From an uncultured Saprospiraceae bacterium (GTDB lineage: Bacteria > Bacteroidota > Bacteroidia > Chitinophagales > Saprospiraceae): a stretch of DNA of 64,000 bases. Below are positions 1 through 64,000 of this stretch, piece after piece; position 1 is the stretch's first letter; the number at the start of each line of letters is the position of its first letter. The stretch covers positions 1-64,000 of the forward strand of contig CAJQRD010000016.1 of NCBI GenBank assembly GCA_905480605.1, read 5' to 3'. The notes beneath the pieces were generated by a model. The model saw nothing but the letters and a program-made list of their open reading frames with translations. It was not told the DNA's origin and did no database searches. Position numbers and translations under genes: made by a program.

Positions 1-92
1 CTAGTTTTATTGCGATCTATTGTTTGGGTTTTTAATTCTTTTAATAACTCTTTTTTAGTCTCTTTTATAGTAATATTTAATTGCTTTCCCAT
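1..92 (-). CDS. N-terminal fragment of a probable HTH/transposase-type protein (runs off the window)
   Basis: Only the first 30 residues are inside the window, starting with MGKQLNITIKE and continuing with alternating Lys/Glu/Leu. The ATG is at 90-92 on the reverse strand and the frame stays open to the window edge. The opening (K-x-L-N-I-T-I-K-E, then E-L-L-K) resembles the N-terminus of IS630-like transposases and related helix-turn-helix proteins of Bacteroidota, in which a winged-helix region would follow outside this window. This rests on a very short stretch, so the family is a guess and only the existence of an open, ATG-initiated frame is directly visible. Confidence 0.4.
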   Translation of the reverse strand, partial: MGKQLNITIKETKKELLKELKTQTIDRNKT

Positions 93-216
93 CTTTAAAT
101 ATACATAAAATATATGGCAAATTATTTATTAATTGGTATTAATAATGTTTTGCAAATCTATGAAATATCAAAGGACATCTTGTATTTGATTCGGTTCAAA
201 AAGTATTGATAGAAGT

Positions 217-1056
217 TCAATTTACTTGATACTGTTTTGGAGTCACTCCAAATTTAGTTTTAAATGCTGTAATGAAATTTGACAGACTTTCATATCCCAT
301 GTCCTCATAAATGTCAGATGGCCTTATATTATTTTGTTTCAATAAATAAGCAGAGTGGTCTAATCTTTTATCTTGAAACCATTTTATAGGTGACATGGCA
401 TAAGCTTTTTCAAATTTTCTTTTGAATGTAGAAACACTCATGTTGCATAAAAATGAAAGTTCTTTTAGGGTCAGTTTATTTAGCTTATTGCTTTCAATTG
501 TCTGAATAAATTTTTGGCTTTTATTGTCACTATTGCTAATTAAAGAATAAAGAAAATCTACATCTTTTAATTCTATAAGGTATAGCATTATTTCCTCAAA
601 CTTTGCATCTAATATGTTCTTTTGGAAAGATTTTGAAAGTTTAGATATATCTAGAAGGCTTTTCACAAATCTTTTAATAAATGAATCATAATTAAATGAG
701 TATGTAGAATAATATAGACTTGAGCCTGTTGGTTTTAGTTCAAATTTTCTTATAAATTGTAATACAGCCTCATTAGAGAAGAAGAGCAAAACACTTCTGT
801 AATACTCTTGAACGTTAGAAAGCTTTTCCGTCATTAAACAATGGCCAGATTTCATCAAAAGAAATTGAGAATTATCAATTGAGTATGAAGAATTGTCAAA
901 AAAAACTTCTTTGGTTCCCTCTTGAAGAAAACTAAAAGTGTTTTTATTGAGTAATATTTGTTGCTTAGAGATTTCTTGAGAACTCTCATAATTATATATT
1001 TCAAGAGACAGAGAAGTGTTCAATGTTAACTCATCTGGTAGAGTAATAGTCTTCAT
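217..1056 (-). CDS. AraC family transcriptional regulator
   Basis: A 279-residue protein with an unassigned N-terminal sensor half (residues 1-180) and a C-terminal AraC/XylS DNA-binding domain (about 180-279). The two helix-turn-helix units are visible: LTLKELSFLCNMSVSTFKRKF, then a second unit ending in the family hallmark GYESLSNFITAFKTKFGVTPKQYQ. AraC-type proteins usually activate adjacent or metabolic genes on binding a ligand. The N-terminal half has no cupin motif that I can recognise, so the ligand is unknown. It is separated from the tricorn-like gene upstream by about 150 bp holding that gene's terminator, so it is probably transcribed alone. Confidence 0.85.
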   Translation of the reverse strand: MKTITLPDELTLNTSLSLEIYNYESSQEISKQQILLNKNTFSFLQEGTKEVFFDNSSYSIDNSQFLLMKSGHCLMTEKLSNVQEYYRSVLLFFSNEAVLQFIRKFELKPTGSSLYYSTYSFNYDSFIKRFVKSLLDISKLSKSFQKNILDAKFEEIMLYLIELKDVDFLYSLISNSDNKSQKFIQTIESNKLNKLTLKELSFLCNMSVSTFKRKFEKAYAMSPIKWFQDKRLDHSAYLLKQNNIRPSDIYEDMGYESLSNFITAFKTKFGVTPKQYQVN

Positions 1057-1162
1057 TTATTTTAAATTGAATCTAAATTTGCATACATCCACTCTACTAA
1101 TGAGAAAGTAACTGGAAAAACTCCAAGGATTTTTCGCTTTAAGGAATTAATAATTTTTTAAC

Positions 1163-1197
1163 AAAAAAAGCATAGAACATTGTCCTATGCTTTTTTT
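1163..1197 (-). terminator. Rho-independent terminator of the tricorn-like protease gene
   Basis: A perfect hairpin (arms AGCATAG/CTATGCT with a loop of about nine bases), flanked by A7 on one side and T7 on the other. It begins 13 bases past the stop codon of the reverse-strand protease gene, and the T-run lies in the right place for that strand. The flanking A/T runs would also let it work on the forward strand. Confidence 0.8.
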
Positions 1198-1209
1198 CAA
1201 TATTACATT

Positions 1210-4200
1210 TTACTTTAAATCATTAAGCATAACTTCAATGGCTTTTTCCAACTGCTGATCAATGCCTTTATCAATACTTCCAGGCATATTTTTAACCAAG
1301 ATATCTGGCTCTGTTTGGCTGTTTTCCATCCACTTGCCATTGATATCTTTTGCACTTACAGGAACCACACCCCAGACTGATCCGTCAGGCAATCTTTCCC
1401 ATCCCGCAAAACTACAAGTACCGGGAGTTGGCATGCCTACCATCTTCCCTATTTTCAAATCTTTGTAACCACATGCAAAACAATGACCGTCAGAATATTG
1501 CGCCTCATTGATTAACGCTAGTGTAGGTTTTGTCCATCTTGATGTTGGCTCACCACCAACTACTTTGGCTTCTGTTGCATAAGTTATAAAAGGCACACCT
1601 GTGAAGAACATGGCCAAGTCTGCAACAAGGTCTCCCCCTCCATTGAATCTCGTATCTATGATCATGCCTTCCTTCTCGAAATACTTACCCATCATATCTT
1701 GATAAATACTTCTGTAAGGACCATCACCCATTCCAGGTATGTGTACATAACCCAGTTTTCCATTGCTTTTCTCCTTAACTTCCTTTTCGTTTATTTTTAC
1801 CCAACGTTTATAGAGCAGTCGATTCTCACTTCCTAATGAAATAGGCTTCATGGTGACTATTTGCAACGTATCTGCTTTAGGATCTCTTATCTCTAATAAA
1901 GTAAACTTGCCAGCTTTTCTGTTTAGGTATTTGGCAACATCTTGATTGGCTTCGATTGTCACGCCATCAATTTTTTCTATAACCATACCTGCTTTAACAT
2001 TGAACTTGGCTTTATCTAAAGGACCTCCTTTAATAACCTCATCTATCATCAAACCGTTACCCGTATAATTATATCTGGCAAAGATACCTAGAGATGCTGT
2101 GGCGTCTGCATTATCTACACTGTAGTTTTTAGCTCTAGCTCCAGCATGTGACACATTCAACTCTCCCAACATTTCCGAAAGAATTTCAGACAATTCATAA
2201 GAATTACTCGCATGCGGCACATATTTACTGTACTCTGTTTTCATTTGATTCCAATCAATACCATGAAAGTCTGGGTGGTAAAAAATAGCATTTGTTCTTA
2301 TCCAAACATGATCAAACATTGACAACCTTTCAGCGTTGGCATCATACTTCATTTCTCCCTTAATTTTGACAGACTTTTTCTTCTTACCTTCAACGTCAAT
2401 CTTAGAAATTTTTCCACTGCTTAAAAGATATAGGTTCTTCATATCTTTATCCCACTCCAAACTTCCAGAATTGGCATCTAGCTTAATTGCCATTTCTGTT
2501 TTTTTGGTCCTCAAGTCCGTTGTCCACAAATTAAGAGTGCCTTCAAATCTTGACAAATAATACAACTTCGAACCATCTTTAGACAACACAGCATCTCCCA
2601 ATCTTGAAGAGTGGATTGTCAACCTAGAAGTTCTGTCCTTCATATCACCCCAATCAAAAGTCAAGGGCTTTATTTCTTTCTTCTTTGCATCTTTATCATC
2701 ATCTTCTTTTTTGTCTTTTTTGTTCTTCTTATCCTTTTTGTCTTTTTTATCTTTTTTATCTTTTGAAGGTGCAGCATCATTTTCTTCTGCTGCTTCTTCC
2801 GTAGCTTCTTCTATTTCTTTTTTCAATTTATAATCATCCTCATCTAAATTATAATCATCCCATGCCTCCTGAGTAAAAAACATGCTGTAAACATCTGCTT
2901 CTGAACGTCCACTGGTCGCATAAGACTTTAATCCATCTCTATTCGAAAACCAGATCATTTGCTTACCTTCATTAACCCATTTTGGAGCATAATCATAGTA
3001 ACCACTTTCATTTAAATTCACACGTTTGGATCCATCAGCTGCAAGCAACAATACTTCACTGTTATTTAGTGACAATCCCCAATCAACTAAAAGCCATTTG
3101 CTGTCAGGACTCCAAGTAAAATATTTATCACCATCACTCATATGAAACAAATCTTTTGGGGTCAACAGCTCTTTAACAGCCTTTGTCTCCAGATTCATAA
3201 CCTTTAAAGAACGTCTTCCTTCAATATATGCTACAAGCTTTCCATCAGGTGAATAATCAGCCAAGTAAATATCATTATCACTTGAAATTGCTACAGAATC
3301 TTTTAACAATGTTGATGCATAGAAGAATGGTTCTTCCTTTCTTGTTTTCTCCGTTTTGTATGTTTGCCACTTCCCACCTCTTTCACAACTGTAAACTATA
3401 GACTTACCTTCTGGTCCCCAGGTCACAAAACGTTCTTGTTCTGGTGTATTCGTTATTCTTTTTGTAAATGACTTATCTACGGATGTGACAAAAACTTCTC
3501 CTCTTGTTATAAATGCTATTTCTTTTCCGTTGGGAGAAACAGCCATTTCTTTAACACCTCCATTTATAGAAATAAACTTATCCGAATTGGTCGTATTCTG
3601 AGTGGTTAGATTTACAGTTAATTTTTGAGGCTCTTGCCCCTCTCTCATTGTGTAGAGTTCTCCATCATAACCAAATGAAATTATCCCATTGGCTACACTT
3701 AAGAATCTAACAGGATGCAAACTAAAGTTTGTAAGTTTTTGATTTTGACTTGGATTTGCAACACTCATTTTATGAACATTAAAACTACCGCCTTCTTCAC
3801 TCAGGTAGTAAATTTCTGTTTCATCATTGGAAAAATACGCATGTCTATCTTCACCCTTAAAACTTGTCAATTTGGTGTGTGTATCTGTAGTTTTATTGTA
3901 CATCCAAATATCTCGTGTCACTGAAGATTGATGGTGCTTTCTAAATTCATCCTCACCTCCTACTTTATCGTGATACAACATTGTGTTGCCATCTTTACTT
4001 AATTGAACATATTCTGCAGGAAAGGTAAAAACCTGATTCACCCTTCCGCCTTCTGATGGAACTGTGTACAATTCGGACTGAGAACGATGTGGGTATTGTC
4101 TGTGTTTAACATCATCTTGTCTTATTCCCCCAAATATCACATTCTTGTTATCGTTGGTAAATGTATATGGAATTTCACTGTTGGAATGAAAAGTAATTCT

Positions 4201-4500
4201 ATTGGCTGGACCACCATTAGCACTCATGGTATATACGTCATAATTACCATATCGATCTGATGCGAAAGCCAATGTTTGTCCATTATTGCTCCATACTGCC
4301 TTGTGATCATGCGCTTCATGGTATGTCAGCTGTATGGCATTGCCTCCATTACTAGAAACTTTATACAAATCTCCTTTGTAAGTAAAAGCAATTTGACTTC
4401 CATCTGGAGAAATTGCGGCAGATCTCATCCACAAAGGCACATCTTGAGCATTTATAAATGTAAATGCAGAAACAAACAATAAAACCAATATTTTTTTCAT
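1210..4500 (-). CDS. Exported tricorn-like protease (S41 family) with beta-propeller and PDZ domains
   Basis: A 1096-residue protein. It has a signal peptide (MKKILVLLFVSAFTFINA), then WD40/PD40-like propeller blades over residues 25-690 (repeated DGSQIAF-type strands), the tricorn C1 helical domain (about 700-790), a PDZ domain (about 800-880) and the C2 catalytic domain (about 900-1090). The tricorn catalytic set appears complete: Ser784-His785 in NVSHAG, nucleophile Ser1003 followed by Asp1004 in YSDGH, and Glu1064 in QTEPD. The spacing closely matches archaeal tricorn. Known relatives degrade peptides released by larger proteases; the signal peptide places this one in the periplasm or outside. 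An odd Lys/Asp-rich stretch (about residues 577-607) lies between two propeller blades. The next gene upstream is an S10 carboxypeptidase in the same orientation, consistent with a joint role in peptide breakdown. Confidence 0.93.
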   Translation of the reverse strand: MKKILVLLFVSAFTFINAQDVPLWMRSAAISPDGSQIAFTYKGDLYKVSSNGGNAIQLTYHEAHDHKAVWSNNGQTLAFASDRYGNYDVYTMSANGGPANRITFHSNSEIPYTFTNDNKNVIFGGIRQDDVKHRQYPHRSQSELYTVPSEGGRVNQVFTFPAEYVQLSKDGNTMLYHDKVGGEDEFRKHHQSSVTRDIWMYNKTTDTHTKLTSFKGEDRHAYFSNDETEIYYLSEEGGSFNVHKMSVANPSQNQKLTNFSLHPVRFLSVANGIISFGYDGELYTMREGQEPQKLTVNLTTQNTTNSDKFISINGGVKEMAVSPNGKEIAFITRGEVFVTSVDKSFTKRITNTPEQERFVTWGPEGKSIVYSCERGGKWQTYKTEKTRKEEPFFYASTLLKDSVAISSDNDIYLADYSPDGKLVAYIEGRRSLKVMNLETKAVKELLTPKDLFHMSDGDKYFTWSPDSKWLLVDWGLSLNNSEVLLLAADGSKRVNLNESGYYDYAPKWVNEGKQMIWFSNRDGLKSYATSGRSEADVYSMFFTQEAWDDYNLDEDDYKLKKEIEEATEEAAEENDAAPSKDKKDKKDKKDKKNKKDKKEDDDKDAKKKEIKPLTFDWGDMKDRTSRLTIHSSRLGDAVLSKDGSKLYYLSRFEGTLNLWTTDLRTKKTEMAIKLDANSGSLEWDKDMKNLYLLSSGKISKIDVEGKKKKSVKIKGEMKYDANAERLSMFDHVWIRTNAIFYHPDFHGIDWNQMKTEYSKYVPHASNSYELSEILSEMLGELNVSHAGARAKNYSVDNADATASLGIFARYNYTGNGLMIDEVIKGGPLDKAKFNVKAGMVIEKIDGVTIEANQDVAKYLNRKAGKFTLLEIRDPKADTLQIVTMKPISLGSENRLLYKRWVKINEKEVKEKSNGKLGYVHIPGMGDGPYRSIYQDMMGKYFEKEGMIIDTRFNGGGDLVADLAMFFTGVPFITYATEAKVVGGEPTSRWTKPTLALINEAQYSDGHCFACGYKDLKIGKMVGMPTPGTCSFAGWERLPDGSVWGVVPVSAKDINGKWMENSQTEPDILVKNMPGSIDKGIDQQLEKAIEVMLNDLK

Positions 4501-4658
4501 AATTAACTTATTCTTATAATCAATTCGCCTAAGATAATATAAAGAAGTGATTTATTTACTTTGTAAAAGTATAGACATTCAAAACACAACAAATTACTAT
4601 AAGGTTATTAAGAAAAATTTAAAATGCATCTATCTGTTAAAATGAAGAACATCTTAAT

Positions 4659-6146
4659 TTAATATTTAGCGGCTTTTCCCGTTGCAGATGTTCGCTTTAT
4701 AAAGTCTCTTAAATCATCATTCGCCGTTTTCAAATCCTCACGTCGCAAGTACATCATATGACCACTTCGGTAACCTTTAAAACTCAATCGATCTTTCATC
4801 TTCCCACTTGGATCCAATTGCCACATCGAATACTTGGCATTGAAGTAAGTCGTGGCACCATCATAATAACCAGATTGATACATAACATTCAAATATGGAT
4901 TTTCAGCCATAGCTTGTCTCAGGTTTTCTCTTGTATTGTCATTCCTTTTATCCCAAGGTCCTACGGGTCCAAACATATTGTATTTTATATCTGTTTTGAA
5001 ATTTAATTCTTCTCTTATGTAGTAATTTATAGCTGGTGTAAATGAATGCAACCAAGATTTCAATTCCGCATTAAAGTCAGGACTTGTACCTGCATCTTGC
5101 TTATCTAGTCCTAAGTATCTCGAATCCAAACGACCAATAGTATTTCCTGTTTCGTCTCTCAAGAGGTCTTTCCAAAAGAACCTAGTGGGCACTACAAGGT
5201 TATGTTGCAAAATAGATTTTTCTGACAAACCAGAAAAATAGGCCATTTTTTGAGCAACTGCAGTTCTTTCGTCTTGAGAAATAAATCCACCTTTTGCCAA
5301 CGCAGGCATCAATGTATTGATAGTGTACTGCTCAACTTCTGGAAGAATCTCTAGTAAATCTTTACTTTGTAATTCTGCAGGCAATACTTTATGATGCCAA
5401 GCTGCAGCTGTCATATAAGGTAAATTCAAAGCTGCAGATATGGCACTACCCGTTGCATAAGATTTGTAATCGGCTGGTGATACCAAGATCACACCGTTTA
5501 GGTACATCCATTGTCGATCTTGTAATTCCAATGCCAGTCCACTCACTCTGGTTCCTCCGTAACTCTCTCCTACTATATATTTTGGTGAAAGCCATCTTTC
5601 ATGCCTTGTCACAAATGTATTTAACCAAGTAGCCAAGTATTTAATATCAGCATTCACGCCAAAATATTTCGATTTATCAACTTCTTTGCCTGTCATTGGA
5701 ATAGTCCTTGAATATCCAGTATTAACAGGGTTTACAAAAACAATATCTGCAACATCCAAAACTGAATATGGATTTTCTTGAACGCCATAAGGTTGAACAG
5801 GATATCCTTCTTCATCTATGTTTAGAACTTTAGGTCCTGTATATGCCACATGCATCCAAACTGAAGCCGATCCTGGACCACCATTAAATGAAATCAACAA
5901 AGGACGTTTTGAAATATCACCAGCATTTTTCCTTGTGTAGTAGGTATAAAAAAGTGTCGCCTTGGCAGTGCCATCTTCATCCCAATATGGCTGTGTTCCG
6001 GTTTCTGCTGTGTATTCAATCTTCTGTCCATTGATGTTGGATATGTGCTGAGTAATAACTGTTGTATCAACTGGAATCCTTACAGATTGGGCATTTGATG
6101 CTAAGCAAAAAACAAAAGCAAATAGAGCAAGTAACTTATATTTCAT
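4659..6146 (-). CDS. Exported S10 family serine carboxypeptidase
   Basis: A 495-residue protein with a signal peptide ending near SNAQ (residue 20). Serine carboxypeptidase hallmarks are present: the oxyanion/substrate segment FNGGPGSAS (87-95), the nucleophile elbow GESYGG with Ser195, an aspartate in SGYYDGATT (Asp429) and the histidine in YRSGHMMY (His463). These enzymes remove C-terminal residues from peptides, usually at acidic pH. The signal peptide indicates action outside the cytoplasm. About 160 bp separate it from the downstream tricorn-like protease on the same strand, so the two may share a transcript or only a role. The long internal region between Ser195 and Asp429 is helical cap-like, as in the family. 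Confidence 0.93.
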   Translation of the reverse strand: MKYKLLALFAFVFCLASNAQSVRIPVDTTVITQHISNINGQKIEYTAETGTQPYWDEDGTAKATLFYTYYTRKNAGDISKRPLLISFNGGPGSASVWMHVAYTGPKVLNIDEEGYPVQPYGVQENPYSVLDVADIVFVNPVNTGYSRTIPMTGKEVDKSKYFGVNADIKYLATWLNTFVTRHERWLSPKYIVGESYGGTRVSGLALELQDRQWMYLNGVILVSPADYKSYATGSAISAALNLPYMTAAAWHHKVLPAELQSKDLLEILPEVEQYTINTLMPALAKGGFISQDERTAVAQKMAYFSGLSEKSILQHNLVVPTRFFWKDLLRDETGNTIGRLDSRYLGLDKQDAGTSPDFNAELKSWLHSFTPAINYYIREELNFKTDIKYNMFGPVGPWDKRNDNTRENLRQAMAENPYLNVMYQSGYYDGATTYFNAKYSMWQLDPSGKMKDRLSFKGYRSGHMMYLRREDLKTANDDLRDFIKRTSATGKAAKY

Positions 6147-6321
6147 AATAGATTTTTATGGTTATATGATCACAAATTAATCAAAAATATTGGCAAGAAA
6201 TTACATTCACGACAATTAAGGGGCATTGAGTTTATATTAAAAAAATTAGATATTTCAATACAAACTTGTCTTACAATTATAAAAATTTGTACATTGATCT
6301 CAAATAAAATACGATGTTATA

Positions 6322-7806
6322 ATGCCAGTAGATACTATCACGCAGTTAAATAAACTCTTTGAGTTACAAAAAAAAGCTTTTCAGTTGGACCCTTACCCTT
6401 CAGTAGAAGTTAGAATTGAGCGAATCAAGAGAATACCACCTATGCTTAAAAAATATAGGTCAAAAATACATGCAGCACTTGATCAAGACTTTGGAGGCCA
6501 TTCTGATAAAGCCAGCGATTTACTCGAAATAATTGGTTTGATGGATCGTGCAGAATTCATTGCAAAAAATGTCAAAAGATGGATGAAGCCTAAAAAAAAG
6601 TCGGGCAATTTGATAACTCTTGGAAATGCAAAAATTTATTTAAAGTCACATCCGAAAGGTACTATTGGCAATATGGTCTCTTGGAATTTTCCTTTTGAAA
6701 TAGCACTAGGCCCAACTATTGATGCTTTGGCTGCTGGAAATCGTGTAATAATAAAGCCGTCTGATTTAGGACCTGCTTGTGGAGCTGTACTTGAAGAAAT
6801 GATCAATGACACTTTTGATAGAGATTTGGTTGCTGTTGTCAATGGTGATCTTGAATTGGCCAAACATTTCCCTACTCTTCCCTGGGATCATTTAATTTAC
6901 ACCGGCAGTGGTCACGTTGGTAAATTGGTTATGGCTGCGGCTTCCAAGAATCTGGTGCCTGTCACTTTAGAATTAGGTGGCAAAAGTCCAGTTATTGTAC
7001 ACAAAGATGCGGTAAACAATGAGACGATAAAAAGCATTGCTAGTATTAAGTCAGTCAAAAGAGGTCAAATGTGTGTAACAGGTGATTACTGCCTAGTTCA
7101 TTCGTCAAAAATAAATGAGTTTGTTGAAAAGATTTCAGCACAATTCAAAAATGATTTTGGAGCAGATAATAATGGTGCAGCACATACATGTGGTATCATC
7201 AGTGAGAAACATTTGATGCGGCTACATTCTTTAATTGAGGATGCAGAAAACAAGGGGGCAAAAGTTATTAATACGGGTCAAGAGAACAAAGAAAACAAAA
7301 GGCACATGCCTTTCTATGTTATTGTTAATCCCACGCGTGAAATGAAGGTAATGCAAGAAGAAATATTCGGTCCAATTTTACCTATTATTTCATATGATAC
7401 GACTGATGAGGTTATTCAATTTATAAATGAAGACGATCATCCTTTGGGCTTATATATTTACGGAAATGATAAGCCCTTTATTAATAAGATTTGTAAAAAT
7501 ACTCAAAGTGGAGGCGTAGCTATAAACGTAATCGCAATTCAAGCAGGTGTCCCTTCATTGCCTTTTGGAGGTATTGGAGCTAGTGGAATGGGAATGCACC
7601 ATGGAGAGGAAGGCTTTAGGGAATTCAGCAATCAAAGAGGATATTTTCATAAACGAAAGGGCGGTGTTTACAATATTGTAATGTCTCCTTATGGACAAAA
7701 AACAGATAAACTTATAAATGATGTTGCCTATGCTTCATTAGGCAAACAGGCATTATTTGCTCTTAAAACTTTACCTAGAAATATTGCAGCACTCATAGGA
7801 TTCTAA
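6322..7806 (+). CDS. NAD(P)-dependent aldehyde dehydrogenase, coniferyl-aldehyde-dehydrogenase type
   Basis: A 494-residue member of the aldehyde dehydrogenase superfamily. It oxidises an aldehyde to the acid using NAD(P)+. Visible motifs are the substrate/cofactor segment MVSWNFPFE (118-126), general-base Glu217 in LELGGKSP, and the catalytic thiol Cys251 in RGQMCVTGDY, whose GQ-C-x-x-x-DY form is typical of class 3 and coniferyl aldehyde dehydrogenases. The C-terminus carries LPFGGIGASGMGMHHG and an extra tail of about 35 residues, as in membrane-associated class 3 enzymes. The start at 6322 gives a family-like N-terminus. It is first in a run of three forward genes. Substrate cannot be told from sequence. 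Confidence 0.93.
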   Translation: MPVDTITQLNKLFELQKKAFQLDPYPSVEVRIERIKRIPPMLKKYRSKIHAALDQDFGGHSDKASDLLEIIGLMDRAEFIAKNVKRWMKPKKKSGNLITLGNAKIYLKSHPKGTIGNMVSWNFPFEIALGPTIDALAAGNRVIIKPSDLGPACGAVLEEMINDTFDRDLVAVVNGDLELAKHFPTLPWDHLIYTGSGHVGKLVMAAASKNLVPVTLELGGKSPVIVHKDAVNNETIKSIASIKSVKRGQMCVTGDYCLVHSSKINEFVEKISAQFKNDFGADNNGAAHTCGIISEKHLMRLHSLIEDAENKGAKVINTGQENKENKRHMPFYVIVNPTREMKVMQEEIFGPILPIISYDTTDEVIQFINEDDHPLGLYIYGNDKPFINKICKNTQSGGVAINVIAIQAGVPSLPFGGIGASGMGMHHGEEGFREFSNQRGYFHKRKGGVYNIVMSPYGQKTDKLINDVAYASLGKQALFALKTLPRNIAALIGF

Positions 7807-7873
7807 TTTTACTTCGTTTAGATTATAGCTTTGATAAAAGTTATAATAAATCTATTTTTGGTTTTATATAAAC

Positions 7874-8728
7874 ATGATTTTAACTTGCCCAAACTGTAAG
7901 GATTTACTCATAGCTGACACTCATTCACTGAAGTGTCAATCGGGTCATAGTTTTGACAAAGCTAAAGCAGGATATATTAACTTGTTATTGCCGAACCAAA
8001 AGAAAACATCAGATCCTGGAGACAGTAAAAAAATGATACTTGCCCGAGAGCAATTTCTATCTGATGGTCATTATAATTTTCTAATTGACACTTTAAATTT
8101 ATTGTTCGAGAGTCAACTTAAACTAAAATCAAAAAAAAAGCAGGATCTACATTTTCTAGATATTGGATGTGGAAGTGGTTACTATACAAGACAGTTATTA
8201 CAACAAAAAACAGTAAGAAAAATAGGCTTAGATATTTCAAAAAACAGTATTGAAACAGCCTCTAAAAAAGACAAAACATCAACTTACCTTGTAGCCTCTG
8301 CTTTTAACATACCGTTAACCAATGATTCTGCTGATTATATTTTAAATGTATTCTCTCCTCTTGATCTAAATGAAGCAAATCGTATTTTAAATGAAGAAGG
8401 AAACATTGTAAAAGTGATTCCTGGACCTGAACATATGAAAGAGGTCGCAATGTTGGTTTATGATACATTTAAACCTCACCATACTAATTTTAAAAGCGAA
8501 GTATTAAACCATAGGCAGTTTCAAGTAATTGAAGAAATTGACTTGACACAAACAATAACTTTTGATGATGACAGTATAAAAAACTTGGTTGCCATGACAC
8601 CATACCGATTCAAATTTACATCAGATCAATTTGATGAATTATCAAGTATGAACATAACTGTATCCTTTCAGATTTTGGTACTAGGCAAAACCAAAGCTGA
8701 TATCTCTATACCATTAAGCAATAATTAG
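7874..8728 (+). CDS. Putative 23S rRNA guanine-N1 methyltransferase-like protein (RlmA type)
   Basis: A 284-residue SAM-dependent methyltransferase. The N-terminus has the zinc-binding knuckle of RlmA/RrmA proteins (Cys5, Cys8, Cys21, His25), followed by the conserved KAGYINLLLP segment and a GDSKKM...R loop in which RlmA proteins recognise RNA. The Rossmann methyltransferase domain begins around residue 90 with LDIGCGSGYYT (SAM-binding motif I). RlmA methylates N1 of G745 or G748 in helix 35 of 23S rRNA. Bacteroidota copies are usually annotated only as putative RNA methyltransferases, so the exact target is an inference. The next gene starts 12 bp downstream, so they are probably co-transcribed. 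Confidence 0.8.
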   Translation: MILTCPNCKDLLIADTHSLKCQSGHSFDKAKAGYINLLLPNQKKTSDPGDSKKMILAREQFLSDGHYNFLIDTLNLLFESQLKLKSKKKQDLHFLDIGCGSGYYTRQLLQQKTVRKIGLDISKNSIETASKKDKTSTYLVASAFNIPLTNDSADYILNVFSPLDLNEANRILNEEGNIVKVIPGPEHMKEVAMLVYDTFKPHHTNFKSEVLNHRQFQVIEEIDLTQTITFDDDSIKNLVAMTPYRFKFTSDQFDELSSMNITVSFQILVLGKTKADISIPLSNN

Positions 8729-8740
8729 ATCTAACCTACT

Positions 8741-9925
8741 ATGAAGAAAAGCATATCAATTGTAGGAGGTGGAACAGGAGCTTTGTTTTTAGCCGCTTTT
8801 TTAGATCATGACAAGTATCAAATAACAATTTATGAAAAACAAAAATCTTTGGGTCGTAAATTTCTGGTCGCGGGAGATGGAGGTTTTAATCTCACACATT
8901 CAGAGCCTCTAGATAATTTAAAATTACGTTACACTCCTTCTGAATTTTTAGAAACTTGTTTAATATATTTTACCAATGAAGATTTAGTAAAGTGGCTTGC
9001 CTCAATAGGCATTCCTACGTTTATAGGAAGTAGTAAACGCGTCTTCCCTGAGAAAGGTATTAAACCCATTGCAGTATTAAAATCAATCGAGTCACATTTG
9101 ATTAAAAAAAAATTGAAGTTTAAATTCAACAAAACATTTACAGGTTGGAATGAAAATGGCCATCTTATTTTTAATTCAAGTGAAATAATAAAGTCTGATG
9201 TAAATGTTTTCGCACTAGGAGGCGGAAGTTGGAAAGTCACAGGATCAGACGGTATGTGGCTAGACACGTTTACGAAGCACGGAATTAAAACCACTCCTTT
9301 TAAAGCTTCCAATTGTGCCTTTCAAATTGTTTGGGACAAAGAATTCATCACAGTTTATGATGGCCAACCACTTAAAAATATTTCGATTTCAATCGGAGAA
9401 ACACAACAAAAAGGAGAAGTCGTTATTACTAAATTTGGATTAGAAGGAAATGCAATTTATGCATTGAGTCCAATGATTCAAACTCAATTATCTGAGAGAC
9501 AGGAAGCCTCAATATCTGTAGATTTCAAGCCCACTTTAAGTTCGAAAGTAATAATAGATAAAATAAAAAATTCAAACTTGAATGTTACTCAAACATTGAA
9601 GCGTGTTTTAAAGTTAACAGCTGCACAAGTTTACTTGATAAAAAATCACCTTACAAAGGAAGACTATTTAGACTCTCAAATACTTGCAGATTTAATAAAA
9701 AACTATCCTTTACAAATAACCGCACCAGCGCCTATTGATGAGGCGATCTCAACTTCTGGAGGAATTCTATTAAGTGAAGTACACTCCAATTATGAACTCG
9801 TAGAAATGAAAAATAACTATTGCATTGGAGAGATGCTAGACTGGGATGCCCCAACTGGTGGTTACCTCATTCAAGCATGTGCAAGTATGGGTGTTTACTT
9901 AGCACATAATTTAAATAAAAAATAA
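8741..9925 (+). CDS. FAD-dependent flavoprotein of the HI0933/YhiN family (TIGR03862-like)
   Basis: A 394-residue NAD(P)/FAD-dependent oxidoreductase. The N-terminus shows the FAD dinucleotide-binding motif (IVGGGTGALFLAAFL), then the family signature KSLGRKFLVAGDGGFNLTHSE, and a C-terminal FAD-contacting segment GEMLDWDAPTGGYLIQACASMG. These match the YhiN/HI0933 aminoacetone-oxidase-like flavoproteins, in particular the shorter PP4765-type subgroup. No reaction is firmly established for the subgroup. It lies 12 bp after the RlmA-like methyltransferase, suggesting a common transcript; many YhiN relatives are suspected to act on RNA or modified nucleosides, but this is inference. Confidence 0.88.
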   Translation: MKKSISIVGGGTGALFLAAFLDHDKYQITIYEKQKSLGRKFLVAGDGGFNLTHSEPLDNLKLRYTPSEFLETCLIYFTNEDLVKWLASIGIPTFIGSSKRVFPEKGIKPIAVLKSIESHLIKKKLKFKFNKTFTGWNENGHLIFNSSEIIKSDVNVFALGGGSWKVTGSDGMWLDTFTKHGIKTTPFKASNCAFQIVWDKEFITVYDGQPLKNISISIGETQQKGEVVITKFGLEGNAIYALSPMIQTQLSERQEASISVDFKPTLSSKVIIDKIKNSNLNVTQTLKRVLKLTAAQVYLIKNHLTKEDYLDSQILADLIKNYPLQITAPAPIDEAISTSGGILLSEVHSNYELVEMKNNYCIGEMLDWDAPTGGYLIQACASMGVYLAHNLNKK

Positions 9926-10042
9926 TATTTAGAGTCGAAAGGTCCTATCTCAAACCAAGAATAATAATTAATTATTTATAAAACTTGTAACAAACAGGCT
10001 CCAACCTTTCCTTTTAAAAAACTTCAACAGTAATTACAATCT

Positions 10043-10891
10043 TCAAACAATATCACTCATTACTTTAGTCTCAATACCATATCTTCCCCTTTCATTTCTT
10101 GTCAATTGACCAAAAGCATTGTCTTTGTCATGTTCAAAAAAGATAAAGGTGTTTTCATCCAGTGCCTTTTCATAAAACCTTGCTTTATCCCTTAGGGTCT
10201 CAAGTGGTCTTATATCATAACTCATTACATATGGCATTCTAACATGCCCGGCTGAAGGAAGTAGATCCGCTGTAAAAACCAATCGCTTACCGTTAGGCAT
10301 ATGAAACGTAGGAACCATTAACGATTCTGTGTGTCCATAGAAATAATCCACAGTTATATTCTCTGTAAAATTTATACCATCATACTCATCTATAAACTTA
10401 AGCACTCCTTGCTCCATTAGGGGCGCAAAATTTTCCTTTAAGAATGAAGCCTTCTCACGATAATTAGGCGTTGACGCCCATTCAAAATGGGTTTTATTAG
10501 TCCAATAAGTAGCATTTGGGAATGTTGGAACTAAATTTTCATCTTTGTCAAAACAAACGGCACCACCAACATGGTCAAAATGAAAATGCGTTATAAAAAC
10601 ATCTGTAATCTCCTCGGGACTGTATCCAGCCTTAAAAAGACTCAACAACAATGATGCATCCCCATGTGGTTGAAAATGAGACATAAATTTTGCGTCTTGT
10701 TTATTGCCCATTCCAGTATCCACCAAAATAAGTCTGTTTCCATCCTTAACCAAAAGACATCTCATTGCCCAAGTGCACATATTGTTATCATCTGGTACAT
10801 TAAGCTTTGACCACATTTGCTTAGGTACAACTCCATACATTGCGCCACCATCTAATTTAAAATAACCAGTATCTATAACATGTAATTCCAT
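10043..10891 (-). CDS. MBL-fold metallo-hydrolase (AHL-lactonase-like)
   Basis: A 282-residue metallo-beta-lactamase-fold protein without a signal peptide. The metal site motif HxHxDH is present as THFHFDHVGG (His102, His104, Asp106, His107), followed by a histidine in FYGHTESLMVP and an aspartate in VFTADLLPS. The overall layout (VDTGMG before the motif, then a late DLLPS) resembles the quorum-quenching lactonase-like branch of the superfamily, but substrates in this branch vary widely. It is convergent with the preceding flavoprotein gene and stands alone. The start at 10891 gives MELHVIDTGYF, a typical opening for this branch. Confidence 0.85.
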   Translation of the reverse strand: MELHVIDTGYFKLDGGAMYGVVPKQMWSKLNVPDDNNMCTWAMRCLLVKDGNRLILVDTGMGNKQDAKFMSHFQPHGDASLLLSLFKAGYSPEEITDVFITHFHFDHVGGAVCFDKDENLVPTFPNATYWTNKTHFEWASTPNYREKASFLKENFAPLMEQGVLKFIDEYDGINFTENITVDYFYGHTESLMVPTFHMPNGKRLVFTADLLPSAGHVRMPYVMSYDIRPLETLRDKARFYEKALDENTFIFFEHDKDNAFGQLTRNERGRYGIETKVMSDIV

Positions 10892-11200
10892 GGCTTAAAG
10901 GTAAGCATAAGTGGTTTAATAATGTATAAGTAATAGTTAATAATTAATAATGTACAACCAATGATGTATCGTTATCTAATTGGGAAGGATTATGAATTAT
11001 GGATTATAGTTTATGGTTTATGTATTAGGGTATATGGTTCACCTTCTTTATCTAGGGTCAACTACTGTGAATAAAATTAAGAGTTGCGAATTACTTTTAT
11101 ATTTAGAATAGAATTCAATTAAAAAAATTAAGACTTAACATTAATAAATACATTTAAGAAATAATTGTAGTTTTAAGAATCAATCAAAACTTAATTATTT
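10892..11200. other. AT-rich divergent intergenic region
   Basis: About 310 bp between two divergently oriented genes. The middle (10985-11030) carries short degenerate direct repeats of the form TTATGGATTATAGTTTATGG. I see no gene, RNA or clear hairpin. It must contain promoters for both neighbours, but no convincing TAnnTTTG box stands out. Confidence 0.5.
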
Positions 11201-11671
11201 ATGTCCAAAGAAATAATTACACGCTTTTATCAAGCATTCGAACAAGGAGATGCTCAGGTAATTACAGAATGCTATTCTGATAATATTAGTTTTGAAGATC
11301 CTGCTTTTGGAAAGTTAAAAGGTGATAAAGCGAAAATGATGTGGCATATGTTATTGAGTAAAAAAGATAAGAAACCCTCGATTGAATTTAAAAATGTTGA
11401 ATCTGATGGACACAAAGGAAAATCAGATTGGATAGCCAAATATAACTATGGGCCCAAAAACAGAAAAGTAGTCAACAACATTAGTGCAGAATTTATATTT
11501 GAAAATGATAAAATTATTGCTCATAAAGATACTTTCGATCTTTGGAAATGGTCACGACAAGCTCTTGGTGTTTCTGGATTGCTATTGGGTTGGTCTCCAT
11601 TTATAAAAAACAAAATACAAGCTACCACAAATGGCATGCTCAATAAATATATGGCGCAAAATAAAAAATGA
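11201..11671 (+). CDS. NTF2-like / SnoaL-like protein
   Basis: A 156-residue cytoplasmic protein of the NTF2-like superfamily (cone-shaped alpha+beta fold). The pattern is typical: an N-terminal helix (ITRFYQAFEQGDAQVI), the YSDNISFEDPAFGKLKG strand-turn where SnoaL-like proteins place substrate residues, then strands ending in FIFENDKIIAHKDTFDLWKW. Members act as small isomerases, cyclases or ligand carriers, often of unknown substrate. No operon partner is close: the next gene begins about 70 bp later and encodes an unrelated exported propeller. The function is therefore open; only the fold assignment is supported. Confidence 0.8.
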   Translation: MSKEIITRFYQAFEQGDAQVITECYSDNISFEDPAFGKLKGDKAKMMWHMLLSKKDKKPSIEFKNVESDGHKGKSDWIAKYNYGPKNRKVVNNISAEFIFENDKIIAHKDTFDLWKWSRQALGVSGLLLGWSPFIKNKIQATTNGMLNKYMAQNKK

Positions 11672-11741
11672 ATTCATTGTTGAAATTCAAAATTCAAATT
11701 AATTTGAAAGATTACTTTACCTCATAGTAAACACAAAAAAT

Positions 11742-14700
11742 ATGAAAAAGATTCTTATACTGTTATTGGTAATAATAACACCATTTTTAGCCATTGCACA
11801 AACATTAGATTCTACAATTTTAGATGGGCTGCAATTTAGAAATATAGGGCCAGCTTTTATGTCTGGTAGAATATCTGATATCGCCATAGATCCTAAAGAT
11901 GAAAACACTTGGTATGCTGCTGTAGCCTCTGGTAATCTATGGAAAACCAGTAATGCGGGCGTTACCTGGGATGCAATTTTTGATGACCAAAGCGTTTTTG
12001 CTACTGGTTGTGTCACTGTAGATCCAAACAATTCAAATGTTGTTTGGCTAGGAACTGGAGAAAATGTTGGAGGAAGGCATCTTAGTTGGGGAGACGGTGT
12101 ATACAAAAGTTTTAATGGCGGAAAGACGTGGATGAATACTGGATTAAAGAATTCTGAGCATGTTTCCGAGATTTTAATACATCCCAATAATTCAAATGTT
12201 ATATGGGTCGCTTCACAAGGTCCATTGTGGTCAAAAGGTGGTCAACGCGGAATATTCAAGTCAACCGACGGAGGACAATCTTGGGTTCAAACATTAGGTA
12301 ATAAAGAATGGACAGGGGCCACAGAAATAATCATGGATCCTCGTAATCCTGATGTCTTATATACTGCAACTTGGGATAGACACAGAACAGTGGCTGCTTA
12401 TATGGGCGGTGGCCCAGGATCTGGAATACATAAAAGTACGGATGGTGGAAGTAACTGGACAGAACTGACTGACGGATTGCCAACATCTAATCTAGGAAAA
12501 ATTGGAATTTGTATCTCAACTCAAAACCCAGATGTTCTTTATGCTGCAATAGAAACAGATTTAAGAACTGGTGGCATTTACAAAAGTACAGATGGAGGGA
12601 TGACATGGCACAAACAATCAGATGTTGTAAGTGGAGCCACAGGCCCTCACTACTACCAAGAGTTATATGCTTGTCCTCATAATTTTGACAGATTATATTT
12701 GATGGACAACAATGCTCAAATTTCAGATGATGGTGGAAAGACTTTCAGAAGAATGAATGAAAAAAATAAGCATGGTGATAATCATTCAATAAACTTTAAA
12801 GCTAACGATCCCGATTATATACTCATGGGAACAGATGGAGGAATCTACGAGACATTCGATCTTTGTAAAAACTGGCGATATATGGAAAATCTGCCAATTA
12901 CTCAGTTTTATGATATTGCTGTAGATGATGCAGAACCATTCTATAACGTTTATGGGGGAACACAAGACAACAGTACCGAAGGCGGTCCATCTAGAACCGA
13001 CAATGTACAAGGCATACAAAATTCTGATTGGAGAGTCGTTCTTAATTGGGACGGCCACCAACCTGCTACAGAACCTGGAAACCCAAACATAATTTATGCT
13101 CAAAGACAACAAGGTGCTTTATCAAGAATAGATATGGCAACAGGTCAAACCATAGATATTCAGCCAACTCCAGCTGTTGGAGAAGACTATGAACGCTTCA
13201 ATTGGGATGCACCAATTCTAGTAAGCCCACATGACCCTAAACAATTGTTTTTTGGATCTCACAGACTTTGGAGATCCAACAATCGTGGAGACAGTTGGAC
13301 TGCTATTTCAGGAGATTTAACCCGAAATGAAAATAGATTTGAACTGCCGATAATGGGCAAAAAACAAAGTATAAACAATGCTTGGGATGTTTATGCTATG
13401 TCTAATTACAATACGATAACGATGGTTGATGAATCACCAATACAACGTGACTTACTTTATGTGGGTACTGACGATGGATTGTTACATGTGACTGAAAACA
13501 ATGGTGAAACTTGGAAAAAAACAGAAGCCTCAAAGATTAATGGTGTTCCAAAACGTGCTTATATTAATGATATCAAGGCTGACCTTTTTGATGCCAATGT
13601 TGCTTATTTGGCAATGGACAATCACAAGGAAGGTGACTATAGACCTTTCATTTATAAAACAACAGATAAAGGTAAAACATGGAAGTCAATCACTGCGAAC
13701 CTACCACAGAATACGATCATTTGGAGAATAGTACAAGATCATGTGGATTCTAACTTACTCTTTATCGGTACTGAATTTGGCATTTACGTTACAAAAGATG
13801 GAGGTCTTTCTTGGACACAATTAAAAGGGGGTTTGCCAACTATTTCTTTTAGAGATTTAAAAATTCAAAGAAGAGAAAATGATTTGGTGGCTGGGTCATT
13901 TGGACGAAGCATTTACATTCTTGATGATTATACATCACTTCGATCTATGAATAAAGAATCACTAACGAAAGAAGCTGACCTCTACCCTCTTCGAGATGCT
14001 CTGTGGTATATTCCAAGATCAAATCTAGGTTTTGACAAAGGCAAAGGCACACAAGGAGATGGACATTTCATGGCAGAGAATCCACCATTTGGAGCTGTCT
14101 TTACTTATCATATTAAAAGTGATTATAAGTCCTTAAAAGATTTACGTTTAGATGAAGAAAAGGAAGCCAATAAGAATAATAAAAATATTGATTTTATTGG
14201 CTGGGATAATTTAGATGCTGAAGCATACAACGAAGAACCTTATCTTTATATAAATGTGACAGATGAAAAAGGCAACTCTATTAGAAAACTAAATGTAAAT
14301 ACAAAAAAAGGAATTCACCGCGTGGCATGGGACCTACGATGCGCTTCATTAAATCTTATTGAAGACAATGATAAAAGCCAAGATGATAAAGGATTCATGG
14401 TAATTCCTGGCATCTACTTTGGGCAATTGATTAAAGTGGATAACGGTATTGTAAGCGAACTATCTGACAAACAATCATTCCAAGTTAAACGTATGAGAAA
14501 ATCTTCTCTTAAAGGTGCTCCATTGATAGATGTTCAGGCATTTTGGAAAAGATATGAAGAAGCGAAAAAAGTACAATCGGTAATAACAAATCAATTAAAT
14601 AAATTAAAATCGAGATCAAATAAGTTAAAGAATGCGATTGCTCAGACATCAAAAAATACAGCTCAACTTATAGCATCTAGAAATAAAATTAATGGTGATA

Positions 14701-14981
14701 TCAATGTACTCCTTAAAGACGTTTATGGTAGTCCTAGCAAACAAAAGCCAGGACAAAAAACAAAGCCACGACTTGGTGATCGTTTGTTTAGAGTCTCACT
14801 GAGTCTTAGCAATTCTGATTACGGTCCTACACAAACCAACATTGACAACATGAACATTTGTGAGCGCCAAATGGATGACATTAAGAAAAATCTGAAAAAC
14901 ATAAATCAAGAGATATTAAGTCTTAGTGAAGAAATATTAGAAAATGGTGGACCTTACATTGAAGGAGAGGTGTTTAAATAA
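11742..14981 (+). CDS. Exported VPS10/sortilin-type beta-propeller protein (BNR repeats)
   Basis: A 1079-residue protein with a signal peptide (MKKILILLLVIITPFLAIA). From about residue 25 to 730 it consists of repeated BNR/Asp-box units (S-T-D-G-G-x-[TS]-W: STDGGQSW, STDGGSNW, STDGGMTW and others), which form the large propeller of the VPS10/sortilin-like glycosyl-hydrolase group. The remainder (730-1079) is a small beta domain followed by a predicted helical, coiled-coil-like segment near 950-1000. There is no CHU_C-type tail, so retention is probably periplasmic or by another route. The family is abundant in Bacteroidota and its substrates are not known. Confidence 0.9.
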   Translation: MKKILILLLVIITPFLAIAQTLDSTILDGLQFRNIGPAFMSGRISDIAIDPKDENTWYAAVASGNLWKTSNAGVTWDAIFDDQSVFATGCVTVDPNNSNVVWLGTGENVGGRHLSWGDGVYKSFNGGKTWMNTGLKNSEHVSEILIHPNNSNVIWVASQGPLWSKGGQRGIFKSTDGGQSWVQTLGNKEWTGATEIIMDPRNPDVLYTATWDRHRTVAAYMGGGPGSGIHKSTDGGSNWTELTDGLPTSNLGKIGICISTQNPDVLYAAIETDLRTGGIYKSTDGGMTWHKQSDVVSGATGPHYYQELYACPHNFDRLYLMDNNAQISDDGGKTFRRMNEKNKHGDNHSINFKANDPDYILMGTDGGIYETFDLCKNWRYMENLPITQFYDIAVDDAEPFYNVYGGTQDNSTEGGPSRTDNVQGIQNSDWRVVLNWDGHQPATEPGNPNIIYAQRQQGALSRIDMATGQTIDIQPTPAVGEDYERFNWDAPILVSPHDPKQLFFGSHRLWRSNNRGDSWTAISGDLTRNENRFELPIMGKKQSINNAWDVYAMSNYNTITMVDESPIQRDLLYVGTDDGLLHVTENNGETWKKTEASKINGVPKRAYINDIKADLFDANVAYLAMDNHKEGDYRPFIYKTTDKGKTWKSITANLPQNTIIWRIVQDHVDSNLLFIGTEFGIYVTKDGGLSWTQLKGGLPTISFRDLKIQRRENDLVAGSFGRSIYILDDYTSLRSMNKESLTKEADLYPLRDALWYIPRSNLGFDKGKGTQGDGHFMAENPPFGAVFTYHIKSDYKSLKDLRLDEEKEANKNNKNIDFIGWDNLDAEAYNEEPYLYINVTDEKGNSIRKLNVNTKKGIHRVAWDLRCASLNLIEDNDKSQDDKGFMVIPGIYFGQLIKVDNGIVSELSDKQSFQVKRMRKSSLKGAPLIDVQAFWKRYEEAKKVQSVITNQLNKLKSRSNKLKNAIAQTSKNTAQLIASRNKINGDINVLLKDVYGSPSKQKPGQKTKPRLGDRLFRVSLSLSNSDYGPTQTNIDNMNICERQMDDIKKNLKNINQEILSLSEEILENGGPYIEGEVFK

Positions 14982-15056
14982 TTATGCATTGTGGCTTAAG
15001 GCTTCAATGATTTAATATGAATGGCGAATGATTTGTATTTATTCATTCTTTTATAA

Positions 15057-15791
15057 TCAATCACTTTCTAAGACTTCATTGATTTGATCATATGCCATTT
15101 GAAGGATTTCTTCATTGGTCTTATCGCCTTGTTCGATAGGTTCTAAAACATTCCATGATAAACTTTGAAATGTATTGAGAGGATATGCTTTTCTATTTAC
15201 GTATAAATTTGCTGTTCCTTTGATGGCGAGAGGAACAATTAGTGCCTTTGGTGATTTTTTAGTCAAGGCATTTAAGCCTCCGATTTTAAAAGGTTGCAGT
15301 CCTGGTCTTCTTGTTCCTTCAGGAAAAATTACAGCTGTATAGCTGTTGTCATTTATAAAAGTGCCTAATTTTAAAATTTCAGAAATGGCCTGTTTTCTAT
15401 CTCCCCTATCAATTATTGCAGCTCCACTTTTTCTAAGGTTGTAAGACACGCTAGGAATTCCTTTTGCCAAAGACCTTTTTGATACAAAAACCAATTTGTG
15501 TTTACCAAACAAACCATATAAACCCGTTATATCATGTAGGCTGCTATGGTTGGCCAAAAAAATCATTGGTCGATCGGTTGGCAGTTCTGTTTTGTAGGTA
15601 ACCTTAATACTAGTCCCTAGGACATGAAGACAGTTTACCAATATTTTATTAAGGAAATACACCACTTGTTGTTGTGCAGTTCTGCCAAAAAAATTATATG
15701 CCAATATTTGTATAGGGTGGAAAATGACGAGCCAAAATCCAAATAAAAAATAAAAAATTGGGGTTAATATATGATTTAGTATTGTTTTCAT
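15057..15791 (-). CDS. plsC: 1-acyl-sn-glycerol-3-phosphate acyltransferase (PlsC family)
   Basis: A 244-residue membrane-associated acyltransferase that would add the second fatty acyl chain to lysophosphatidic acid during phospholipid synthesis. An N-terminal hydrophobic segment (about 8-35) precedes the catalytic HX4D box in LANHSSLHD (His82, Asp87). The glycerol-phosphate binding motif FPEGTRR follows near residues 155-161. It is similar in length to other bacterial PlsC proteins. It stands alone on the reverse strand; its upstream region holds the two large palindromes described separately. Several PlsC-like paralogues exist in Bacteroidota, some acting on ornithine or glycine lipids, so the substrate is not certain. 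Confidence 0.85.
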   Translation of the reverse strand: MKTILNHILTPIFYFLFGFWLVIFHPIQILAYNFFGRTAQQQVVYFLNKILVNCLHVLGTSIKVTYKTELPTDRPMIFLANHSSLHDITGLYGLFGKHKLVFVSKRSLAKGIPSVSYNLRKSGAAIIDRGDRKQAISEILKLGTFINDNSYTAVIFPEGTRRPGLQPFKIGGLNALTKKSPKALIVPLAIKGTANLYVNRKAYPLNTFQSLSWNVLEPIEQGDKTNEEILQMAYDQINEVLESD

Positions 15792-15863
15792 TTAATCTAA
15801 CTGCTGGGCAAAAATAATGATCTAGATTTAAAACTAGCAGACTTTGCTTGAAAATTCTAGCGC

Positions 15864-15908
15864 GGAGCTTGGCTCTGACAGAGCTGAGCTCTGTCAGAGC
15901 CAAGCTTC
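15864..15908. repeat. Large perfect palindrome 1 (AGCTCTGTCAGAG family)
   Basis: Two perfectly complementary 20-base arms (15866-15885 and 15887-15906) separated by a single base, extended outward by a G-T and a G-C pair. The core word AGCTCTGTCAGAG and its complement make up most of each arm. The two arms read almost through each other, so it is a near-continuous palindrome. It is not followed by a T-run, so it is not a classical terminator. A second palindrome with the same core word lies about 140 bp away. Confidence 0.9.
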
Positions 15909-16048
15909 CTGCTTTCAAAATTCACTATTTGAGGAATTGGCAGTGATCTACCTTATCTATTGACAAAATCATTCACAACAGATAAACACTGATATTCAAG
16001 AGCTTATACTTTATGTCAGCTGAACTTAAAGTATGAAATTTGATAAAT

Positions 16049-16099
16049 GAGGGGGCGGAGCTCTGTCAGAGTTTAGCTCTGACAGAGCTCCGCCTCCTC
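16049..16099. repeat. Large palindrome 2 (AGCTCTGTCAGAG family)
   Basis: Arms of 23 bases (16049-16071 and 16077-16099) with one mismatch, around a 5-base loop TTTAG. The inner part is again the CTCTGTCAGAG / CTCTGACAGAG word of palindrome 1, but the outer part (GGCGGAG / CTCCGCC) is different and the phase of the word is shifted. It is GC-rich compared with its surroundings. It lies about 100 bp before the SSS symporter start. Confidence 0.9.
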
Positions 16100-16203
16100 A
16101 TTTCAAAAGTCATCAATCAAATCCCACTATTACTTTTATATACTAATAAATTAGATATTTTCCTATATTACAAACCTAACGTATAATCAATAATAAGTTA
16201 CCA

Positions 16204-17853
16204 ATGATAGGAATAATCTCATTTATAGCGTTTACTGCAATTGTAGCCATATTTGCCTACGTGTCGACTAGGAAGATAGAAGAAGATACTTCTGACGGGT
16301 ATTTCTTAGGTGGACGTAGTCTTGGTGCAATCACAATTGCTGGTTCTCTTTTATTAACAAACTTATCTACTGAACAAATTGTCGGTCTAAATGGAGCGGC
16401 TTTTGGGGAAGGCATACTTGTTATGGTCTGGGAAACACTAGCAGCTGTTGCCATGGTTGTTACAGCGATATGGTTACTGCCAAGATATCTCAAAGGTGGT
16501 ATTGCCACAGTGCCTACGTACCTAGCAAGAAGATTTGACCCTATGACTAAAACATTGGTCTCTGGTTTATTTTTATCGGGCTATGTGATCGTATTACTTC
16601 CTGTTGTTTTGTATACAGGAGCACTTGCATTTACAACAATGTTTGATTTGCCTGAATTATTTGGTGTTAGTAAAATGGTGAGCATTTGGATTTGTGTTTT
16701 TGCCATCGGAATTATCGGATCTATCTATGCCATTTTTGGAGGTTTAAAAGCGGTAGCTGTTTCTGATCTTGTAAATGCGGTTGGTCTTATGATAGGTGGA
16801 TTGATGATTCCAGTTTTTGGATTGATGGCGATTGGTGGTGGAAGTATGATGGAAGGACTTTCAACACTTACAGCAAACCACCCAGAAAAATTTAACGCCA
16901 TAGGTAGCAGTACATCTGCTGTCCCTTTTGCTACAATATTTACAGGAATGATGCTGGTACAATTATTTTATTGGGGAACCAATCAAGCTATTATTCAAAG
17001 AGCTTTGGGAGCTAAAAGCCTAGAAGAAGGACAAAAAGGTCTTATCATTGCCAGTTTTATAAAAATATTAGGCCCACTCATCGTGGTGTTGCCAGGTATC
17101 ATAGCTTTCCATATGTTTGGGGGTACTTTAGAATCTGGTGATGAAGCTTACCCAGCGCTTGTTAAAAGAGTCTTACCTGCTCCTTTATTAGGTTTTTTCG
17201 CAGCTGTTATTTTTGGAGCCATTATGAGTTCATTCAATAGTGCGCTTAATAGTTCTGTTACTTTGTTTGGTCTTGATATCTACAAAGAGCATATTAACAA
17301 TGAAGCCTCAGAAAGACAGGTTGTAAAAATGGGTAAGACATTTGGGATTGTACTTGCGATTGGTGCTATGTTTGTCGCACCACAAATTGCAAAGGCAGAT
17401 GGTATATTTGGATATCTCCAAGAAGTTAATGGATGTTATTCCATTCCCATTTTAACAATCATTGTTGTTGGTTTTGCAACTAAATTTGTGCCTGCAATAG
17501 CAGCCAAAATAGCACTTGGACTGGGTGTCGTTCTATACAGTATAAGTCAATTTATTCTTAAACCTATGATGGAAAGCAAAGCTGTAGATGCCCTCAAAAC
17601 TGCTGGGATTACAGATGAGTCTGCTTTAGATGCAGCTTCTGCTGGAGCCTATCCTCATTTTCTTCATATTATGGCAATTCTATTTGTACTAAACGTTGTC
17701 ATCATGCTTGTTATCGGTAAATTGAAACCAAGAGAGTCGGCTTATGTACAAAAATACACTGAAGAAGTAGATATCACACCTTGGAAATTGGTTAAGCCTA
17801 TTGGTGCTTTAATTTGCGTGATTGTTATTGGGGTTTATATTTATTTTTCTTAA
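16204..17853 (+). CDS. Sodium:solute symporter (SSS/SLC5 family, YidK-like)
   Basis: A 549-residue polytopic membrane protein with about 13-14 hydrophobic segments. It starts directly in a transmembrane helix, followed by the family's DGYFLGGRSLG motif and the LLTNLSTEQIVGLNGAAFGEG stretch typical of YidK-like solute:sodium symporters. Further SSS features are YWGTNQAIIQRALGAKS (sodium-site region) and MSSFNSALNSSVTLFGLDIYK. It would import a sugar, sugar acid or similar small solute with sodium; the substrate cannot be told. No catabolic genes flank it. A bidirectional terminator follows. Confidence 0.92.
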   Translation: MIGIISFIAFTAIVAIFAYVSTRKIEEDTSDGYFLGGRSLGAITIAGSLLLTNLSTEQIVGLNGAAFGEGILVMVWETLAAVAMVVTAIWLLPRYLKGGIATVPTYLARRFDPMTKTLVSGLFLSGYVIVLLPVVLYTGALAFTTMFDLPELFGVSKMVSIWICVFAIGIIGSIYAIFGGLKAVAVSDLVNAVGLMIGGLMIPVFGLMAIGGGSMMEGLSTLTANHPEKFNAIGSSTSAVPFATIFTGMMLVQLFYWGTNQAIIQRALGAKSLEEGQKGLIIASFIKILGPLIVVLPGIIAFHMFGGTLESGDEAYPALVKRVLPAPLLGFFAAVIFGAIMSSFNSALNSSVTLFGLDIYKEHINNEASERQVVKMGKTFGIVLAIGAMFVAPQIAKADGIFGYLQEVNGCYSIPILTIIVVGFATKFVPAIAAKIALGLGVVLYSISQFILKPMMESKAVDALKTAGITDESALDAASAGAYPHFLHIMAILFVLNVVIMLVIGKLKPRESAYVQKYTEEVDITPWKLVKPIGALICVIVIGVYIYFS

Positions 17854-17859
17854 TTGTAG

Positions 17860-17936
17860 ATGTCAGATGTTAGGTGCCAGATAGTAGGTGTCAGGTGATA
17901 GGGGTCAGAGGTTAACGGTTATCGGTTAACGGTTAT
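17860..17936. repeat. Degenerate short repeats after the symporter gene
   Basis: Four imperfect copies of a roughly 15-base unit of the form AGRTGYCAG-GT (for example GATGTCAGATGTTAGGTGCCAG), followed by GGTTAACGGTTATCGGTTAACGGTTA, itself a short tandem. Such decayed tandem words recur in several intergenic stretches of this window. They have no evident coding or hairpin function. Confidence 0.6.
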
Positions 17937-17976
17937 ATAAACTTAGAATAATAAACAAAGAACGAATAAAATTGAT

Positions 17977-18013
17977 AAAAAAAAACGTTAAGTGTACGCG
18001 CTCAACGTTTTTT
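17977..18013. terminator. Bidirectional terminator between symporter and acyl-CoA dehydrogenase genes
   Basis: A stem built from AACGTT and its copy, continuing through one mismatch into further pairs, flanked by A9 on the left and T6 on the right. It sits between convergent genes, so it can terminate both transcripts. Confidence 0.75.
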
Positions 18014-18047
18014 CTCTTTTATCTTATCTCTAGCATCTGATCTCTTA

Positions 18048-19211
18048 CTAAAAAGAACTTTTATAGGTTTTTCCGTCAATAACTATCTTCGCCAATACTT
18101 CCTTTAGAATCTGTGAAGTACCTCCACCTATAGGCCCGAGACGACTATCTCTTGACATTCTAGCCAATGGATATCCTTCCATGTAACCATAACCTCCAAG
18201 ATATTGGAGACAGTTGTAAATTACCTCATCAGCTACTTTTGTCGATTGCAATTTTGACATTGTAGCTTCTTTAACTGGGTACTCCCCATTGTTTAGTTGT
18301 TCAACTACTGAGTAATTAAATACTTTAAGCATTTCTATTTCTGTAGCCATTTGAGCGACGCTGTGCCTTAGTGCTTGAAACCTATCTATTGTTTTGCCGA
18401 AAGCTGTTCTTTCCGACATATATTTAATCGTGTACTCAAGGGCATATTCTGCTCTTGCGTGCGCATTGACACCCATAATCAAACGCTCCAACGCCAAGTG
18501 TTGCATTAAGTACGAAAAACCTTTATTCTCTTCTCCTAATAAATTCGCCTTCAACACTTTTACATTGTCAAAAGCAATTTCACCAGTGTCAGAAGCTCTC
18601 CATCCTAATTTATCTAATTTGGTTGCACTGATACCTGGGGTATCTCTATCCACAAGAAACATACTGATACCACGTGAGCCAGCTTCTGGATTTGTTTTAG
18701 CAGAAACGACTAAGTAATCGCTATAAATACCATTGGTAATAAAAGTCTTAGAACCATTTAAAACATATCCATCATCGGTCTTGGTCGCAGTTGTACGCAT
18801 TCCCGCAACATCAGATCCCGCAAACGGTTCTGTTATACATAAACAACCAATTTTCCTACCTTCAATACTGGGTTGTAAATATTCTTTTTTGATACGTTCA
18901 TCACCTTCAGCATTTAGATGCTGCATAGCTAAAAAGGCATGCGCCCACATAGCAGCAGCAAAACCGCCGGAGTTGATTCTCTGCATTTCCTCTAGCCAAA
19001 TTATTGTATAGAATTTATCCAGTGCTAATCCACCATACGCTTCAGGGTAGTCAAGTCCAAAATATCCCATTTCACCAAACTTTAGCCATATAAACCTTTC
19101 GATCGTACCCGTCTTTTCCCACTTGTCAATATGAGGCACTACCTCCTTTTGCAAAAAAGCTCTGAAACCTTCTCTAAATAAATTGTGCTCCTCATTAAAA
19201 TGTTTACTCAT
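18048..19211 (-). CDS. Acyl-CoA dehydrogenase, long-chain/isovaleryl-like active-site layout
   Basis: A 387-residue flavoenzyme of fatty-acid or branched-chain catabolism that introduces the alpha-beta double bond into an acyl-CoA. FAD/substrate motifs are CITEPFAGSDVAGM (124-138), KTFITNG (155-161) and the C-terminal LGGYGYMEGYPLARMSRDSRL. At the position where medium/short-chain enzymes carry the catalytic Glu (YEGTSE) this protein has IGGGTSQ. A Glu at residue 255 in HARAEYALEY aligns with the alternative catalytic Glu of LCAD/isovaleryl-CoA dehydrogenases, so the enzyme is probably active with a long or branched substrate. A TetR regulator lies 27 bp upstream in the same direction. Confidence 0.9.
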   Translation of the reverse strand: MSKHFNEEHNLFREGFRAFLQKEVVPHIDKWEKTGTIERFIWLKFGEMGYFGLDYPEAYGGLALDKFYTIIWLEEMQRINSGGFAAAMWAHAFLAMQHLNAEGDERIKKEYLQPSIEGRKIGCLCITEPFAGSDVAGMRTTATKTDDGYVLNGSKTFITNGIYSDYLVVSAKTNPEAGSRGISMFLVDRDTPGISATKLDKLGWRASDTGEIAFDNVKVLKANLLGEENKGFSYLMQHLALERLIMGVNAHARAEYALEYTIKYMSERTAFGKTIDRFQALRHSVAQMATEIEMLKVFNYSVVEQLNNGEYPVKEATMSKLQSTKVADEVIYNCLQYLGGYGYMEGYPLARMSRDSRLGPIGGGTSQILKEVLAKIVIDGKTYKSSF

Positions 19212-19238
19212 AGTTTTTAACTTATACTTATATTAGAA

Positions 19239-20018
19239 TTATTGGGTTTTCATCCACTCTTTAAGATCCTTTGCATATTTCATCTTATTTAGAGGTGGTT
19301 GTTCCAAGAAAAAAGCTTGATAGAATAAACTGGTTAAGTATTCTGCCATCGCTCTTTCAGATATTGATAGTTTGCTAATTTTTGATTCTTTTGTAATGTA
19401 GTAGTCGATCAGTAATTCTTCCCCTACACTTCCCAATGCGCGTAATATTATTCGCAATTGATCATTTGACATATTACCGCGAATACCTTCTTGAGGCAAC
19501 TTCTTTAGACTTTCTTCTTGTGACTTTATAAATACCAACCTGACCAAGGCGCCAAAATTTGTCTCCTCCCACATCATTTCCTTCATACATTGCATCATTC
19601 CTGGATACAAAGCATATGACTTTACAATTCTAAAGTAATATGTGTAACCCACATCGTACCACTCTTCTTTGGTCAAAGCAGGCTTATTCAAGATCTTCCC
19701 TTTAAATCTTGAAAGAAAATCCAACAAAACCTCAAGCACCAAGCTTCTGAGATCAGGAAAATAATGATAAAAGAGACCAGTTGCCATTCCTGCCTCTTGC
19801 ATAACATCAGCAATTTTCATCTTGTGATAGCCCACTTTTTCAAGTGTACGACGACAAGATTTCTTAATGTTTGTGCGTGCTAGGGCTCCTTTATGACTCT
19901 TTGTAGGGTTCACCGACTTACTTAAAGCAACATCTGCTGCTTTTTTCCATGCTATTTCTAACTCATTCTTCAGTTCTGTCTCCTTTTTATACATTTTTGA
20001 ATTTGAATTCAATTTCAC
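19239..20018 (-). CDS. TetR/AcrR family transcriptional regulator
   Basis: A 259-residue protein. The TetR-type DNA-binding domain is around residues 45-95, with the recognition helix region KMKIADVMQEAGMATGLFYHYFPDLRSLV; the rest is helical ligand-binding domain. The N-terminal ~40 residues are an unusual charged extension, and a later start (Met9) is also possible. It is followed after 27 bp by the acyl-CoA dehydrogenase on the same strand, so both are probably one operon, and an acyl-CoA or fatty acid is a reasonable ligand (inference from FadR-type relatives). It diverges from feoA. Confidence 0.85.
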   Translation of the reverse strand: MKLNSNSKMYKKETELKNELEIAWKKAADVALSKSVNPTKSHKGALARTNIKKSCRRTLEKVGYHKMKIADVMQEAGMATGLFYHYFPDLRSLVLEVLLDFLSRFKGKILNKPALTKEEWYDVGYTYYFRIVKSYALYPGMMQCMKEMMWEETNFGALVRLVFIKSQEESLKKLPQEGIRGNMSNDQLRIILRALGSVGEELLIDYYITKESKISKLSISERAMAEYLTSLFYQAFFLEQPPLNKMKYAKDLKEWMKTQ

Positions 20019-20147
20019 AAATATGATAAAAGAGATTGGTTTGACAAATATTTTTCTAACTTATTTCAAAATTTCCAATCATACAAAATATATTATATCA
20101 AGCCATAAGTATCTTATTAAGTTATAGTCTAAATAAAAATAAAGAAG

Positions 20148-20155
20148 TAAATTTG
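20148..20155 (+). promoter_or_regulatory. Putative Bacteroidota -7 promoter element for feoAB
   Basis: The sequence TAAATTTG matches the Bacteroidota primary-sigma -7 consensus TAnnTTTG and lies 17 bases before the feoA start. This would give a very short leader. I see no good TTTG -33 element at the expected distance, so this is a candidate only. No Fur-like palindrome was evident. Confidence 0.4.
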
Positions 20156-20171
20156 TTGTAAAGAATAGAGA

Positions 20172-20399
20172 ATGTTGAAATTGAAAGATGGAGAAAAAGG
20201 CATTATTACCTCTATAAGGCTAGATTACAATGCACAAAAAAAACTACTAACCTATGGTATCGGTAAAGGGTCTCTTATATTGAAACATTACAGTCCCGAA
20301 TTTTCAGGTCTATGCAACTTTTCTATAAATGGTCGATCTGTAAGCCTCAGAAAATCAGATGCCGCTTTAATTGATCTCGTAAAATTTGTTGAAGAATGA
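20172..20399 (+). CDS. feoA: Ferrous iron transport protein A
   Basis: A 75-residue SH3-like FeoA protein, normal length for the family. It has the usual opening (MLKLKDGEKGIITSIRLD), a middle KGSLILKHYSPEFSGL segment and ends with the SLRKSDAALIDL strand that corresponds to the family's L-R-x-x-[DE]-A pattern. FeoA is a small cytoplasmic partner of the FeoB iron permease. Its stop overlaps the feoB start by 4 bases (ATGA), indicating translational coupling. Confidence 0.9.
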   Translation: MLKLKDGEKGIITSIRLDYNAQKKLLTYGIGKGSLILKHYSPEFSGLCNFSINGRSVSLRKSDAALIDLVKFVEE

Positions 20400-22375
20400 A
20401 TTCAATAGGTCTTGTTGGTAAACCCAACTCTGGTAAATCAAGTTTGTTTAATTTATTAACTGGTTTACATCAAAAAGTAGGCAATTACTCAGGTGTCACC
20501 GTAGAAAAGAAAGAAGGGTCATTTAAAAATTATCAAATAACTGATCTGCCAGGATTAAACTCATTATGGATAGACACACAAGATGAACAGATCAGTCAAA
20601 CTGCTATTCTGCAACATGCCAATAATCAACAACCACTGATTTTTGTCGTCAACGGTAACCAGCTTAATGGAGGTTTAATCCTGTTTTCAGAAATTGCAGA
20701 CTTACAAGCTCCACTTTGCCTAGTTATTAATTACAAAGATGAGTTAGAGAAAAACGAAACTGTCATTGACACAGTTACTCTATCCAATCAATTGAATTGT
20801 GAAGTCATCCTAATGAATTCAGTGACAGGAGAAGGTCTGGATGCATTGGTTAATGTCATGGAAAATAACAAATTCAAAACACCCAATTCATTTTGCAGGA
20901 GTCAATACGATACATTAAGTGATGAAGGCATAAACAATGACTACATCAACCGTTTGAACAATCTGAATAAAAATATTGATGAAACTGTTTTTACGAAAAT
21001 AAACGAAGATTTTGCCCAAAGACAGTTGCTGGTCAACAACATAATTACCAGAACTGTAAAAGAAAAAACTGTCGATAGCAAATTAATGTTGAAGACAAAA
21101 AAGTGGGATAAAGTTCTACTTCATCCAATTTGGGGAGTTTTCATTTTTCTTGCAGTCATGTTATTGGTTTTTCAATCAGTTTTTACATTCGCTTCCATAC
21201 CTATGGATTGGATAGATGCTGGATTTGCATCACTTTCCGATTGGAGTTCTAACAACATCGGAATTCCTTGGTTGGCAGATTTGATCTCAAATGGAATACT
21301 AGCTGGTTTTAGTGGCGTTCTTATATTTATACCGCAAATAGTAATCTTATTTTTCTTATTGGGTGTACTAGAACACACAGGCTATCTCTCTAGGATTTCA
21401 CATCTATCAGATCGCTTCTTACAGAAATTTGGTCTTAGTGGTAAAAGTGTTATTCCATTAATGTCTTCTTGGGCATGTGCCATTCCAGCAATAATGAGTG
21501 CGCGAATGATTGAAGATCCTAAAGAAAGAATGGCTTTAATCTTGGCTTCTCCATTAATGACTTGCAGTGCCAGGTTGCCAGTTTATACCATACTCATAGC
21601 TATTTTGATACCTCAAGAAGGAACTAGATTCTTCGATATAAGAGGATTATTACTTCTTGAGTTATACATGATTGGTGTCATAGCTACTTTGATTGTATCA
21701 TGGTTTATCCATAAACGAATACAACTAAAGTCAGAAAGTTTATGGACATTGGAAATGCCTCTGTACAGAATGCCAAATTGGAGAAATGTTTTTTACAATG
21801 CCTACTCAAAAACGAAATCATTTGTTGTAGAAGCTGGTAAAATTATATTTATAATATCAATCCTATTATGGGTACTTGCAAGCTTCAGTCCTAAAAGTGA
21901 TGCATTTATAGATAAAAAATTTGAAGAATATTCATCAATATCGAAAACAGGTAAGATTGAAAGAGAAAGTATCGCTTTGGAATATTCATATGCTGGATAC
22001 ATGGGGAAATTCATAGAACCTGCTATCATACCGTTAGGATACGATTGGAAAATAGGAATTGCATTGATCACATCATTTGCAGCTAGAGAGGTATTTGTTG
22101 GTACACTTGCTACTATTTATAGTGTTGGAAGTGAAGAAGAAAAACCTGTCATCAACAAATTAAGAACAGAGGTCAATATGCAAACAGGAGAGTTAAGATT
22201 TAACAGATCTACGTCCATCTCCCTCCTACTCTTTTATGCATTCGCTTTACAGTGCATGAGTACCGTCGCGATTGTCAAAAAAGAATCTGCAAGTTGGAAA
22301 TATGCAGCATTGCAATTTTTCGGATTTCTTGCTCTGGCTTACTTCTTTGCTTTAATAGGGTATAGGTTATTTTAA
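20396..22375 (+). CDS. feoB: Ferrous iron transport protein B (GTPase-permease)
   Basis: A 659-residue inner-membrane Fe(II) transporter. The N-terminal G domain has G1 GKPNSGKSS (8-16), switch I Thr35 in YSGVTVEKK, G3 DLPG (50-53) and G4 NYKD (112-115). The membrane part begins near residue 240 and contains the two Gate regions with invariant cysteine-containing motifs: MSSWACAIPAIMSAR, then PLMTCSARLPVYTIL. A third conserved segment, SFAAREVFVGTLATIYSVG, lies near residue 565. Coupled by overlap to feoA. It ends 9 bp from the convergent trkH stop. Confidence 0.95.
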   Translation: MNSIGLVGKPNSGKSSLFNLLTGLHQKVGNYSGVTVEKKEGSFKNYQITDLPGLNSLWIDTQDEQISQTAILQHANNQQPLIFVVNGNQLNGGLILFSEIADLQAPLCLVINYKDELEKNETVIDTVTLSNQLNCEVILMNSVTGEGLDALVNVMENNKFKTPNSFCRSQYDTLSDEGINNDYINRLNNLNKNIDETVFTKINEDFAQRQLLVNNIITRTVKEKTVDSKLMLKTKKWDKVLLHPIWGVFIFLAVMLLVFQSVFTFASIPMDWIDAGFASLSDWSSNNIGIPWLADLISNGILAGFSGVLIFIPQIVILFFLLGVLEHTGYLSRISHLSDRFLQKFGLSGKSVIPLMSSWACAIPAIMSARMIEDPKERMALILASPLMTCSARLPVYTILIAILIPQEGTRFFDIRGLLLLELYMIGVIATLIVSWFIHKRIQLKSESLWTLEMPLYRMPNWRNVFYNAYSKTKSFVVEAGKIIFIISILLWVLASFSPKSDAFIDKKFEEYSSISKTGKIERESIALEYSYAGYMGKFIEPAIIPLGYDWKIGIALITSFAAREVFVGTLATIYSVGSEEEKPVINKLRTEVNMQTGELRFNRSTSISLLLFYAFALQCMSTVAIVKKESASWKYAALQFFGFLALAYFFALIGYRLF

Positions 22376-22384
22376 ATCTTGTAA

Positions 22385-23863
22385 TTACTTAATCCTCCAA
22401 AAGTATGGAGTAAGAATAATAATAATTGTGAAGATTTCTAATCTTCCAATAACCATAAATACAGAAAGGAACAGCTTTGCTCCACTAGACAAGGAAGAGA
22501 AATTATCAACAGGACCAAGTGATCCTATAGATGGACCAACATTTCCTAGTGCTGTTGCTATAGCACCTAATGAGCTTTTGAACGGTGTAGGATCATCGAT
22601 TAAAAAAAATGACATTACAAAAACACCCAGCCCAAATAAGATGAGGTAAAAAAGAAGGAAGACAAGAATATGCATTAGAATTCTTGATGTTACGACTTCT
22701 CCATCAATCTTCATTCGTATAAACTCCCTAGGATGCAATATTCGTTTAAACTCAAGTAAGGTAGTTTTGAAAAACACCAAGTGTCTTATCATTTTTACCC
22801 CTCCCGATGTAGATCCCGCACATGCACCAAAAAACAATAAGAGAAAGCAAATTATCTCTGTGGTAGGTGTCCAAGATGTGTAATCTGCTGTTACATATCC
22901 AGTAGTTGTAACTAAGGAGATCACTGTAAATGCTGCAGTTCTAAAACTTGTTTCTAAATCGTAAATGTTGTTACTGATTAAAATCGCAGAAATTACTGTA
23001 ATGACAACTAGCAAAATAGAAAGGTAAAATTTAAGCTCTTCACTTGACCAGGCTCTTCTTAGTTTTCCTTTAAAAAAATAATACAAAACAGTATAATTAA
23101 TACCACCAATCAGCATAAATAATATGATTGGATATTCTACCAATGATGAATCAAAATACGCAATGCTATCATTTTTTGTAGAGAACCCACCAGTTGACAT
23201 TGTAGTCATAGCATGATTGATTGCATCAAACCAATTCATTTTACTGAAATAATGAAGAATCAACATTAAAATAGATGTCAAGCCAACATATATCAACCAC
23301 AATCGTTTAGCAACTTCTTTAATTCTTGGGTGTATCTTATTAGCAGTTGGGCCAGGTGACTCGGCCACAAATAGTTCAACACCCCCGATTCCGAGTATAG
23401 GGAAAATAGCAATTGTAAATACTATTATTCCCATACCACCAATCCATTGTGTCATACTGCGCCACAATAAAAATGTAGGATGCAAACTTTCTATATCATT
23501 AAATATGGTTGCTCCTGTGGTTGTAAATCCTGAAGTACTTTCAAAAATAGCATCTGAAACCACAATGTTTGTCGAGGTAGATGGACACATAATATAGGGC
23601 AACGCTCCAAACAAGCAGAGAAATAGCCATCCTAAAGCAACAATCAAATAACCTTCTCTTTTCTTGATTTCCTTCATGGGCACTTTCATAATAAACAGTG
23701 CGGAACCTACAGCCAAGGAAATTCCCGAAGACAAAAGAAAAGGTTTGATCGTAACATCTTCAAAAAAGAATGTCAGCAAACAAGGCAACATTAAAAAAAG
23801 GCCTAAGATAAAAATCAAAAGACCAACAACTTTTAAAACAATCTTATAATTAATTCGGATCAT
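22385..23863 (-). CDS. trkH: Trk-type potassium uptake membrane subunit (TrkH)
   Basis: A 492-residue polytopic membrane protein of the TrkH/KtrB superfamily. The four pore-loop repeats of the family are visible: ESTSGFTTTGATIF, AMTTMSTGGFSTKN, SLVTTTGYVTADY (carrying the T-G-Y/F filter) and ATALGNVGPSIG. The loop AGSTSGGVKMIRHL is also characteristic. With the RCK subunit TrkA, whose gene overlaps by 4 bases upstream, it would form a K+ uptake system regulated by nucleotides. Gene order trkA-trkH with coupled overlap is strong support. Confidence 0.95.
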   Translation of the reverse strand: MIRINYKIVLKVVGLLIFILGLFLMLPCLLTFFFEDVTIKPFLLSSGISLAVGSALFIMKVPMKEIKKREGYLIVALGWLFLCLFGALPYIMCPSTSTNIVVSDAIFESTSGFTTTGATIFNDIESLHPTFLLWRSMTQWIGGMGIIVFTIAIFPILGIGGVELFVAESPGPTANKIHPRIKEVAKRLWLIYVGLTSILMLILHYFSKMNWFDAINHAMTTMSTGGFSTKNDSIAYFDSSLVEYPIILFMLIGGINYTVLYYFFKGKLRRAWSSEELKFYLSILLVVITVISAILISNNIYDLETSFRTAAFTVISLVTTTGYVTADYTSWTPTTEIICFLLLFFGACAGSTSGGVKMIRHLVFFKTTLLEFKRILHPREFIRMKIDGEVVTSRILMHILVFLLFYLILFGLGVFVMSFFLIDDPTPFKSSLGAIATALGNVGPSIGSLGPVDNFSSLSSGAKLFLSVFMVIGRLEIFTIIIILTPYFWRIK

Positions 23864-25200
23864 TTAAAGATGGATTCAACACGTTTCATTACTTCTTGCA
23901 ATGCAAAAACAATCACTTTATCACCTAAACTAAATTTGAATAAAGCATTAGGAATTAAGCCAACATCATTTCTTATCACACCAGCAACGATCATGCCTTC
24001 AGGAAAATTAAGTTCCCTGAGGGTCTTCTTAACCAATTGATTTTCTTTATGAATAGTAAACTCAATAATCTCTGCATCAACACCATGAAATGACGCAATC
24101 GCTTCAATTTTCCCTTTCCTAACATACCTAAATATGTTATTGGCTGCCAAAAGCTTTTTATTGATAATAGTATCAACGCCAATCTTTTGCGAAAGGTGGG
24201 TGTAAGCAGGGTTATCAACCAAAGCAACTGTCTTATAAACGCCCATATTATCAGCCATCAAACTACTCAAAATATTGGTTTCAGAATTTGATGTCAAGGC
24301 TATAAAAGCATCCATGTGATCAAGTCCTTCCTCCAATAACATTTCTGTATTACTAGGATCCCCCTTGATTATACTAGCATGCTTCAAATCTTTCTTAAAG
24401 ATTCGACACTTAGAAGCATTTTTCAAAACAACCTTAACATTAAAGTCCTTTTCCAACAATTCTGCAGTATCCTTTGCAATTGGAGTATCCCCAATTATCA
24501 TAATGTTTTTAATCTTCTGTAACGTCTTTCCTACCAATGCATTCACTTGATCAAAATCACTAACATCTGTAGAAAGATACAAATGATCCTCTGGTAAAAT
24601 TATATCTGTACTTTTAGGAATGAATGTTTTAGAATTTCTCAAAACAACGATCACTCTAAAGTGCTGATCCGATGCCAGCTCATACAGTTGCCTAAAACTT
24701 TTATTGATAAGAGGAGATGAGTTATCTGCAGTAAAGCCAATAATTGAAATTTTCCCGCCTTCAAATTCAAAAACATCTGTTGCAGAAACTCTAGATATCA
24801 GTCTTTTTACCTCTCTTGCAGCTAAATATCTCGGAGAAAATAGGTTGTCAATTCCAATACTTTTGAAGTAGTCTTTTTGATCTTGATCTAAAAATTCAGA
24901 ATTTTTAACCCTTGCCACTGTCTTTTTAACACCCATTTTCTTAGCGAGAATGCAAGCTAGAAGATTTGTTGACTCATTTGTTGTGACGGCAATAAATAAC
25001 TTTGCAGCTCCTAATTTGGCTTCTTCAAGAATATTTATTGAAGAAATATCTCCAGCTATAACCTTTACATCCAATGAGTTAGCAGCATTTGCCAACAGTT
25101 CCTCATCTGTATCGATTAAGGTTATATTTTGATCTTCATTTACTAATAATTGTGCCAAATGAAAACCGACCTCTCCAGCACCCGCGATTACAATATTCAC
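23860..25200 (-). CDS. trkA: Trk potassium uptake regulatory subunit (TrkA, two RCK domains)
   Basis: A 446-residue cytoplasmic protein made of two tandem RCK halves. The first starts with the NAD(H)-binding motif MNIVIAGAGEVGFHLAQLL with acid end DTDEE, followed by a TrkA-C domain (about 140-225). The second starts near residue 232 (IMIIGDTPIAKDTAELL) and ends in another TrkA-C domain (about 365-446). The second half's glycine motif is degenerate (GDTPIA), as in many TrkA proteins where only one half binds nucleotide tightly. It gates the TrkH channel encoded next in the operon. Confidence 0.94.
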   Translation of the reverse strand: MNIVIAGAGEVGFHLAQLLVNEDQNITLIDTDEELLANAANSLDVKVIAGDISSINILEEAKLGAAKLFIAVTTNESTNLLACILAKKMGVKKTVARVKNSEFLDQDQKDYFKSIGIDNLFSPRYLAAREVKRLISRVSATDVFEFEGGKISIIGFTADNSSPLINKSFRQLYELASDQHFRVIVVLRNSKTFIPKSTDIILPEDHLYLSTDVSDFDQVNALVGKTLQKIKNIMIIGDTPIAKDTAELLEKDFNVKVVLKNASKCRIFKKDLKHASIIKGDPSNTEMLLEEGLDHMDAFIALTSNSETNILSSLMADNMGVYKTVALVDNPAYTHLSQKIGVDTIINKKLLAANNIFRYVRKGKIEAIASFHGVDAEIIEFTIHKENQLVKKTLRELNFPEGMIVAGVIRNDVGLIPNALFKFSLGDKVIVFALQEVMKRVESIFK

Positions 25201-25533
25201 TTAAATGTAATTTGATGCAAAAATCAGTAATTGCCAATATACTTCCTAATTATTCAGTTAAAATCTAAAATTGTATTTCAGTTCCGATTCTTAGACCATG
25301 GAAATTATATTTCTCATTTTGACCACTATGTATAATCATCTTTCACAAAAAAAAATTAATCAATTTGAATCCTATTCTTTGTCAGGATAACATCTTCATA
25401 TAATACAAATCATTTCTTTAACCATTCATGTCAAATCAATTGAAAATATGTCTTTTTAGATCGAAAATATAGGAAATCAGACTGATTATCGTATTTTTAG
25501 TTATAATAGTTACATAACTTAAATAACTGCAAC
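25201..25533. other. Divergent intergenic region (trkA / SRPBCC)
   Basis: About 330 bp of AT-rich sequence between divergent genes. It must carry promoters for trkA-trkH and for the SRPBCC gene. I see no open frame, tRNA or strong hairpin, and no clear TAnnTTTG match. Confidence 0.5.
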
Positions 25534-26124
25534 ATGAAAATTTTAAAACTTTTCTTATTCCTAATTCTCGCATTGGTTCTCGTATTTTTCTTATTTGGCT
25601 TATTAAAACCGACTGTAAATTATGGCCATGAAATTACTGTCAACAAGTCCCTGGAAGAAGCATGGGCAGTACAGCAAGATGAAACGAAACTTGGTCAATG
25701 GCTAGAAGGATTTCAAAGTATAGAATTAATAAGTGGTGAAAAAGGGAAAGTTGGTAGTAAGTACAAAGTTGTAGTTAAGCCAGAAGGGCAACCTGATTTT
25801 GTAATGACAGAAACTATAAAATCCATAAAAGAGATGGATCATTTTACAATAGAAATGGACAGTGATATGATGCTTTTTGATCAAACTATATCTTTCAAAG
25901 AAAGCAACGGAAAAGTTGCTATAAAAACCGATTCGAAAGTTACAGGAAAAGGACTTATGACCAAATCAATGTTCGCTTTAATGGAAACTCTTGGGGGTAT
26001 GTTTCAAAAACAAGAAGCAAAAAATATTGAAGCTTTAAAAACAGTTATTGAATCCAATACAACTGATTATTTTCCAGTTATGACACCAAAGGTACTTGAA
26101 GATATTGAAGTGGAAACGAAGTAA
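25534..26124 (+). CDS. SRPBCC (START-like) domain protein with N-terminal membrane anchor
   Basis: A 196-residue protein. Residues 4-25 form one hydrophobic segment (KLFLFLILALVLVFFLFGLL) that anchors it in the membrane. The remainder is a START/Bet v1-like domain of the polyketide-cyclase type: NYGHEITVNKSLEEAWAV, then LGQWLEGFQSIELISGEKGKVGSKYKV and the long C-terminal helix GLMTKSMFALMETLGGMFQKQEAKNIEALKTVIE. Such domains bind hydrophobic ligands; the ligand here is unknown. No operon partner is evident on either side. Confidence 0.8.
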   Translation: MKILKLFLFLILALVLVFFLFGLLKPTVNYGHEITVNKSLEEAWAVQQDETKLGQWLEGFQSIELISGEKGKVGSKYKVVVKPEGQPDFVMTETIKSIKEMDHFTIEMDSDMMLFDQTISFKESNGKVAIKTDSKVTGKGLMTKSMFALMETLGGMFQKQEAKNIEALKTVIESNTTDYFPVMTPKVLEDIEVETK

Positions 26125-26127
26125 GAA

Positions 26128-26175
26128 ATAAGAATTATGAATTATGAATTTTGAATTTTGAATTTTGAATTTAAA
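26128..26175. repeat. Short tandem GAATTTT/GAATTAT repeats
   Basis: About six head-to-tail copies of a 7-8 base word (GAATTATGAATTATGAATTTT and onward) immediately after the SRPBCC stop. The rest of the 26125-26425 gap holds nothing I can recognise. Confidence 0.7.
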
Positions 26176-26425
26176 CAATTAATTATTAATAAGGAATAAT
26201 GTATAATTAAGGAAGGAAATAAAATTGAAGATTAAAGATTAAGCTTCACCTTTGTTTTATTTGCAAGACTCTTGTAAATAAAATTATGGATTAAGATTTT
26301 ATAATATTGCTGCGTTTAGGCTTTACCTGAATACTTGTTGACAAAGGATTTGCCTTTTACTAAACAAAGAGCACCAATTCCCAAAATTTGAATTCAATTA
26401 TAATAGAATAATTCTTAAGTTAATT

Positions 26426-27262
26426 CTAGATACTTCTTATACCTTCTGGGTCAATAGTGATTAGTTTTTGTCGGTACAGTCCACCAATTACTTTCTTAAA
26501 TAATTTCTTTGATAAACCAAATTCACGTCTTATTACATCTGGGTCACTTTTGTCAGAATAGGGTAAAAAACCACCTGCACCGACCAATTTGTCTAGCACT
26601 ACCTTTTCATTACCCACAATACTTTTATAACCAATAGGCGTTAAACTCACATCAATCTTACCATCTTCTCTGACTGGTTTAAGGTAGCCTTTACATTTAT
26701 GGCCAATCGGCAAATCTCGTCTTGCTTCATCTTTGTAAACCAAACCAGCATATTTGCCATCAACAATCACTTTGTATCCAATATCAGTCGAACGATAAAC
26801 TATAAGATCAACTTCTTGACCCAGCTCAAATTCTTTATCAGCAATTTGTATTAAGAAGTTTCTCAACTTAGTTGAACCCACCAATCTATCAGATATTTCA
26901 TCATAATACATATGAACAATGTAGGAATTCCCTTCAACCATGGGTCTTGCCTGATTTCGATAAGGAACCAACAATTCTTTAGAAGTACCCCATTCACAAA
27001 ACGCCCCGATTTCATTAACAGAATTGACTTTTAGATCCGCAAATTCATTTACAACTAAAAAAGGCTTCTCTGTGGTAGCCATATCACGGTCATTGGAGTC
27101 ACAATAAACAAACACATCAATCATATCGCCCTCCTTCATATCTTCAGTAACAAAACGACGTGGCATTAATATCTCCGCATCACCATCTTTTTCAATAAGG
27201 TACAAACCTTGTGGCATTTCTCTGTAAACTTCAAGTTTGTGGTATTCTCCTAATGTAATCAT
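26426..27262 (-). CDS. CvfB/YitL-like S1-domain RNA-binding protein
   Basis: A 278-residue protein made of repeated S1-like OB folds and a C-terminal winged helix, the layout of Staphylococcus CvfB. The family features are visible: GLYLIEKDGDAEILMPRRFV (first S1-like unit), NEIGAFCEWGTSKELLVPYRNQ (second unit, with the G-A-F-L/C-D/E-W-G signature), GYKVIVDGKYAGLVYKDE (third), and the C-terminal GAGGFLPYSDKSDPDVIRREFGLSKKLFKKVIGGLYRQ winged helix. CvfB-type proteins bind RNA and affect regulatory gene expression; the target here is unknown. It is monocistronic as far as can be seen. Confidence 0.88.
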   Translation of the reverse strand: MITLGEYHKLEVYREMPQGLYLIEKDGDAEILMPRRFVTEDMKEGDMIDVFVYCDSNDRDMATTEKPFLVVNEFADLKVNSVNEIGAFCEWGTSKELLVPYRNQARPMVEGNSYIVHMYYDEISDRLVGSTKLRNFLIQIADKEFELGQEVDLIVYRSTDIGYKVIVDGKYAGLVYKDEARRDLPIGHKCKGYLKPVREDGKIDVSLTPIGYKSIVGNEKVVLDKLVGAGGFLPYSDKSDPDVIRREFGLSKKLFKKVIGGLYRQKLITIDPEGIRSI

Positions 27263-27347
27263 GCTGCAAAGATAAGATTTACTATTATGAAATTCAGAAA
27301 TATAGGTTAGAAGCTTAAAAGTGAAAAATCAGCCAAAAGTAGCAGTT

Positions 27348-27380
27348 AAAAAAAATCAGGCCTCAATTGCTTGAGACCTG
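27348..27380 (-). terminator. Rho-independent terminator (reverse strand)
   Basis: A 10-bp stem (CAGGCCTCAA pairing with TTGAGACCTG, one wobble pair) with a TTGC loop, followed on the reverse strand by eight T residues. It lies 46 bp beyond the stop of the candidate 34-residue peptide gene and well upstream of the CvfB-like start, so a reverse-strand transcript must end here. Confidence 0.8.
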
Positions 27381-27425
27381 AGTAAATACGACAATCAGTT
27401 AATAATTACTTTTAAAAATTGGCTC

Positions 27426-27530
27426 TTAATGGGGGTTATGCAGGACATTTATGAGCAATATAAAATAAAGTAAAAACATTACAATCGTGAGTGATTGGGG
27501 TCTTTCGTATTTATTTGAGAGTGTTAACAT
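27426..27530 (-). CDS. Candidate 34-residue single-pass membrane peptide
   Basis: A short ATG-initiated frame in the otherwise empty 27.26-27.65 kb gap. It encodes a charged/polar N-terminus (MLTLSNKYERPQSL), a continuous hydrophobic segment of about 17 residues (TIVMFLLYFILLINVL) and a short polar end (HNPH). A purine-rich AAAAGGAAC lies just before the ATG, and a strong reverse-strand terminator lies 46 bp after the stop, so the frame sits inside a bounded transcription unit. A small hairpin (ATGGT-ACCAT arms, 27564-27578) lies upstream. I recognise no family. It may instead be the tail of the sigma/anti-sigma transcript or a non-coding RNA. Confidence 0.4.
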   Translation of the reverse strand: MLTLSNKYERPQSLTIVMFLLYFILLINVLHNPH

Positions 27531-27655
27531 TTTGTTCCTTTTACCTATCAATACCAGGAATACTATGGTGCGTTACCATGGAAGAGAAAAATAATTAAAA
27601 AAAAATGTGGTTTAATCCTAAATAACTGTTTATCAATTACTTAGTAGTCTTTATC

Positions 27656-28243
27656 TTATTTTGAAGCCTCAATCTTATTGATGAATTCTGTTGCTTTAAA
27701 CATATCAGAATCATTTAACTTGGCTAGCATTTTCTTAAGTTCATCAGGTTCTTCTCCAGATTGAGCTGCGATAAAAACAAGAAGGAGGTTCACATCTGAT
27801 TCTAAGAATTCATCTTCCCATTCGGTAGCATTTATTAATGCCTTACATTCTTCATATTTTTTGGCTTTGAATAAAAGATGAGATTTTACATACGAATCCA
27901 CTTCAGAAAGGTTGGAGTTATGCAATTTTTCAAGAACCAATGAATATTTTTTGGCATTTAATTCATTTATATAAGAATCTACGATGTTTATTTGTCCAGA
28001 TCTCGACTTGCTGATTTTAGGGAAAGTGTATGATTTAGCGACAAGATCTTGTCTTAAGTCTGAACCATCTTGAAAATTTAGTAATCCTGAAATAGCAATT
28101 ATTCCAAGAACCAATATTGCAGCCACAGCATAAGAAATATATCTTTTGAGAGTAAATGCTTTAGTTTGAGCTTGCAATGACTTTCTAGACGCCGCTTCAA
28201 AAAGCAAGTCTTCTATAATTCTTTCTTTATCTGTGTCTTTCAA
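27656..28243 (-). CDS. Single-pass membrane protein, probable anti-sigma-type partner of the adjacent ECF sigma factor
   Basis: A 195-residue protein with an N-terminal cytoplasmic part of about 27 residues (MKDTDKERIIEDLLFEAASR), one transmembrane helix (about 30-50, ISYAVAAILVLGIIAISGLL), and an outer part of helical, TPR-like pairs (YINELNAKKYSLVLEKLHN, YVKSHLLFKAKKYEECKALI). It starts 2 bp after the sigma-factor stop, a tight operon. That position and topology are what is seen for anti-sigma proteins, but the short N-terminal part has no zinc-type (HxxxCxxC) or FecR motif, so the role is inferred from context only. The outer TPR-like part could sense a periplasmic partner. Confidence 0.55.
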   Translation of the reverse strand: MKDTDKERIIEDLLFEAASRKSLQAQTKAFTLKRYISYAVAAILVLGIIAISGLLNFQDGSDLRQDLVAKSYTFPKISKSRSGQINIVDSYINELNAKKYSLVLEKLHNSNLSEVDSYVKSHLLFKAKKYEECKALINATEWEDEFLESDVNLLLVFIAAQSGEEPDELKKMLAKLNDSDMFKATEFINKIEASK

Positions 28244-28245
28244 AT

Positions 28246-28845
28246 TTATGAACTTAAGAGGTTATGATAATCTTTTAGCGTTTTTGATAACCCTTCATTA
28301 TCTTCAACAAGTTTTAATAACTTTTTCAAACATGTATGTTTCCGCTTTCTTGTAGATTCTAGACTAACAAATGATAATTTGTGCATAATCTCTTTCATAG
28401 AGTAGCCTTTTGCCCATAAAAACATGGTGTTTTTGCATATCTCGCCAATGAAAGATAATTGCTTATCCAGCAGCGTTTTTAATTCCTTATGGTACATTGT
28501 TGCAGTAACTAAGTCCGAATCTTCTACAATATCAATTTTTAACTCGGCATGATTTGACTTCTTATTATCTCTAAAGTAATTGAGAAGCATATAGTTTGAC
28601 AAGTTTTTTATATATCCCAATAGCTTACCTTGATGTTCATATTTTCCCGACTTTACCAAGAGTCCAAATTTGACAATTATATCAGTCCACAATATATTCG
28701 TTTCATTATTTGAAAGGCCTCTCATTTTTAAAAACGAAATAATAGGGGCCTTAAATCTTGCTGTCGTATATAAATAAGAAATAGCCTTATCATGTTCTTT
28801 AGGGCCAGACTGTAAATATTTCACTATCTTTTCATCATCTATCAT
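28246..28845 (-). CDS. ECF-type RNA polymerase sigma factor
   Basis: About 199 residues when started at the internal Met of MIDDEKIVKYLQSGPKEHD, which is the usual opening of Bacteroidota ECF factors; an upstream in-frame ATG at 28887 would add 14 residues. Sigma region 2 is weakly conserved around residues 25-90 (KAISYLYTTARF, then LLGYIKNLSNYMLLNYFRDNKK). Region 4 is at 130-180 (LSFIGEICKNTMFLWAKGYSMKEIMHKLSFVSLESTRKRKHTCLKKLLKLV). It is a divergent member of the family. It is followed directly by a one-pass membrane protein and diverges from the exported-protein/caspase genes, which are the obvious candidates for its regulon. Confidence 0.75.
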   Translation of the reverse strand: MIDDEKIVKYLQSGPKEHDKAISYLYTTARFKAPIISFLKMRGLSNNETNILWTDIIVKFGLLVKSGKYEHQGKLLGYIKNLSNYMLLNYFRDNKKSNHAELKIDIVEDSDLVTATMYHKELKTLLDKQLSFIGEICKNTMFLWAKGYSMKEIMHKLSFVSLESTRKRKHTCLKKLLKLVEDNEGLSKTLKDYHNLLSS

Positions 28846-29014
28846 AGTTATCGTATAGGGTTTCACTACAGAAAACAGTAAATACATTTATATAATAAAG
28901 CAATACATAATTAATAAGCAACAATAAAAAATGCAATTAAAAGTAACACTATTCTACTTTGAAGTTATTAAAGAGTAAATAAACTTAATTTTTAACAATA
29001 AAAAAATCAATAAA

Positions 29015-29679
29015 ATGAAAAAAGTAATTTTATTAACGGGATTGTTCTTAGCGGTTAACTTTTTAAATGCCCAAAATAGTGGGGACAGAGAAAAAAGATT
29101 AGCTTTATTCGTACACGAAGCAAATTTAATTAAGTCCAGCACAACAGATGTTACTCAACAAGAAAATAGAATTGTTAGACTTGCTGGGAATTTTCTAGCA
29201 GAATACAGATCAAAAGATGAGGTGAAAAATATGGAGGATATCGAAAACAATCTCCTTTCTTGTCATCAATGTGATCCAGTAAAAATTAAAAAATACTTGG
29301 CTCTTATTTCTGATAGAAATGGCAAACCAGCTATGTTTCCCAGCAAACTATTAATAGCTTTAGGGCCAAGAAAAATGATAAAGAATTATCAGCTGCTATC
29401 AAAATTTATGAAAACGTTGGTTCACGAAACTTAGGTGACAATAATATTTGTTTAACAGGAAACTGTGACAATGACAATCATGTAAACCCTAAATCAAGAG
29501 GACAAGTAGCAGATGTCTGGATGTACACTGGACAGAAAAAATTCTTTATAGAAGAAGACATGAAGGGATGGAGATACTATTGTAAGCAGACAAAAGCCAA
29601 TGCTGAAGATCCGCTTAATACACATACAGAAAAAGATGAGTATGGCTGGAAAAAAGCAGAGAATGTAGACAAATGGTAA
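29015..29679 (+). pseudogene. Exported protein of unknown function, interrupted by a one-base deletion
   Basis: The first frame (29015-29434) has a signal peptide (MKKVILLTGLFLAVNFLNAQN) and ends abruptly. The coding sense continues in the -1 frame to a TAA at 29677-29679, with residues such as AAIKIYENVGSRNLGDN and EKDEYGWKKAENVDKW. Restoring one A in the A5 run at 29371-29375 joins both parts into a smooth protein of about 221 residues. I recognise no family; a CHQC motif and several further cysteines (ICLTGNCDND) suggest disulphides in the periplasm. A strong terminator follows at 29698. Whether the lesion is genuine, a sequencing error or slippage cannot be decided here. Confidence 0.75.
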
Positions 29680-29697
29680 TGAATTGACTATATTAAG

Positions 29698-29729
29698 ATG
29701 GCTGCTCAGTGTAGCAGCCATTTTTTTTT
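29698..29729 (+). terminator. Terminator/attenuator before the outer-membrane/caspase genes
   Basis: A perfect 9-bp stem (ATGGCTGCT / AGCAGCCAT) with a 6-base loop followed by nine T residues. It closes the first exported gene's unit and lies only 36 bp before the ATG of the next gene, leaving very little room for a separate promoter, so partial read-through (attenuation) is possible. Confidence 0.85.
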
Positions 29730-29764
29730 AAAATAAATATATTATAAACCAATATTAACCTCTA

Positions 29765-31291
29765 ATGAAAGCTTTAAATTTAATATTATTCATAATCTGT
29801 TTTCAGCAAATTTCTAATGCACAAAACACTACTGGTTTAACAATAGAGTATAATTTATTTACAGATCAGATTACCTATAAAAAGGGAAATGAAATAATAA
29901 ATAAGCCTGAAATAAATCAAGATGAAAACATCACTGTTATAATTAAAGAGTTTAACCCTTATATTACCAAAAGTACAATTGAGGTACATCAAATAAATTA
30001 CTTACAAAGTTCAACAACTCTAAATGCTGGTGATTCTGTAGCTCAACCCACTAAAGGCTTTGGAGGTATGGGGAGTATTTTGGGCGGTTTGTCGCTAGGA
30101 AATGGTGCCTCAGGAATATACGATAACATTCCAGGATCAAGAGGTGCGTCTTCCAAAGACATAATGCAGGCCAAATCCAAATATAGACAAATGTTAAAAA
30201 GTCTCACGCTTGTTGAAAAAAAACTAAACAAATCTGCTGAGAAAATAAATCTATTTAAGACTCAGAAAAGCAGTCAAAATCTTGCATCATCAGACATCTC
30301 AAAATAAAAAAACAACCCAAACATTAGACCATCACGAATAAAGGAAATGATTGAAGAAGAAATCCTTCATGCCTTTGCCAAGCAAAAAGGTGAATCAATT
30401 GCTATAGAAGACCTCATAGACGAAAAAAAGAAAAAAAATGATGTTATAGACGCCGTAAAAAAATACCAAATATCTCAAAAAGAATACAAAGAGATAGCAA
30501 ACGATTGGATCAGCTTTAACAATACAATTGGAATTATTAACAACGAAATGAACGATGATCAACTTAACTTCATCCAAGTATCAGCAGATTCAATAGTCAA
30601 TTCAATGTCACAGAATTTAGCCAATTTTGAAAATTCACAAATTTCTAGTGATGAATTGTCAAATAGCCTTACGGACCAAGCATCATTATCAGCATTAAGA
30701 AGAACTTATGAAGAGCTGCAAAGTAATGATTTTATTTACACGTTTCCACCAATCCAAGCTGAAGGAGATGCAGTTGATTTAGACATTGCATTTTCAAGAA
30801 AATCGGAAAGTGGGGATTATGAAAACTATAAAAACCTTAAACAAAAAATACCTGTTTCTGGTGGTTGGAAAATATCTGGTGGAATTGGAATGTCATTTGG
30901 TTCTTTTGCCAAAAAAACATATAAACATACTGTTGTTAACAATATAATAGTTGGAGATGAACAAGATACTTTTATTCCCACTATTACATCGTTCGCCCAT
31001 ATCTACAAACAATCATCTAAGAGTGTAAATATAGGAGGATCATTTGGAATAGGACTTCCAATATTAACAGGTGGCAGCATTCAATCTGCTTCTTTTTTCC
31101 TAGGACCAACATTGTTGATTGGAAAAAGTCAAAGATTATTATTAACTGCTGGTGTAATGGGTGCAAAAGTTGAACGACTGACGAGTGGTTTTAGTATCGG
31201 TGATTCATTCGAAGGGTTTACAGAGGTTTTGCCTGTTAACCAAAAGTATGATCTAGGTTTCTTTATCAGCGTATCTTTTAATGTACTATAA
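29765..31291 (+). pseudogene. Probable exported outer-membrane protein split by an in-frame TAA
   Basis: The first part (29765-30307) has a signal peptide (MKALNLILFIICFQQISNA) and a Gly-rich stretch (KGFGGMGSILGGLSLGNG). It stops at codon 181 (TAA, 30305-30307). The same frame stays open past the stop, through KNNPNIRPSRIKE to the end at 31291. The second part has no signal peptide of its own. It contains helical, coiled-coil-like sequence (about 30350-30780) and then alternating beta-strand sequence with an aromatic end (GWKISGGIGMSFGSF ... YDLGFFISVSFNVL), the look of an outer-membrane barrel. Together they would make one 508-residue exported protein; CAA to TAA would explain the stop. The alternative is two genes, the second starting at ATG 30347. 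Confidence 0.6.
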
Positions 31292-31294
31292 GTC

Positions 31295-33231
31295 ATGATT
31301 ATGAAAAAGTTATCAATAATTTGTTTTCTTATACTTTTCACATTTGGTATCCAAGCTGAGAAACATGCACTTATTATCGCAGTTGGAGATTATCCCATAG
31401 ATGGCGGATGGCCAAGTATATCAAGTAAGAATGATATTTCACATATAGAAAATGCATTAAAAATTCTTGGGTTTGATCCAGCAAATATTTCTAAAGTAAT
31501 TGATGGAGAAGCTACAAGGGAAGGAATCCTAAAAGCTTTTGAAGCACTTACCAAGAAAATAAAACCAGGTGACAATATTTTCATTCACTTCTCAGGGCAT
31601 GGTCAACAAGTCATGGATAATAATGGTGATGAAATTGATCAATTAGACGAAGCTATTGTTCCTTATAATTCTCCTGTAGACTATGTTGAAGGTTTTAATG
31701 AAGGTCAATATTTGATAAGGGATGATCTAATCTCATCATTGACAAATAAAATCAGACAAAAATGTACCGCTACAGGTCAATTGATATTAATTTTAGATTC
31801 GTGTCATTCAGGAACTGGTACCAGAGGATTTGGAAAGTCAAGAGGTACAACAAAATTAATGGCACCATCAAACTTTAAAAAATCAGACAAAAAAGAAACA
31901 ACAATGGGTCTTGTTATTGAAGATAATAACAATCTAGCGCCTATGTCTAGCTTCTTCGGCGCAAGTGCTATGGAATTAAATTATGAAACTTCAGATGACC
32001 AATCCAAACCAGTTGGAAGCTTGAGTTTTGCTATTGCCTCTATCCTAGCCAACATGAAATCTAAATATTCTACTCAGGAACTTTTTGAAAGAATAAAGCT
32101 AAAAATGAAAACGATTGCACCACGTCAAAATCCACAATTTGAAGGGCCAAAAGATTTGATAATTTTCGAAGGTGAAACAAGTGCAACTGATTACTTGATT
32201 GATGTTGAAAAGACAATCACTCCTAAAGATATAATCATTTCAGCTGGAAGCATGGTAGGTGTATATGAAGGATCTGCTATTGACATAATCTCAATGGATA
32301 CCGACCAAGTTGTAGGCAGAGGCAATGTAATCAAATCGACTTTAACTTCAAGCACTGTAGAATTAGATGAACCACTTACCTCGAAAAAAGATGAACTTAT
32401 TAAAGCTAAAATAATTGACAAAGCAGAACCAAAAGTAAAATGTCTAATTAACAATCAGCTCCCAAGTGATTGCCAATGGTCATCCGTAATTGATAAAGTA
32501 ATAAATACATCTATTTATGAATCAAATGATGTGAACCCTAATATCACAATATCTACCTCCGAGAATAAAAAGGATATAACAATTGCCTCAAGTGATGGTG
32601 TCATCTTATATCAAAACACATACAACCCAGCTAAGAAGATAAGACAGTTCAATGAGTTAACAAACACATTCAACAAATACAATCAAGCACAATTTTTAAG
32701 AAGTTATAACATAGAATCAAACTTTGACCTAAGCTTGAAATAATCGAAGTCGATTGTGAGAGTCCAGAAAATGAAAAAGCGCTTTCCGCAGCTTCAGAAA
32801 TTGAATTAAAATTAGGTCATTGCATAAAGTTCAGGGTAACCAATAATGGAAAGAAAAAATCATACTTTTCTTTGATTGATATACAGTCTGATCATACAAC
32901 CAACGTGGTCATACCAACAATATCAATGGGTTATACTGCTGAAGAATATTTTCTAGCTCCAGGAGAATCATTCACTACAGATTTTCATTTACAAATTGGA
33001 GAGCCTATTGGACTTGAGACATTAAAATTGATAACCAGCAAAAATCCTTTAGATCTTTCTTCCATAATCCAAAGCACTGGTAATGCAACGCGTGGTATAG
33101 GCGATTTACATCCATTTGAAAAAATGCTACTGAGCAGCAAGTCGCATTCAACAACTAGGGGTATTGTCATTAAGAAATCTAATGTTTCGGATATTGGTGT
33201 GGAGACTTTATTTTTTGAGATCGTTGAGTGA
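31295..33231 (+). pseudogene. Exported caspase/metacaspase (C14) with DUF4384-like tail, frameshifted near the junction
   Basis: The first frame (31295-32743, 482 residues) has a signal peptide (MKKLSIICFLILFTFGIQA) and a full C14 caspase-like domain. His102 lies in FIHFSGHGQQ and Cys170 in LILDSCHSGTGT, with the p20-type core between and after them. A beta-rich middle (about 290-480) follows. The coding sense then continues in the -1 frame to 33231 with a DUF4384-like domain (SYFSLIDIQSDHTTN, then EYFLAPGES). Restoring one A at 32738-32740 fuses them into about 645 residues. The peptidase domain itself is undamaged, so the truncated 482-residue protein could still be active. It lies 3 bp after the outer-membrane gene: one operon. 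Relatives cleave after Arg/Lys; substrates unknown. Confidence 0.8.
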
Positions 33232-33372
33232 ATTAAGGTGCCAGATTACGGGGGCCAGTGATCAAGTTTTAGAGGCCAGACAATAGAAATTAGAGATATG
33301 AATTAGTATATTACAACTAATTTTGAATCAGTAGCGAGTGTCTTCGACCTCGCGATTGACACCCCGTTGCCC

Positions 33373-33403
33373 TCATAACAATCTTTTATTCCTAAAAGCC
33401 ATT
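33373..33403 (-). pseudogene. Second copy of a GIY-YIG C-terminal tail (remnant)
   Basis: Reverse-strand reading gives MAFRNKRLL followed by a stop, the same tail that ends the GIY-YIG relic next door (MAFRNKRLI). The shared DNA is an exact 18-base repeat (TTATTCCTAAAAGCCATT at 33386-33403 and 33483-33500). Upstream of this tail the sequence is GAAGCCTTGGCGAATGAG, the core of the palindromic repeats found 400 bp away. Confidence 0.6.
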
Positions 33404-33469
33404 TCTCTCATTCGCCAAGGCTTCAAAGAGTAACACCATTAAGCCCTTAGAATTATTTGATTAACAAAT

Positions 33470-33702
33470 TTAGATTAATCTCTTATTCCTAAAAGCCATT
33501 CCAGATCAAGACTTTAAATATTTCTCGAAATGAAATGCTTTTCGCTTATTGGGAAATTGGCATGTCAAAACCAATTTAACTGGCAGTTTTTTTTTGTAGA
33601 TTTTACTTGGCTATATGTATCAGCATTAATTCCTGCCTTGATATTCGAAGTGCAACCTGTATAGTCTGTGTTATCAGAACAAAGTAAGATTTACAGTTTA
33701 GT
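33470..33702 (-). pseudogene. Decayed GIY-YIG nuclease-family gene
   Basis: Reading the reverse strand gives the order of a small GIY-YIG endonuclease: ILLCSDNTDYTGCTSNIK (the G-x-Y/Y-x-G core in its YTG-C-T-S-N form), then LPVKLVLTCQFPNKRKAF, HFEKYLKS and SGMAFRNKRLI, ending at TAA 33470-33472. It is broken by an in-frame TAA before ILLCSD, a frame change in the A9 run at 33587-33595 and a TGA inside the EKYLKS-SG junction. No start codon is left. Complete relatives are about 80-100 residues and common in Bacteroidota, often next to repeats and RNA genes, as here. Confidence 0.8.
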
Positions 33703-33780
33703 AAGATGGATTCTTCAAAGTAATTATTTACTTAAACTCCATAGCAACCGCGTAGGAATTATAAATATTATTGCTAAAAG

Positions 33781-33854
33781 ATCTCCGAAGCCTCAACGAA
33801 GGAGATTACTATTATGTTTCGGTCTCAATCTCCGAAGTCTTGGCGAAGGAGATT
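33781..33854. repeat. Pair of ATCTCCGAAG...CGAAGGAGAT palindromic repeats
   Basis: Two copies of a ~27-base unit (33781-33806 and 33827-33854) agreeing at most positions: ATCTCCGAAG, then Y-C-T-Y-R-R, then CGAAGGAGAT. The ends are complementary, so each can form a short hairpin. Degenerate further pieces (TCTCC, GAAGC, GGAGC words) continue to about 34000. The six-base middle differs between copies. The pattern resembles small mobile or REP-like repeats. Confidence 0.8.
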
Positions 33855-34004
33855 AATTTTTAGTTCTTCATCGATTTAGATGAAGGGTTATGATCTCCTA
33901 AGCTAAAGCATCAGAGATAATTTTGGAGCGTCTCCGCCGAAGCTCAAGGAGCCTTGGTGAAGAAGCGAAGCTCTCCTTAGCCAAAAGGCTACTGAGAGCA
34001 AAGG

Positions 34005-34038
34005 TGGAGCCGCAGGGATTGCTATTAGCGATCCCTGA
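34005..34038. repeat. 17-bp duplicate of the tmRNA 3' end, fused to a hairpin
   Basis: GTGGAGCCGCAGGGATT (34005-34021) is an exact, same-orientation copy of the last part of the tmRNA gene at 34162-34178 (acceptor stem and half of the T-arm). After it the sequence departs from tmRNA and forms its own hairpin (CAGGGATTGCT / AGCGATCCCTG, loop ATT). Integrases commonly use the 3' end of ssrA as attachment site and leave such short direct repeats. Confidence 0.7.
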
Positions 34039-34089
34039 AATATACCGTAGTCTACATCAAATTTATAAAGCAAATCTTGTCTCTAAATC

Positions 34090-34137
34090 AAAAAAAATAA
34101 GCACCATCAAGTAAACTTGAATGCTTATTATTTTTTT
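34090..34137. terminator. Terminator downstream of ssrA (bidirectional)
   Basis: A two-part stem: outer arms AATAAGCA/TGCTTATT and inner arms TCAAGT/ACTTGA with an AA loop, flanked by A8 and T7. On the reverse strand it lies about 24 bp past the tmRNA 3' end. Confidence 0.8.
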
Positions 34138-34160
34138 AATTTACAATAAATTGATGCTAA

Positions 34161-34548
34161 AGTGGAGCCGCAGGGATTCGAACCCTGGTCCAGACAAAGC
34201 GCTCATAGGCTTTCTACATGCTTAGTTTGTTCTTGAATTTTCGACGTTGAACAGGTGTACAAACAACCAGCTCTCTGCTTATCTTCTTAATTTCAGAAAG
34301 TCACCGAAGTTTTAACTTTCCTAGTCCAAGCGATATACCCTAAGTACATCTTTCATTATACACTGATAAGTAGGAATATCAGACTTCATCCTACACAGTG
34401 CAAAAAGCTATGCTAATTCTAAATTAGGCAGCTAATGCGAATCTGTTGTCGCCAATTATATAGTAATCACCATTTGAACGAAGTGTGTGATCAATTCTCC
34501 GGCATGCTTACTTACAAGAAATCTTTCCTGTCAATACCAGTCGGCCCC
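34161..34548 (-). ncRNA. ssrA: Transfer-messenger RNA (ssrA)
   Basis: A tmRNA of about 388 nt. The 5' end GGGGCCGACTGGTATTGACAGG and the 3' end with T-arm (GGGATTCGAACCC in complement) form the tRNA-Ala-like part. The acceptor stem GGGGCCG pairs with CGGCUCC and includes the G3-U pair that alanyl-tRNA synthetase needs. CCA is not fully encoded. The tag reading frame (34424-34453, complement) begins after ATAATT and reads GDNRFALAA, then TAA; the LAA end is the usual proteolysis signal. tmRNA rescues stalled ribosomes and tags the unfinished protein. Pseudoknot regions between were not folded in detail. The gene is one-piece, not permuted. Confidence 0.95.
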
Positions 34549-34736
34549 ATTTTTCAAATAACATTCGCTTGATCTTTTCAAGCATTTAAAGAACGGCAAA
34601 GAAAGGTAAATCGTTCAATAAATCACCAATTAAACCCATTTTTTTAATAAAAGACCTCACCTCGCTTAATCTAACCGTATATATGCTGTAAAAAACTATT
34701 TTAAATTTAGCAGTATACATTAATAAAAATATGTAT

Positions 34737-34768
34737 AAAAAAAGCGAAACACCAATATGGTATTCCGC
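34737..34768 (-). terminator. Terminator after the decayed Ig-like gene
   Basis: On the reverse strand, GCGGAATACC and GGTGTTTCGC form a 10-bp stem (two wobble pairs) with a 5-base loop, followed by seven T residues. It lies 36 bp past the last stop of the relic and suggests this was once an expressed unit. Confidence 0.7.
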
Positions 34769-34803
34769 TAAAATCAGTACTTCTTTATATGTCTATATGT
34801 CTT

Positions 34804-35357
34804 TTACAATTTAACAGTTGAAGTTACCAGATTTCGAGATATCTCAACACTTATTTCATTTGAAAAATCAGGCAAAGAAGTAGCCATATTAAATGTTAAT
34901 ACTGAATGATAGATACTTGACTTGGTCCTTCGCCAACTGTACAAATTATCGGATAATCTACAGGTGCTAAGCAAGCAGGATTGAATGAGTCACCTACAAT
35001 ATAATTGCCTCCTGATCAAGTACAATAAGGTGTTGAACTATTGGCAAGAAATCCATTCAAATCGAATGGTGCTGAAAAATTTATAAACGTATTTGGTACA
35101 GATGTTAATTCCACAATAGGACTATCACTGACATCAATGGTTAGACTAAAAGATTCAATACACTCTCCTCTCCCGTTAGAACTTTTAGAATGTGACTTCC
35201 TAATGGTAAATCAGCAATATCTAAAATAGTATCTTCTAAATTAATACCATGCAATTGCCACATCCCAAAACGTCATTACTTAAATAGCTAGACAAAGCTA
35301 TCTCAGAATCTGGCATTTACCCTCGTGTAAAGCTTCAGTAAACTCTTTTGCTGGCAT
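34804..35357 (-). pseudogene. Decayed secreted Ig-like/adhesin gene
   Basis: The reverse strand can be read through several frames as typical Bacteroidota extracellular repeat-domain sequence: INLEDTILDIADLPLGSHI, then ECIESFSLTIDVSDSPI, then PYCT-stop-SGGNYIVGDSFNPA (the stop being TGA where Trp is expected), then APVDYPIICTVGEGPS and finally ISVEISRNLVTSTVKL. At least two frame changes and two internal stops break it, and no signal peptide or good start remains. The Cys-Thr-Trp-Ser-Gly-Gly pattern is that of Ig-like domains repeated in large T9SS-secreted proteins. It is probably the remaining C-terminal piece of a once larger protein. Confidence 0.6.
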
Positions 35358-35461
35358 TTAAATATTTGAGGGAAAAGTATTGGGGCACTAAGTCATTAGA
35401 TCCTTAGAGCAATAAATTAACATTGAATCCGTATATTTACATCAAAGCCTAAAGTACAATT

Positions 35462-37090
35462 ATGAAAAATGCTGTTACTATAATTAACGTTCTATTTGTT
35501 TCAATCTTTATCCTATTGGTTTCTTCATGCAAGAACAAAGAAGCAGAACCAATTCAAAGTAGTTCGGAGTTTGATGAATTAGGACAAATAAACCTTGTAG
35601 TTACAGGCAATCAAGATGCCCAGGAGCAATTCAAAATAGGTTTACTATTACTTCATAGTTTTGAATACGAAGATGCTAGAGAAGCATTCTTGGAAGCTCA
35701 AAAAGCAGACAGCACTATGGTAATGGCCTATTGGGGGGAAGCTATGACCTTCAACCATTCGTTATGGCAAAGGCAAGAAAAAGAAAAAGCTGTCCTGGCA
35801 TTGAACAAGCTAAGCAATGATCCCGATGTTCGTATAGAAATGGCTAAAACAGAGTTGGAGAAGGACCTAATGAAAGCTGTAAGTATATTGTATGCCGACG
35901 GCACAAAATATGAAAGGGATGTTACCTATGAGAATTTCATGAGCAGTCTTGTTGATAAGCATCCTGATAACAATGAAGTAAAAGCTTTTCATGCCATTTC
36001 ATTATTGGCAGCATCAAGAAATGGCCGAGATAAAAAACTCTATGCTCGATGTGCACAAATTGCACAAGGCATCATCAAGGAAAATCCAAAACATCCTGGA
36101 GCTTTACATTATTTGATACATGCATACGATGATCCTGGACATGCACATATGGCAAAATCAGCAGCGGATGCCTATTCAAAGGTTGCACCAGATGCTACAC
36201 ATGCACTGCATATGCCATCGCACATTTATGTAGCTCTAGGTCTTTGGAATGAAGTTATTAATTCGAATATTGCTTCTTGGAATGCAAGTGTAAAAAAAGA
36301 CAATAAAAGTTACCATGCATTGAATTGGTTGCAATATGGATTTTTACAAAAAGGTGAATTGGAAAATGCAAAAGCTATGTTAGACAAAATGATTGCCAAT
36401 GTAAATGAAGACTCAACCAAAGTCGCTCGCGGTTATCTCAACAACATGATTGGTGCTTACTTAGTTGCCACGAATGATTGGAAGAATGAAGATCTTAATA
36501 TTGACTTCTACACTGAAGATTTAAATTTGACAACCAGAACTTCGCATAACTACATGCAAGGGATGAGAGCATACAGTGATGAACAAAAGGATGATTTAAA
36601 AGATATTATTGCTGAAATGAGCAAAGACATCTACTCAGCTTCACTCGCATTAGGAGATAAAGCATTTGCCATGTGTAGTAGCGGAGGGTTTGCCAATAAA
36701 CCAGCCAATCAATTGGATATTGATATGTGCAAGATAATGGAGAATCAATTAAAAGCTAAAATGGCATTGCTACAAAATGAACCTAAAAAAGCTTTGGCCT
36801 TATTAAATGAGGCATTAGAATTAGATTTGACCTTAAGTTATTCATATGGACCGCCAATTATTATTAAACCCATTTATGAAGACTTTGCTGAAACTTTATT
36901 ATCACTAAATCAACTGGATAAAGCAAATACCGTTTTTGATCAATCTTTAAACCGAAATCCTAAAAGATTACAATCTCTTGAAGGCAAAAAAAATGTCTTA
37001 CAACTACTAAAGAATGATACAGATTTAAAATCTATTAAGGAGGAGTTAGCTCAAGCTCTGTCAGAAATAGAATATGCAGATATTCTTTAA
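35462..37090 (+). CDS. TPR-repeat lipoprotein
   Basis: A 542-residue protein with a lipoprotein signal (hydrophobic stretch ending in LLVSSC, Cys23). It is almost entirely helical: TPR-like pairs at 55-85 (FKIGLLLLHSFEYEDAREAFLEAQKAD), 180-230 (ARCAQIAQGIIKENPKHPGALHYLIHAYDD) and 430-520 (AKMALLQNEPKKALALLNEALELD; DKANTVFDQSLNRNPKRLQSLEGK). The HAYDDPGHAHMAKSAADAY ... ALHMPSHIY segment contains many histidines and is conserved in a widespread family of TPR lipoproteins of unknown role. It would face the periplasm. No partner gene is evident nearby. Confidence 0.85.
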   Translation: MKNAVTIINVLFVSIFILLVSSCKNKEAEPIQSSSEFDELGQINLVVTGNQDAQEQFKIGLLLLHSFEYEDAREAFLEAQKADSTMVMAYWGEAMTFNHSLWQRQEKEKAVLALNKLSNDPDVRIEMAKTELEKDLMKAVSILYADGTKYERDVTYENFMSSLVDKHPDNNEVKAFHAISLLAASRNGRDKKLYARCAQIAQGIIKENPKHPGALHYLIHAYDDPGHAHMAKSAADAYSKVAPDATHALHMPSHIYVALGLWNEVINSNIASWNASVKKDNKSYHALNWLQYGFLQKGELENAKAMLDKMIANVNEDSTKVARGYLNNMIGAYLVATNDWKNEDLNIDFYTEDLNLTTRTSHNYMQGMRAYSDEQKDDLKDIIAEMSKDIYSASLALGDKAFAMCSSGGFANKPANQLDIDMCKIMENQLKAKMALLQNEPKKALALLNEALELDLTLSYSYGPPIIIKPIYEDFAETLLSLNQLDKANTVFDQSLNRNPKRLQSLEGKKNVLQLLKNDTDLKSIKEELAQALSEIEYADIL

Positions 37091-37218
37091 ATATTGATTC
37101 AAACCCCTAAATGTTTTTATGTTTGATATCTGAATTAAAAAAGAATTTAGGACATATCTAATTTCTTAAAAATATTGCTTTCCTTTGGTTTATAAATGCA
37201 TTAAACCAAATAAGCTAA

Positions 37219-38436
37219 ATGGCACTATCAAAGAAAATTGTTTTAATAAGAGAAGAGAAAACACCTTCAGACTCTAGAGTTGTTTTGACACCTAACCAAT
37301 GCAAGGAATTAATTGACAAAGGTTATAATATCTCTGTCCAGAAGTCAAATATTAGAGCCTATAAGGACGAAGAGTATCAAGCACTTGGTGTTCCTCTTAT
37401 TGAAGAAATTCAAGATCAAGATATATTTATTGGTGTGAAAGAAGTGCCCATTGATAACTTGATACCTGAAAAAATGTATTTTTTCTTTTCCCATACTATA
37501 AAAGAACAAGTTTACAACAGACAACTTCTTCAAGCGACGATCAAACGCAATATCCAATTGATAGACTATGAAGTCATCACCAACACTAAAGGACAACGCC
37601 TTATTGCTTTTGGCAAATTCGCCGGCATGGTAGGAGCTCATAACGGTTTGTGGACATACGGTAAAAGAACTGGCATATTCGAATTGCCAAGAATGCACCA
37701 AACCAAAGACTATGAGACAGTCAAGGAAATTTATAAATCTGTTGATATTCCAAATATTAAAATCACCTTAACCGGTACAGGTCGCGTTGCAAATGGTGCT
37801 GCCCTTGTACTAAATGACATGGGCATCCTAAAGGTTAATGCACTTGACTTTATAACCAAGACGTTTAATACTCCTGTCTACACTCAACTCAACAGTTTTT
37901 ATTATGTCGAAAGAAAAGACGGACAAGTATTTGATAGCGCCATGGATTTCTATACCAACCCAAAAGAATACAAGAGTGAATTTCAACATTTTGTAAAAAA
38001 CTCTGACATCTTTATAAATGGAATTTACTGGGATAATGATGCTCCCCCATTCTTTACAAAGGAAGATATGAAATCATCTGATTTCAAGATCAAGGTTATT
38101 GCTGATGTGACTTGTGACATTGCACCAGTCTCATCAATCCCTAGTACTTTAAAAGCCAGTACCATTCTTGATCCTGTTTTTGGATACAATCCCAATTCAG
38201 AAAAAGAAGATCAACCCTATCAAGATAACGTAGTCGATATGATGACCGTTGACAATCTTCCAAATGAGCTACCAAGAGATGCGAGTGAAGCATTTGGAGA
38301 TATGTTTATAGAACATGTCCTACCACAACTGGGCAATGAATCCAGTGATATAATTGAACGGGCAACCTTGTGCAAAAATGGAGAATTAGGTAAGCATTTT
38401 CAGTACTTGAAGGATTATGTAACAATTATTGATTAA
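37219..38436 (+). CDS. NAD(P)-dependent dehydrogenase, alanine/saccharopine dehydrogenase type
   Basis: A 405-residue cytoplasmic enzyme with the AlaDH/PNT N-terminal domain (IREEKTPSDSRVVLTPNQCKELIDKG, a lysine/arginine-rich substrate site), the catalytic region FFFSHTIKEQVYNRQLL with His in the SHT motif, and a Rossmann domain starting near residue 185 (KITLTGTGRVANGAALVLNDMG). The shape matches LYS1-like saccharopine dehydrogenases (L-lysine forming) more than alanine dehydrogenase, but Bacteroidota members have not, to my knowledge, been assigned a substrate. The C-terminal portion with ERATLCKNGELGKHFQYLKDYV is family-typical. It is monocistronic. Confidence 0.8.
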   Translation: MALSKKIVLIREEKTPSDSRVVLTPNQCKELIDKGYNISVQKSNIRAYKDEEYQALGVPLIEEIQDQDIFIGVKEVPIDNLIPEKMYFFFSHTIKEQVYNRQLLQATIKRNIQLIDYEVITNTKGQRLIAFGKFAGMVGAHNGLWTYGKRTGIFELPRMHQTKDYETVKEIYKSVDIPNIKITLTGTGRVANGAALVLNDMGILKVNALDFITKTFNTPVYTQLNSFYYVERKDGQVFDSAMDFYTNPKEYKSEFQHFVKNSDIFINGIYWDNDAPPFFTKEDMKSSDFKIKVIADVTCDIAPVSSIPSTLKASTILDPVFGYNPNSEKEDQPYQDNVVDMMTVDNLPNELPRDASEAFGDMFIEHVLPQLGNESSDIIERATLCKNGELGKHFQYLKDYVTIID

Positions 38437-38483
38437 TAAGTAATGATTAATAATTAGATAAGGACTAAAGGAGGAAATATTTG

Positions 38484-38512
38484 GATTAAGGATTAAGGAT
38501 TAAGGATTAAGT
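38484..38512 (+). repeat. Tandem GGATTAA repeat
   Basis: Four head-to-tail copies of the heptamer GGATTAA in the gap between the dehydrogenase and phzF-like genes. Related words (GGACTAA, TGATTAA) flank it. No coding or hairpin role is seen. Confidence 0.85.
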
Positions 38513-38564
38513 TAAAATTATGAATTAAATAAAAATTGTTGCCATTGAAGCATTAACTTAAATT

Positions 38565-39386
38565 ATGACAAGCATTACAACATATGTAGTTGACTCATTT
38601 ACAAACCAGCCTTTTAAAGGAAATCCTGCAGGTGTTTGCATCATTGAAGAAAAACTGGATGACGCCCAAATGTTACTTATTGCACAAGAACTAGGTTTGT
38701 CAGAAACTGCATTTATTCAAAAAAAAGAACAGTCTAATAATCAAGAATTCACAATAAGATACTTCTCCCCCAAAATGGAAATTCTACTTTGTGGTCATGC
38801 TACCCTAGCATCTGCAAAGGTCTTGTTTTCGATATACGATTCCGTTGAGAATATTAATTTCACGACTAATGAAAATCTATCATTGCCTGTTCAAAGAAAA
38901 GGCAAGCAGATTCAAATGACTTTTCCAATTTATGATACATCACCAATGCCAGCTCCTAAACATTTAATTGAGGCATTAGGAATAAAAACTATAATCAATA
39001 GTGTATATAACAGCGAAACAAACATTCTTCTTTTAGAAATAGATGACCGAGATCTACTAGAAAGTTTAAGGCCAAATTTCGTTGACCTTTACAATTCCCA
39101 TCAAAAGATTAATGGCGTTCTAGTGACTGCTCCCTCAACCAAGGGTAACTATGATTTCGAATCAAGATACTTTTGGCCTTGGAGTGGAACAAATGAAGAT
39201 CCTGTGACTGGAGGCACACATACTTTTCTAGCAAAGTACTGGAGTGAAAAATTAAACAAAACCAAAATGAATTCATTTCAATGCTCTGAAAGAAGCGGTT
39301 TTATGACAGTTGAATTACTCAACGACAATCAGATGACGATTAGCAGTGAGGCACAAATAGTTTTAGAAGGAAAATTATTTATTTAG
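38565..39386 (+). CDS. PhzF family isomerase/epimerase-like protein
   Basis: A 273-residue member of the PhzF/diaminopimelate-epimerase fold. Hallmarks: VDSFTNQPFKGNPAGVCII at the N-terminus, the catalytic Glu in GLSETAFI (about residue 47), the IRYFSPKMEILLCGHATLAS segment and the second-half mirror EDPVTGGTHTFLAKYW. Family members isomerise small acids; PhzF itself acts in phenazine synthesis, but there are no other phz genes here, so a phenazine role is unlikely and the substrate is unknown. It is preceded by the GGATTAA tandem repeat and stands alone. Confidence 0.9.
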   Translation: MTSITTYVVDSFTNQPFKGNPAGVCIIEEKLDDAQMLLIAQELGLSETAFIQKKEQSNNQEFTIRYFSPKMEILLCGHATLASAKVLFSIYDSVENINFTTNENLSLPVQRKGKQIQMTFPIYDTSPMPAPKHLIEALGIKTIINSVYNSETNILLLEIDDRDLLESLRPNFVDLYNSHQKINGVLVTAPSTKGNYDFESRYFWPWSGTNEDPVTGGTHTFLAKYWSEKLNKTKMNSFQCSERSGFMTVELLNDNQMTISSEAQIVLEGKLFI

Positions 39387-39444
39387 TTATTTTATTAAAA
39401 TCATATTCCCTAATCTATCAAGAGTTTGATGCAATGAACATTAT

Positions 39445-39816
39445 TCAATGTATAATCGCATATTTTTCTAGTGTTGCTAAATCAACATATTCTAATGCCT
39501 TTTGATGGGTAGCATTTAGATTTATTAGAGGAGCAACATTATTTCTTTCGGCATCTTGCCATCTAGATATACACAAGCACCAACAGTTGCCTTTAATCAA
39601 GCCTGGGAAGTTGTATTCAGGTCGTGGTGCAATCAAATCATTTCCTTGAGCTTTGCTAAACTTTAAAAACTCATCTGTCACTTGAGCACAAACGATATGA
39701 GTTCCAAAATCATCAGCTCCCGTTATGCATTTCCCATCCCTGTAATAGCCAGTTACAGGATTATTGCAACAAACCTCAATTGGTTTTCCATATACATTTA
39801 AAGTAGAACTCATCAT
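39445..39816 (-). CDS. DUF2237 family protein
   Basis: A 123-residue protein when started at Met of MMSSTLNVYGKPIEVCC. This start gives the usual DUF2237 length and opening. Conserved features are the Cys pair, NPVTGYYRDGKCITGADDFGTHIVCAQVT, FLKFSKAQGNDL and the WCLCISRW motif near the C-terminus; function is unknown for the family. The frame is open upstream to a GTG at 39909 that overlaps the purC stop by 4 bases and would add a hydrophobic segment (IIIVISTSVLYLSNVFF), making a membrane-anchored form. The cytosolic start is preferred on family grounds. Confidence 0.85.
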   Translation of the reverse strand: MMSSTLNVYGKPIEVCCNNPVTGYYRDGKCITGADDFGTHIVCAQVTDEFLKFSKAQGNDLIAPRPEYNFPGLIKGNCWCLCISRWQDAERNNVAPLINLNATHQKALEYVDLATLEKYAIIH

Positions 39817-39905
39817 CGGGTTTATCATAAAAAATACATTACTTAAATATAAAACACTTGTAGAAATAACAATAATTATAGATGCTCTAATCTTAGATTT
39901 ACTTA

Positions 39906-40844
39906 TCACAATTGAAGATATTCATAAACTGCATTTTCTATTCTATTGTCAACATCCTGATAGGAAGCCTTTTGGAAAGTTTTACCTGTAATTTTTTCAT
40001 ACAATTCTATATAGCGATCAGTAACCTTATTGGCAAAGTCATCAGGCATAATTGGCATAACTTGCCCTTCCTTTCCTTGAAAACCATTATCCATCAACCA
40101 TTCCCGTACAAACTCTTTAGACAATTGCTTTTGCTTTTCACCCTTCTCCTGTCGTTCATCATAACCATCCAAAATATAATAACGCGAGCTATCAGGTGTA
40201 TGAATCTCATCAATAAGAATTATCTCACCTTCATAAACACCAAATTCATATTTTGTATCTACCAAGATAAGACCTTCCTCTTCCGCCATTTTACTGCCCA
40301 AATAAAATAAGTCCATTGAATACCTTGTCAGGGTTGACCAATCATCCTCGGATACAATACCTCTTTCTAATATTTCTGCCTCCGAAATATCCTCATCATG
40401 GCCTTCCTCGGCTTTTGTGGCAGGTGTAATTATTGGTTTGGGGAATGCATCGCCTTCTTTCATACCGTCAGGCATAGGAACTCCGCAGATAACCCTCTTC
40501 CCAGCTTGATATTCTCTCCAGGCATGTCCTGCCAAATATCCACGAATTACCATTTCTAACATAATAGGCTTTGCTTTTTTTCCTATACTTACGTTAGGAT
40601 CTGGGTTTGCCTCCAACCAATTGGGAACGATATGTCCACTTGCTTTTAAAAAGTGCTGAGCGATCTGATTAAGAATTTGACCTTTGTATGGAATTGCTCT
40701 GGGTAGAACATGATCAAAAGCAGATATTCTGTCTGAGGCGATTACAACAAGCTTATCTTGAAGAAAGTACACGTCGCGCACTTTGCCTCTGTAAAAGTCA
40801 ACTTGTCCAGGAAAATTGAAATTGGTTTCTCTAATTGCACTCAT
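39906..40844 (-). CDS. purC: SAICAR synthetase (phosphoribosylaminoimidazole-succinocarboxamide synthase)
   Basis: A 312-residue purine biosynthesis enzyme that joins CAIR and aspartate using ATP. Visible signatures are KVRDVYFLQDKLVVIASDRISAFDH (ATP-binding strand and SAF-D motif), the MLEMVIRGYLAGHAWREYQAGKRVICG region, LVDTKYEFGVYEGEIILIDEIHTPDSSRY (two conserved family signatures) and DKEFVREWL-like QLSKEFVREWLMDNG. It is the longer, eukaryote-like/Bacteroidota single-domain form (about 310 residues) rather than the 240-residue E. coli form. The start ATG at 40844 fits the family. Confidence 0.96.
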   Translation of the reverse strand: MSAIRETNFNFPGQVDFYRGKVRDVYFLQDKLVVIASDRISAFDHVLPRAIPYKGQILNQIAQHFLKASGHIVPNWLEANPDPNVSIGKKAKPIMLEMVIRGYLAGHAWREYQAGKRVICGVPMPDGMKEGDAFPKPIITPATKAEEGHDEDISEAEILERGIVSEDDWSTLTRYSMDLFYLGSKMAEEEGLILVDTKYEFGVYEGEIILIDEIHTPDSSRYYILDGYDERQEKGEKQKQLSKEFVREWLMDNGFQGKEGQVMPIMPDDFANKVTDRYIELYEKITGKTFQKASYQDVDNRIENAVYEYLQL

Positions 40845-40941
40845 AGAATATACTTATGCGGCAAAAATAATGCATTATCGCTCTAATTATCAATCAATAA
40901 AGAATAATTATTATCTGAAATAATAGAATATTTAATACAGA

Positions 40942-41610
40942 TTACTTTAAGTCCCAGTCATCTTTACCCAAATTAAAATCTGATACTGTTTCTTTTTCAG
41001 ACTTTAGTAAGACTTTAAGATTAAATAAAGAGATAACCACAACAATAAACAACCATATATATTTCCAAATAACTGCTGGAAAAATAACCAATTCTTCAGC
41101 ATAAGCCTTTAAATCTGAAGATGGCCCAACATTAAAGTCTTGAATAATAAAGAGGATACTTGCTAGACCTATAAACATCAATACTGCCTTACCAAAATTG
41201 GTTTTGAAAGTTATGAATAAAAGGACCAAGGAAAAAAGCATTAAAGTTCCAGTTGTAAACAAAGATGTATGCCAGTAAACACCCGTAAATATCATACTCA
41301 AAGCCAATAGGACTAGAGTCGGCTTAACAAACCACTTTAGTTTAGCTCCGATAAAGAACAACATATTTCCGAAAATAGCGCTGCCTAAATATCCACCCAT
41401 AATTGTTATGGCCCTATTCCCATTCGCTGATCTTGTCCAACCACTTCCGTCTTCATTTATTTGAACATTCTCAACCCAACCACCTGTAAGTAATGCACCA
41501 ACTGCGTGGCCAAACTCGTGAAGAAAAGTAACAAGCAATCTAATTGGATATAAGATTTTTCTTCCCATGTCACCGCCATAATAGGTCAAACCAAAATAGG
41601 CGACTAGCAT
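40942..41610 (-). CDS. M50B-like membrane metallopeptidase
   Basis: A 222-residue membrane protein. An HEFGH zinc motif (His31, Glu32, His35; FLHEFGHAVGALLTGG) lies in the first hydrophobic region, followed by about five further transmembrane segments (for example AIFGNMLFFIGAKL and VIWKYIWLFIVVVISLF). This is the layout of the M50B-like group distantly related to site-2 proteases. The short charged C-terminus is cytoplasmic. The usual M50 NPxxD-type second ligand motif is not evident, so activity is uncertain. No sigma or anti-sigma genes are adjacent; the neighbours are purC and a dead lipoprotein gene. Confidence 0.75.
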   Translation of the reverse strand: MLVAYFGLTYYGGDMGRKILYPIRLLVTFLHEFGHAVGALLTGGWVENVQINEDGSGWTRSANGNRAITIMGGYLGSAIFGNMLFFIGAKLKWFVKPTLVLLALSMIFTGVYWHTSLFTTGTLMLFSLVLLFITFKTNFGKAVLMFIGLASILFIIQDFNVGPSSDLKAYAEELVIFPAVIWKYIWLFIVVVISLFNLKVLLKSEKETVSDFNLGKDDWDLK

Positions 41611-41846
41611 AACTATTATCTGAATTAATGTTTTATTTTTGATAAGCTGTGTTTTTTATAAAGTTAAAGCATTCATCTCACATTCTGATCTTAAGTCCCT
41701 ATTTATTAGATAAACTGCGTTTCTTTAACTGTCAACTGTATCAAATTGCTAGTCGAAATCACAAGATAAATCCTACAAACAGAATTAAATTTGGTTTTTT
41801 GGACCATTTTTGAGCAGGAGACCCCTCTCTGAAAGAGACTCCTCTC

Positions 41847-42685
41847 TTAATAAAGGGTGATCAATGAATCGATAATTGAAACATTATCAAGACACCAACC
41901 TGCCTCGGTCTTTTTCTCTATCACACAATTATTAAAATGCTTTTCTAAACGATCATAAACCTCATAAGCTTGATTATCACTATAGTATTTATGGAGCCAT
42001 TATTTTCTATTCTGACTCCTTGGCTTCAACCCGATTCCTCCATCAAATACGCGCAAGATTCCTCTAGAGTTCATTAATCTAATTTTTGTATTCAGCCTTT
42101 TAGTGGAAAAGAGTAATAATGCTTTATTATGATTTAAGTAATTAACTATTCTAGCCTTTAATTGCTCTAAGGACTCATAAGTTTCAGTTGCAATCCTCTA
42201 TTTGTTGTTTTCAGAAAAGCATGGATCTTATTTAAAATCCTCAAGCATTGTATTTTCAAGATAGAATTTAAATGTTCCTATATTTTGTATTGACAAGACA
42301 AGAAAACATAGCCTTTGTTTTCTTCAATCGTAATATTTGAAAACGTGTAGTTTTCGATTTCACTTTCAATTGTTAAACTTTATGACTCACTTTTGTTGCT
42401 GGCAATCAGATTCCACTTATAGACCGAAATGTCATTCCCAATCAATCATATCAGTTCCTTATTTGGGAATATTGATAAAATATAGCCTTGACCATTCTGA
42501 CCGTACACCTTTCATAGCTCTAATGAATTTGAAGCGTGGTAAAAATCATCACTGATTTCGATCTCTGTTAACCGCCAAATTCCCTCCAGGTTATCTGTTG
42601 TCACAAAGACTTTGGTAATTGTTACATCTTGTTTATAACTACAAATAAAAACGAGAAGAAAAAAAAGAAATTACCTTTTGTTCAT
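41847..42685 (-). pseudogene. Heavily decayed lipoprotein gene
   Basis: Reading the reverse strand from ATG 42685 gives a lipoprotein-like start (MNKR-stop-FLFFLLVFICS), then VTITKVFVTTDNLEGIWRL, TEIEISDDFYHASNSLEL, GQGYILSIFPNKELI, SLTIESEIENYTFSNITI, and after frame changes AYEVYDRLEKHFNNCVIE and GWCLDNVSIIDSLITLY, ending at TAA 41847-41849. Internal stops of all three kinds (TAA, TGA twice at likely Trp positions, TAG) and several frame changes break it, so it cannot be an assembly error. I recognise no family. It accounts for most of the 1.17-kb gap between the M50 and rhodanese genes. Confidence 0.75.
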
Positions 42686-42782
42686 GTTAAATTAGAAATG
42701 AATTACTAACTGGTGTTGTCTTCTTCAAATCGGAATAAATCTATTAAATCCAAAAGAACATAACAACAAATTACATACTGTC

Positions 42783-43100
42783 TTAGTATGTGGGTAAAGA
42801 AGTATCAATCTCTTTTGCCCATGCCAATATACCACCTGTCAAATTGTACAAATTCTTATGCCCTTTCTGCGCTTCTAAGAGTGCAATAACTTGAGCACTT
42901 CTAGCCCCTGATCGGCAATGAACAATTACTTTTTTATCAGTAGGAAAGCTATTTAAGTTTGAAGCTATTTGCGATACAGGAATCAATTGTGCCCCAATGT
43001 TTACCAAGTCAAACTCGTGTTGTTCTCTTACATCAATTATTTTTATATCCTCACCAGCATCTATCATGCTTTTCAATTCTTGTACTGTGACTGATTTCAT
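42783..43100 (-). CDS. Single-domain rhodanese-like sulfurtransferase
   Basis: A 105-residue single rhodanese domain without signal peptide. The active-site loop CRSGAR (Cys62) is preceded by VIVH and followed by SAQVIALL, the GlpE/PspE-like arrangement; IIDVREQHEF and the C-terminal NLTGGILAWAKEID are also diagnostic. Such enzymes transfer sulfane sulfur from thiosulfate or persulfide to thiols. The acceptor is unknown. It starts about 110 bp beyond the murB 3' end in the same direction. Confidence 0.9.
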   Translation of the reverse strand: MKSVTVQELKSMIDAGEDIKIIDVREQHEFDLVNIGAQLIPVSQIASNLNSFPTDKKVIVHCRSGARSAQVIALLEAQKGHKNLYNLTGGILAWAKEIDTSLPTY

Positions 43101-43209
43101 AATTTATTCTTTTAATTGTGCAAACGTAAGATCAAATATTCAAAATTCAAAATTTGATCCGATTGCCTATATAATTATTGGGCTGCAGATGCATTAAAGG
43201 CGCATTGCT

Positions 43210-44217
43210 TTACCAAATATTTACTTCTGCTTCTAATTCAATATTAAACTTATCCTTCACCGATCTTTGAATATCTTTAGATAAATTAAATATTTCCTCC
43301 CCTGTCGCTTCTCCATGGTTAACTATAACAAGTGCCTGGTTCTTATAAGTTCCTGTTTGACCAACAACTTTGCCTTTCCAACCACATTGATCAATCAACC
43401 AACCTGCAGGTATCTTAACGCCATTTTCAGCTAGATAATTTGGCATGTTTGGATTGTCTTTCAAAATTGCATCAAACAATGATTGTTCAACTACTGGATT
43501 CTTGAAAAAACTACCACTATTCCCTATTACTTTAGGATCAGGCAATTTAGACTGGCGAATAGCAATAACAACATCACTTACATCTTTAATTGTAGAATTA
43601 ATAATTTGCTTTTCTTCCAATGTTTTTGAAATTGCACCATAAGATGTATTTAAAACATGGTAGCCTTCTTTTGTTAACTTCAAAACGATACTTGTAATGA
43701 TAAATTTATCCTTCCAAATAGTTTTAAAATTACTACTTCTGTATCCGAAGTCACATTCAGAATTATGAAAGGTCAACATCTTTTTTGATGTTTTATCGAA
43801 AGCCTTTACAGCATGCAAAACATCTTTTATTTCAACGCCATATGCCCCAATATTTTGCATAGGAGCCGCACCGCACTTCCCAGGTATTAAGGACATATTT
43901 TCTAATCCACCAAAGTTATTTGAAATAGCCCACAGCACAAAGTCATGCCATTCTTCACCAGCACAAGCCTCTACTAAAACGTAAGACTCCTGATCATTAA
44001 CTACCTTTACTCCTTTGGTATTGATATGTAAAACAGGTTTCGTCAGTTTATCTGTCAAAAGAATATTACTGCCACCTCCTAAAACCAAAATTTTAGTCAA
44101 ATCAATATCCAAATATTCAAAATCTGATACATCATCAATCGTAATCAATTGATCTATATCTAAATCTATGTTAAATGTGTTGTAAGGTTTCGATGAAACC
44201 TTATTAGAAATTTGCAT
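43210..44217 (-). CDS. murB: UDP-N-acetylenolpyruvoylglucosamine reductase
   Basis: A 335-residue FAD enzyme that completes UDP-MurNAc synthesis for peptidoglycan. FAD-binding LVLGGGSNILLTD-type motif (about 44-56), PGKCGAAPMQNIGAYGVE (about 117-134), YGAISKTL, the catalytic Ser in GNSGSFFKNP, and the C-terminal Glu in NIELEAEVNIW are all present. The length and the YGYR-like GYRSSNFK loop match the type I (E. coli-like) enzyme. The start overlaps the stop of the preceding exported-protein gene by one base, so it is translated from the same message. Confidence 0.95.
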   Translation of the reverse strand: MQISNKVSSKPYNTFNIDLDIDQLITIDDVSDFEYLDIDLTKILVLGGGSNILLTDKLTKPVLHINTKGVKVVNDQESYVLVEACAGEEWHDFVLWAISNNFGGLENMSLIPGKCGAAPMQNIGAYGVEIKDVLHAVKAFDKTSKKMLTFHNSECDFGYRSSNFKTIWKDKFIITSIVLKLTKEGYHVLNTSYGAISKTLEEKQIINSTIKDVSDVVIAIRQSKLPDPKVIGNSGSFFKNPVVEQSLFDAILKDNPNMPNYLAENGVKIPAGWLIDQCGWKGKVVGQTGTYKNQALVIVNHGEATGEEIFNLSKDIQRSVKDKFNIELEAEVNIW

Positions 44218-44852
44218 TACAATCTACTATTAGGATCATCAATTTTTTTCAATTTTGAAAAGTTGAAATCAAATTGTAATCCTACATTTACTGAATTCGC
44301 TCCATCAAGATCAGGATTAAATCCATATCTGGTAAAAAATTGTACGCCAAATCCAGAAATTCCAAAACCATACCCAACTTGGACAATGTAAGTTTTGAAG
44401 AATTTTCTTTCACCTCCCAAATCTTTAAAATCTTGAGTGTGATAATACAACTCTGTTTTATTGAATTGTATTCCGCCACCCAATGACAGTCCAAATCGAC
44501 CTTCTTTATTTAGCCCAGATAATCCAGCAAAATTAAGTTTACCAATAACTGGAAAGGATACATTTCCCAAGCCTTTGTAATCGGGTATAGACATTGCCAA
44601 AAGCCCTAGATTTACTTGAGTTTCAACTGATACAGAGAAATTTTCACCTCCAACCCAAATTTTAGGTCCTACAGCAAAATTAAGCAATGCACTTCCATTA
44701 GCACGATGCTGCCCTGTCGAATCTAAAGGGTTACTGTATCTATTATAAAGATCTATCCCAGCAGTCATTCCTATTCCAAATTGAGAAATAGCCGAATTCA
44801 TAGCGCCAAACGTCAATAATAGTATCAAGTAAATTTTAGTCGTTTTCAACAT
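44217..44852 (-). CDS. Exported outer-membrane beta-barrel-like protein
   Basis: A 211-residue protein with a signal peptide (MLKTTKIYLILLLTFGAMNSAIS) and then alternating hydrophobic/polar strands rich in Gly and aromatic residues (GIGMTAGIDLYNRYS, FAVGPKIWVGGENFSVSVET, YIVQVGYGFGISGFGVQFFTRYG, SVNVGLQFDFNF). The look is that of a small (eight-stranded) outer-membrane barrel of the PorT or OmpW size class, but no family motif is clear. It is upstream of and overlapping murB by one base, an unusual partner for a cell-wall precursor enzyme. Confidence 0.7.
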   Translation of the reverse strand: MLKTTKIYLILLLTFGAMNSAISQFGIGMTAGIDLYNRYSNPLDSTGQHRANGSALLNFAVGPKIWVGGENFSVSVETQVNLGLLAMSIPDYKGLGNVSFPVIGKLNFAGLSGLNKEGRFGLSLGGGIQFNKTELYYHTQDFKDLGGERKFFKTYIVQVGYGFGISGFGVQFFTRYGFNPDLDGANSVNVGLQFDFNFSKLKKIDDPNSRL

Positions 44853-44883
44853 AACTTATATGATTTCAAATAAATTTTAAGGA

Positions 44884-45885
44884 TTAATTTCTTCCTGATA
44901 TTTTAAAAATAAATGTCCCACAAATTTCATCTTTAGTCGATTTTTCAAACCAAAACTCATTTGATTTTCTTACCGCCAATGAGACGAGACTTTGCGTACT
45001 TAGTGACGATGCGTTCTTATTGTATTCAGCATTAGTAACTTTTCCATTTTCATTTACACAAACATCAATAGAGATATTACCAGATGTTTCATTTAGAATT
45101 AAAATATTGGGTTGATTCAAAATCTTTCTTCCTCCTAATCCATCTTGAACAAAAATTGTCAAATCTTCATCTATAAATATTTCGTTTACACTCACATCAG
45201 GTCCTTCAACTTCTGGCTCTTCTTGTTTTTTGATGATATCGATTATTGTTCCTGTATCACCATCTTGCCTTTCATTATCAGTTTGAGAAGTGCTTCCTGT
45301 ATCACTATCACCTTCTTTCCTATTTTCATCTCGACCCAAAATTTCATCCAATATAGTTCCAACTTTATCATCTATCTTCTTAGCCTCTTCTTTTATTACA
45401 TCTCCAGGAGATTTATTTTGATGACTCTTTCCTGAATCACTGCTATCTGCATCATCATTTCTAGTGTTCCCAGACTTAGATGTTTTGTCATTGTTTGAAT
45501 AAGATCCATCTCCCTTCAACATAGATGCAGTATTTTGTGTAATAGTTGCAGCAGCATCCTCATCTAGATTTCTTAATGTCTTTCCATATAACACAACAGC
45601 TTCTGGAGAAATACCAAGAAACTCAAATCCTCTAAGCAAATCTCTTTTAGTACCCAAGAAAGCTGCAATTGCATATTTCGCCTTAGCTCTTTTATATAAG
45701 GCATCTTTAAATGTAGGGTCCTTATCAACAATTTTTGTAAACTCTTGAATTGCCTCTTCGTACCTATCAGTATCTAATAAGTATTCAGCTTTTACATAGA
45801 TAAAGCCTAATTCATCTTCTAAAGATTGTGCATTTATAGCTCCTAGAGCCATGAAAAATGCCAAGAAAAGTATGATTTTGTTCAT
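44884..45885 (-). CDS. Exported TPR protein with TonB-C-like end
   Basis: A 333-residue protein when started at MNKIILFLAFFMALGAINAQ (signal peptide); an upstream ATG at 45906 would add seven residues. Residues 25-90 are TPR-like (YEEAIQEFTKIVDKDPTFKDALYKRAKAKYAI). A long Ser/Asn/Asp-rich low-complexity linker follows (about 125-225). The last 90 residues resemble a TonB/AgmX C-terminal domain (ISIDVCVNENGKVTNAEYN, then CGTFIFKISG), in which N-G-x-V-x-x-A is typical. A periplasmic energy-transducing or scaffold role is possible. It is 31 bp upstream of the outer-membrane protein gene in the same direction. Confidence 0.75.
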   Translation of the reverse strand: MNKIILFLAFFMALGAINAQSLEDELGFIYVKAEYLLDTDRYEEAIQEFTKIVDKDPTFKDALYKRAKAKYAIAAFLGTKRDLLRGFEFLGISPEAVVLYGKTLRNLDEDAAATITQNTASMLKGDGSYSNNDKTSKSGNTRNDDADSSDSGKSHQNKSPGDVIKEEAKKIDDKVGTILDEILGRDENRKEGDSDTGSTSQTDNERQDGDTGTIIDIIKKQEEPEVEGPDVSVNEIFIDEDLTIFVQDGLGGRKILNQPNILILNETSGNISIDVCVNENGKVTNAEYNKNASSLSTQSLVSLAVRKSNEFWFEKSTKDEICGTFIFKISGRN

Positions 45886-46287
45886 GTTTTGAATATTATA
45901 GTTCACAAAAGTAATCTCATTTATAAATTTGACGTAATAATCCTCATTTAGTTAACAAAGAATTATGAATGAGAGTATTAAATATATGTTAAAATGATAA
46001 TTCTGCCCGTAAATTGCAGACTTGAAGCTTAAAACACTAATTTTTAGAGATTTATTATGTCTTAAGTGCTCTGATTTTATAAATGGAATGTAATTATTAT
46101 TCACTTAACGTGATATTCTCGCATATAATTTATGAAGCACATACATTGTCACTTCTAAATATCATTCAATAGTTTAAATAAATGAATTTACTATAACATC
46201 GCAATTATTATTGGTTATATACCTTTTCAATCGAGATTTAATAGAGTATAAAAATTATAACAATAAGATAGCTCCTAAATAAAAAAT
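45886..46287. other. AT-rich intergenic region
   Basis: About 400 bp between the TPR-TonB-like gene's start and the end of the giant CHU_C protein gene, both on the reverse strand. No open frame longer than a few dozen codons, no strong hairpin and no RNA signature is visible. It must carry the terminator of the giant gene and a promoter for the TPR gene, but neither is clear. Confidence 0.5.
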
Positions 46288-49200
46288 CTATTTCACCAAA
46301 GTAATATTACCTTGTTTCATATATTCTAAATCATTGATACATATAATACGCACATTATAGCCGAACACATCCGGAGGTAATTCTTTACCATCAAAGGTTC
46401 CATCCCATTGAGCATTGACATCGTTAGACTTATAAACTTCCTCACCCCAACGGTTGTATATTAATATTTCCAATTCCTTTATAAAGTTAGATTCAATTTT
46501 ATAAAAGTCATTGACCATATCGCCGTTTGGTGAAAACATATTTGGAACAAAAATATCAGACTCGTCACAATTGGGTTGCACAACTTCAACTGTTACCTGT
46601 GCAGTCCCTGTACAATCATTAGCATCTATTACAGTTACAGTATATGTAGTTGTCTCTAACGGAGTAGCTGTAGGCGTTTCGATAGTTGGATCATCCAGAC
46701 TGTCTTCAGGTTCCCATTGGTAATCCAAATCATCCTCTTGATCTGTTGAAAGCGTACTGCTCTCACCAAGCAAGATTTCAGATGGGTCAGCAAAAGCCTC
46801 AATTTGATCAAAAAATCCAGTTACGTTAACCGTAAATGATTCCTCTGTAATACAACCATCTTCGTTGCTATAAGTCGCGGTATAAGTTGTTGTACTATCA
46901 GGTGAGACTGTAATAATAAATATATTATCTTCAATTATAGATTCTGCCGGTTCCCAAGTAATTGAAAAAACAGATGTCATAATCTCAGGAGTATATGTCA
47001 ATACAGAAAAGTCATCTATACAAATTAATTCATCTCCAGTTATTTCTCCTTCTGTTTGTGATTCTCTTAGAGCAAAAGAATCTGTTGACATACAACCAAA
47101 CTCATCTCTAGCGATAGCATATATACTGATGTCTCCTACTGGGAAAAAACCAGAAAGCGAATCACCCACATAAATTATTGTGTCTGCATTATACCATGTA
47201 ACAGTTGAGTTAACATTTGTTAGTGCAATAGCTTCTATTGGCTCACCCTCGCAATAAAAATCTTGATCATACTCTAATACCAACTCTAGGTCTATCCCTT
47301 CAAAAGGGAGCAAATCAAAAGTATCCAATAACTCACAATTAAATTCATCAACGACAGATATTATAAAGGTTAATGTATCAACAACATTGTCAATATTAAA
47401 ATCATTTCCTATTTGGAGAATGGTGCCATCCACGTCAAACCATGTTATAGAATCAGAAGATTCAATGGATACAGAGAAATCAGTATCTACACATACATTT
47501 ATAGAATCAAGAATTGAAAGGTCAACTTCAGGAACTATACCAGGATCTACAACAATATTAAATGTATCAATAACAATACATCCAAAATCATTTTCTACTT
47601 GTACAAAATAAGTGATATTGCCTATTACTCCATTTAAAATCAATTCAGAACCAGTCGCAAGAACTTCACCATTCGGACCAATCCAAGTTACTGAATCTGT
47701 AGTTACAAGTGATATTGGAATTACCATTTCAGGACAAATAATAATATCATCTAATGGATCAAAATCAATTATCGGATCAGGATGTAAGTCAACCAATATA
47801 GAACTTGTACTTTCACATAAAAAGCCATTTATTGCTGTCACAGTAATCAACTGTAGTTCTTGAACATCTTCAACCAATAAAGTATTTCCAGTTCCTAAAA
47901 CTTGGCCGTCAACATCAGTCCAAGTTATTGAATCCGTAGATACCACTTCAAGAAAAGCATCGTTACCTATACAGACTGTATTGATTGTATTTGCAGCAAA
48001 ATTAATATCTGGCAAGTCGATATATTCAACGGTTACCATTTTTGAATTTTGGCAACCATCAGCAGTGGTTACATTTGCTGTCAACTGTATCGAGGTTGTT
48101 AAATTGGTAACTTCATATGTCTGACCAATACCAACAATTTCAGACAGTTCGTTTGTCCAAACAACTTCGGTGAAATCAGGTTCTACAGATAACATAACCG
48201 AGTCTCCATCACAATATACTATTTGCTGAAATGGGAAAATATCAAATATAGGAATCTCGGAAACCTTAACATCTAGGGTATCAATAAAGTTACAAAGACT
48301 ACCTTCAGATGTAGAGACTGTCACTATGTATGTAGCATCTCCAAACAAAGTAAATGTTGGATTCACTTCATTTACATCTGTAATCATCGGGCCGTCCCAT
48401 TCATAAAAGTAAAAATCAGGTCCATTTGCATTTAAGCTAATAGTATCGGTTCCACATTGAATAATGTCTGGCAAAGGAAATGTAGGATCTCCAGTTGTAG
48501 AAATAGTGACAGTATCACTAAGGGAGCAAAACCCATCCGTTAAAAAAACAACAAAATCTTGAACACCTGTGAAATTTTCAACTGAAAAAGAACCATCACC
48601 ATTATCAATAATACCTGTAGAAGGATCGAATGTAATCTCTAAATCAGGTATATCCGTTTCAAATACTACAACACCTTCATTCTCACAAATTATTTTATCA
48701 ATAAACTCAGCTCTCAGAGGGTTTGTCATGATGGTAATTTCTTCCTCCTTTATATCATTACATCCACTTTCTGTGTCTATTTCATACCTTACCATAATTG
48801 TTTGATCCATCCCAATATCCAATTGGAAAGAGCCCATATATATCGTATCCTCTATTCCAGAATGACTAACAATCCATGTATGAACTATAGTGTCCTGAAA
48901 TGTTAAACTTGTTTGATTAAATTGCACAATCGTAGACCCATCACAATCAAAAGAATCATACGTAAAATCAGCAGTCGGATCTCCTAACTCAGCAACTCCA
49001 ATTGATGCAAAAGTTGTGTCTACGCATAATCCATCCGTCACAGCCATTGCCACCAAATACCGTCCAGATTCTGGAAATGTAAATACAGGATCTACAGCAT
49101 TTGAAACAAAATTCGTATTGGGAAAATCAAAAAACCATGTATATTGTAATTCTTCAACGGGAAGGAAATTGGATATCGATTGGTTTTCAAAACTGATCGT

Positions 49201-50163
49201 TAATCCATCACACCGTGTATCAAAATCTGGTTCAAAAATAGCAATTGGGTTACGTCCACAAACTCTCACATTGTATTCAAAGTCTCGCCTGATCTCAGAT
49301 AATAACTGTCCATCTCTGAATTCACGAACACAAACACCAATTAAAAACTTTCCTATTTGATTTGGGACAGCCAATACAAGCCCAGTCTCAGAATCTATAC
49401 TAATCGGGCTTCCTCCCATCATATTACCAAGACTAAACCCAGGTGCATATGCAACCTCTGGAAATGGTGGTGGAAAAGCAGGATTGGGTCTTGGATCATC
49501 TAAGGTAGCTCCAGCAGAAGGAGTACATAAAAAGTAGACTAATGAATCTCCATCTGCGTCAATAGCACGATCATCAAATCGTAAAGTATCATTAACACAG
49601 ACAAACGCATTGGGCCATTGCTCAAAAACAGGTGAATTATTACATTCGCGAAGTGCTAAATCAGTAATACGCACCCAATAAGTAGCGCCCGTGTTTAATG
49701 GATCAGCAATGTTTGTTAAAACATTATTACGACAACATCTTTGATAAGAGATTATATAACCAGAAGCTCTTACCGGTAATATTATTGTATCTCTATAAGT
49801 TGTAGTTTGCACACACACATCTTCACCGATAACATTACATATACTTGATATGGTTTCATTTAAAGTGTCGTCAACAGCAAAAGGTATTAAGAACCTACCT
49901 TCATTCGGAAATGTTTCTATAATTCCATTGCTTTGTCCATCAAATACAGAAACCAATGCAGGATCATCGAATTGAGCGTTCACTGCACCATTAAAACAAT
50001 CTCTTCTGAATTCTAAGGTAATTTCATATCGGGAATTTCCAAGGCAACGGTAGGTCATATTACCACCAGACACGTGTGTTGCCTCAATAGATAATGGTAC
50101 TGCAATAAGAAAAATCAGTGCAACAAAAACAAATATTGATTTAGATAATTTCATGTTCCTCAT
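46288..50163 (-). CDS. Giant secreted Ig/PKD-like repeat protein with gliding-motility (type B T9SS) C-terminal domain
   Basis: A 1291-residue extracellular protein. It has a signal peptide (MKLSKSIFVFVALIFLIAVPLS), then a conserved N-terminal segment starting ATHVSGGNMTYRCLGNSRYEI, a PKD domain (about 310-390) and then at least eight Ig-like units of about 80-90 residues. Most of these contain S-[ITV]-T-W followed by GxxxT/L and a Cys-bearing strand. The end is the type IX type-B sorting signal: FVPNMFSPNGDMVNDFYKI, then ILIYNRWGEEVYKS, WDGTFDGKELPPDVFGYNV. Such proteins are surface adhesins or gliding partners. Its start overlaps the stop of the PD40/OmpA gene by one base, as the last gene of a three-gene operon. 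Confidence 0.93.
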   Translation of the reverse strand: MRNMKLSKSIFVFVALIFLIAVPLSIEATHVSGGNMTYRCLGNSRYEITLEFRRDCFNGAVNAQFDDPALVSVFDGQSNGIIETFPNEGRFLIPFAVDDTLNETISSICNVIGEDVCVQTTTYRDTIILPVRASGYIISYQRCCRNNVLTNIADPLNTGATYWVRITDLALRECNNSPVFEQWPNAFVCVNDTLRFDDRAIDADGDSLVYFLCTPSAGATLDDPRPNPAFPPPFPEVAYAPGFSLGNMMGGSPISIDSETGLVLAVPNQIGKFLIGVCVREFRDGQLLSEIRRDFEYNVRVCGRNPIAIFEPDFDTRCDGLTISFENQSISNFLPVEELQYTWFFDFPNTNFVSNAVDPVFTFPESGRYLVAMAVTDGLCVDTTFASIGVAELGDPTADFTYDSFDCDGSTIVQFNQTSLTFQDTIVHTWIVSHSGIEDTIYMGSFQLDIGMDQTIMVRYEIDTESGCNDIKEEEITIMTNPLRAEFIDKIICENEGVVVFETDIPDLEITFDPSTGIIDNGDGSFSVENFTGVQDFVVFLTDGFCSLSDTVTISTTGDPTFPLPDIIQCGTDTISLNANGPDFYFYEWDGPMITDVNEVNPTFTLFGDATYIVTVSTSEGSLCNFIDTLDVKVSEIPIFDIFPFQQIVYCDGDSVMLSVEPDFTEVVWTNELSEIVGIGQTYEVTNLTTSIQLTANVTTADGCQNSKMVTVEYIDLPDINFAANTINTVCIGNDAFLEVVSTDSITWTDVDGQVLGTGNTLLVEDVQELQLITVTAINGFLCESTSSILVDLHPDPIIDFDPLDDIIICPEMVIPISLVTTDSVTWIGPNGEVLATGSELILNGVIGNITYFVQVENDFGCIVIDTFNIVVDPGIVPEVDLSILDSINVCVDTDFSVSIESSDSITWFDVDGTILQIGNDFNIDNVVDTLTFIISVVDEFNCELLDTFDLLPFEGIDLELVLEYDQDFYCEGEPIEAIALTNVNSTVTWYNADTIIYVGDSLSGFFPVGDISIYAIARDEFGCMSTDSFALRESQTEGEITGDELICIDDFSVLTYTPEIMTSVFSITWEPAESIIEDNIFIITVSPDSTTTYTATYSNEDGCITEESFTVNVTGFFDQIEAFADPSEILLGESSTLSTDQEDDLDYQWEPEDSLDDPTIETPTATPLETTTYTVTVIDANDCTGTAQVTVEVVQPNCDESDIFVPNMFSPNGDMVNDFYKIESNFIKELEILIYNRWGEEVYKSNDVNAQWDGTFDGKELPPDVFGYNVRIICINDLEYMKQGNITLVK

Positions 50164-52604
50164 TATTTGTCTTGATTAAAATTAATGTCATCAATCTCCA
50201 CTCTTCTTTCTCTACTTGCGGCAGGACTGTAAATGGATTTTGAAGGTTGTTTGGGGTCATCAGAAATTGATTTGGGAGAAGTCTCTTCACCAAATGAACG
50301 TTCTGTAATTATCAATTGCCCAGTAAGAATATATGGTTTCAAAACACCATCACCCCACTCGTCAAATTCCTTATGTACACTATCAATTCTACGTTTACCC
50401 AAAGCAAAATTATAAGCCGTTGGAGCAATAGGTGAAGTGTATCCTCTCAAGTAGATATTTACTTTTTGTCCAGACTCCAAAACAAGGATAAGCTGATTCT
50501 TAAAGACTTCGTATTTATCAAATCCCTTTTTTACTTCATTGTTGAAAAATTCGTTCAATTCATATACCGCATCATCTCTCCTTGCTCCAGAAAACAATCT
50601 GTTCGCATAATTTTTTTCGTATTTTGGAAATGAATTATAATATTTATAATAAGTCGATGTAAAGTTTTCTGGGGAAGTCTCACTCATTGTATTTTTCCCA
50701 GGTGAATCATGATCAAAAAATAAAGCAACAGGTATAGCATTAGCTAAGGACACTTTCGCTTTTCTGATAATTTCTTTTTCTTTTAAGTAAACATCTTTAT
50801 TGATAGGCCCAGAAGTACCAATTTGCACTTCTTCTATAGTTGCAATATATCCTCTGCTGTTGACATTTATTTCATATTTATGACCTGGAAGAACTGGAAA
50901 CGAAATTGTATTTGTCGGATGCTTATTGACCTCAACCAATTTACCATTGATTAAATCTTTCAATACAAAATCTAAACTGTCAAGAGGTCTTTTAGTATCC
51001 AAATCATAAACAGACACTTGTAAATCATAAATGGCTGGTTTTAAGAATAACTTACGTGTCATTTCATTTTCACCACCGTATACTACATTATTTCCTACAA
51101 GTAAAATTTCCGCATTCTCATATGATTCTTTGGATGCAATTATTTTGTATTCTTTTTCGCAATCCAATTCTACCTCAAAAATATTCTCGAATGCTGTTTC
51201 TTGATAAACTGTATCTCCAGATTCTACACTAAGAATAACAAGTTTACACCCATTTAATGCTTTTTGTGTTTCTAAATCTAGTGTTAAAGCCAATAAATCA
51301 ATTGTACAATTTTTCAACTCTCCCTGATAAATATCATAACAACAAGTTTCATATTTATCTTCTAAATAATTAGATCCAGGTCTGTTGGAACTTAGATAAA
51401 TGTCAGAGCCATTTTCAGCAATAAAAAAGAACAAATCATTATTAGGAGAATTAATAACATTTCCTAAGTTATGAATTTTACCTCCATACTTTTCAAAGTC
51501 ATTTGTTTTATAAATATCAAATCCACCATAACCTTCTCGCCCGTTTGAACTAAAGTAAATCGTATTGGTTCTTTCATGATAAAAAGGAGACATTTCATCT
51601 CCCGCAGTATTTACTGAATTTAAATTTTTAAGATTAGATGAGTTAAACTCTTTATCAAGGCTAACGCTATAGACATCCATTCCTCCATTTCCGCCTGCTC
51701 TGTCAGAAACAAAATACAAAATATAAGAAGAGTCAACCATTGTCAACATAGGATGCGTTGAAGTACTTCCAGGTTGATTGATCAAATAATCAAGCTTTCT
51801 GCTATCACCGATAGAACCATCCTCATTTACAACACTAAAATAAATTTCACATGATATGTTGTCATACCGTTCATAATCCCCAACTGTATAAAACAAATAT
51901 TTTCCATCTGAACTAAATGATGGATGAGATATTAATTTCTTGCTTTCTAGTCCAGGAATATTTAATTCTCCTTTATCATTATACAATCGAGAATAATAGT
52001 AGGTTTTGTCATCTAATTCTTTTGGAGTTTTAAGTGAATTGTAATACAAAACATCTTCATATTCAAAAGGTGCATATTCTGAATATCGCGTATTGATAGA
52101 ATCTGGTAAGCGGGTTAATGAATCTAAAACAGAACTTATTTCTACATCTACTGCCCATTGAGCAGAAGATTTTAGAAACTTTACACGCTCAGTTCGAACG
52201 CTATCGAGTTCCGAATATTCTGATAAATAAATATTATAATCAAGAATTGCTTCTTCATACTTACCAAGAAGTTGGCGAATCTCAGCAATTTTAAATAATG
52301 CCTCACTTTGATCATCAACATCATCAAATTCGATATAGCGCTTATACATTTGTTCTGCCAATCTTAAAGAATATGTCTTGTAAGCTGCTTCTGCATAACT
52401 ATAAATGAATTCTTTACTTACTTTATTTTTAAGTGCCAATGCTTTATCGTAGTGCTCCATTGCCAATAAATACTCACCATTTTCAAATGATTCTTCGGCA
52501 TAATCAAAATGTTGTCCAAAGGAATAGTATTGAGCATTCAATGAAGATGCTGTCACAAAAAATAAAACGAAAAATTTAACTACTTGATTTAATCTCATGT
52601 TCAT
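50163..52604 (-). CDS. TPR-PD40-OmpA protein of the T9SS/gliding operon
   Basis: An 813-residue exported protein: signal peptide (about 1-24), TPR-like helices (30-120, for example SFENGEYLLAMEHYDKALAL and YEEAILDYNIYL), a PD40-type beta-propeller (160-420, with SFSSDGKYLFYTVG, FVSDRAGGNGGMDVYSVS, YFSSNGREGYGGFDIYK), two beta-sandwich carboxypeptidase-regulatory-like units (440-620) and an OmpA-like peptidoglycan-binding domain (about 625-800, with IPVALFFDHDSPG and the late ALGKRRIDSV). This is the layout of PorE/SprD-like proteins that tie T9SS or gliding components to the wall. It lies between the PorP/SprF-like gene and the adhesin gene with almost no gap. Confidence 0.9.
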   Translation of the reverse strand: MNMRLNQVVKFFVLFFVTASSLNAQYYSFGQHFDYAEESFENGEYLLAMEHYDKALALKNKVSKEFIYSYAEAAYKTYSLRLAEQMYKRYIEFDDVDDQSEALFKIAEIRQLLGKYEEAILDYNIYLSEYSELDSVRTERVKFLKSSAQWAVDVEISSVLDSLTRLPDSINTRYSEYAPFEYEDVLYYNSLKTPKELDDKTYYYSRLYNDKGELNIPGLESKKLISHPSFSSDGKYLFYTVGDYERYDNISCEIYFSVVNEDGSIGDSRKLDYLINQPGSTSTHPMLTMVDSSYILYFVSDRAGGNGGMDVYSVSLDKEFNSSNLKNLNSVNTAGDEMSPFYHERTNTIYFSSNGREGYGGFDIYKTNDFEKYGGKIHNLGNVINSPNNDLFFFIAENGSDIYLSSNRPGSNYLEDKYETCCYDIYQGELKNCTIDLLALTLDLETQKALNGCKLVILSVESGDTVYQETAFENIFEVELDCEKEYKIIASKESYENAEILLVGNNVVYGGENEMTRKLFLKPAIYDLQVSVYDLDTKRPLDSLDFVLKDLINGKLVEVNKHPTNTISFPVLPGHKYEINVNSRGYIATIEEVQIGTSGPINKDVYLKEKEIIRKAKVSLANAIPVALFFDHDSPGKNTMSETSPENFTSTYYKYYNSFPKYEKNYANRLFSGARRDDAVYELNEFFNNEVKKGFDKYEVFKNQLILVLESGQKVNIYLRGYTSPIAPTAYNFALGKRRIDSVHKEFDEWGDGVLKPYILTGQLIITERSFGEETSPKSISDDPKQPSKSIYSPAASRERRVEIDDINFNQDK

Positions 52605-52617
52605 AATTATAGTTAAA

Positions 52618-53643
52618 TTAATATAATGGACAAGGCTTATTTATACCTTTCGGAATGTTTGCTATAATATATCGTAAACTTAACTCTGGTCCACCTTCAC
52701 CTCCCGAAACAAACTCAAAATCCGATATATTAAAGTCGTAAGAAAATGCACCATACACCCTACCTATTTCTATAGCTGCCATTGGATACCAAGCATCATC
52801 AAACCTATAACCACCACCTAAATAAAAAGCAGTATTTTGATTTTTTCCAATGTATATTTTAAGCTGTGCATTTATTACTTTTTCTGAATAAGAATCTTGT
52901 TTTGCATACAATCCGTTAAGAATAATATCTAATCCTCCTGCGATTGGATAATTAAACATTGCATAAGCTGAAATCCTCATAGGCCTTTCAGATACATATG
53001 TTGCATTGGAATTAAAACTATCTATTGGTTTAATCAGGTGATAAGCACTTATCCCTATATCTAAATGTTTTCGGTATGCCGATTGCCATCTATAATTTAA
53101 ACCCGCACCAATATCGAAATATGAAAAGTTATCTAAATTAAGAACTTCTGCGGGGATATTGGGGTCAAATTTAACTCCATCCCATTGCCCTCCAGTTCTA
53201 GCTGAACTATAGTCTATTTTTCTTTGAGCATAAGAAACTGTAACAGCTGGTGTCAATTCACTTTTAGTGCTCAACTTAATACTGTAAGATGCAAATAGAT
53301 TTAAGCCAGTAAAATTTAAGCCAAGATCACCCGCTTCATCATAATTGATAAGACCACCCAATCCCAAGTAGTTAGAATTCTTTTTATTTCTTAATTTAAA
53401 ATCTGCTCCAACATCACCACTTATATAATTTACAGGCACTGATGCCCATTGCTTTCTGTAATTTAAGTGATATCTCTGATCACCATTAAAAGCACCTGTT
53501 AATGATGGACTTAGATTGAGTGGTGAATTAAAAAATTGGGAATAGTGTAAATCCTGCGCTTCAACAGCTGACCAACTGATTAGAAAGCTAAAAACTATAA
53601 AAAAGGTAGTTCGAAGCATGGGTATTTTATTTAATTTATTCAA
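52618..53643 (-). CDS. PorP/SprF family type IX secretion membrane protein
   Basis: A 341-residue outer-membrane protein. After the signal peptide (ending near AVEA) comes the signature of the family, QDLHYSQFFNSPLNLSPSLTGAFNGDQRYHLNYRKQW, followed by alternating beta strands of a barrel to the end. PorP is needed for type IX secretion, and SprF-like paralogues are needed for export or anchoring of one partner adhesin encoded in the same operon. Here the partner is very probably the 1291-residue CHU_C protein two genes downstream. A 248-bp spacer precedes the start, so this is the operon's first gene. Confidence 0.95.
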   Translation of the reverse strand: MNKLNKIPMLRTTFFIVFSFLISWSAVEAQDLHYSQFFNSPLNLSPSLTGAFNGDQRYHLNYRKQWASVPVNYISGDVGADFKLRNKKNSNYLGLGGLINYDEAGDLGLNFTGLNLFASYSIKLSTKSELTPAVTVSYAQRKIDYSSARTGGQWDGVKFDPNIPAEVLNLDNFSYFDIGAGLNYRWQSAYRKHLDIGISAYHLIKPIDSFNSNATYVSERPMRISAYAMFNYPIAGGLDIILNGLYAKQDSYSEKVINAQLKIYIGKNQNTAFYLGGGYRFDDAWYPMAAIEIGRVYGAFSYDFNISDFEFVSGGEGGPELSLRYIIANIPKGINKPCPLY

Positions 53644-53891
53644 TGTTCAAAAGGATCAGCTATATTTTGTGCATTGAATGCTATAATAACAATAAAAAAA
53701 TACTTTTTATTGTCTTTACTTATTAGCATATTATACAGACTACAAAAATATCACATATGCACGAGAAATTGACTTATTTTCAGCAAAAAGTACTATAAAA
53801 AGCAACATTAGTCAAGTAATTACCTAAATTAAGCCAATACCATACCAATGTGAATCAAATAGTATAACGGTAATTACATCCGATTTGTGAT

Positions 53892-54413
53892 CTAATGCTT
53901 TTTAGGAGACTCAACTCCATATTGCATTTCAACCAATTCACTCTTGCCACATTGATTCAAAACTACCAAATACAACTTATCATATTCTTTTTCGTCAATA
54001 GAACTGAGGCTTTCATTATTTAAAAGTAAATTAACCATTGAAGGCGTTGTATTGCTGTGACCTACAACTAATAACCTTTTACCTTTATAATTATCCTTGA
54101 TCTCTTTTGCTAGAACATCCAAGGTCTTTGCATTATAAATTTTAACTTTCTTATTTAAACTAGTTGCTAGTGGATGAGCGGTATCTTTTGTTCTATTATA
54201 ATCAGTGGAAAAAACAGTATTGATCTGTGAATTCACTAGAAGATGTTTCAATTGATATGCACGCTCAATACCTTCCAAACTAAGCGAATCTTTACCACCT
54301 TTATCCGCATGCCTCACCAAATAAACATAAGTGGCATCCGATGATGTACAAACACATGATTGATATAATAAAGTTGAAAGAAGTATTACTATTATAAAGT
54401 GTGGATATTTCAT
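53892..54413 (-). CDS. Histidine phosphatase family lipoprotein
   Basis: A 173-residue protein of the phosphoglycerate-mutase-like histidine phosphatase superfamily (SixA size class). The catalytic motif is VRHADKGG (Arg34, His35), with the second half of the site in VVGHSNTTP. Residues 1-20 are a lipoprotein signal (LLSTLLYQSC, Cys20), so it is probably anchored in the periplasm or outer membrane rather than cytoplasmic as for SixA. The substrate is unknown. It stands alone upstream of the T9SS operon in the same direction. Confidence 0.88.
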   Translation of the reverse strand: MKYPHFIIVILLSTLLYQSCVCTSSDATYVYLVRHADKGGKDSLSLEGIERAYQLKHLLVNSQINTVFSTDYNRTKDTAHPLATSLNKKVKIYNAKTLDVLAKEIKDNYKGKRLLVVGHSNTTPSMVNLLLNNESLSSIDEKEYDKLYLVVLNQCGKSELVEMQYGVESPKKH

Positions 54414-54641
54414 TCGTTATTTTTTATTTAGTAAAGATAAACTACCTGAGTTGCTTTTCTAATAGTTTAGGTTCATAATAATTATAAACCTATAGATATC
54501 TACAAAAAGTTAAGTATAATTTTCTTATTTCCATTGATCTTATTTATTTATGTCAATGTATTTCATAGAGTGGATTATGTCATGGACTCTCCTGTTTTCA
54601 CTGAATTCAATGATTTCGGAACATTACTAGTCAAATTAGCT

Positions 54642-54649
54642 TACTTTTG
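54642..54649 (+). promoter_or_regulatory. Putative -7 promoter element of the DEAD-box helicase gene
   Basis: TACTTTTG matches TAnnTTTG. It overlaps the TTG at 54647, so that codon cannot be inside a message made from this promoter. The next start candidates are TTG 54671 and ATG 54689. No convincing -33 element is seen. Confidence 0.45.
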
Positions 54650-54670
54650 CAAATATTAAATTCTACTTAT

Positions 54671-56365
54671 TTGTCTACATTTAAAGAAATGGGACTTTCA
54701 GACGAGGTTTTGAAAGTTCTCGAAGAGCTTGGTTTTGATACCCCAAGCCAGATACAAGAAAAATCCATACCACATTTATTAGAAGCATACGATGACTTTA
54801 TAGGTCTAGCTCAAACAGGTACAGGAAAAACAGCAGCTTTCGGCTTGCCATTATTGGAACGTATTGATCCTGATTTTGAGGCTACACAAGCTTTAGTTTT
54901 GGCTCCAACAAGAGAGTTAGGGCAACAAATTGCCAGTCAATTAGAACACTTTGGGAAATACCTGAAAAGGATTAATATTTTAGCTGTTTATGGTGGTGCT
55001 GCCATCAGCAATCAAATTAAAGCTCTTAGGAGAACACAACATGTTATAATTGCCACTCCTGGAAGATTGATAGATTTAATCAAAAGAAAAGCCATTAAGC
55101 TTGATCAATTACAAGTAATTGTGTTGGATGAAGCAGATGAGATGCTTAACATGGGATTCAAGGAAGACTTGGATAAAATTCTAAGTTATACTCCTGATGA
55201 TAAAATGACATGGTTGTTTTCAGCAACTATGCCAAAACAAATCAAAAAGATAGTTGACACTTACATGGAAGATCCATTTGAGGTCAGAATTGATGCCACT
55301 TCAAAGGTTAACACCAATATTGAGCACCAATATATTTCTGTAAAGCAAAACGATAAAACTGAAGCATTAAAAAGGATTTTAGATATAAATCCAAATATGC
55401 GAGGTGTTGTTTTTTGTAGAACTAAACGAGACACACAAGCACTTGCTGAAGATCTTTTACAGAAGAACTACATGGCAGATGCTCTTCACGGTGACCTCTC
55501 ACAGGCTCAACGAGATAGAGTAATGAAGCGTTTTAAAAATCACAGTTTACAAGTATTGATTGCGACAGATGTAGCTGCAAGAGGTATCGATGTTCAGGAT
55601 TTAACACACGTGTTTCACTTTACATTACCTGATGAAACATCATATTATACACACCGAAGTGGTAGAACTGCCAGAGCAGGAAAAGAAGGCTTATCAATTG
55701 CATTTATTAACGGGAAAGAAATTTACAGAATTAATCGCCTTCAAAAAGAACTGGATATTGAATTCACGAAAATTGAGATTCCTAATGTAAATGACATTGC
55801 AAAAGTTAGAATTGAGAACTGGTGCGTTGATGTTGTTGATATGGATGTCAAAAAGATTGATAAAGACCTTCTTGATATGGCAACTACTCAATTAGGTGAG
55901 TTGAGTAAGGAAGAATTGATAGAAAGAATGCTTTATGTAGAATTGAAAAGCTTACATCTTGATAATTCTGGTGACTTAAATCAAGATGTCGAAAAAGATC
56001 GTGGTGGAGGCGGAGGTGGAGGCCGCGGACGTGATCGTGGTGGAAGAGGTGGCCGTGACAGAGGAGGTCGAGGACGCAGTAGAGACAGAGGAAGAGATAG
56101 AGACAGAAGAGGCGGAAGAGATAGAGATGATAGAAGAGGTGGTGGGGATCGTGACGATAGAAGAAGAGGTGGTGAAGACCGCGATCGGTCAGAAAGAAGC
56201 CCTAGAAACAGAAGAGATGACTTCAGTCACGATATAGACAAGAAAAAGAAGAAAAAGAAAGAAAAGTCAATTGAGAAGACTGATTTCAAACCCAAAAAGA
56301 AAAAAGACGACAAGCCTTTCAAAAAGAAAAAGGATTCAAGTAAGTCAAAGAGAAGAAGAGACTAA
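54671..56365 (+). CDS. DEAD-box ATP-dependent RNA helicase with RG-rich basic tail
   Basis: About 564 residues when started at TTG 54671 (giving STFKEMGLSDEVLK). This keeps the conserved Phe of the Q motif, which the ATG at 54689 would lose. All helicase motifs are seen: PSQIQ (Q), AQTGTGKTAAF (I), PTRELGQQ (Ia), TPGRLIDL (Ib), VLDEADEML (II), FSATMPKQ (III), VVFCRTKRD (IV), IATDVAARGIDVQ (V) and HRSGRTARAGKEG (VI). A DbpA/CsdA-like region follows, then a Gly/Arg/Asp-rich and finally Lys-rich tail of about 125 residues, an RNA-binding feature common in cold-adapted RNA helicases. Probable roles are ribosome assembly or mRNA decay. A strong terminator follows. Confidence 0.95.
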   Translation: MSTFKEMGLSDEVLKVLEELGFDTPSQIQEKSIPHLLEAYDDFIGLAQTGTGKTAAFGLPLLERIDPDFEATQALVLAPTRELGQQIASQLEHFGKYLKRINILAVYGGAAISNQIKALRRTQHVIIATPGRLIDLIKRKAIKLDQLQVIVLDEADEMLNMGFKEDLDKILSYTPDDKMTWLFSATMPKQIKKIVDTYMEDPFEVRIDATSKVNTNIEHQYISVKQNDKTEALKRILDINPNMRGVVFCRTKRDTQALAEDLLQKNYMADALHGDLSQAQRDRVMKRFKNHSLQVLIATDVAARGIDVQDLTHVFHFTLPDETSYYTHRSGRTARAGKEGLSIAFINGKEIYRINRLQKELDIEFTKIEIPNVNDIAKVRIENWCVDVVDMDVKKIDKDLLDMATTQLGELSKEELIERMLYVELKSLHLDNSGDLNQDVEKDRGGGGGGGRGRDRGGRGGRDRGGRGRSRDRGRDRDRRGGRDRDDRRGGGDRDDRRRGGEDRDRSERSPRNRRDDFSHDIDKKKKKKKEKSIEKTDFKPKKKKDDKPFKKKKDSSKSKRRRD

Positions 56366-56370
56366 AAAGA

Positions 56371-56402
56371 AAAGAGGACATTGAAAAATGTCCTCTTTTT
56401 TT
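56371..56402 (+). terminator. Rho-independent terminator of the helicase gene
   Basis: An 11-bp stem (AAGAGGACATT / AATGTCCTCTT) with a GAAA loop directly followed by a T-run, starting 6 bases after the stop codon. Confidence 0.9.
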
Positions 56403-56658
56403 ATATCCAACTTACCAAAAACACCTCTTTTTATTCCATTAATGAGCTATAATCAAATTAATAGAGCATTTCTACCTTCAAATCAAGTAAACAAAAGAAT
56501 CTATTTGTATCTTTATAGAAGCTGAAAAGGCTAAAAAACGTTTGGTTTTTATGCTTTTATTGATTTTAATTTTAAAAATTAAAACAATTAAGACTATTTG
56601 TTATTGTATTATTTTCTATTATCAATTCAAGATAAACCCAAATACTAAAATACATCAA

Positions 56659-58170
56659 ATGATTGCTGCTGACGTGGATAAAAAATTGAATTATACGACC
56701 TTCCTAGATAATTATAAAAGCAAATTAAAATCGGCTTTTTACGAAAGGGACAATATAGATAGATTTGTAATGCAACGAGGTTTTCCTGCATCAGTTTGGA
56801 GAGAAATCATGTCGGCAAATCCCCTTTCTGTTTCAGTACCTACAGAATATGGTGGAAGAGGTGTTATTGTCAAAGAATGCTTAGGTATGTTAGCCGCTTC
56901 ATCCTATGAATCATTGGCACTTTCATTAACTTTTGGTATCAATTTCGCTCTTTTCCTTGAGCCCGTTGCTAAATATGGTCATGAAGATGTGAAGCCATCT
57001 ATTTTTAAAAGGTTTATGACGAAGCAAAACATGGGTGGTTTGATGATAACAGAACCAGATTACGGAAGTGATGCTTTGAATATGCAAACATACAATCAAT
57101 TTAAAGATGGTAGTTACCATATTAAAGGAACAAAACATTGGCAAGGCTTGACAGGTATTGCTGATTACTGGCTGATGACTTGTCGTAAAAAACATGAAAA
57201 TGGTGACCTAGGAAGAGATCTTGACTTCTTTATCACAGATGATCAAGACATCAAACAACAAATAAAAGTAAAAGAGTTGTTCAATAATGTTGGTCTTTAT
57301 CAAATCCCTTATGGACTGAATGAGGTAGATATAGAAGTTCCAGAAAAAAACAAGTTGATTCCAGAAACAACTGGTCTTAAATTAATGATGGATCTTTTAC
57401 ACAGAAGCCGTCTACAATTTCCAGGTATGGGAATGGGCTTTTTACAACGTATGCTGGATGAAGCACTTAAGCAATGTACTACCAGATTTGTAGGTGGAAA
57501 ACCATTAATTGCCTTAGATAAGGTAAAGCATCAAATATCAACGATTCAAAGTGCTTTTGTTATTTGTTCGGCAATGTGTCACAGAAGTTCACAATTTAGT
57601 GGTATCGACAATAATGTTGCTGGAGATGCTATCGAAGCCAACAGTATGAAAGCATATATAACAGATTTAATGCAATCTACTTCTCAAACTTTGCTACAAC
57701 TGGGAGGTGCCAATGGCTACAAAGCTGAATCATTTGCTGCCAGAGGAATGATTGACTCAAGACCTTTCAGAATCTTTGAAGGATCCAATGACATGCTTTA
57801 TACTCAAATTGCTGAGATGATATTAAAAGTCATGGGCCGTAAAAAAATAACCAACCTTAGCGAGTACTTATCGACATTAGACATTACAAAAAATGCTGTC
57901 GATTACTATAAGTCAATCTTAAACTTTAATGTGGAAACAGGTCTTCCTCAACGTAAATTGGTTGAATTGGGTAATATTATTGCACGCGTTATTTCAGCAA
58001 ACCATGTCATAAACATGGGAGGAAAAGGGTTTAGACCTGATTTAATTTCTGGATGTATAGAAACAGTAAAGCAAGAGATTAACGTCATCTTAAGTGCTTA
58101 TAATTCAATGGGTAATGTTGATCCAATCGAGGACTATGAAGACGAGAGTAGTTGGATGGACTTTGCGTAG
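56659..58170 (+). CDS. Acyl-CoA dehydrogenase-like protein
   Basis: A 503-residue protein from ATG 56659 (MIAADVDKKLNYTTF). An open frame continues to 56542 but adds only AT-rich codons (MVFMLLLILILK...), which do not look like part of the enzyme. FAD/substrate motifs are GGLMITEPDYGSDALNMQ, KGTKHWQGLTGIADYW, and near the end FRIFEGSNDMLYTQIAEM. Its Glu (FEGSND) occupies the classical catalytic position, unlike the other acyl-CoA dehydrogenase in this window. It is longer than typical medium-chain enzymes (about 380) and has an extended C-terminus, like several large ACAD groups with unassigned substrates. A terminator follows at 58201. Confidence 0.88.
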   Translation: MIAADVDKKLNYTTFLDNYKSKLKSAFYERDNIDRFVMQRGFPASVWREIMSANPLSVSVPTEYGGRGVIVKECLGMLAASSYESLALSLTFGINFALFLEPVAKYGHEDVKPSIFKRFMTKQNMGGLMITEPDYGSDALNMQTYNQFKDGSYHIKGTKHWQGLTGIADYWLMTCRKKHENGDLGRDLDFFITDDQDIKQQIKVKELFNNVGLYQIPYGLNEVDIEVPEKNKLIPETTGLKLMMDLLHRSRLQFPGMGMGFLQRMLDEALKQCTTRFVGGKPLIALDKVKHQISTIQSAFVICSAMCHRSSQFSGIDNNVAGDAIEANSMKAYITDLMQSTSQTLLQLGGANGYKAESFAARGMIDSRPFRIFEGSNDMLYTQIAEMILKVMGRKKITNLSEYLSTLDITKNAVDYYKSILNFNVETGLPQRKLVELGNIIARVISANHVINMGGKGFRPDLISGCIETVKQEINVILSAYNSMGNVDPIEDYEDESSWMDFA

Positions 58171-58200
58171 TCAGTAGATTCACTAACATTATATTTAAAC

Positions 58201-58245
58201 AAAGAAGCACTTGTTGATTAATTTCAGCAAGTGCTTCTTTATTTT
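58201..58245 (+). terminator. Terminator of the acyl-CoA dehydrogenase gene
   Basis: A perfect 13-bp stem (AAAGAAGCACTTG / CAAGTGCTTCTTT) around a 14-base loop, ending in TTTATTTT. Confidence 0.85.
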
Positions 58246-58330
58246 AAAATATTGTCTCTCGTGAAATTATCCATGCTATGCAACCAATCTCAATAATTTG
58301 ATTAAATACAATATACAACGATAGTTACAT

Positions 58331-58367
58331 AAAAAAAGCCTGCAATCAATAAAGATTACAGGCTTTT
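58331..58367. terminator. Terminator downstream of the tRNA genes (bidirectional)
   Basis: A stem AAGCCTGCAATC / GATTACAGGCTT (one wobble) with loop AATAAA, A7 on the left and T4 on the right. On the reverse strand it follows tRNA-Leu by a few bases. Confidence 0.8.
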
Positions 58368-58370
58368 GAG

Positions 58371-58454
58371 TACCCGGGGCGGGACTTGAACCCGCACGAC
58401 CGTGAAGTCATTGGATTTTAAGTCCAACGTGTCTACCAATTCCACCACCCGGGC
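58371..58454 (-). tRNA. tRNA-Leu (anticodon TAA)
   Basis: An 84-nt tRNA. The acceptor stem starts GCCCGGG, the D-arm has TGGTGGAATTGGTAGACACG, the anticodon stem-loop is GGACT-TAA-AATCC (anticodon at 58418-58420 in complement), the long variable arm is of class II, and the T-arm is GCGGGTTCAAGTCCCGC. CCA is not encoded. Confidence 0.97.
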
Positions 58455-58526
58455 GTCATTTTTAAAAGACTGATAAATCCAATCCTAAAAAAACAAGTCC
58501 TCCGAATTAAATACGAGAGGACATGG

Positions 58527-58599
<73 letters not shown>

Positions 58600-58694
58600 A
58601 TAAAATAAAACCTTAGAACATTTTCTAAAGGGATGCAAATATAATACACCTTGCAACAATATCAAATACCAATATGAAAAAAATGTAAAAAACT

Positions 58695-59375
58695 TTATTT
58701 AAGATATTTTGTGGCTTCTCGAAGTGTTAATCCCGAAAGTTTAGGCCTTTTAAAATCAACATATTGTCTTACTGCATCAGGGTTTGTCTTTGCGTATTGT
58801 CTTAATGCCCAACCAGTAGCTTTATTGATGAAAAACTCAGTAGAGCCTATGGTTTCGTCAATCATAGCAAACAATAAATCCTGATTCGTCTCTTCTTTGT
58901 AAAAAAGCTGAAAGATAATTGCTGTACGTTGAAGCCACATGTTATCACCCTTCATATACCGATCTGCCACTTTCATTTGGAGTTCAGTATCACCTTTTAA
59001 TACTTGACCTATACCGTGAGATGCTAAAAAATCAACAGAATCCCACCATGAGTGATTAATTATGAAAGATTCTATTATATCTAAATCTTTTAGGATTAAT
59101 GACTTTTCGATCTTCCCGATGATATCCATAGCAATATAATGATAATCACGCATATCTTGAGACCACAGCCATTGGGTTAGTTCAGACCAAATAATTTTAA
59201 TCTCGTTTTTATGATTAGACCATAACGATTTGAAGAATACTTTTCGTTGAGGTGCCCTTACGCCGTACAAATCAAAATTATATTTTAGATATGCCTTCAT
59301 TTTCGAGGCATGAGCTTCATTGTAGTTGGCTTCTAAAAATTCTTTAATCTCAAACTTTATTTGGTCCACCTTCAA
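58695..59375 (-). CDS. AlkD-like DNA alkylation repair glycosylase
   Basis: A 226-residue all-helical HEAT-like protein of the DNA alkylation repair family. Features: YMKAYLKYNFDLYGVRAPQRKVFF near the N-terminus, the family's W-D-x-V-D/x motif as HSWWDSVDFLASHGIGQVL, NMWLQRTAIIFQLFYK and FINKATGWALRQYAKTNPDAVRQYV at the end. AlkD-type enzymes excise positively charged or bulky alkylated bases (3-methyladenine, 7-methylguanine) without flipping them. It is 7 bp from the end of the preceding gene on the same strand and is probably co-transcribed with it. Confidence 0.9.
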   Translation of the reverse strand: MKVDQIKFEIKEFLEANYNEAHASKMKAYLKYNFDLYGVRAPQRKVFFKSLWSNHKNEIKIIWSELTQWLWSQDMRDYHYIAMDIIGKIEKSLILKDLDIIESFIINHSWWDSVDFLASHGIGQVLKGDTELQMKVADRYMKGDNMWLQRTAIIFQLFYKEETNQDLLFAMIDETIGSTEFFINKATGWALRQYAKTNPDAVRQYVDFKRPKLSGLTLREATKYLK

Positions 59376-59382
59376 TAAATTT

Positions 59383-60657
59383 TTAGGTCTTTCTTTTTTT
59401 CTTTTTGGCAGCTGGAAATAATATATTATTGAGAATTAATCTATAACCTGGTGAATTGGGATGTAAATTAAGATCTGTTTCTGGATCCCCAACAAAATGC
59501 CTGTAATCTTCTGGATCATGTCCACCATAAAACGTCCAAGTTCCATATCCGTGCGATCCATGAATATATCTGGCTTCGTTATCCGAATTATTTTCACCTA
59601 ATATTAAAACATCAGATTTAATATGCTTTTTTTCATAAGCTGTTGTTTGTCCCATAAATCCTTTGACTGTCCTTGTGTGGTTTTGAGTCAACATAGCAGG
59701 AATCGGATCCCATTTTGCTGAAAAATCAAACAATGTAAAGTAATCGGTATCAGGAGATACTTTCCTTTTTCTGTGATCAATCGTTGAATATTCATACTCC
59801 AAAGGATTTTGTATCAACTCCCAGCTTTTAAAAGCAAAACATTGATCAAAATCTAAATGCTCTTGAATGTGCGCATCAGCAGCATCACCATCATAAATAT
59901 TAGCACAAATATCCAATCCCTCAGCAGCAAGAGCAATATCATAAGTATCTGTAGCTGAACACATCGCAAACATAAATCCTCCCCCAGTTACATAATCTCT
60001 TACCTTCTTAGCAACTTCTAATTTCAATTGTGATACCTTCTCAAAGCCAAGGCTTTTAGCCAATTCTTCCATTTTAGTTTGATTGGCCTGGTACCATGGA
60101 CTGCTGCTATATGATTTGTAAAATTTACCATATTGACCGGTAAAATCCTCATGATGTAAATGGAGCCAGTCATACTCAGCTAACTTGTCTTCTAGTACTT
60201 CCCTATCGTATACCGTTTCATAAGGTATCTCAGCATAAGTCAGTACCAAAGTTACAGCATCATCCCAAGGCTGAATACGTTCACCTTTCGCATTAAAATC
60301 TGGCGTATATACCGCTATTTTTGGTGGTTGTTCAAGTTTAATAACTTCTTGATTAATTTCTTGATTTGAAATCTCTTGCCTAATTGCCCCAAATTGAGCA
60401 TTTGAAATCACTTCATACGAGACTCCTCTTGTCTTGCATTCTTTTTCAAACATTGGAACATTTTTAAATGCAAATGCCCCGCCTCTGTAATTGAGTAACC
60501 AATAGGCCTCTACCCCACTGTCAATTACCCAATATGTAATTCCATAGGCTTTGAGATGATCCCTTTGAACACCATGTTCCATAGGGATTAAAATATAGGA
60601 AGCCTGTAAAGACAGTCCAGCGAATACGAATAGAAGACAGAATGCAAAATGTTTCAT
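59383..60657 (-). CDS. Exported glutamine-amidotransferase-fold protein (often called asparagine synthetase B in Bacteroidota)
   Basis: A 424-residue protein starting at ATG 60657 (MKHFAFCLLFVFAGLSLQAS, signal peptide); an ATG 36 bases upstream is less likely. The body resembles a class I glutamine-amidotransferase-like/flavodoxin fold: KIAVYTPDFNAKGERIQPWDDAVTLVL, AEYDWLHLHHEDFTGQYG, YVTGGGFMFAMCSATDTYDIALAAEG (the Cys-containing elbow), and the late GSHGYGTWTFYGGHDPEDYRH. The common label asparagine synthetase B is misleading: there is no ATP-pyrophosphatase domain and it is exported. Function unknown; it ends in a Lys/Arg-rich tail. It precedes the AlkD-like gene by 7 bp. Confidence 0.75.
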   Translation of the reverse strand: MKHFAFCLLFVFAGLSLQASYILIPMEHGVQRDHLKAYGITYWVIDSGVEAYWLLNYRGGAFAFKNVPMFEKECKTRGVSYEVISNAQFGAIRQEISNQEINQEVIKLEQPPKIAVYTPDFNAKGERIQPWDDAVTLVLTYAEIPYETVYDREVLEDKLAEYDWLHLHHEDFTGQYGKFYKSYSSSPWYQANQTKMEELAKSLGFEKVSQLKLEVAKKVRDYVTGGGFMFAMCSATDTYDIALAAEGLDICANIYDGDAADAHIQEHLDFDQCFAFKSWELIQNPLEYEYSTIDHRKRKVSPDTDYFTLFDFSAKWDPIPAMLTQNHTRTVKGFMGQTTAYEKKHIKSDVLILGENNSDNEARYIHGSHGYGTWTFYGGHDPEDYRHFVGDPETDLNLHPNSPGYRLILNNILFPAAKKKKRKT

Positions 60658-60866
60658 ATATATTAGGTGTGTATTTGAATGCAAGATAATCACAAAACAT
60701 ACAACGTCTGTATCTTACTTGTTGTTTTCTTTACTCCCATTTTAATACTTATTTAATGTTTAGGTCAATAAACGACCGTGCTTAGAAGTATATTTAGTCT
60801 AAAAGACTTCATAAAAAGTTGAACTATAACTATTATTGCACATTAATTATTAATTGACAACGTTAA

Positions 60867-60895
60867 TTTGAGTAATAATCAAACTTTTATCTTTG
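60867..60895 (+). promoter_or_regulatory. Putative Bacteroidota promoter upstream of the VWA gene
   Basis: TTTG (60867-60870), 17 bases, then TATCTTTG (60888-60895). Both boxes match the -33/-7 consensus; spacing is a little short. The last three bases of the -7 box are the putative TTG start of the gene, so the start codon or the promoter is placed wrongly, or the message is leaderless. Confidence 0.45.
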
Positions 60896-62992
60896 GATAA
60901 CTTACAAATCTCTTACCCTACTTATTTTTTATTCTTCATAGCAGTTATCGCAATGCTATATGCTTTAAGCTTATATATCAATGATAAGCGTATAAAAGAA
61001 AATAAAGGTTGGTTACCACCCATCTTAGGAATATTAAGGTTCACATCTGTTTTGGGTGTTTTATTCTTACTCCTTTCACCTCTCTTACGGACTTTTATAA
61101 CTGAAACAGAAAAACCTCAGATTATAATTGCAAAGGATATTAGCTCATCTGTTGTTAATTCATCCTCAAAAGAATCCTTAGATAATGTCAATAAAACATT
61201 ATCAGAATTTAAAAACATAATGTCAGAGCGATTTGATATTGTAGAATTGGATTTTGGAGAAAACATCAGTTTTAGCAAATCTGATTCAATAAATATCCAA
61301 TCCACGAATCTATCTAAGCCTCTTGAATATATTTCTGATGCCTATGAGGATCAAAACTTGGGTGCTATTGTGTTTTTAACAGATGGTATTTATAATGAAG
61401 GAAAAAATCCAATTTACGCAGATTTACAGATAACGGCGCCAATTTATTCTGTAGCACTTGGTGATACAACAAGAAGGACTGACTTATTGGTAAAAAATGT
61501 TTTGCACAACAGGATTATTTACTTAAATGATAAATTCTTAATAGAGACTGATATTCAAGCTTACAACTCTGCTGGATCAAAAAGTGCAGTTAGCCTCTAT
61601 AAAGTAGAAAATGGCAAGCAAATTAAATTGGGATCACAACCCTTTTCAATTGATAAAAATAATTACTTTAAGTCGTTTCAATTTGAAATTGACGCCAATC
61701 AGGTAGGCAATGTTAAATATGTAATAAGCGTCAACCGTATCAGTAATGAAATAAGTAGCAGTAACAACAGCCGCAATATATATGTTGAAGTTTTGGATGC
61801 GCGCCAAAAGATTCTTCTTTTAAGTGATGCTCCGCACCCTGATATAAAAGCCATAAAAACCATAATCAATTCCAATAAGAATTATGAAGTTGATGTGGCA
61901 TATGCCAAGGATGCTTTGTCCTCTATAAAGAATTATGATTTAGTGATTTTGCATAACCTACCAAGTGAAAAACATAGCATTACAACTCAATTAGACGAAA
62001 TTAACAAGAATAAGAAACCAGTATTTTTTATAGTTGGAGGAAATACAGATATGAGAAAGTTCAACAATACTCAAAATGTAGTTAATATTTCTGGTGGAAC
62101 GAAAAGTACAAACAATGTTACACCAATTATTAATAAAGAATTTTCATTATTCACGCTTGGAAATAACGTATCTGCCAAAATTGAAAGTTTTGTTCCTTTA
62201 AAAGCACCATTTGGGGATTACAAACTTGGTGATGGTACTAAGGTTTTGTTGTCACAAAAAATTGGAAGTGTAGAAACACAATATCCACTATTGGCTTACA
62301 GTGACATTAACAACCATAAGCAAACAGTTCTTTGTGGTGAAGGCTTATGGAGATGGAAATTGATTGAGTATTTAGATACTGAAGATAATATTGTCTCTAA
62401 AGAAATTATTTCTAAAACGATCCAATATATTTCACAAAAAGATGACAAAAGACAGTATAGAGTATTTACCAACAAGAACAATTACAAGGAGAATGAAGCT
62501 GTTTTAGTTGATGCTCAATTGTACAATGAAAATTACGAATTGGTTAATACTCCAGAAGCAAAGTTGACAATCACTAATAAAGAGGGTGAGAATTTTGATT
62601 ATACTTTATCAAAAACAAATAACTATTACTTTATTGACGCTGGTCGTTTTCCAGAAGGTAACTATACCTTCAAGTCATCCACTTCTTTCAACAGTAAGAA
62701 TCTGAAATCCGATGGAAAGTTTTCTGTACAATCAATTATCAAAGAACAATATGATTTGACAGCAAAGCATGATATACTTCATCAATTAAGTGATAAATTT
62801 GGAGGTGAGGTTTTATATCCTAGCGAAATCAACAAACTAAATACTCTCATTGGCGACAATGCAGCGATCAAGCCCATAATGTATCAAAAAGCTGAAACTA
62901 AACCGTTATTGGATTGGAGATGGATTCTAGGAGGTATATTACTCTTATTGTTTATTGAGTGGTTCCTCAGAAGGTATTTTGGGGGTTACTAA
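60893..62992 (+). CDS. VWA-domain membrane protein
   Basis: A 699-residue protein from TTG 60893 (DNLQISYPTYFLFFIAVIAMLYAL). The first two hydrophobic segments (about 8-30 and 43-66) anchor it, and a last one (about 675-693, WRWILGGILLLLFIEWFL) ends in RRYFGGY. Between is a von Willebrand A-like domain with a MIDAS-type DISSS motif (residues about 82-86) and FLTDGIYNEG, then Ig-like beta domains. This is the topology of BatA/BatB-associated or cell-surface VWA proteins, placing most of it in the periplasm. The nearest true relatives are uncharacterised. The ORF end overlaps the next frame by 34 bases. Confidence 0.75.
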   Translation: MDNLQISYPTYFLFFIAVIAMLYALSLYINDKRIKENKGWLPPILGILRFTSVLGVLFLLLSPLLRTFITETEKPQIIIAKDISSSVVNSSSKESLDNVNKTLSEFKNIMSERFDIVELDFGENISFSKSDSINIQSTNLSKPLEYISDAYEDQNLGAIVFLTDGIYNEGKNPIYADLQITAPIYSVALGDTTRRTDLLVKNVLHNRIIYLNDKFLIETDIQAYNSAGSKSAVSLYKVENGKQIKLGSQPFSIDKNNYFKSFQFEIDANQVGNVKYVISVNRISNEISSSNNSRNIYVEVLDARQKILLLSDAPHPDIKAIKTIINSNKNYEVDVAYAKDALSSIKNYDLVILHNLPSEKHSITTQLDEINKNKKPVFFIVGGNTDMRKFNNTQNVVNISGGTKSTNNVTPIINKEFSLFTLGNNVSAKIESFVPLKAPFGDYKLGDGTKVLLSQKIGSVETQYPLLAYSDINNHKQTVLCGEGLWRWKLIEYLDTEDNIVSKEIISKTIQYISQKDDKRQYRVFTNKNNYKENEAVLVDAQLYNENYELVNTPEAKLTITNKEGENFDYTLSKTNNYYFIDAGRFPEGNYTFKSSTSFNSKNLKSDGKFSVQSIIKEQYDLTAKHDILHQLSDKFGGEVLYPSEINKLNTLIGDNAAIKPIMYQKAETKPLLDWRWILGGILLLLFIEWFLRRYFGGY

Positions 62993-63729
62993 AATTTATC
63001 TATAAAACTATCAATAGCAAAGAAAATATAAACACCTGGATCCGCGATCTAAATTCAGATGCCAAATCTGCTGTATCTGTTGATTGCGTAATATTTGGAT
63101 ATGACGAAAAGGAATTAAACGTCTTGTCGATTGATTGTAACATGCCTCCACATATTGGTAAAAAATCTTTGATTGGAGACTTGGTAAAAGTACATGAAAC
63201 ACTTGACCAAGCTGGTCAACGCATCTTAAAACAAAGAACTGGCATTGAAGATTTGTACATGGAACAAGTCAGTGCATTTGGTAATCCGAACAGACATCCT
63301 TTAGGTCGTGTGATTTCAATTGCTTATTATTCCCTTCTTCGTATTCGCAATTATGAAATAGTTGACAATGAGGACAAACACTTAGAATGGATTCCAATTT
63401 CAAAAATAAATACGTTGGCATTTGATCACAATGAAATACTTTCTGTTTGTCTCTCCAGACTGAGAAAACGCTTAAAAGAAAGACCCATTGGGTTCTCCCT
63501 CCTTCCCAAAAAATTCACACTAATTCAATTGCAAAAACTCTATGAAATAATTCTAGGTTTTGAGTTAGACAAAAGAAATTTTAGAAGAAAATTACATTCC
63601 ACAGAATTACTCATTGACTTAAATGAATTTCAACAAGATGTATCTCACAGACCAGCTAAATTGTTTAGCTTCGATTATGAGAAATATAATGCTAAGAAGG
63701 AAAAGCAGACTTTGAAATTTGATTTGTAA
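62959..63729 (+). CDS. Nudix-fold transcriptional regulator (NrtR family) with degenerate Nudix box
   Basis: A protein of about 230-256 residues: N-terminal Nudix fold (about 40-165, from SVDCVIFGYDEKELNVLSIDC) and C-terminal winged helix (about 175-256, LIQLQKLYEIILGFELDKRNFRRKLHS, in which the RNFRRKL helix binds DNA in NrtR). In the Nudix box the conserved catalytic glutamates are replaced (GQRILKQRTGI, where R-E-x-x-E-E-x-G is expected), so hydrolysis is probably lost and ligand sensing kept, as in the sugar-responsive regulators of Bacteroidetes. No ATG or TTG lies in the expected place: the only in-frame standard start is GTG 62959, inside the VWA gene. The likely homologous start would be near 63020-63040. 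Confidence 0.75.
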   Translation: MVPQKVFWGLLKFIYKTINSKENINTWIRDLNSDAKSAVSVDCVIFGYDEKELNVLSIDCNMPPHIGKKSLIGDLVKVHETLDQAGQRILKQRTGIEDLYMEQVSAFGNPNRHPLGRVISIAYYSLLRIRNYEIVDNEDKHLEWIPISKINTLAFDHNEILSVCLSRLRKRLKERPIGFSLLPKKFTLIQLQKLYEIILGFELDKRNFRRKLHSTELLIDLNEFQQDVSHRPAKLFSFDYEKYNAKKEKQTLKFDL

Positions 63730-63836
63730 AATCAATATTGTCTCCGCTATTGGTCAAAGACCTTTGCTCGGTTGTGAGTTTTATATTAAATTATTAAGTA
63801 TTTACCATTCCAGAATTATCATTTACATAGGTATAG

Positions 63837-63896
63837 AACTTCGGTAAACAATGTTGTAGACATTTACCTAAATGTAAAACTTCGGTAAACAACGTT
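63837..63896. repeat. Two 19-bp direct repeats (AACTTCGGTAAACAAYGTT)
   Basis: Two copies (63837-63855, 63878-63896) with one mismatch, 22 bp apart. Between them is CATTTACCTAAATG, in which TTTACC is the complement of the GGTAAA in the repeats. More TTTAC words occur just upstream (63810, 63821). They lie between the ends of two convergent genes. Confidence 0.8.
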
Positions 63897-63900
63897 AAAT

Positions 63901-64000
63901 CTACTCTTGATATTTAATAACTTTTGGGTCTGTAATTAATAGATTGGCGAAACATGCAATTATCAAACTCACTCCAGCCAATAACATCGTGTTGATTATC
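63901..64000 (-). CDS. C-terminal fragment of a membrane protein (runs off the window)
   Basis: The last 32 residues of a reverse-strand protein ending at TAG 63901-63903: a hydrophobic segment (MLLAGVSLIIACFANLLI) followed by a short polar tail (TDPKVIKYQE). It is convergent with the Nudix-type regulator. Transporter-like, but the family cannot be told from this piece. Confidence 0.45.
   Translation of the reverse strand, partial: IINTMLLAGVSLIIACFANLLITDPKVIKYQE

What the first reader, a model, noticed from the sequence alone, without database searches (positions are those of the whole stretch)
27656..33231. Secreted caspase locus divergent from an ECF sigma / membrane-protein pair
Seen: an ECF-type sigma gene followed 2 bp later by a one-pass membrane protein with a TPR-like outer part. 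Diverging from them are three exported proteins: a Cys-rich unknown, a probable outer-membrane barrel, and a metacaspase-type peptidase with His102/Cys170 intact and a DUF4384-like tail. Known: C14 caspase-like proteins are common in Bacteroidota and some take part in cell death or defence. A periplasmic or surface caspase with a dedicated sigma/anti-sigma-like pair and its own outer-membrane partner is an arrangement I do not recognise as described. Inference: the membrane protein senses the envelope, releases the sigma factor, and the caspase processes envelope or surface proteins.
Basis: partly seen in the sequence, partly recalled or inferred. Interest (0 to 1): 0.78.

Follow-up and report, generated by a model that had tools for sequence, protein, structure and literature searches.

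The report
Sigma-controlled secreted caspase locus, here broken
This stretch holds a gene switch (a sigma factor plus a membrane partner) beside genes for an exported caspase-like protease; the same switch-plus-caspase set recurs across a bacterial family with a matching promoter, so it looks like a real envelope-signalling system, but in this genome the protease half is broken by mutations.

Summary
The layout is real: a sigma gene and, 2 bp on, a one-pass membrane protein, divergent from exported proteins ending in a caspase (His102/Cys170 intact). The "Cys-rich" gene and the caspase each carry a frameshift, so the DUF4384-like tail is out of frame. The "barrel" is one secreted gene cut by an in-frame TAA. 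Same-family and same-genus relatives have intact versions (caspase 641-658 aa).

The seven closest sigma relatives in 199 family genomes all sit beside this caspase. Sigma-type genes lie within 8 genes of 30 of 57 caspase loci, and sigma, membrane-protein and barrel-protein distances track caspase distances.

New here: a shared promoter. RGTAAC-N16-GTTATY lies in the sigma/effector gap of the window (28942-28969) and of five relatives, and upstream of further locus genes. A related TGATAAC box precedes sigma and caspase genes more widely.

Best reading: an ECF sigma with a TPR-type anti-sigma-like partner drives secreted caspase-family proteases. The effector half is lost in this genome; the switch is kept. 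Precedents exist (sigma-metacaspase operons; ECF-TPR-caspase loci; Craspase), so this is a new variant. Trigger, substrate and sigma binding are untested.

The parts
27656..28243 (-). One-pass membrane protein (195 aa): ~30-aa cytoplasmic N-terminus, TM ~32-60, TPR-like outer part; anti-sigma-like candidate
   Evidence: relatives 20-38% identity beside the sigma gene in 7 loci
28246..28887 (-). ECF-type sigma factor (213 aa), intact
   Evidence: 7 closest relatives all beside the caspase; family members hit Sigma70_r2/r4; TIGR02937 E=0.0021, below cut-off
28942..28969 (.). AGTAAC-N16-GTTATT: predicted (possibly bidirectional) ECF-type promoter between sigma and effector genes
   Evidence: same box and exact spacing in L037, L038, L039, L042, L043
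29015..29434 (+). Exported protein, N-terminal part; frameshifted near 29370, the ORF runs on out of frame to 29434
29368..29679 (+). C-terminal part of the same exported gene in another frame
   Evidence: tblastn with L037 paralogue, 42% identity, frame +1
29700..29719 (.). Inverted repeat followed by a T run: terminator-like, between the first and second exported genes
   Evidence: read from the sequence; not tested
29765..31291 (+). Secreted barrel-like protein (~508 aa in relatives), interrupted by TAA at 30305-30307
   Evidence: one TAA inside an otherwise full-length match
31295..32743 (+). Secreted caspase (Peptidase_C14), H102/C170 intact; ORF ends early by frameshift near 32731
32731..33231 (+). 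DUF4384-like C-terminal region of the caspase, out of frame
   Evidence: (51% identity to L037 residues 479-650)

Best explanation
The locus belongs to a recurrent family of Saprospiraceae loci in which an ECF-type sigma factor and its TPR-bearing one-pass membrane partner control genes for exported clan-CD proteases (a C14-DUF4384 caspase, often with TPR-CHAT or C14-TPR proteins) and envelope partners. Proposed working: the membrane protein holds the sigma factor at the inner membrane through its cytoplasmic N-terminus (inferred). A signal in the periplasm acting on the TPR-like part frees it (inferred). The sigma factor then transcribes its own operon and the effector genes from a shared box, RGTAAC-N16-GTTATY in this subclade (supported by motif statistics). 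The exported caspase, with a metacaspase-type acidic pocket, cleaves after Arg/Lys on envelope or surface proteins (inferred from family). In this genome the sigma gene, membrane gene and promoter box are intact, but the three effector-side genes are each disrupted, so this copy is most likely a recently inactivated, regulator-only remnant.
For: Co-occurrence: the 7 closest sigma relatives in 199 genomes (E<1e-39) are all beside the caspase, then similarity drops to about 29% with hits elsewhere; the 8 strongest BAR hits are all beside the caspase; sigma within 8 genes in 30/57 caspase loci against 16-35 sigma-type genes per genome. Co-divergence: Mantel r=0.51 (sigma), 0.34 (membrane protein), 0.88 (BAR), P=2e-4 each. 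Promoter: same box and spacing in 6 divergent gaps; TGATAAC upstream of sigma 11/28 and caspase 10/31 against 8/185 background; 4 of 7 genome-wide TGATAAC-N15/16-CAATA sites in the locus in same-genus G207. Lesions; intact same-genus caspases in L141-L143. No other C14-DUF4384 copy in this genome.
Against: Sigma-membrane-protein binding, signal and substrate are untested. The window membrane protein has only ~30 cytoplasmic residues, short for a classical anti-sigma domain, although relatives have ~85. The window sigma itself scores below Pfam and NCBIfam cut-offs. About half of the caspase loci show no sigma within 8 genes, some of them at contig ends. The lesions could be assembly errors, since the genome is a draft.
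Confidence: 0.72

Rival explanations
1. The three lesions are sequencing or assembly errors (or a mixed-strain consensus), and the system is intact in the living organism.
For: Draft assembly of 125 contigs; one frameshift lies in an A run; sequence on both sides of each break is as conserved as elsewhere.
Against: The lesions differ in kind (one nonsense substitution, two frameshifts) and cluster in about 3.4 kb, while ten adjacent ORFs checked elsewhere in the window showed no split Pfam domain and the rest of the window is long open frames. A degenerate remnant of another secreted gene lies at about 34930-35260.
Confidence: 0.17
2. The exported caspase cleaves the outer part of the membrane protein and so itself starts release of the sigma factor: an envelope counterpart of the Csx29-Csx30-CASP-sigma circuit.
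For: The protease is exported to the side where the TPR-like part lies; fixed gene partnership; Csx29, a caspase-like protease, cleaves the inhibitor of an ECF sigma (PMC10028731).
Against: No direct evidence of cleavage; some caspase loci lack the pair; intact regulators persist here without an intact protease.
Confidence: 0.12
3. It is a defence or cell-death module: damage to the envelope triggers secreted caspases that kill the cell or a competitor.
For: Clan-CD proteases, TPR-CHAT, a kinase-caspase fusion and CHASE2 genes cluster with it; caspase-ECF-TPR neighbourhoods were proposed as conflict systems (PMC8195603); patchy distribution.
Against: Effectors are exported rather than cytoplasmic in this family; no EACC or TRADD-N domain found (EACC1-caspase model 29 bits against cut-off 140); no immunity gene identified.
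Confidence: 0.25
4. Ordinary secreted nutritional or surface-processing protease that happens to lie near a sigma pair.
For: Secreted proteases are common in Saprospiraceae (general knowledge); BAR paralogues occur without the caspase or sigma.
Against: Sigma orthologues exclusively beside the caspase, co-divergence, shared promoter boxes.
Confidence: 0.07

Closest known systems
Metacaspase operons with sigma-70 genes (Myxococcus and other Deltaproteobacteria, Ralstonia, Fibrobacter; Asplund-Samuelsson 2012, PMC3501461)
   Same: Caspase homologue in an operon with a sigma factor
   Different: The passages read mention no membrane anti-sigma-like partner, promoter motif or Saprospiraceae example; homology of their sigma factors to this one not tested
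EACC2-caspase neighbourhoods with ECF sigma and TPR (DUF1822) genes (Kaur 2021, PMC8195603)
   Same: Caspase + ECF sigma + TPR protein
   Different: Those couple a constant EACC2-caspase to variable domains; here exported C14-DUF4384 with a transmembrane TPR protein; EACC-type model not met
Craspase / Csx29-Csx30-CASP-sigma (Strecker 2022, PMC10028731)
   Same: Caspase-like protease and an ECF sigma with an inhibitor in one locus
   Different: No Cas7-11 or Csx30 recognised; exported protease; the inhibitor candidate is transmembrane
RseA/DegS-type and FecR-type envelope signalling (general knowledge)
   Same: ECF sigma followed directly by a one-pass membrane protein with a periplasmic part
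   Different: TPR-like outer part; short or non-standard cytoplasmic domain; caspase effectors
Eukaryotic-type metacaspases (PDB 7qp0, 4f6o, 6w8s)
   Same: Closest solved relatives of the protease domain, same His/Cys and acidic motif
   Different: Signal peptide, DUF4384-like C-terminus, sigma-linked

Membership tests
Peptidase C14 (caspase/metacaspase) | C14 domain above the Pfam cut-off | tested here: met
   Window 70.7 bits against 21.4; 20/20 family members at E<=0.01
Peptidase C14 (caspase/metacaspase) | Catalytic His and Cys | tested here: met
   H102 and C170 in the window; both columns invariant in 20 aligned members
Peptidase C14 (caspase/metacaspase) | Intact gene in this genome | tested here: not met
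   Frameshift near 32731; relatives 641-681 aa open
DUF4384 | Domain above the Pfam cut-off | tested here: inconclusive
   Window fragment 13.6 bits against 27; L037 26.2 to 27.3 against 27; 18/20 members at E<0.01
ECF sigma factor | Sigma regions 2 and 4 | tested here: inconclusive
   Window protein no Pfam hit, TIGR02937 E=0.0021 below cut-off; homologues in equivalent position match r2 (11/17) and r4 (8/17)
ECF sigma factor | Autoregulated two-box promoter | tested here: met
   Motif statistics only; no transcript data
Membrane anti-sigma factor | Cotranscribed with sigma, one TM, cytoplasmic N-terminus | tested here: met
   2 bp spacing, one hydrophobic segment; cotranscription and topology predicted, not measured
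Membrane anti-sigma factor | Sigma-binding cytoplasmic domain | tested here: inconclusive
   ~30 aa here; ~85 aa in relatives with weak NCBIfam anti-sigma hits (E 0.003-0.007)
Membrane anti-sigma factor | Binds and inhibits the sigma factor | not testable with these tools
   No binding or activity data
Outer-membrane beta-barrel | Barrel fold | tested here: inconclusive
   No Pfam or PDB match; model pLDDT 34
EACC1/EACC2-caspase conflict systems | EACC-associated caspase model | tested here: not met
   NF047832 29.1 bits against cut-off 140
Craspase (type III-E CRISPR) | Cas7-11 and Csx30 in the locus | tested here: not met
   The Pfam-scanned and listed locus genes are sigma, TPR membrane protein, caspases, CHAT, CHASE2 and unknown families; none was recognised as Cas7-11 or Csx30; no dedicated CRISPR search was run

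The most novel reading that the evidence does not exclude
A self-amplifying envelope circuit in which exported caspases cleave the periplasmic TPR part of a dedicated anti-sigma factor, freeing the ECF sigma factor that transcribes more caspases: an extracytoplasmic counterpart of the Craspase sigma circuit.
Probability: 0.1. Interest if true: 0.85.

Novelty: new variant of a known kind. Interest (0 to 1): 0.58.

Why it matters
Bacterial caspases are numerous in Saprospiraceae-type bacteria (28 in Haliscomenobacter hydrossis, PMC3501461), and it is not known what they are for. A conserved, exported caspase with its own predicted sigma factor, anti-sigma-like partner and promoter box gives a direct handle: find the trigger of the sigma factor and the function of the protease follows. 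The broken copy, with its regulators intact, also shows that the effector half can be lost separately.

Tried and rejected
Programmed frameshift or stop read-through: rejected because relatives read straight through without any shift. A second intact copy in the same genome: none, only distant 31% hits. TGATAAC as the window's own promoter: absent from the sigma/effector gap (positions), which led to the RGTAAC-N16-GTTATY box. Structure of the barrel-like protein: model too poor to use. PDB profile search for it: only chance coiled-coil hits. Same-genus synteny at this site: flanking genes are on different contigs and diverged, so no empty site could be read. Some motif sites lie inside coding sequence (L043 3778, L141 6596) and the two before the lipoprotein gene overlap the end of the CHASE2 gene; they are not counted as support.
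Full report
WHAT IS THERE. The window is contig C16:1-64000 of a 4.5-Mb draft genome (125 contigs, 98% complete). Relatives found with the caspase are Saprospiraceae MAGs. On the minus strand lie a 213-aa sigma-type ORF (28246-28887) and, 2 bp downstream, a 195-aa one-pass protein (27656-28243, TTG start). The caspase ORF has Peptidase_C14 (E=1.9e-19) and H102/C170.

All three plus-strand genes are disrupted. The first gene is frameshifted near 29370; its second half reads in another frame to 29679 and matches L037 relatives (42%). The ORFs 29765-30307 and 30347-31291 are one frame of one gene cut by TAA at 30305; the L037 protein aligns straight through at 57%, and the family profile finds a full-length match with one TAA. 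The caspase loses its frame near 32731; the DUF4384-like region (32731-33228) aligns at 51% in frame +1. In 398 family genomes the other caspase copies listed carry no internal stop, including three of the same genus (G206, G207, G202; L141-L143; ORFs of 641-645 aa).

REAL LESIONS OR ERRORS? The reads are not available. The lesions differ in kind and cluster in about 3.4 kb. Ten neighbouring ORFs chosen as suspicious showed no split domains, and the rest of the window is long open frames. A decayed secreted-gene remnant lies nearby (about 34930-35260). I favour true inactivation but keep assembly error as a rival.

IS IT A SYSTEM? In 199 family genomes the seven closest sigma relatives (34-51% identity, E<1e-39) are all beside the caspase; the next are at E~1e-27 and elsewhere. 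The eight strongest matches to the barrel-like protein are all beside the caspase. Over 57 caspase loci, sigma-type genes lie within eight genes in 30, TPR membrane proteins in a similar number, the barrel-like protein in 21, C14-TPR proteins in 27, TPR-CHAT in 17 and an unnamed ~510-aa family in 17. With 16-35 sigma-type genes per genome chance would give roughly 7 of 57 (my arithmetic). In 15 loci of barrel-protein paralogues without the caspase, a sigma gene appears once. Distances of sigma, membrane protein and barrel-like protein follow caspase distances (Mantel r=0.51, 0.34, 0.88; P=2e-4 each); shared descent of the host genomes contributes to this. The family extends thinly beyond Saprospiraceae (5 other of 296 phylum genomes at E<1e-60), and no sigma gene was seen beside those five.

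PROMOTER. Upstream of sigma genes, TGATAAC is the most enriched 7-mer on the sense strand (11/28 against 8/185 other genes, p=1e-6 before correction for 2861 words), and it is independently the top word upstream of caspase genes (10/31, p=1.8e-5). In the same-genus locus L142 five genes carry TGATAAC-N15/16-CAAT (expected 0.02); four of the seven exact TGATAAC-N15/16-CAATA sites in that whole genome are in the locus. The window's subclade uses a related box, RGTAAC-N16-GTTATY, with the same 16-nt spacer in the window (28942-28969) and in L037, L038, L039, L042, L043, and again upstream of a lipoprotein and a kinase-caspase gene in L037 and a kinase-caspase gene in L038 (Pfam). Genome-wide, 13 of 68 core sites in eight genomes fall in these loci, roughly 0.3% of each genome (my count); six of those 13 defined the motif and two or three overlap coding sequence. 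The box is near-symmetrical, so one site could serve both directions; that is inference.

HOW IT PROBABLY WORKS. Shown by sequence: gene order, catalytic residues, signal peptides (44/51 by a simple hydrophobicity rule), shared promoter boxes, helical-hairpin outer part of the membrane protein (pLDDT 65-85 over residues ~110-195). More distant membrane homologues have ~85 cytoplasmic residues, one TM and TPR repeats, with weak anti-sigma matches. Inferred: sigma sequestration, periplasmic trigger, caspase cleavage after Arg/Lys (from the metacaspase family; closest solved relatives are metacaspases), target in the envelope or on the surface.

KNOWN OR NEW. Sigma-70 genes in metacaspase operons were reported in Myxococcus and others (PMC3501461). 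ECF sigma + TPR + caspase neighbourhoods were described for EACC2 systems (PMC8195603). Csx29 cleaving an ECF sigma inhibitor is the mechanistic parallel (PMC10028731). I found no description of the exported caspase with a transmembrane TPR partner and this promoter, within an open-access library only. I rate it a new variant of a known kind.

Noticed in passing
34162-34548: tmRNA gene (tag GDNRFALAA) on the minus strand, about 930 bp beyond the broken caspase; tmRNA genes are common island insertion sites, but no island ends were looked for.
   Followed up: partly
34930-35260: Degenerate minus-strand remnant of a secreted protein (reads ...GGNYIVGDSFNPACLAPVDYPIICTVGEGP...), broken across frames.
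   Followed up: partly
L037:8049-9776, L038: Protein kinase fused to a caspase domain downstream of the secreted caspase, with the same promoter box about 18 nt before its start.
   Followed up: partly
L040, L045, L046, L057, L059, L063, L064, L143, L147: Exported TPR-CHAT proteins next to the C14-DUF4384 caspase: two clan-CD proteases in one locus.
   Followed up: partly
L142:5248-6777, L040:5109-6629 and others: Unnamed exported ~510-aa family without Pfam match, in 17 of 57 caspase loci and 11 of 15 barrel-paralogue loci.
   Followed up: partly
L172, L173, L175, L178, L179, L180: Paralogues of the barrel-like protein beside CHASE2 and two unnamed exported families without the C14-DUF4384 caspase: a related locus type.
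   Followed up: partly
33380-33403 and 33477-33500: 24-nt direct repeat (96%) in the gap after the caspase.
   Followed up: no
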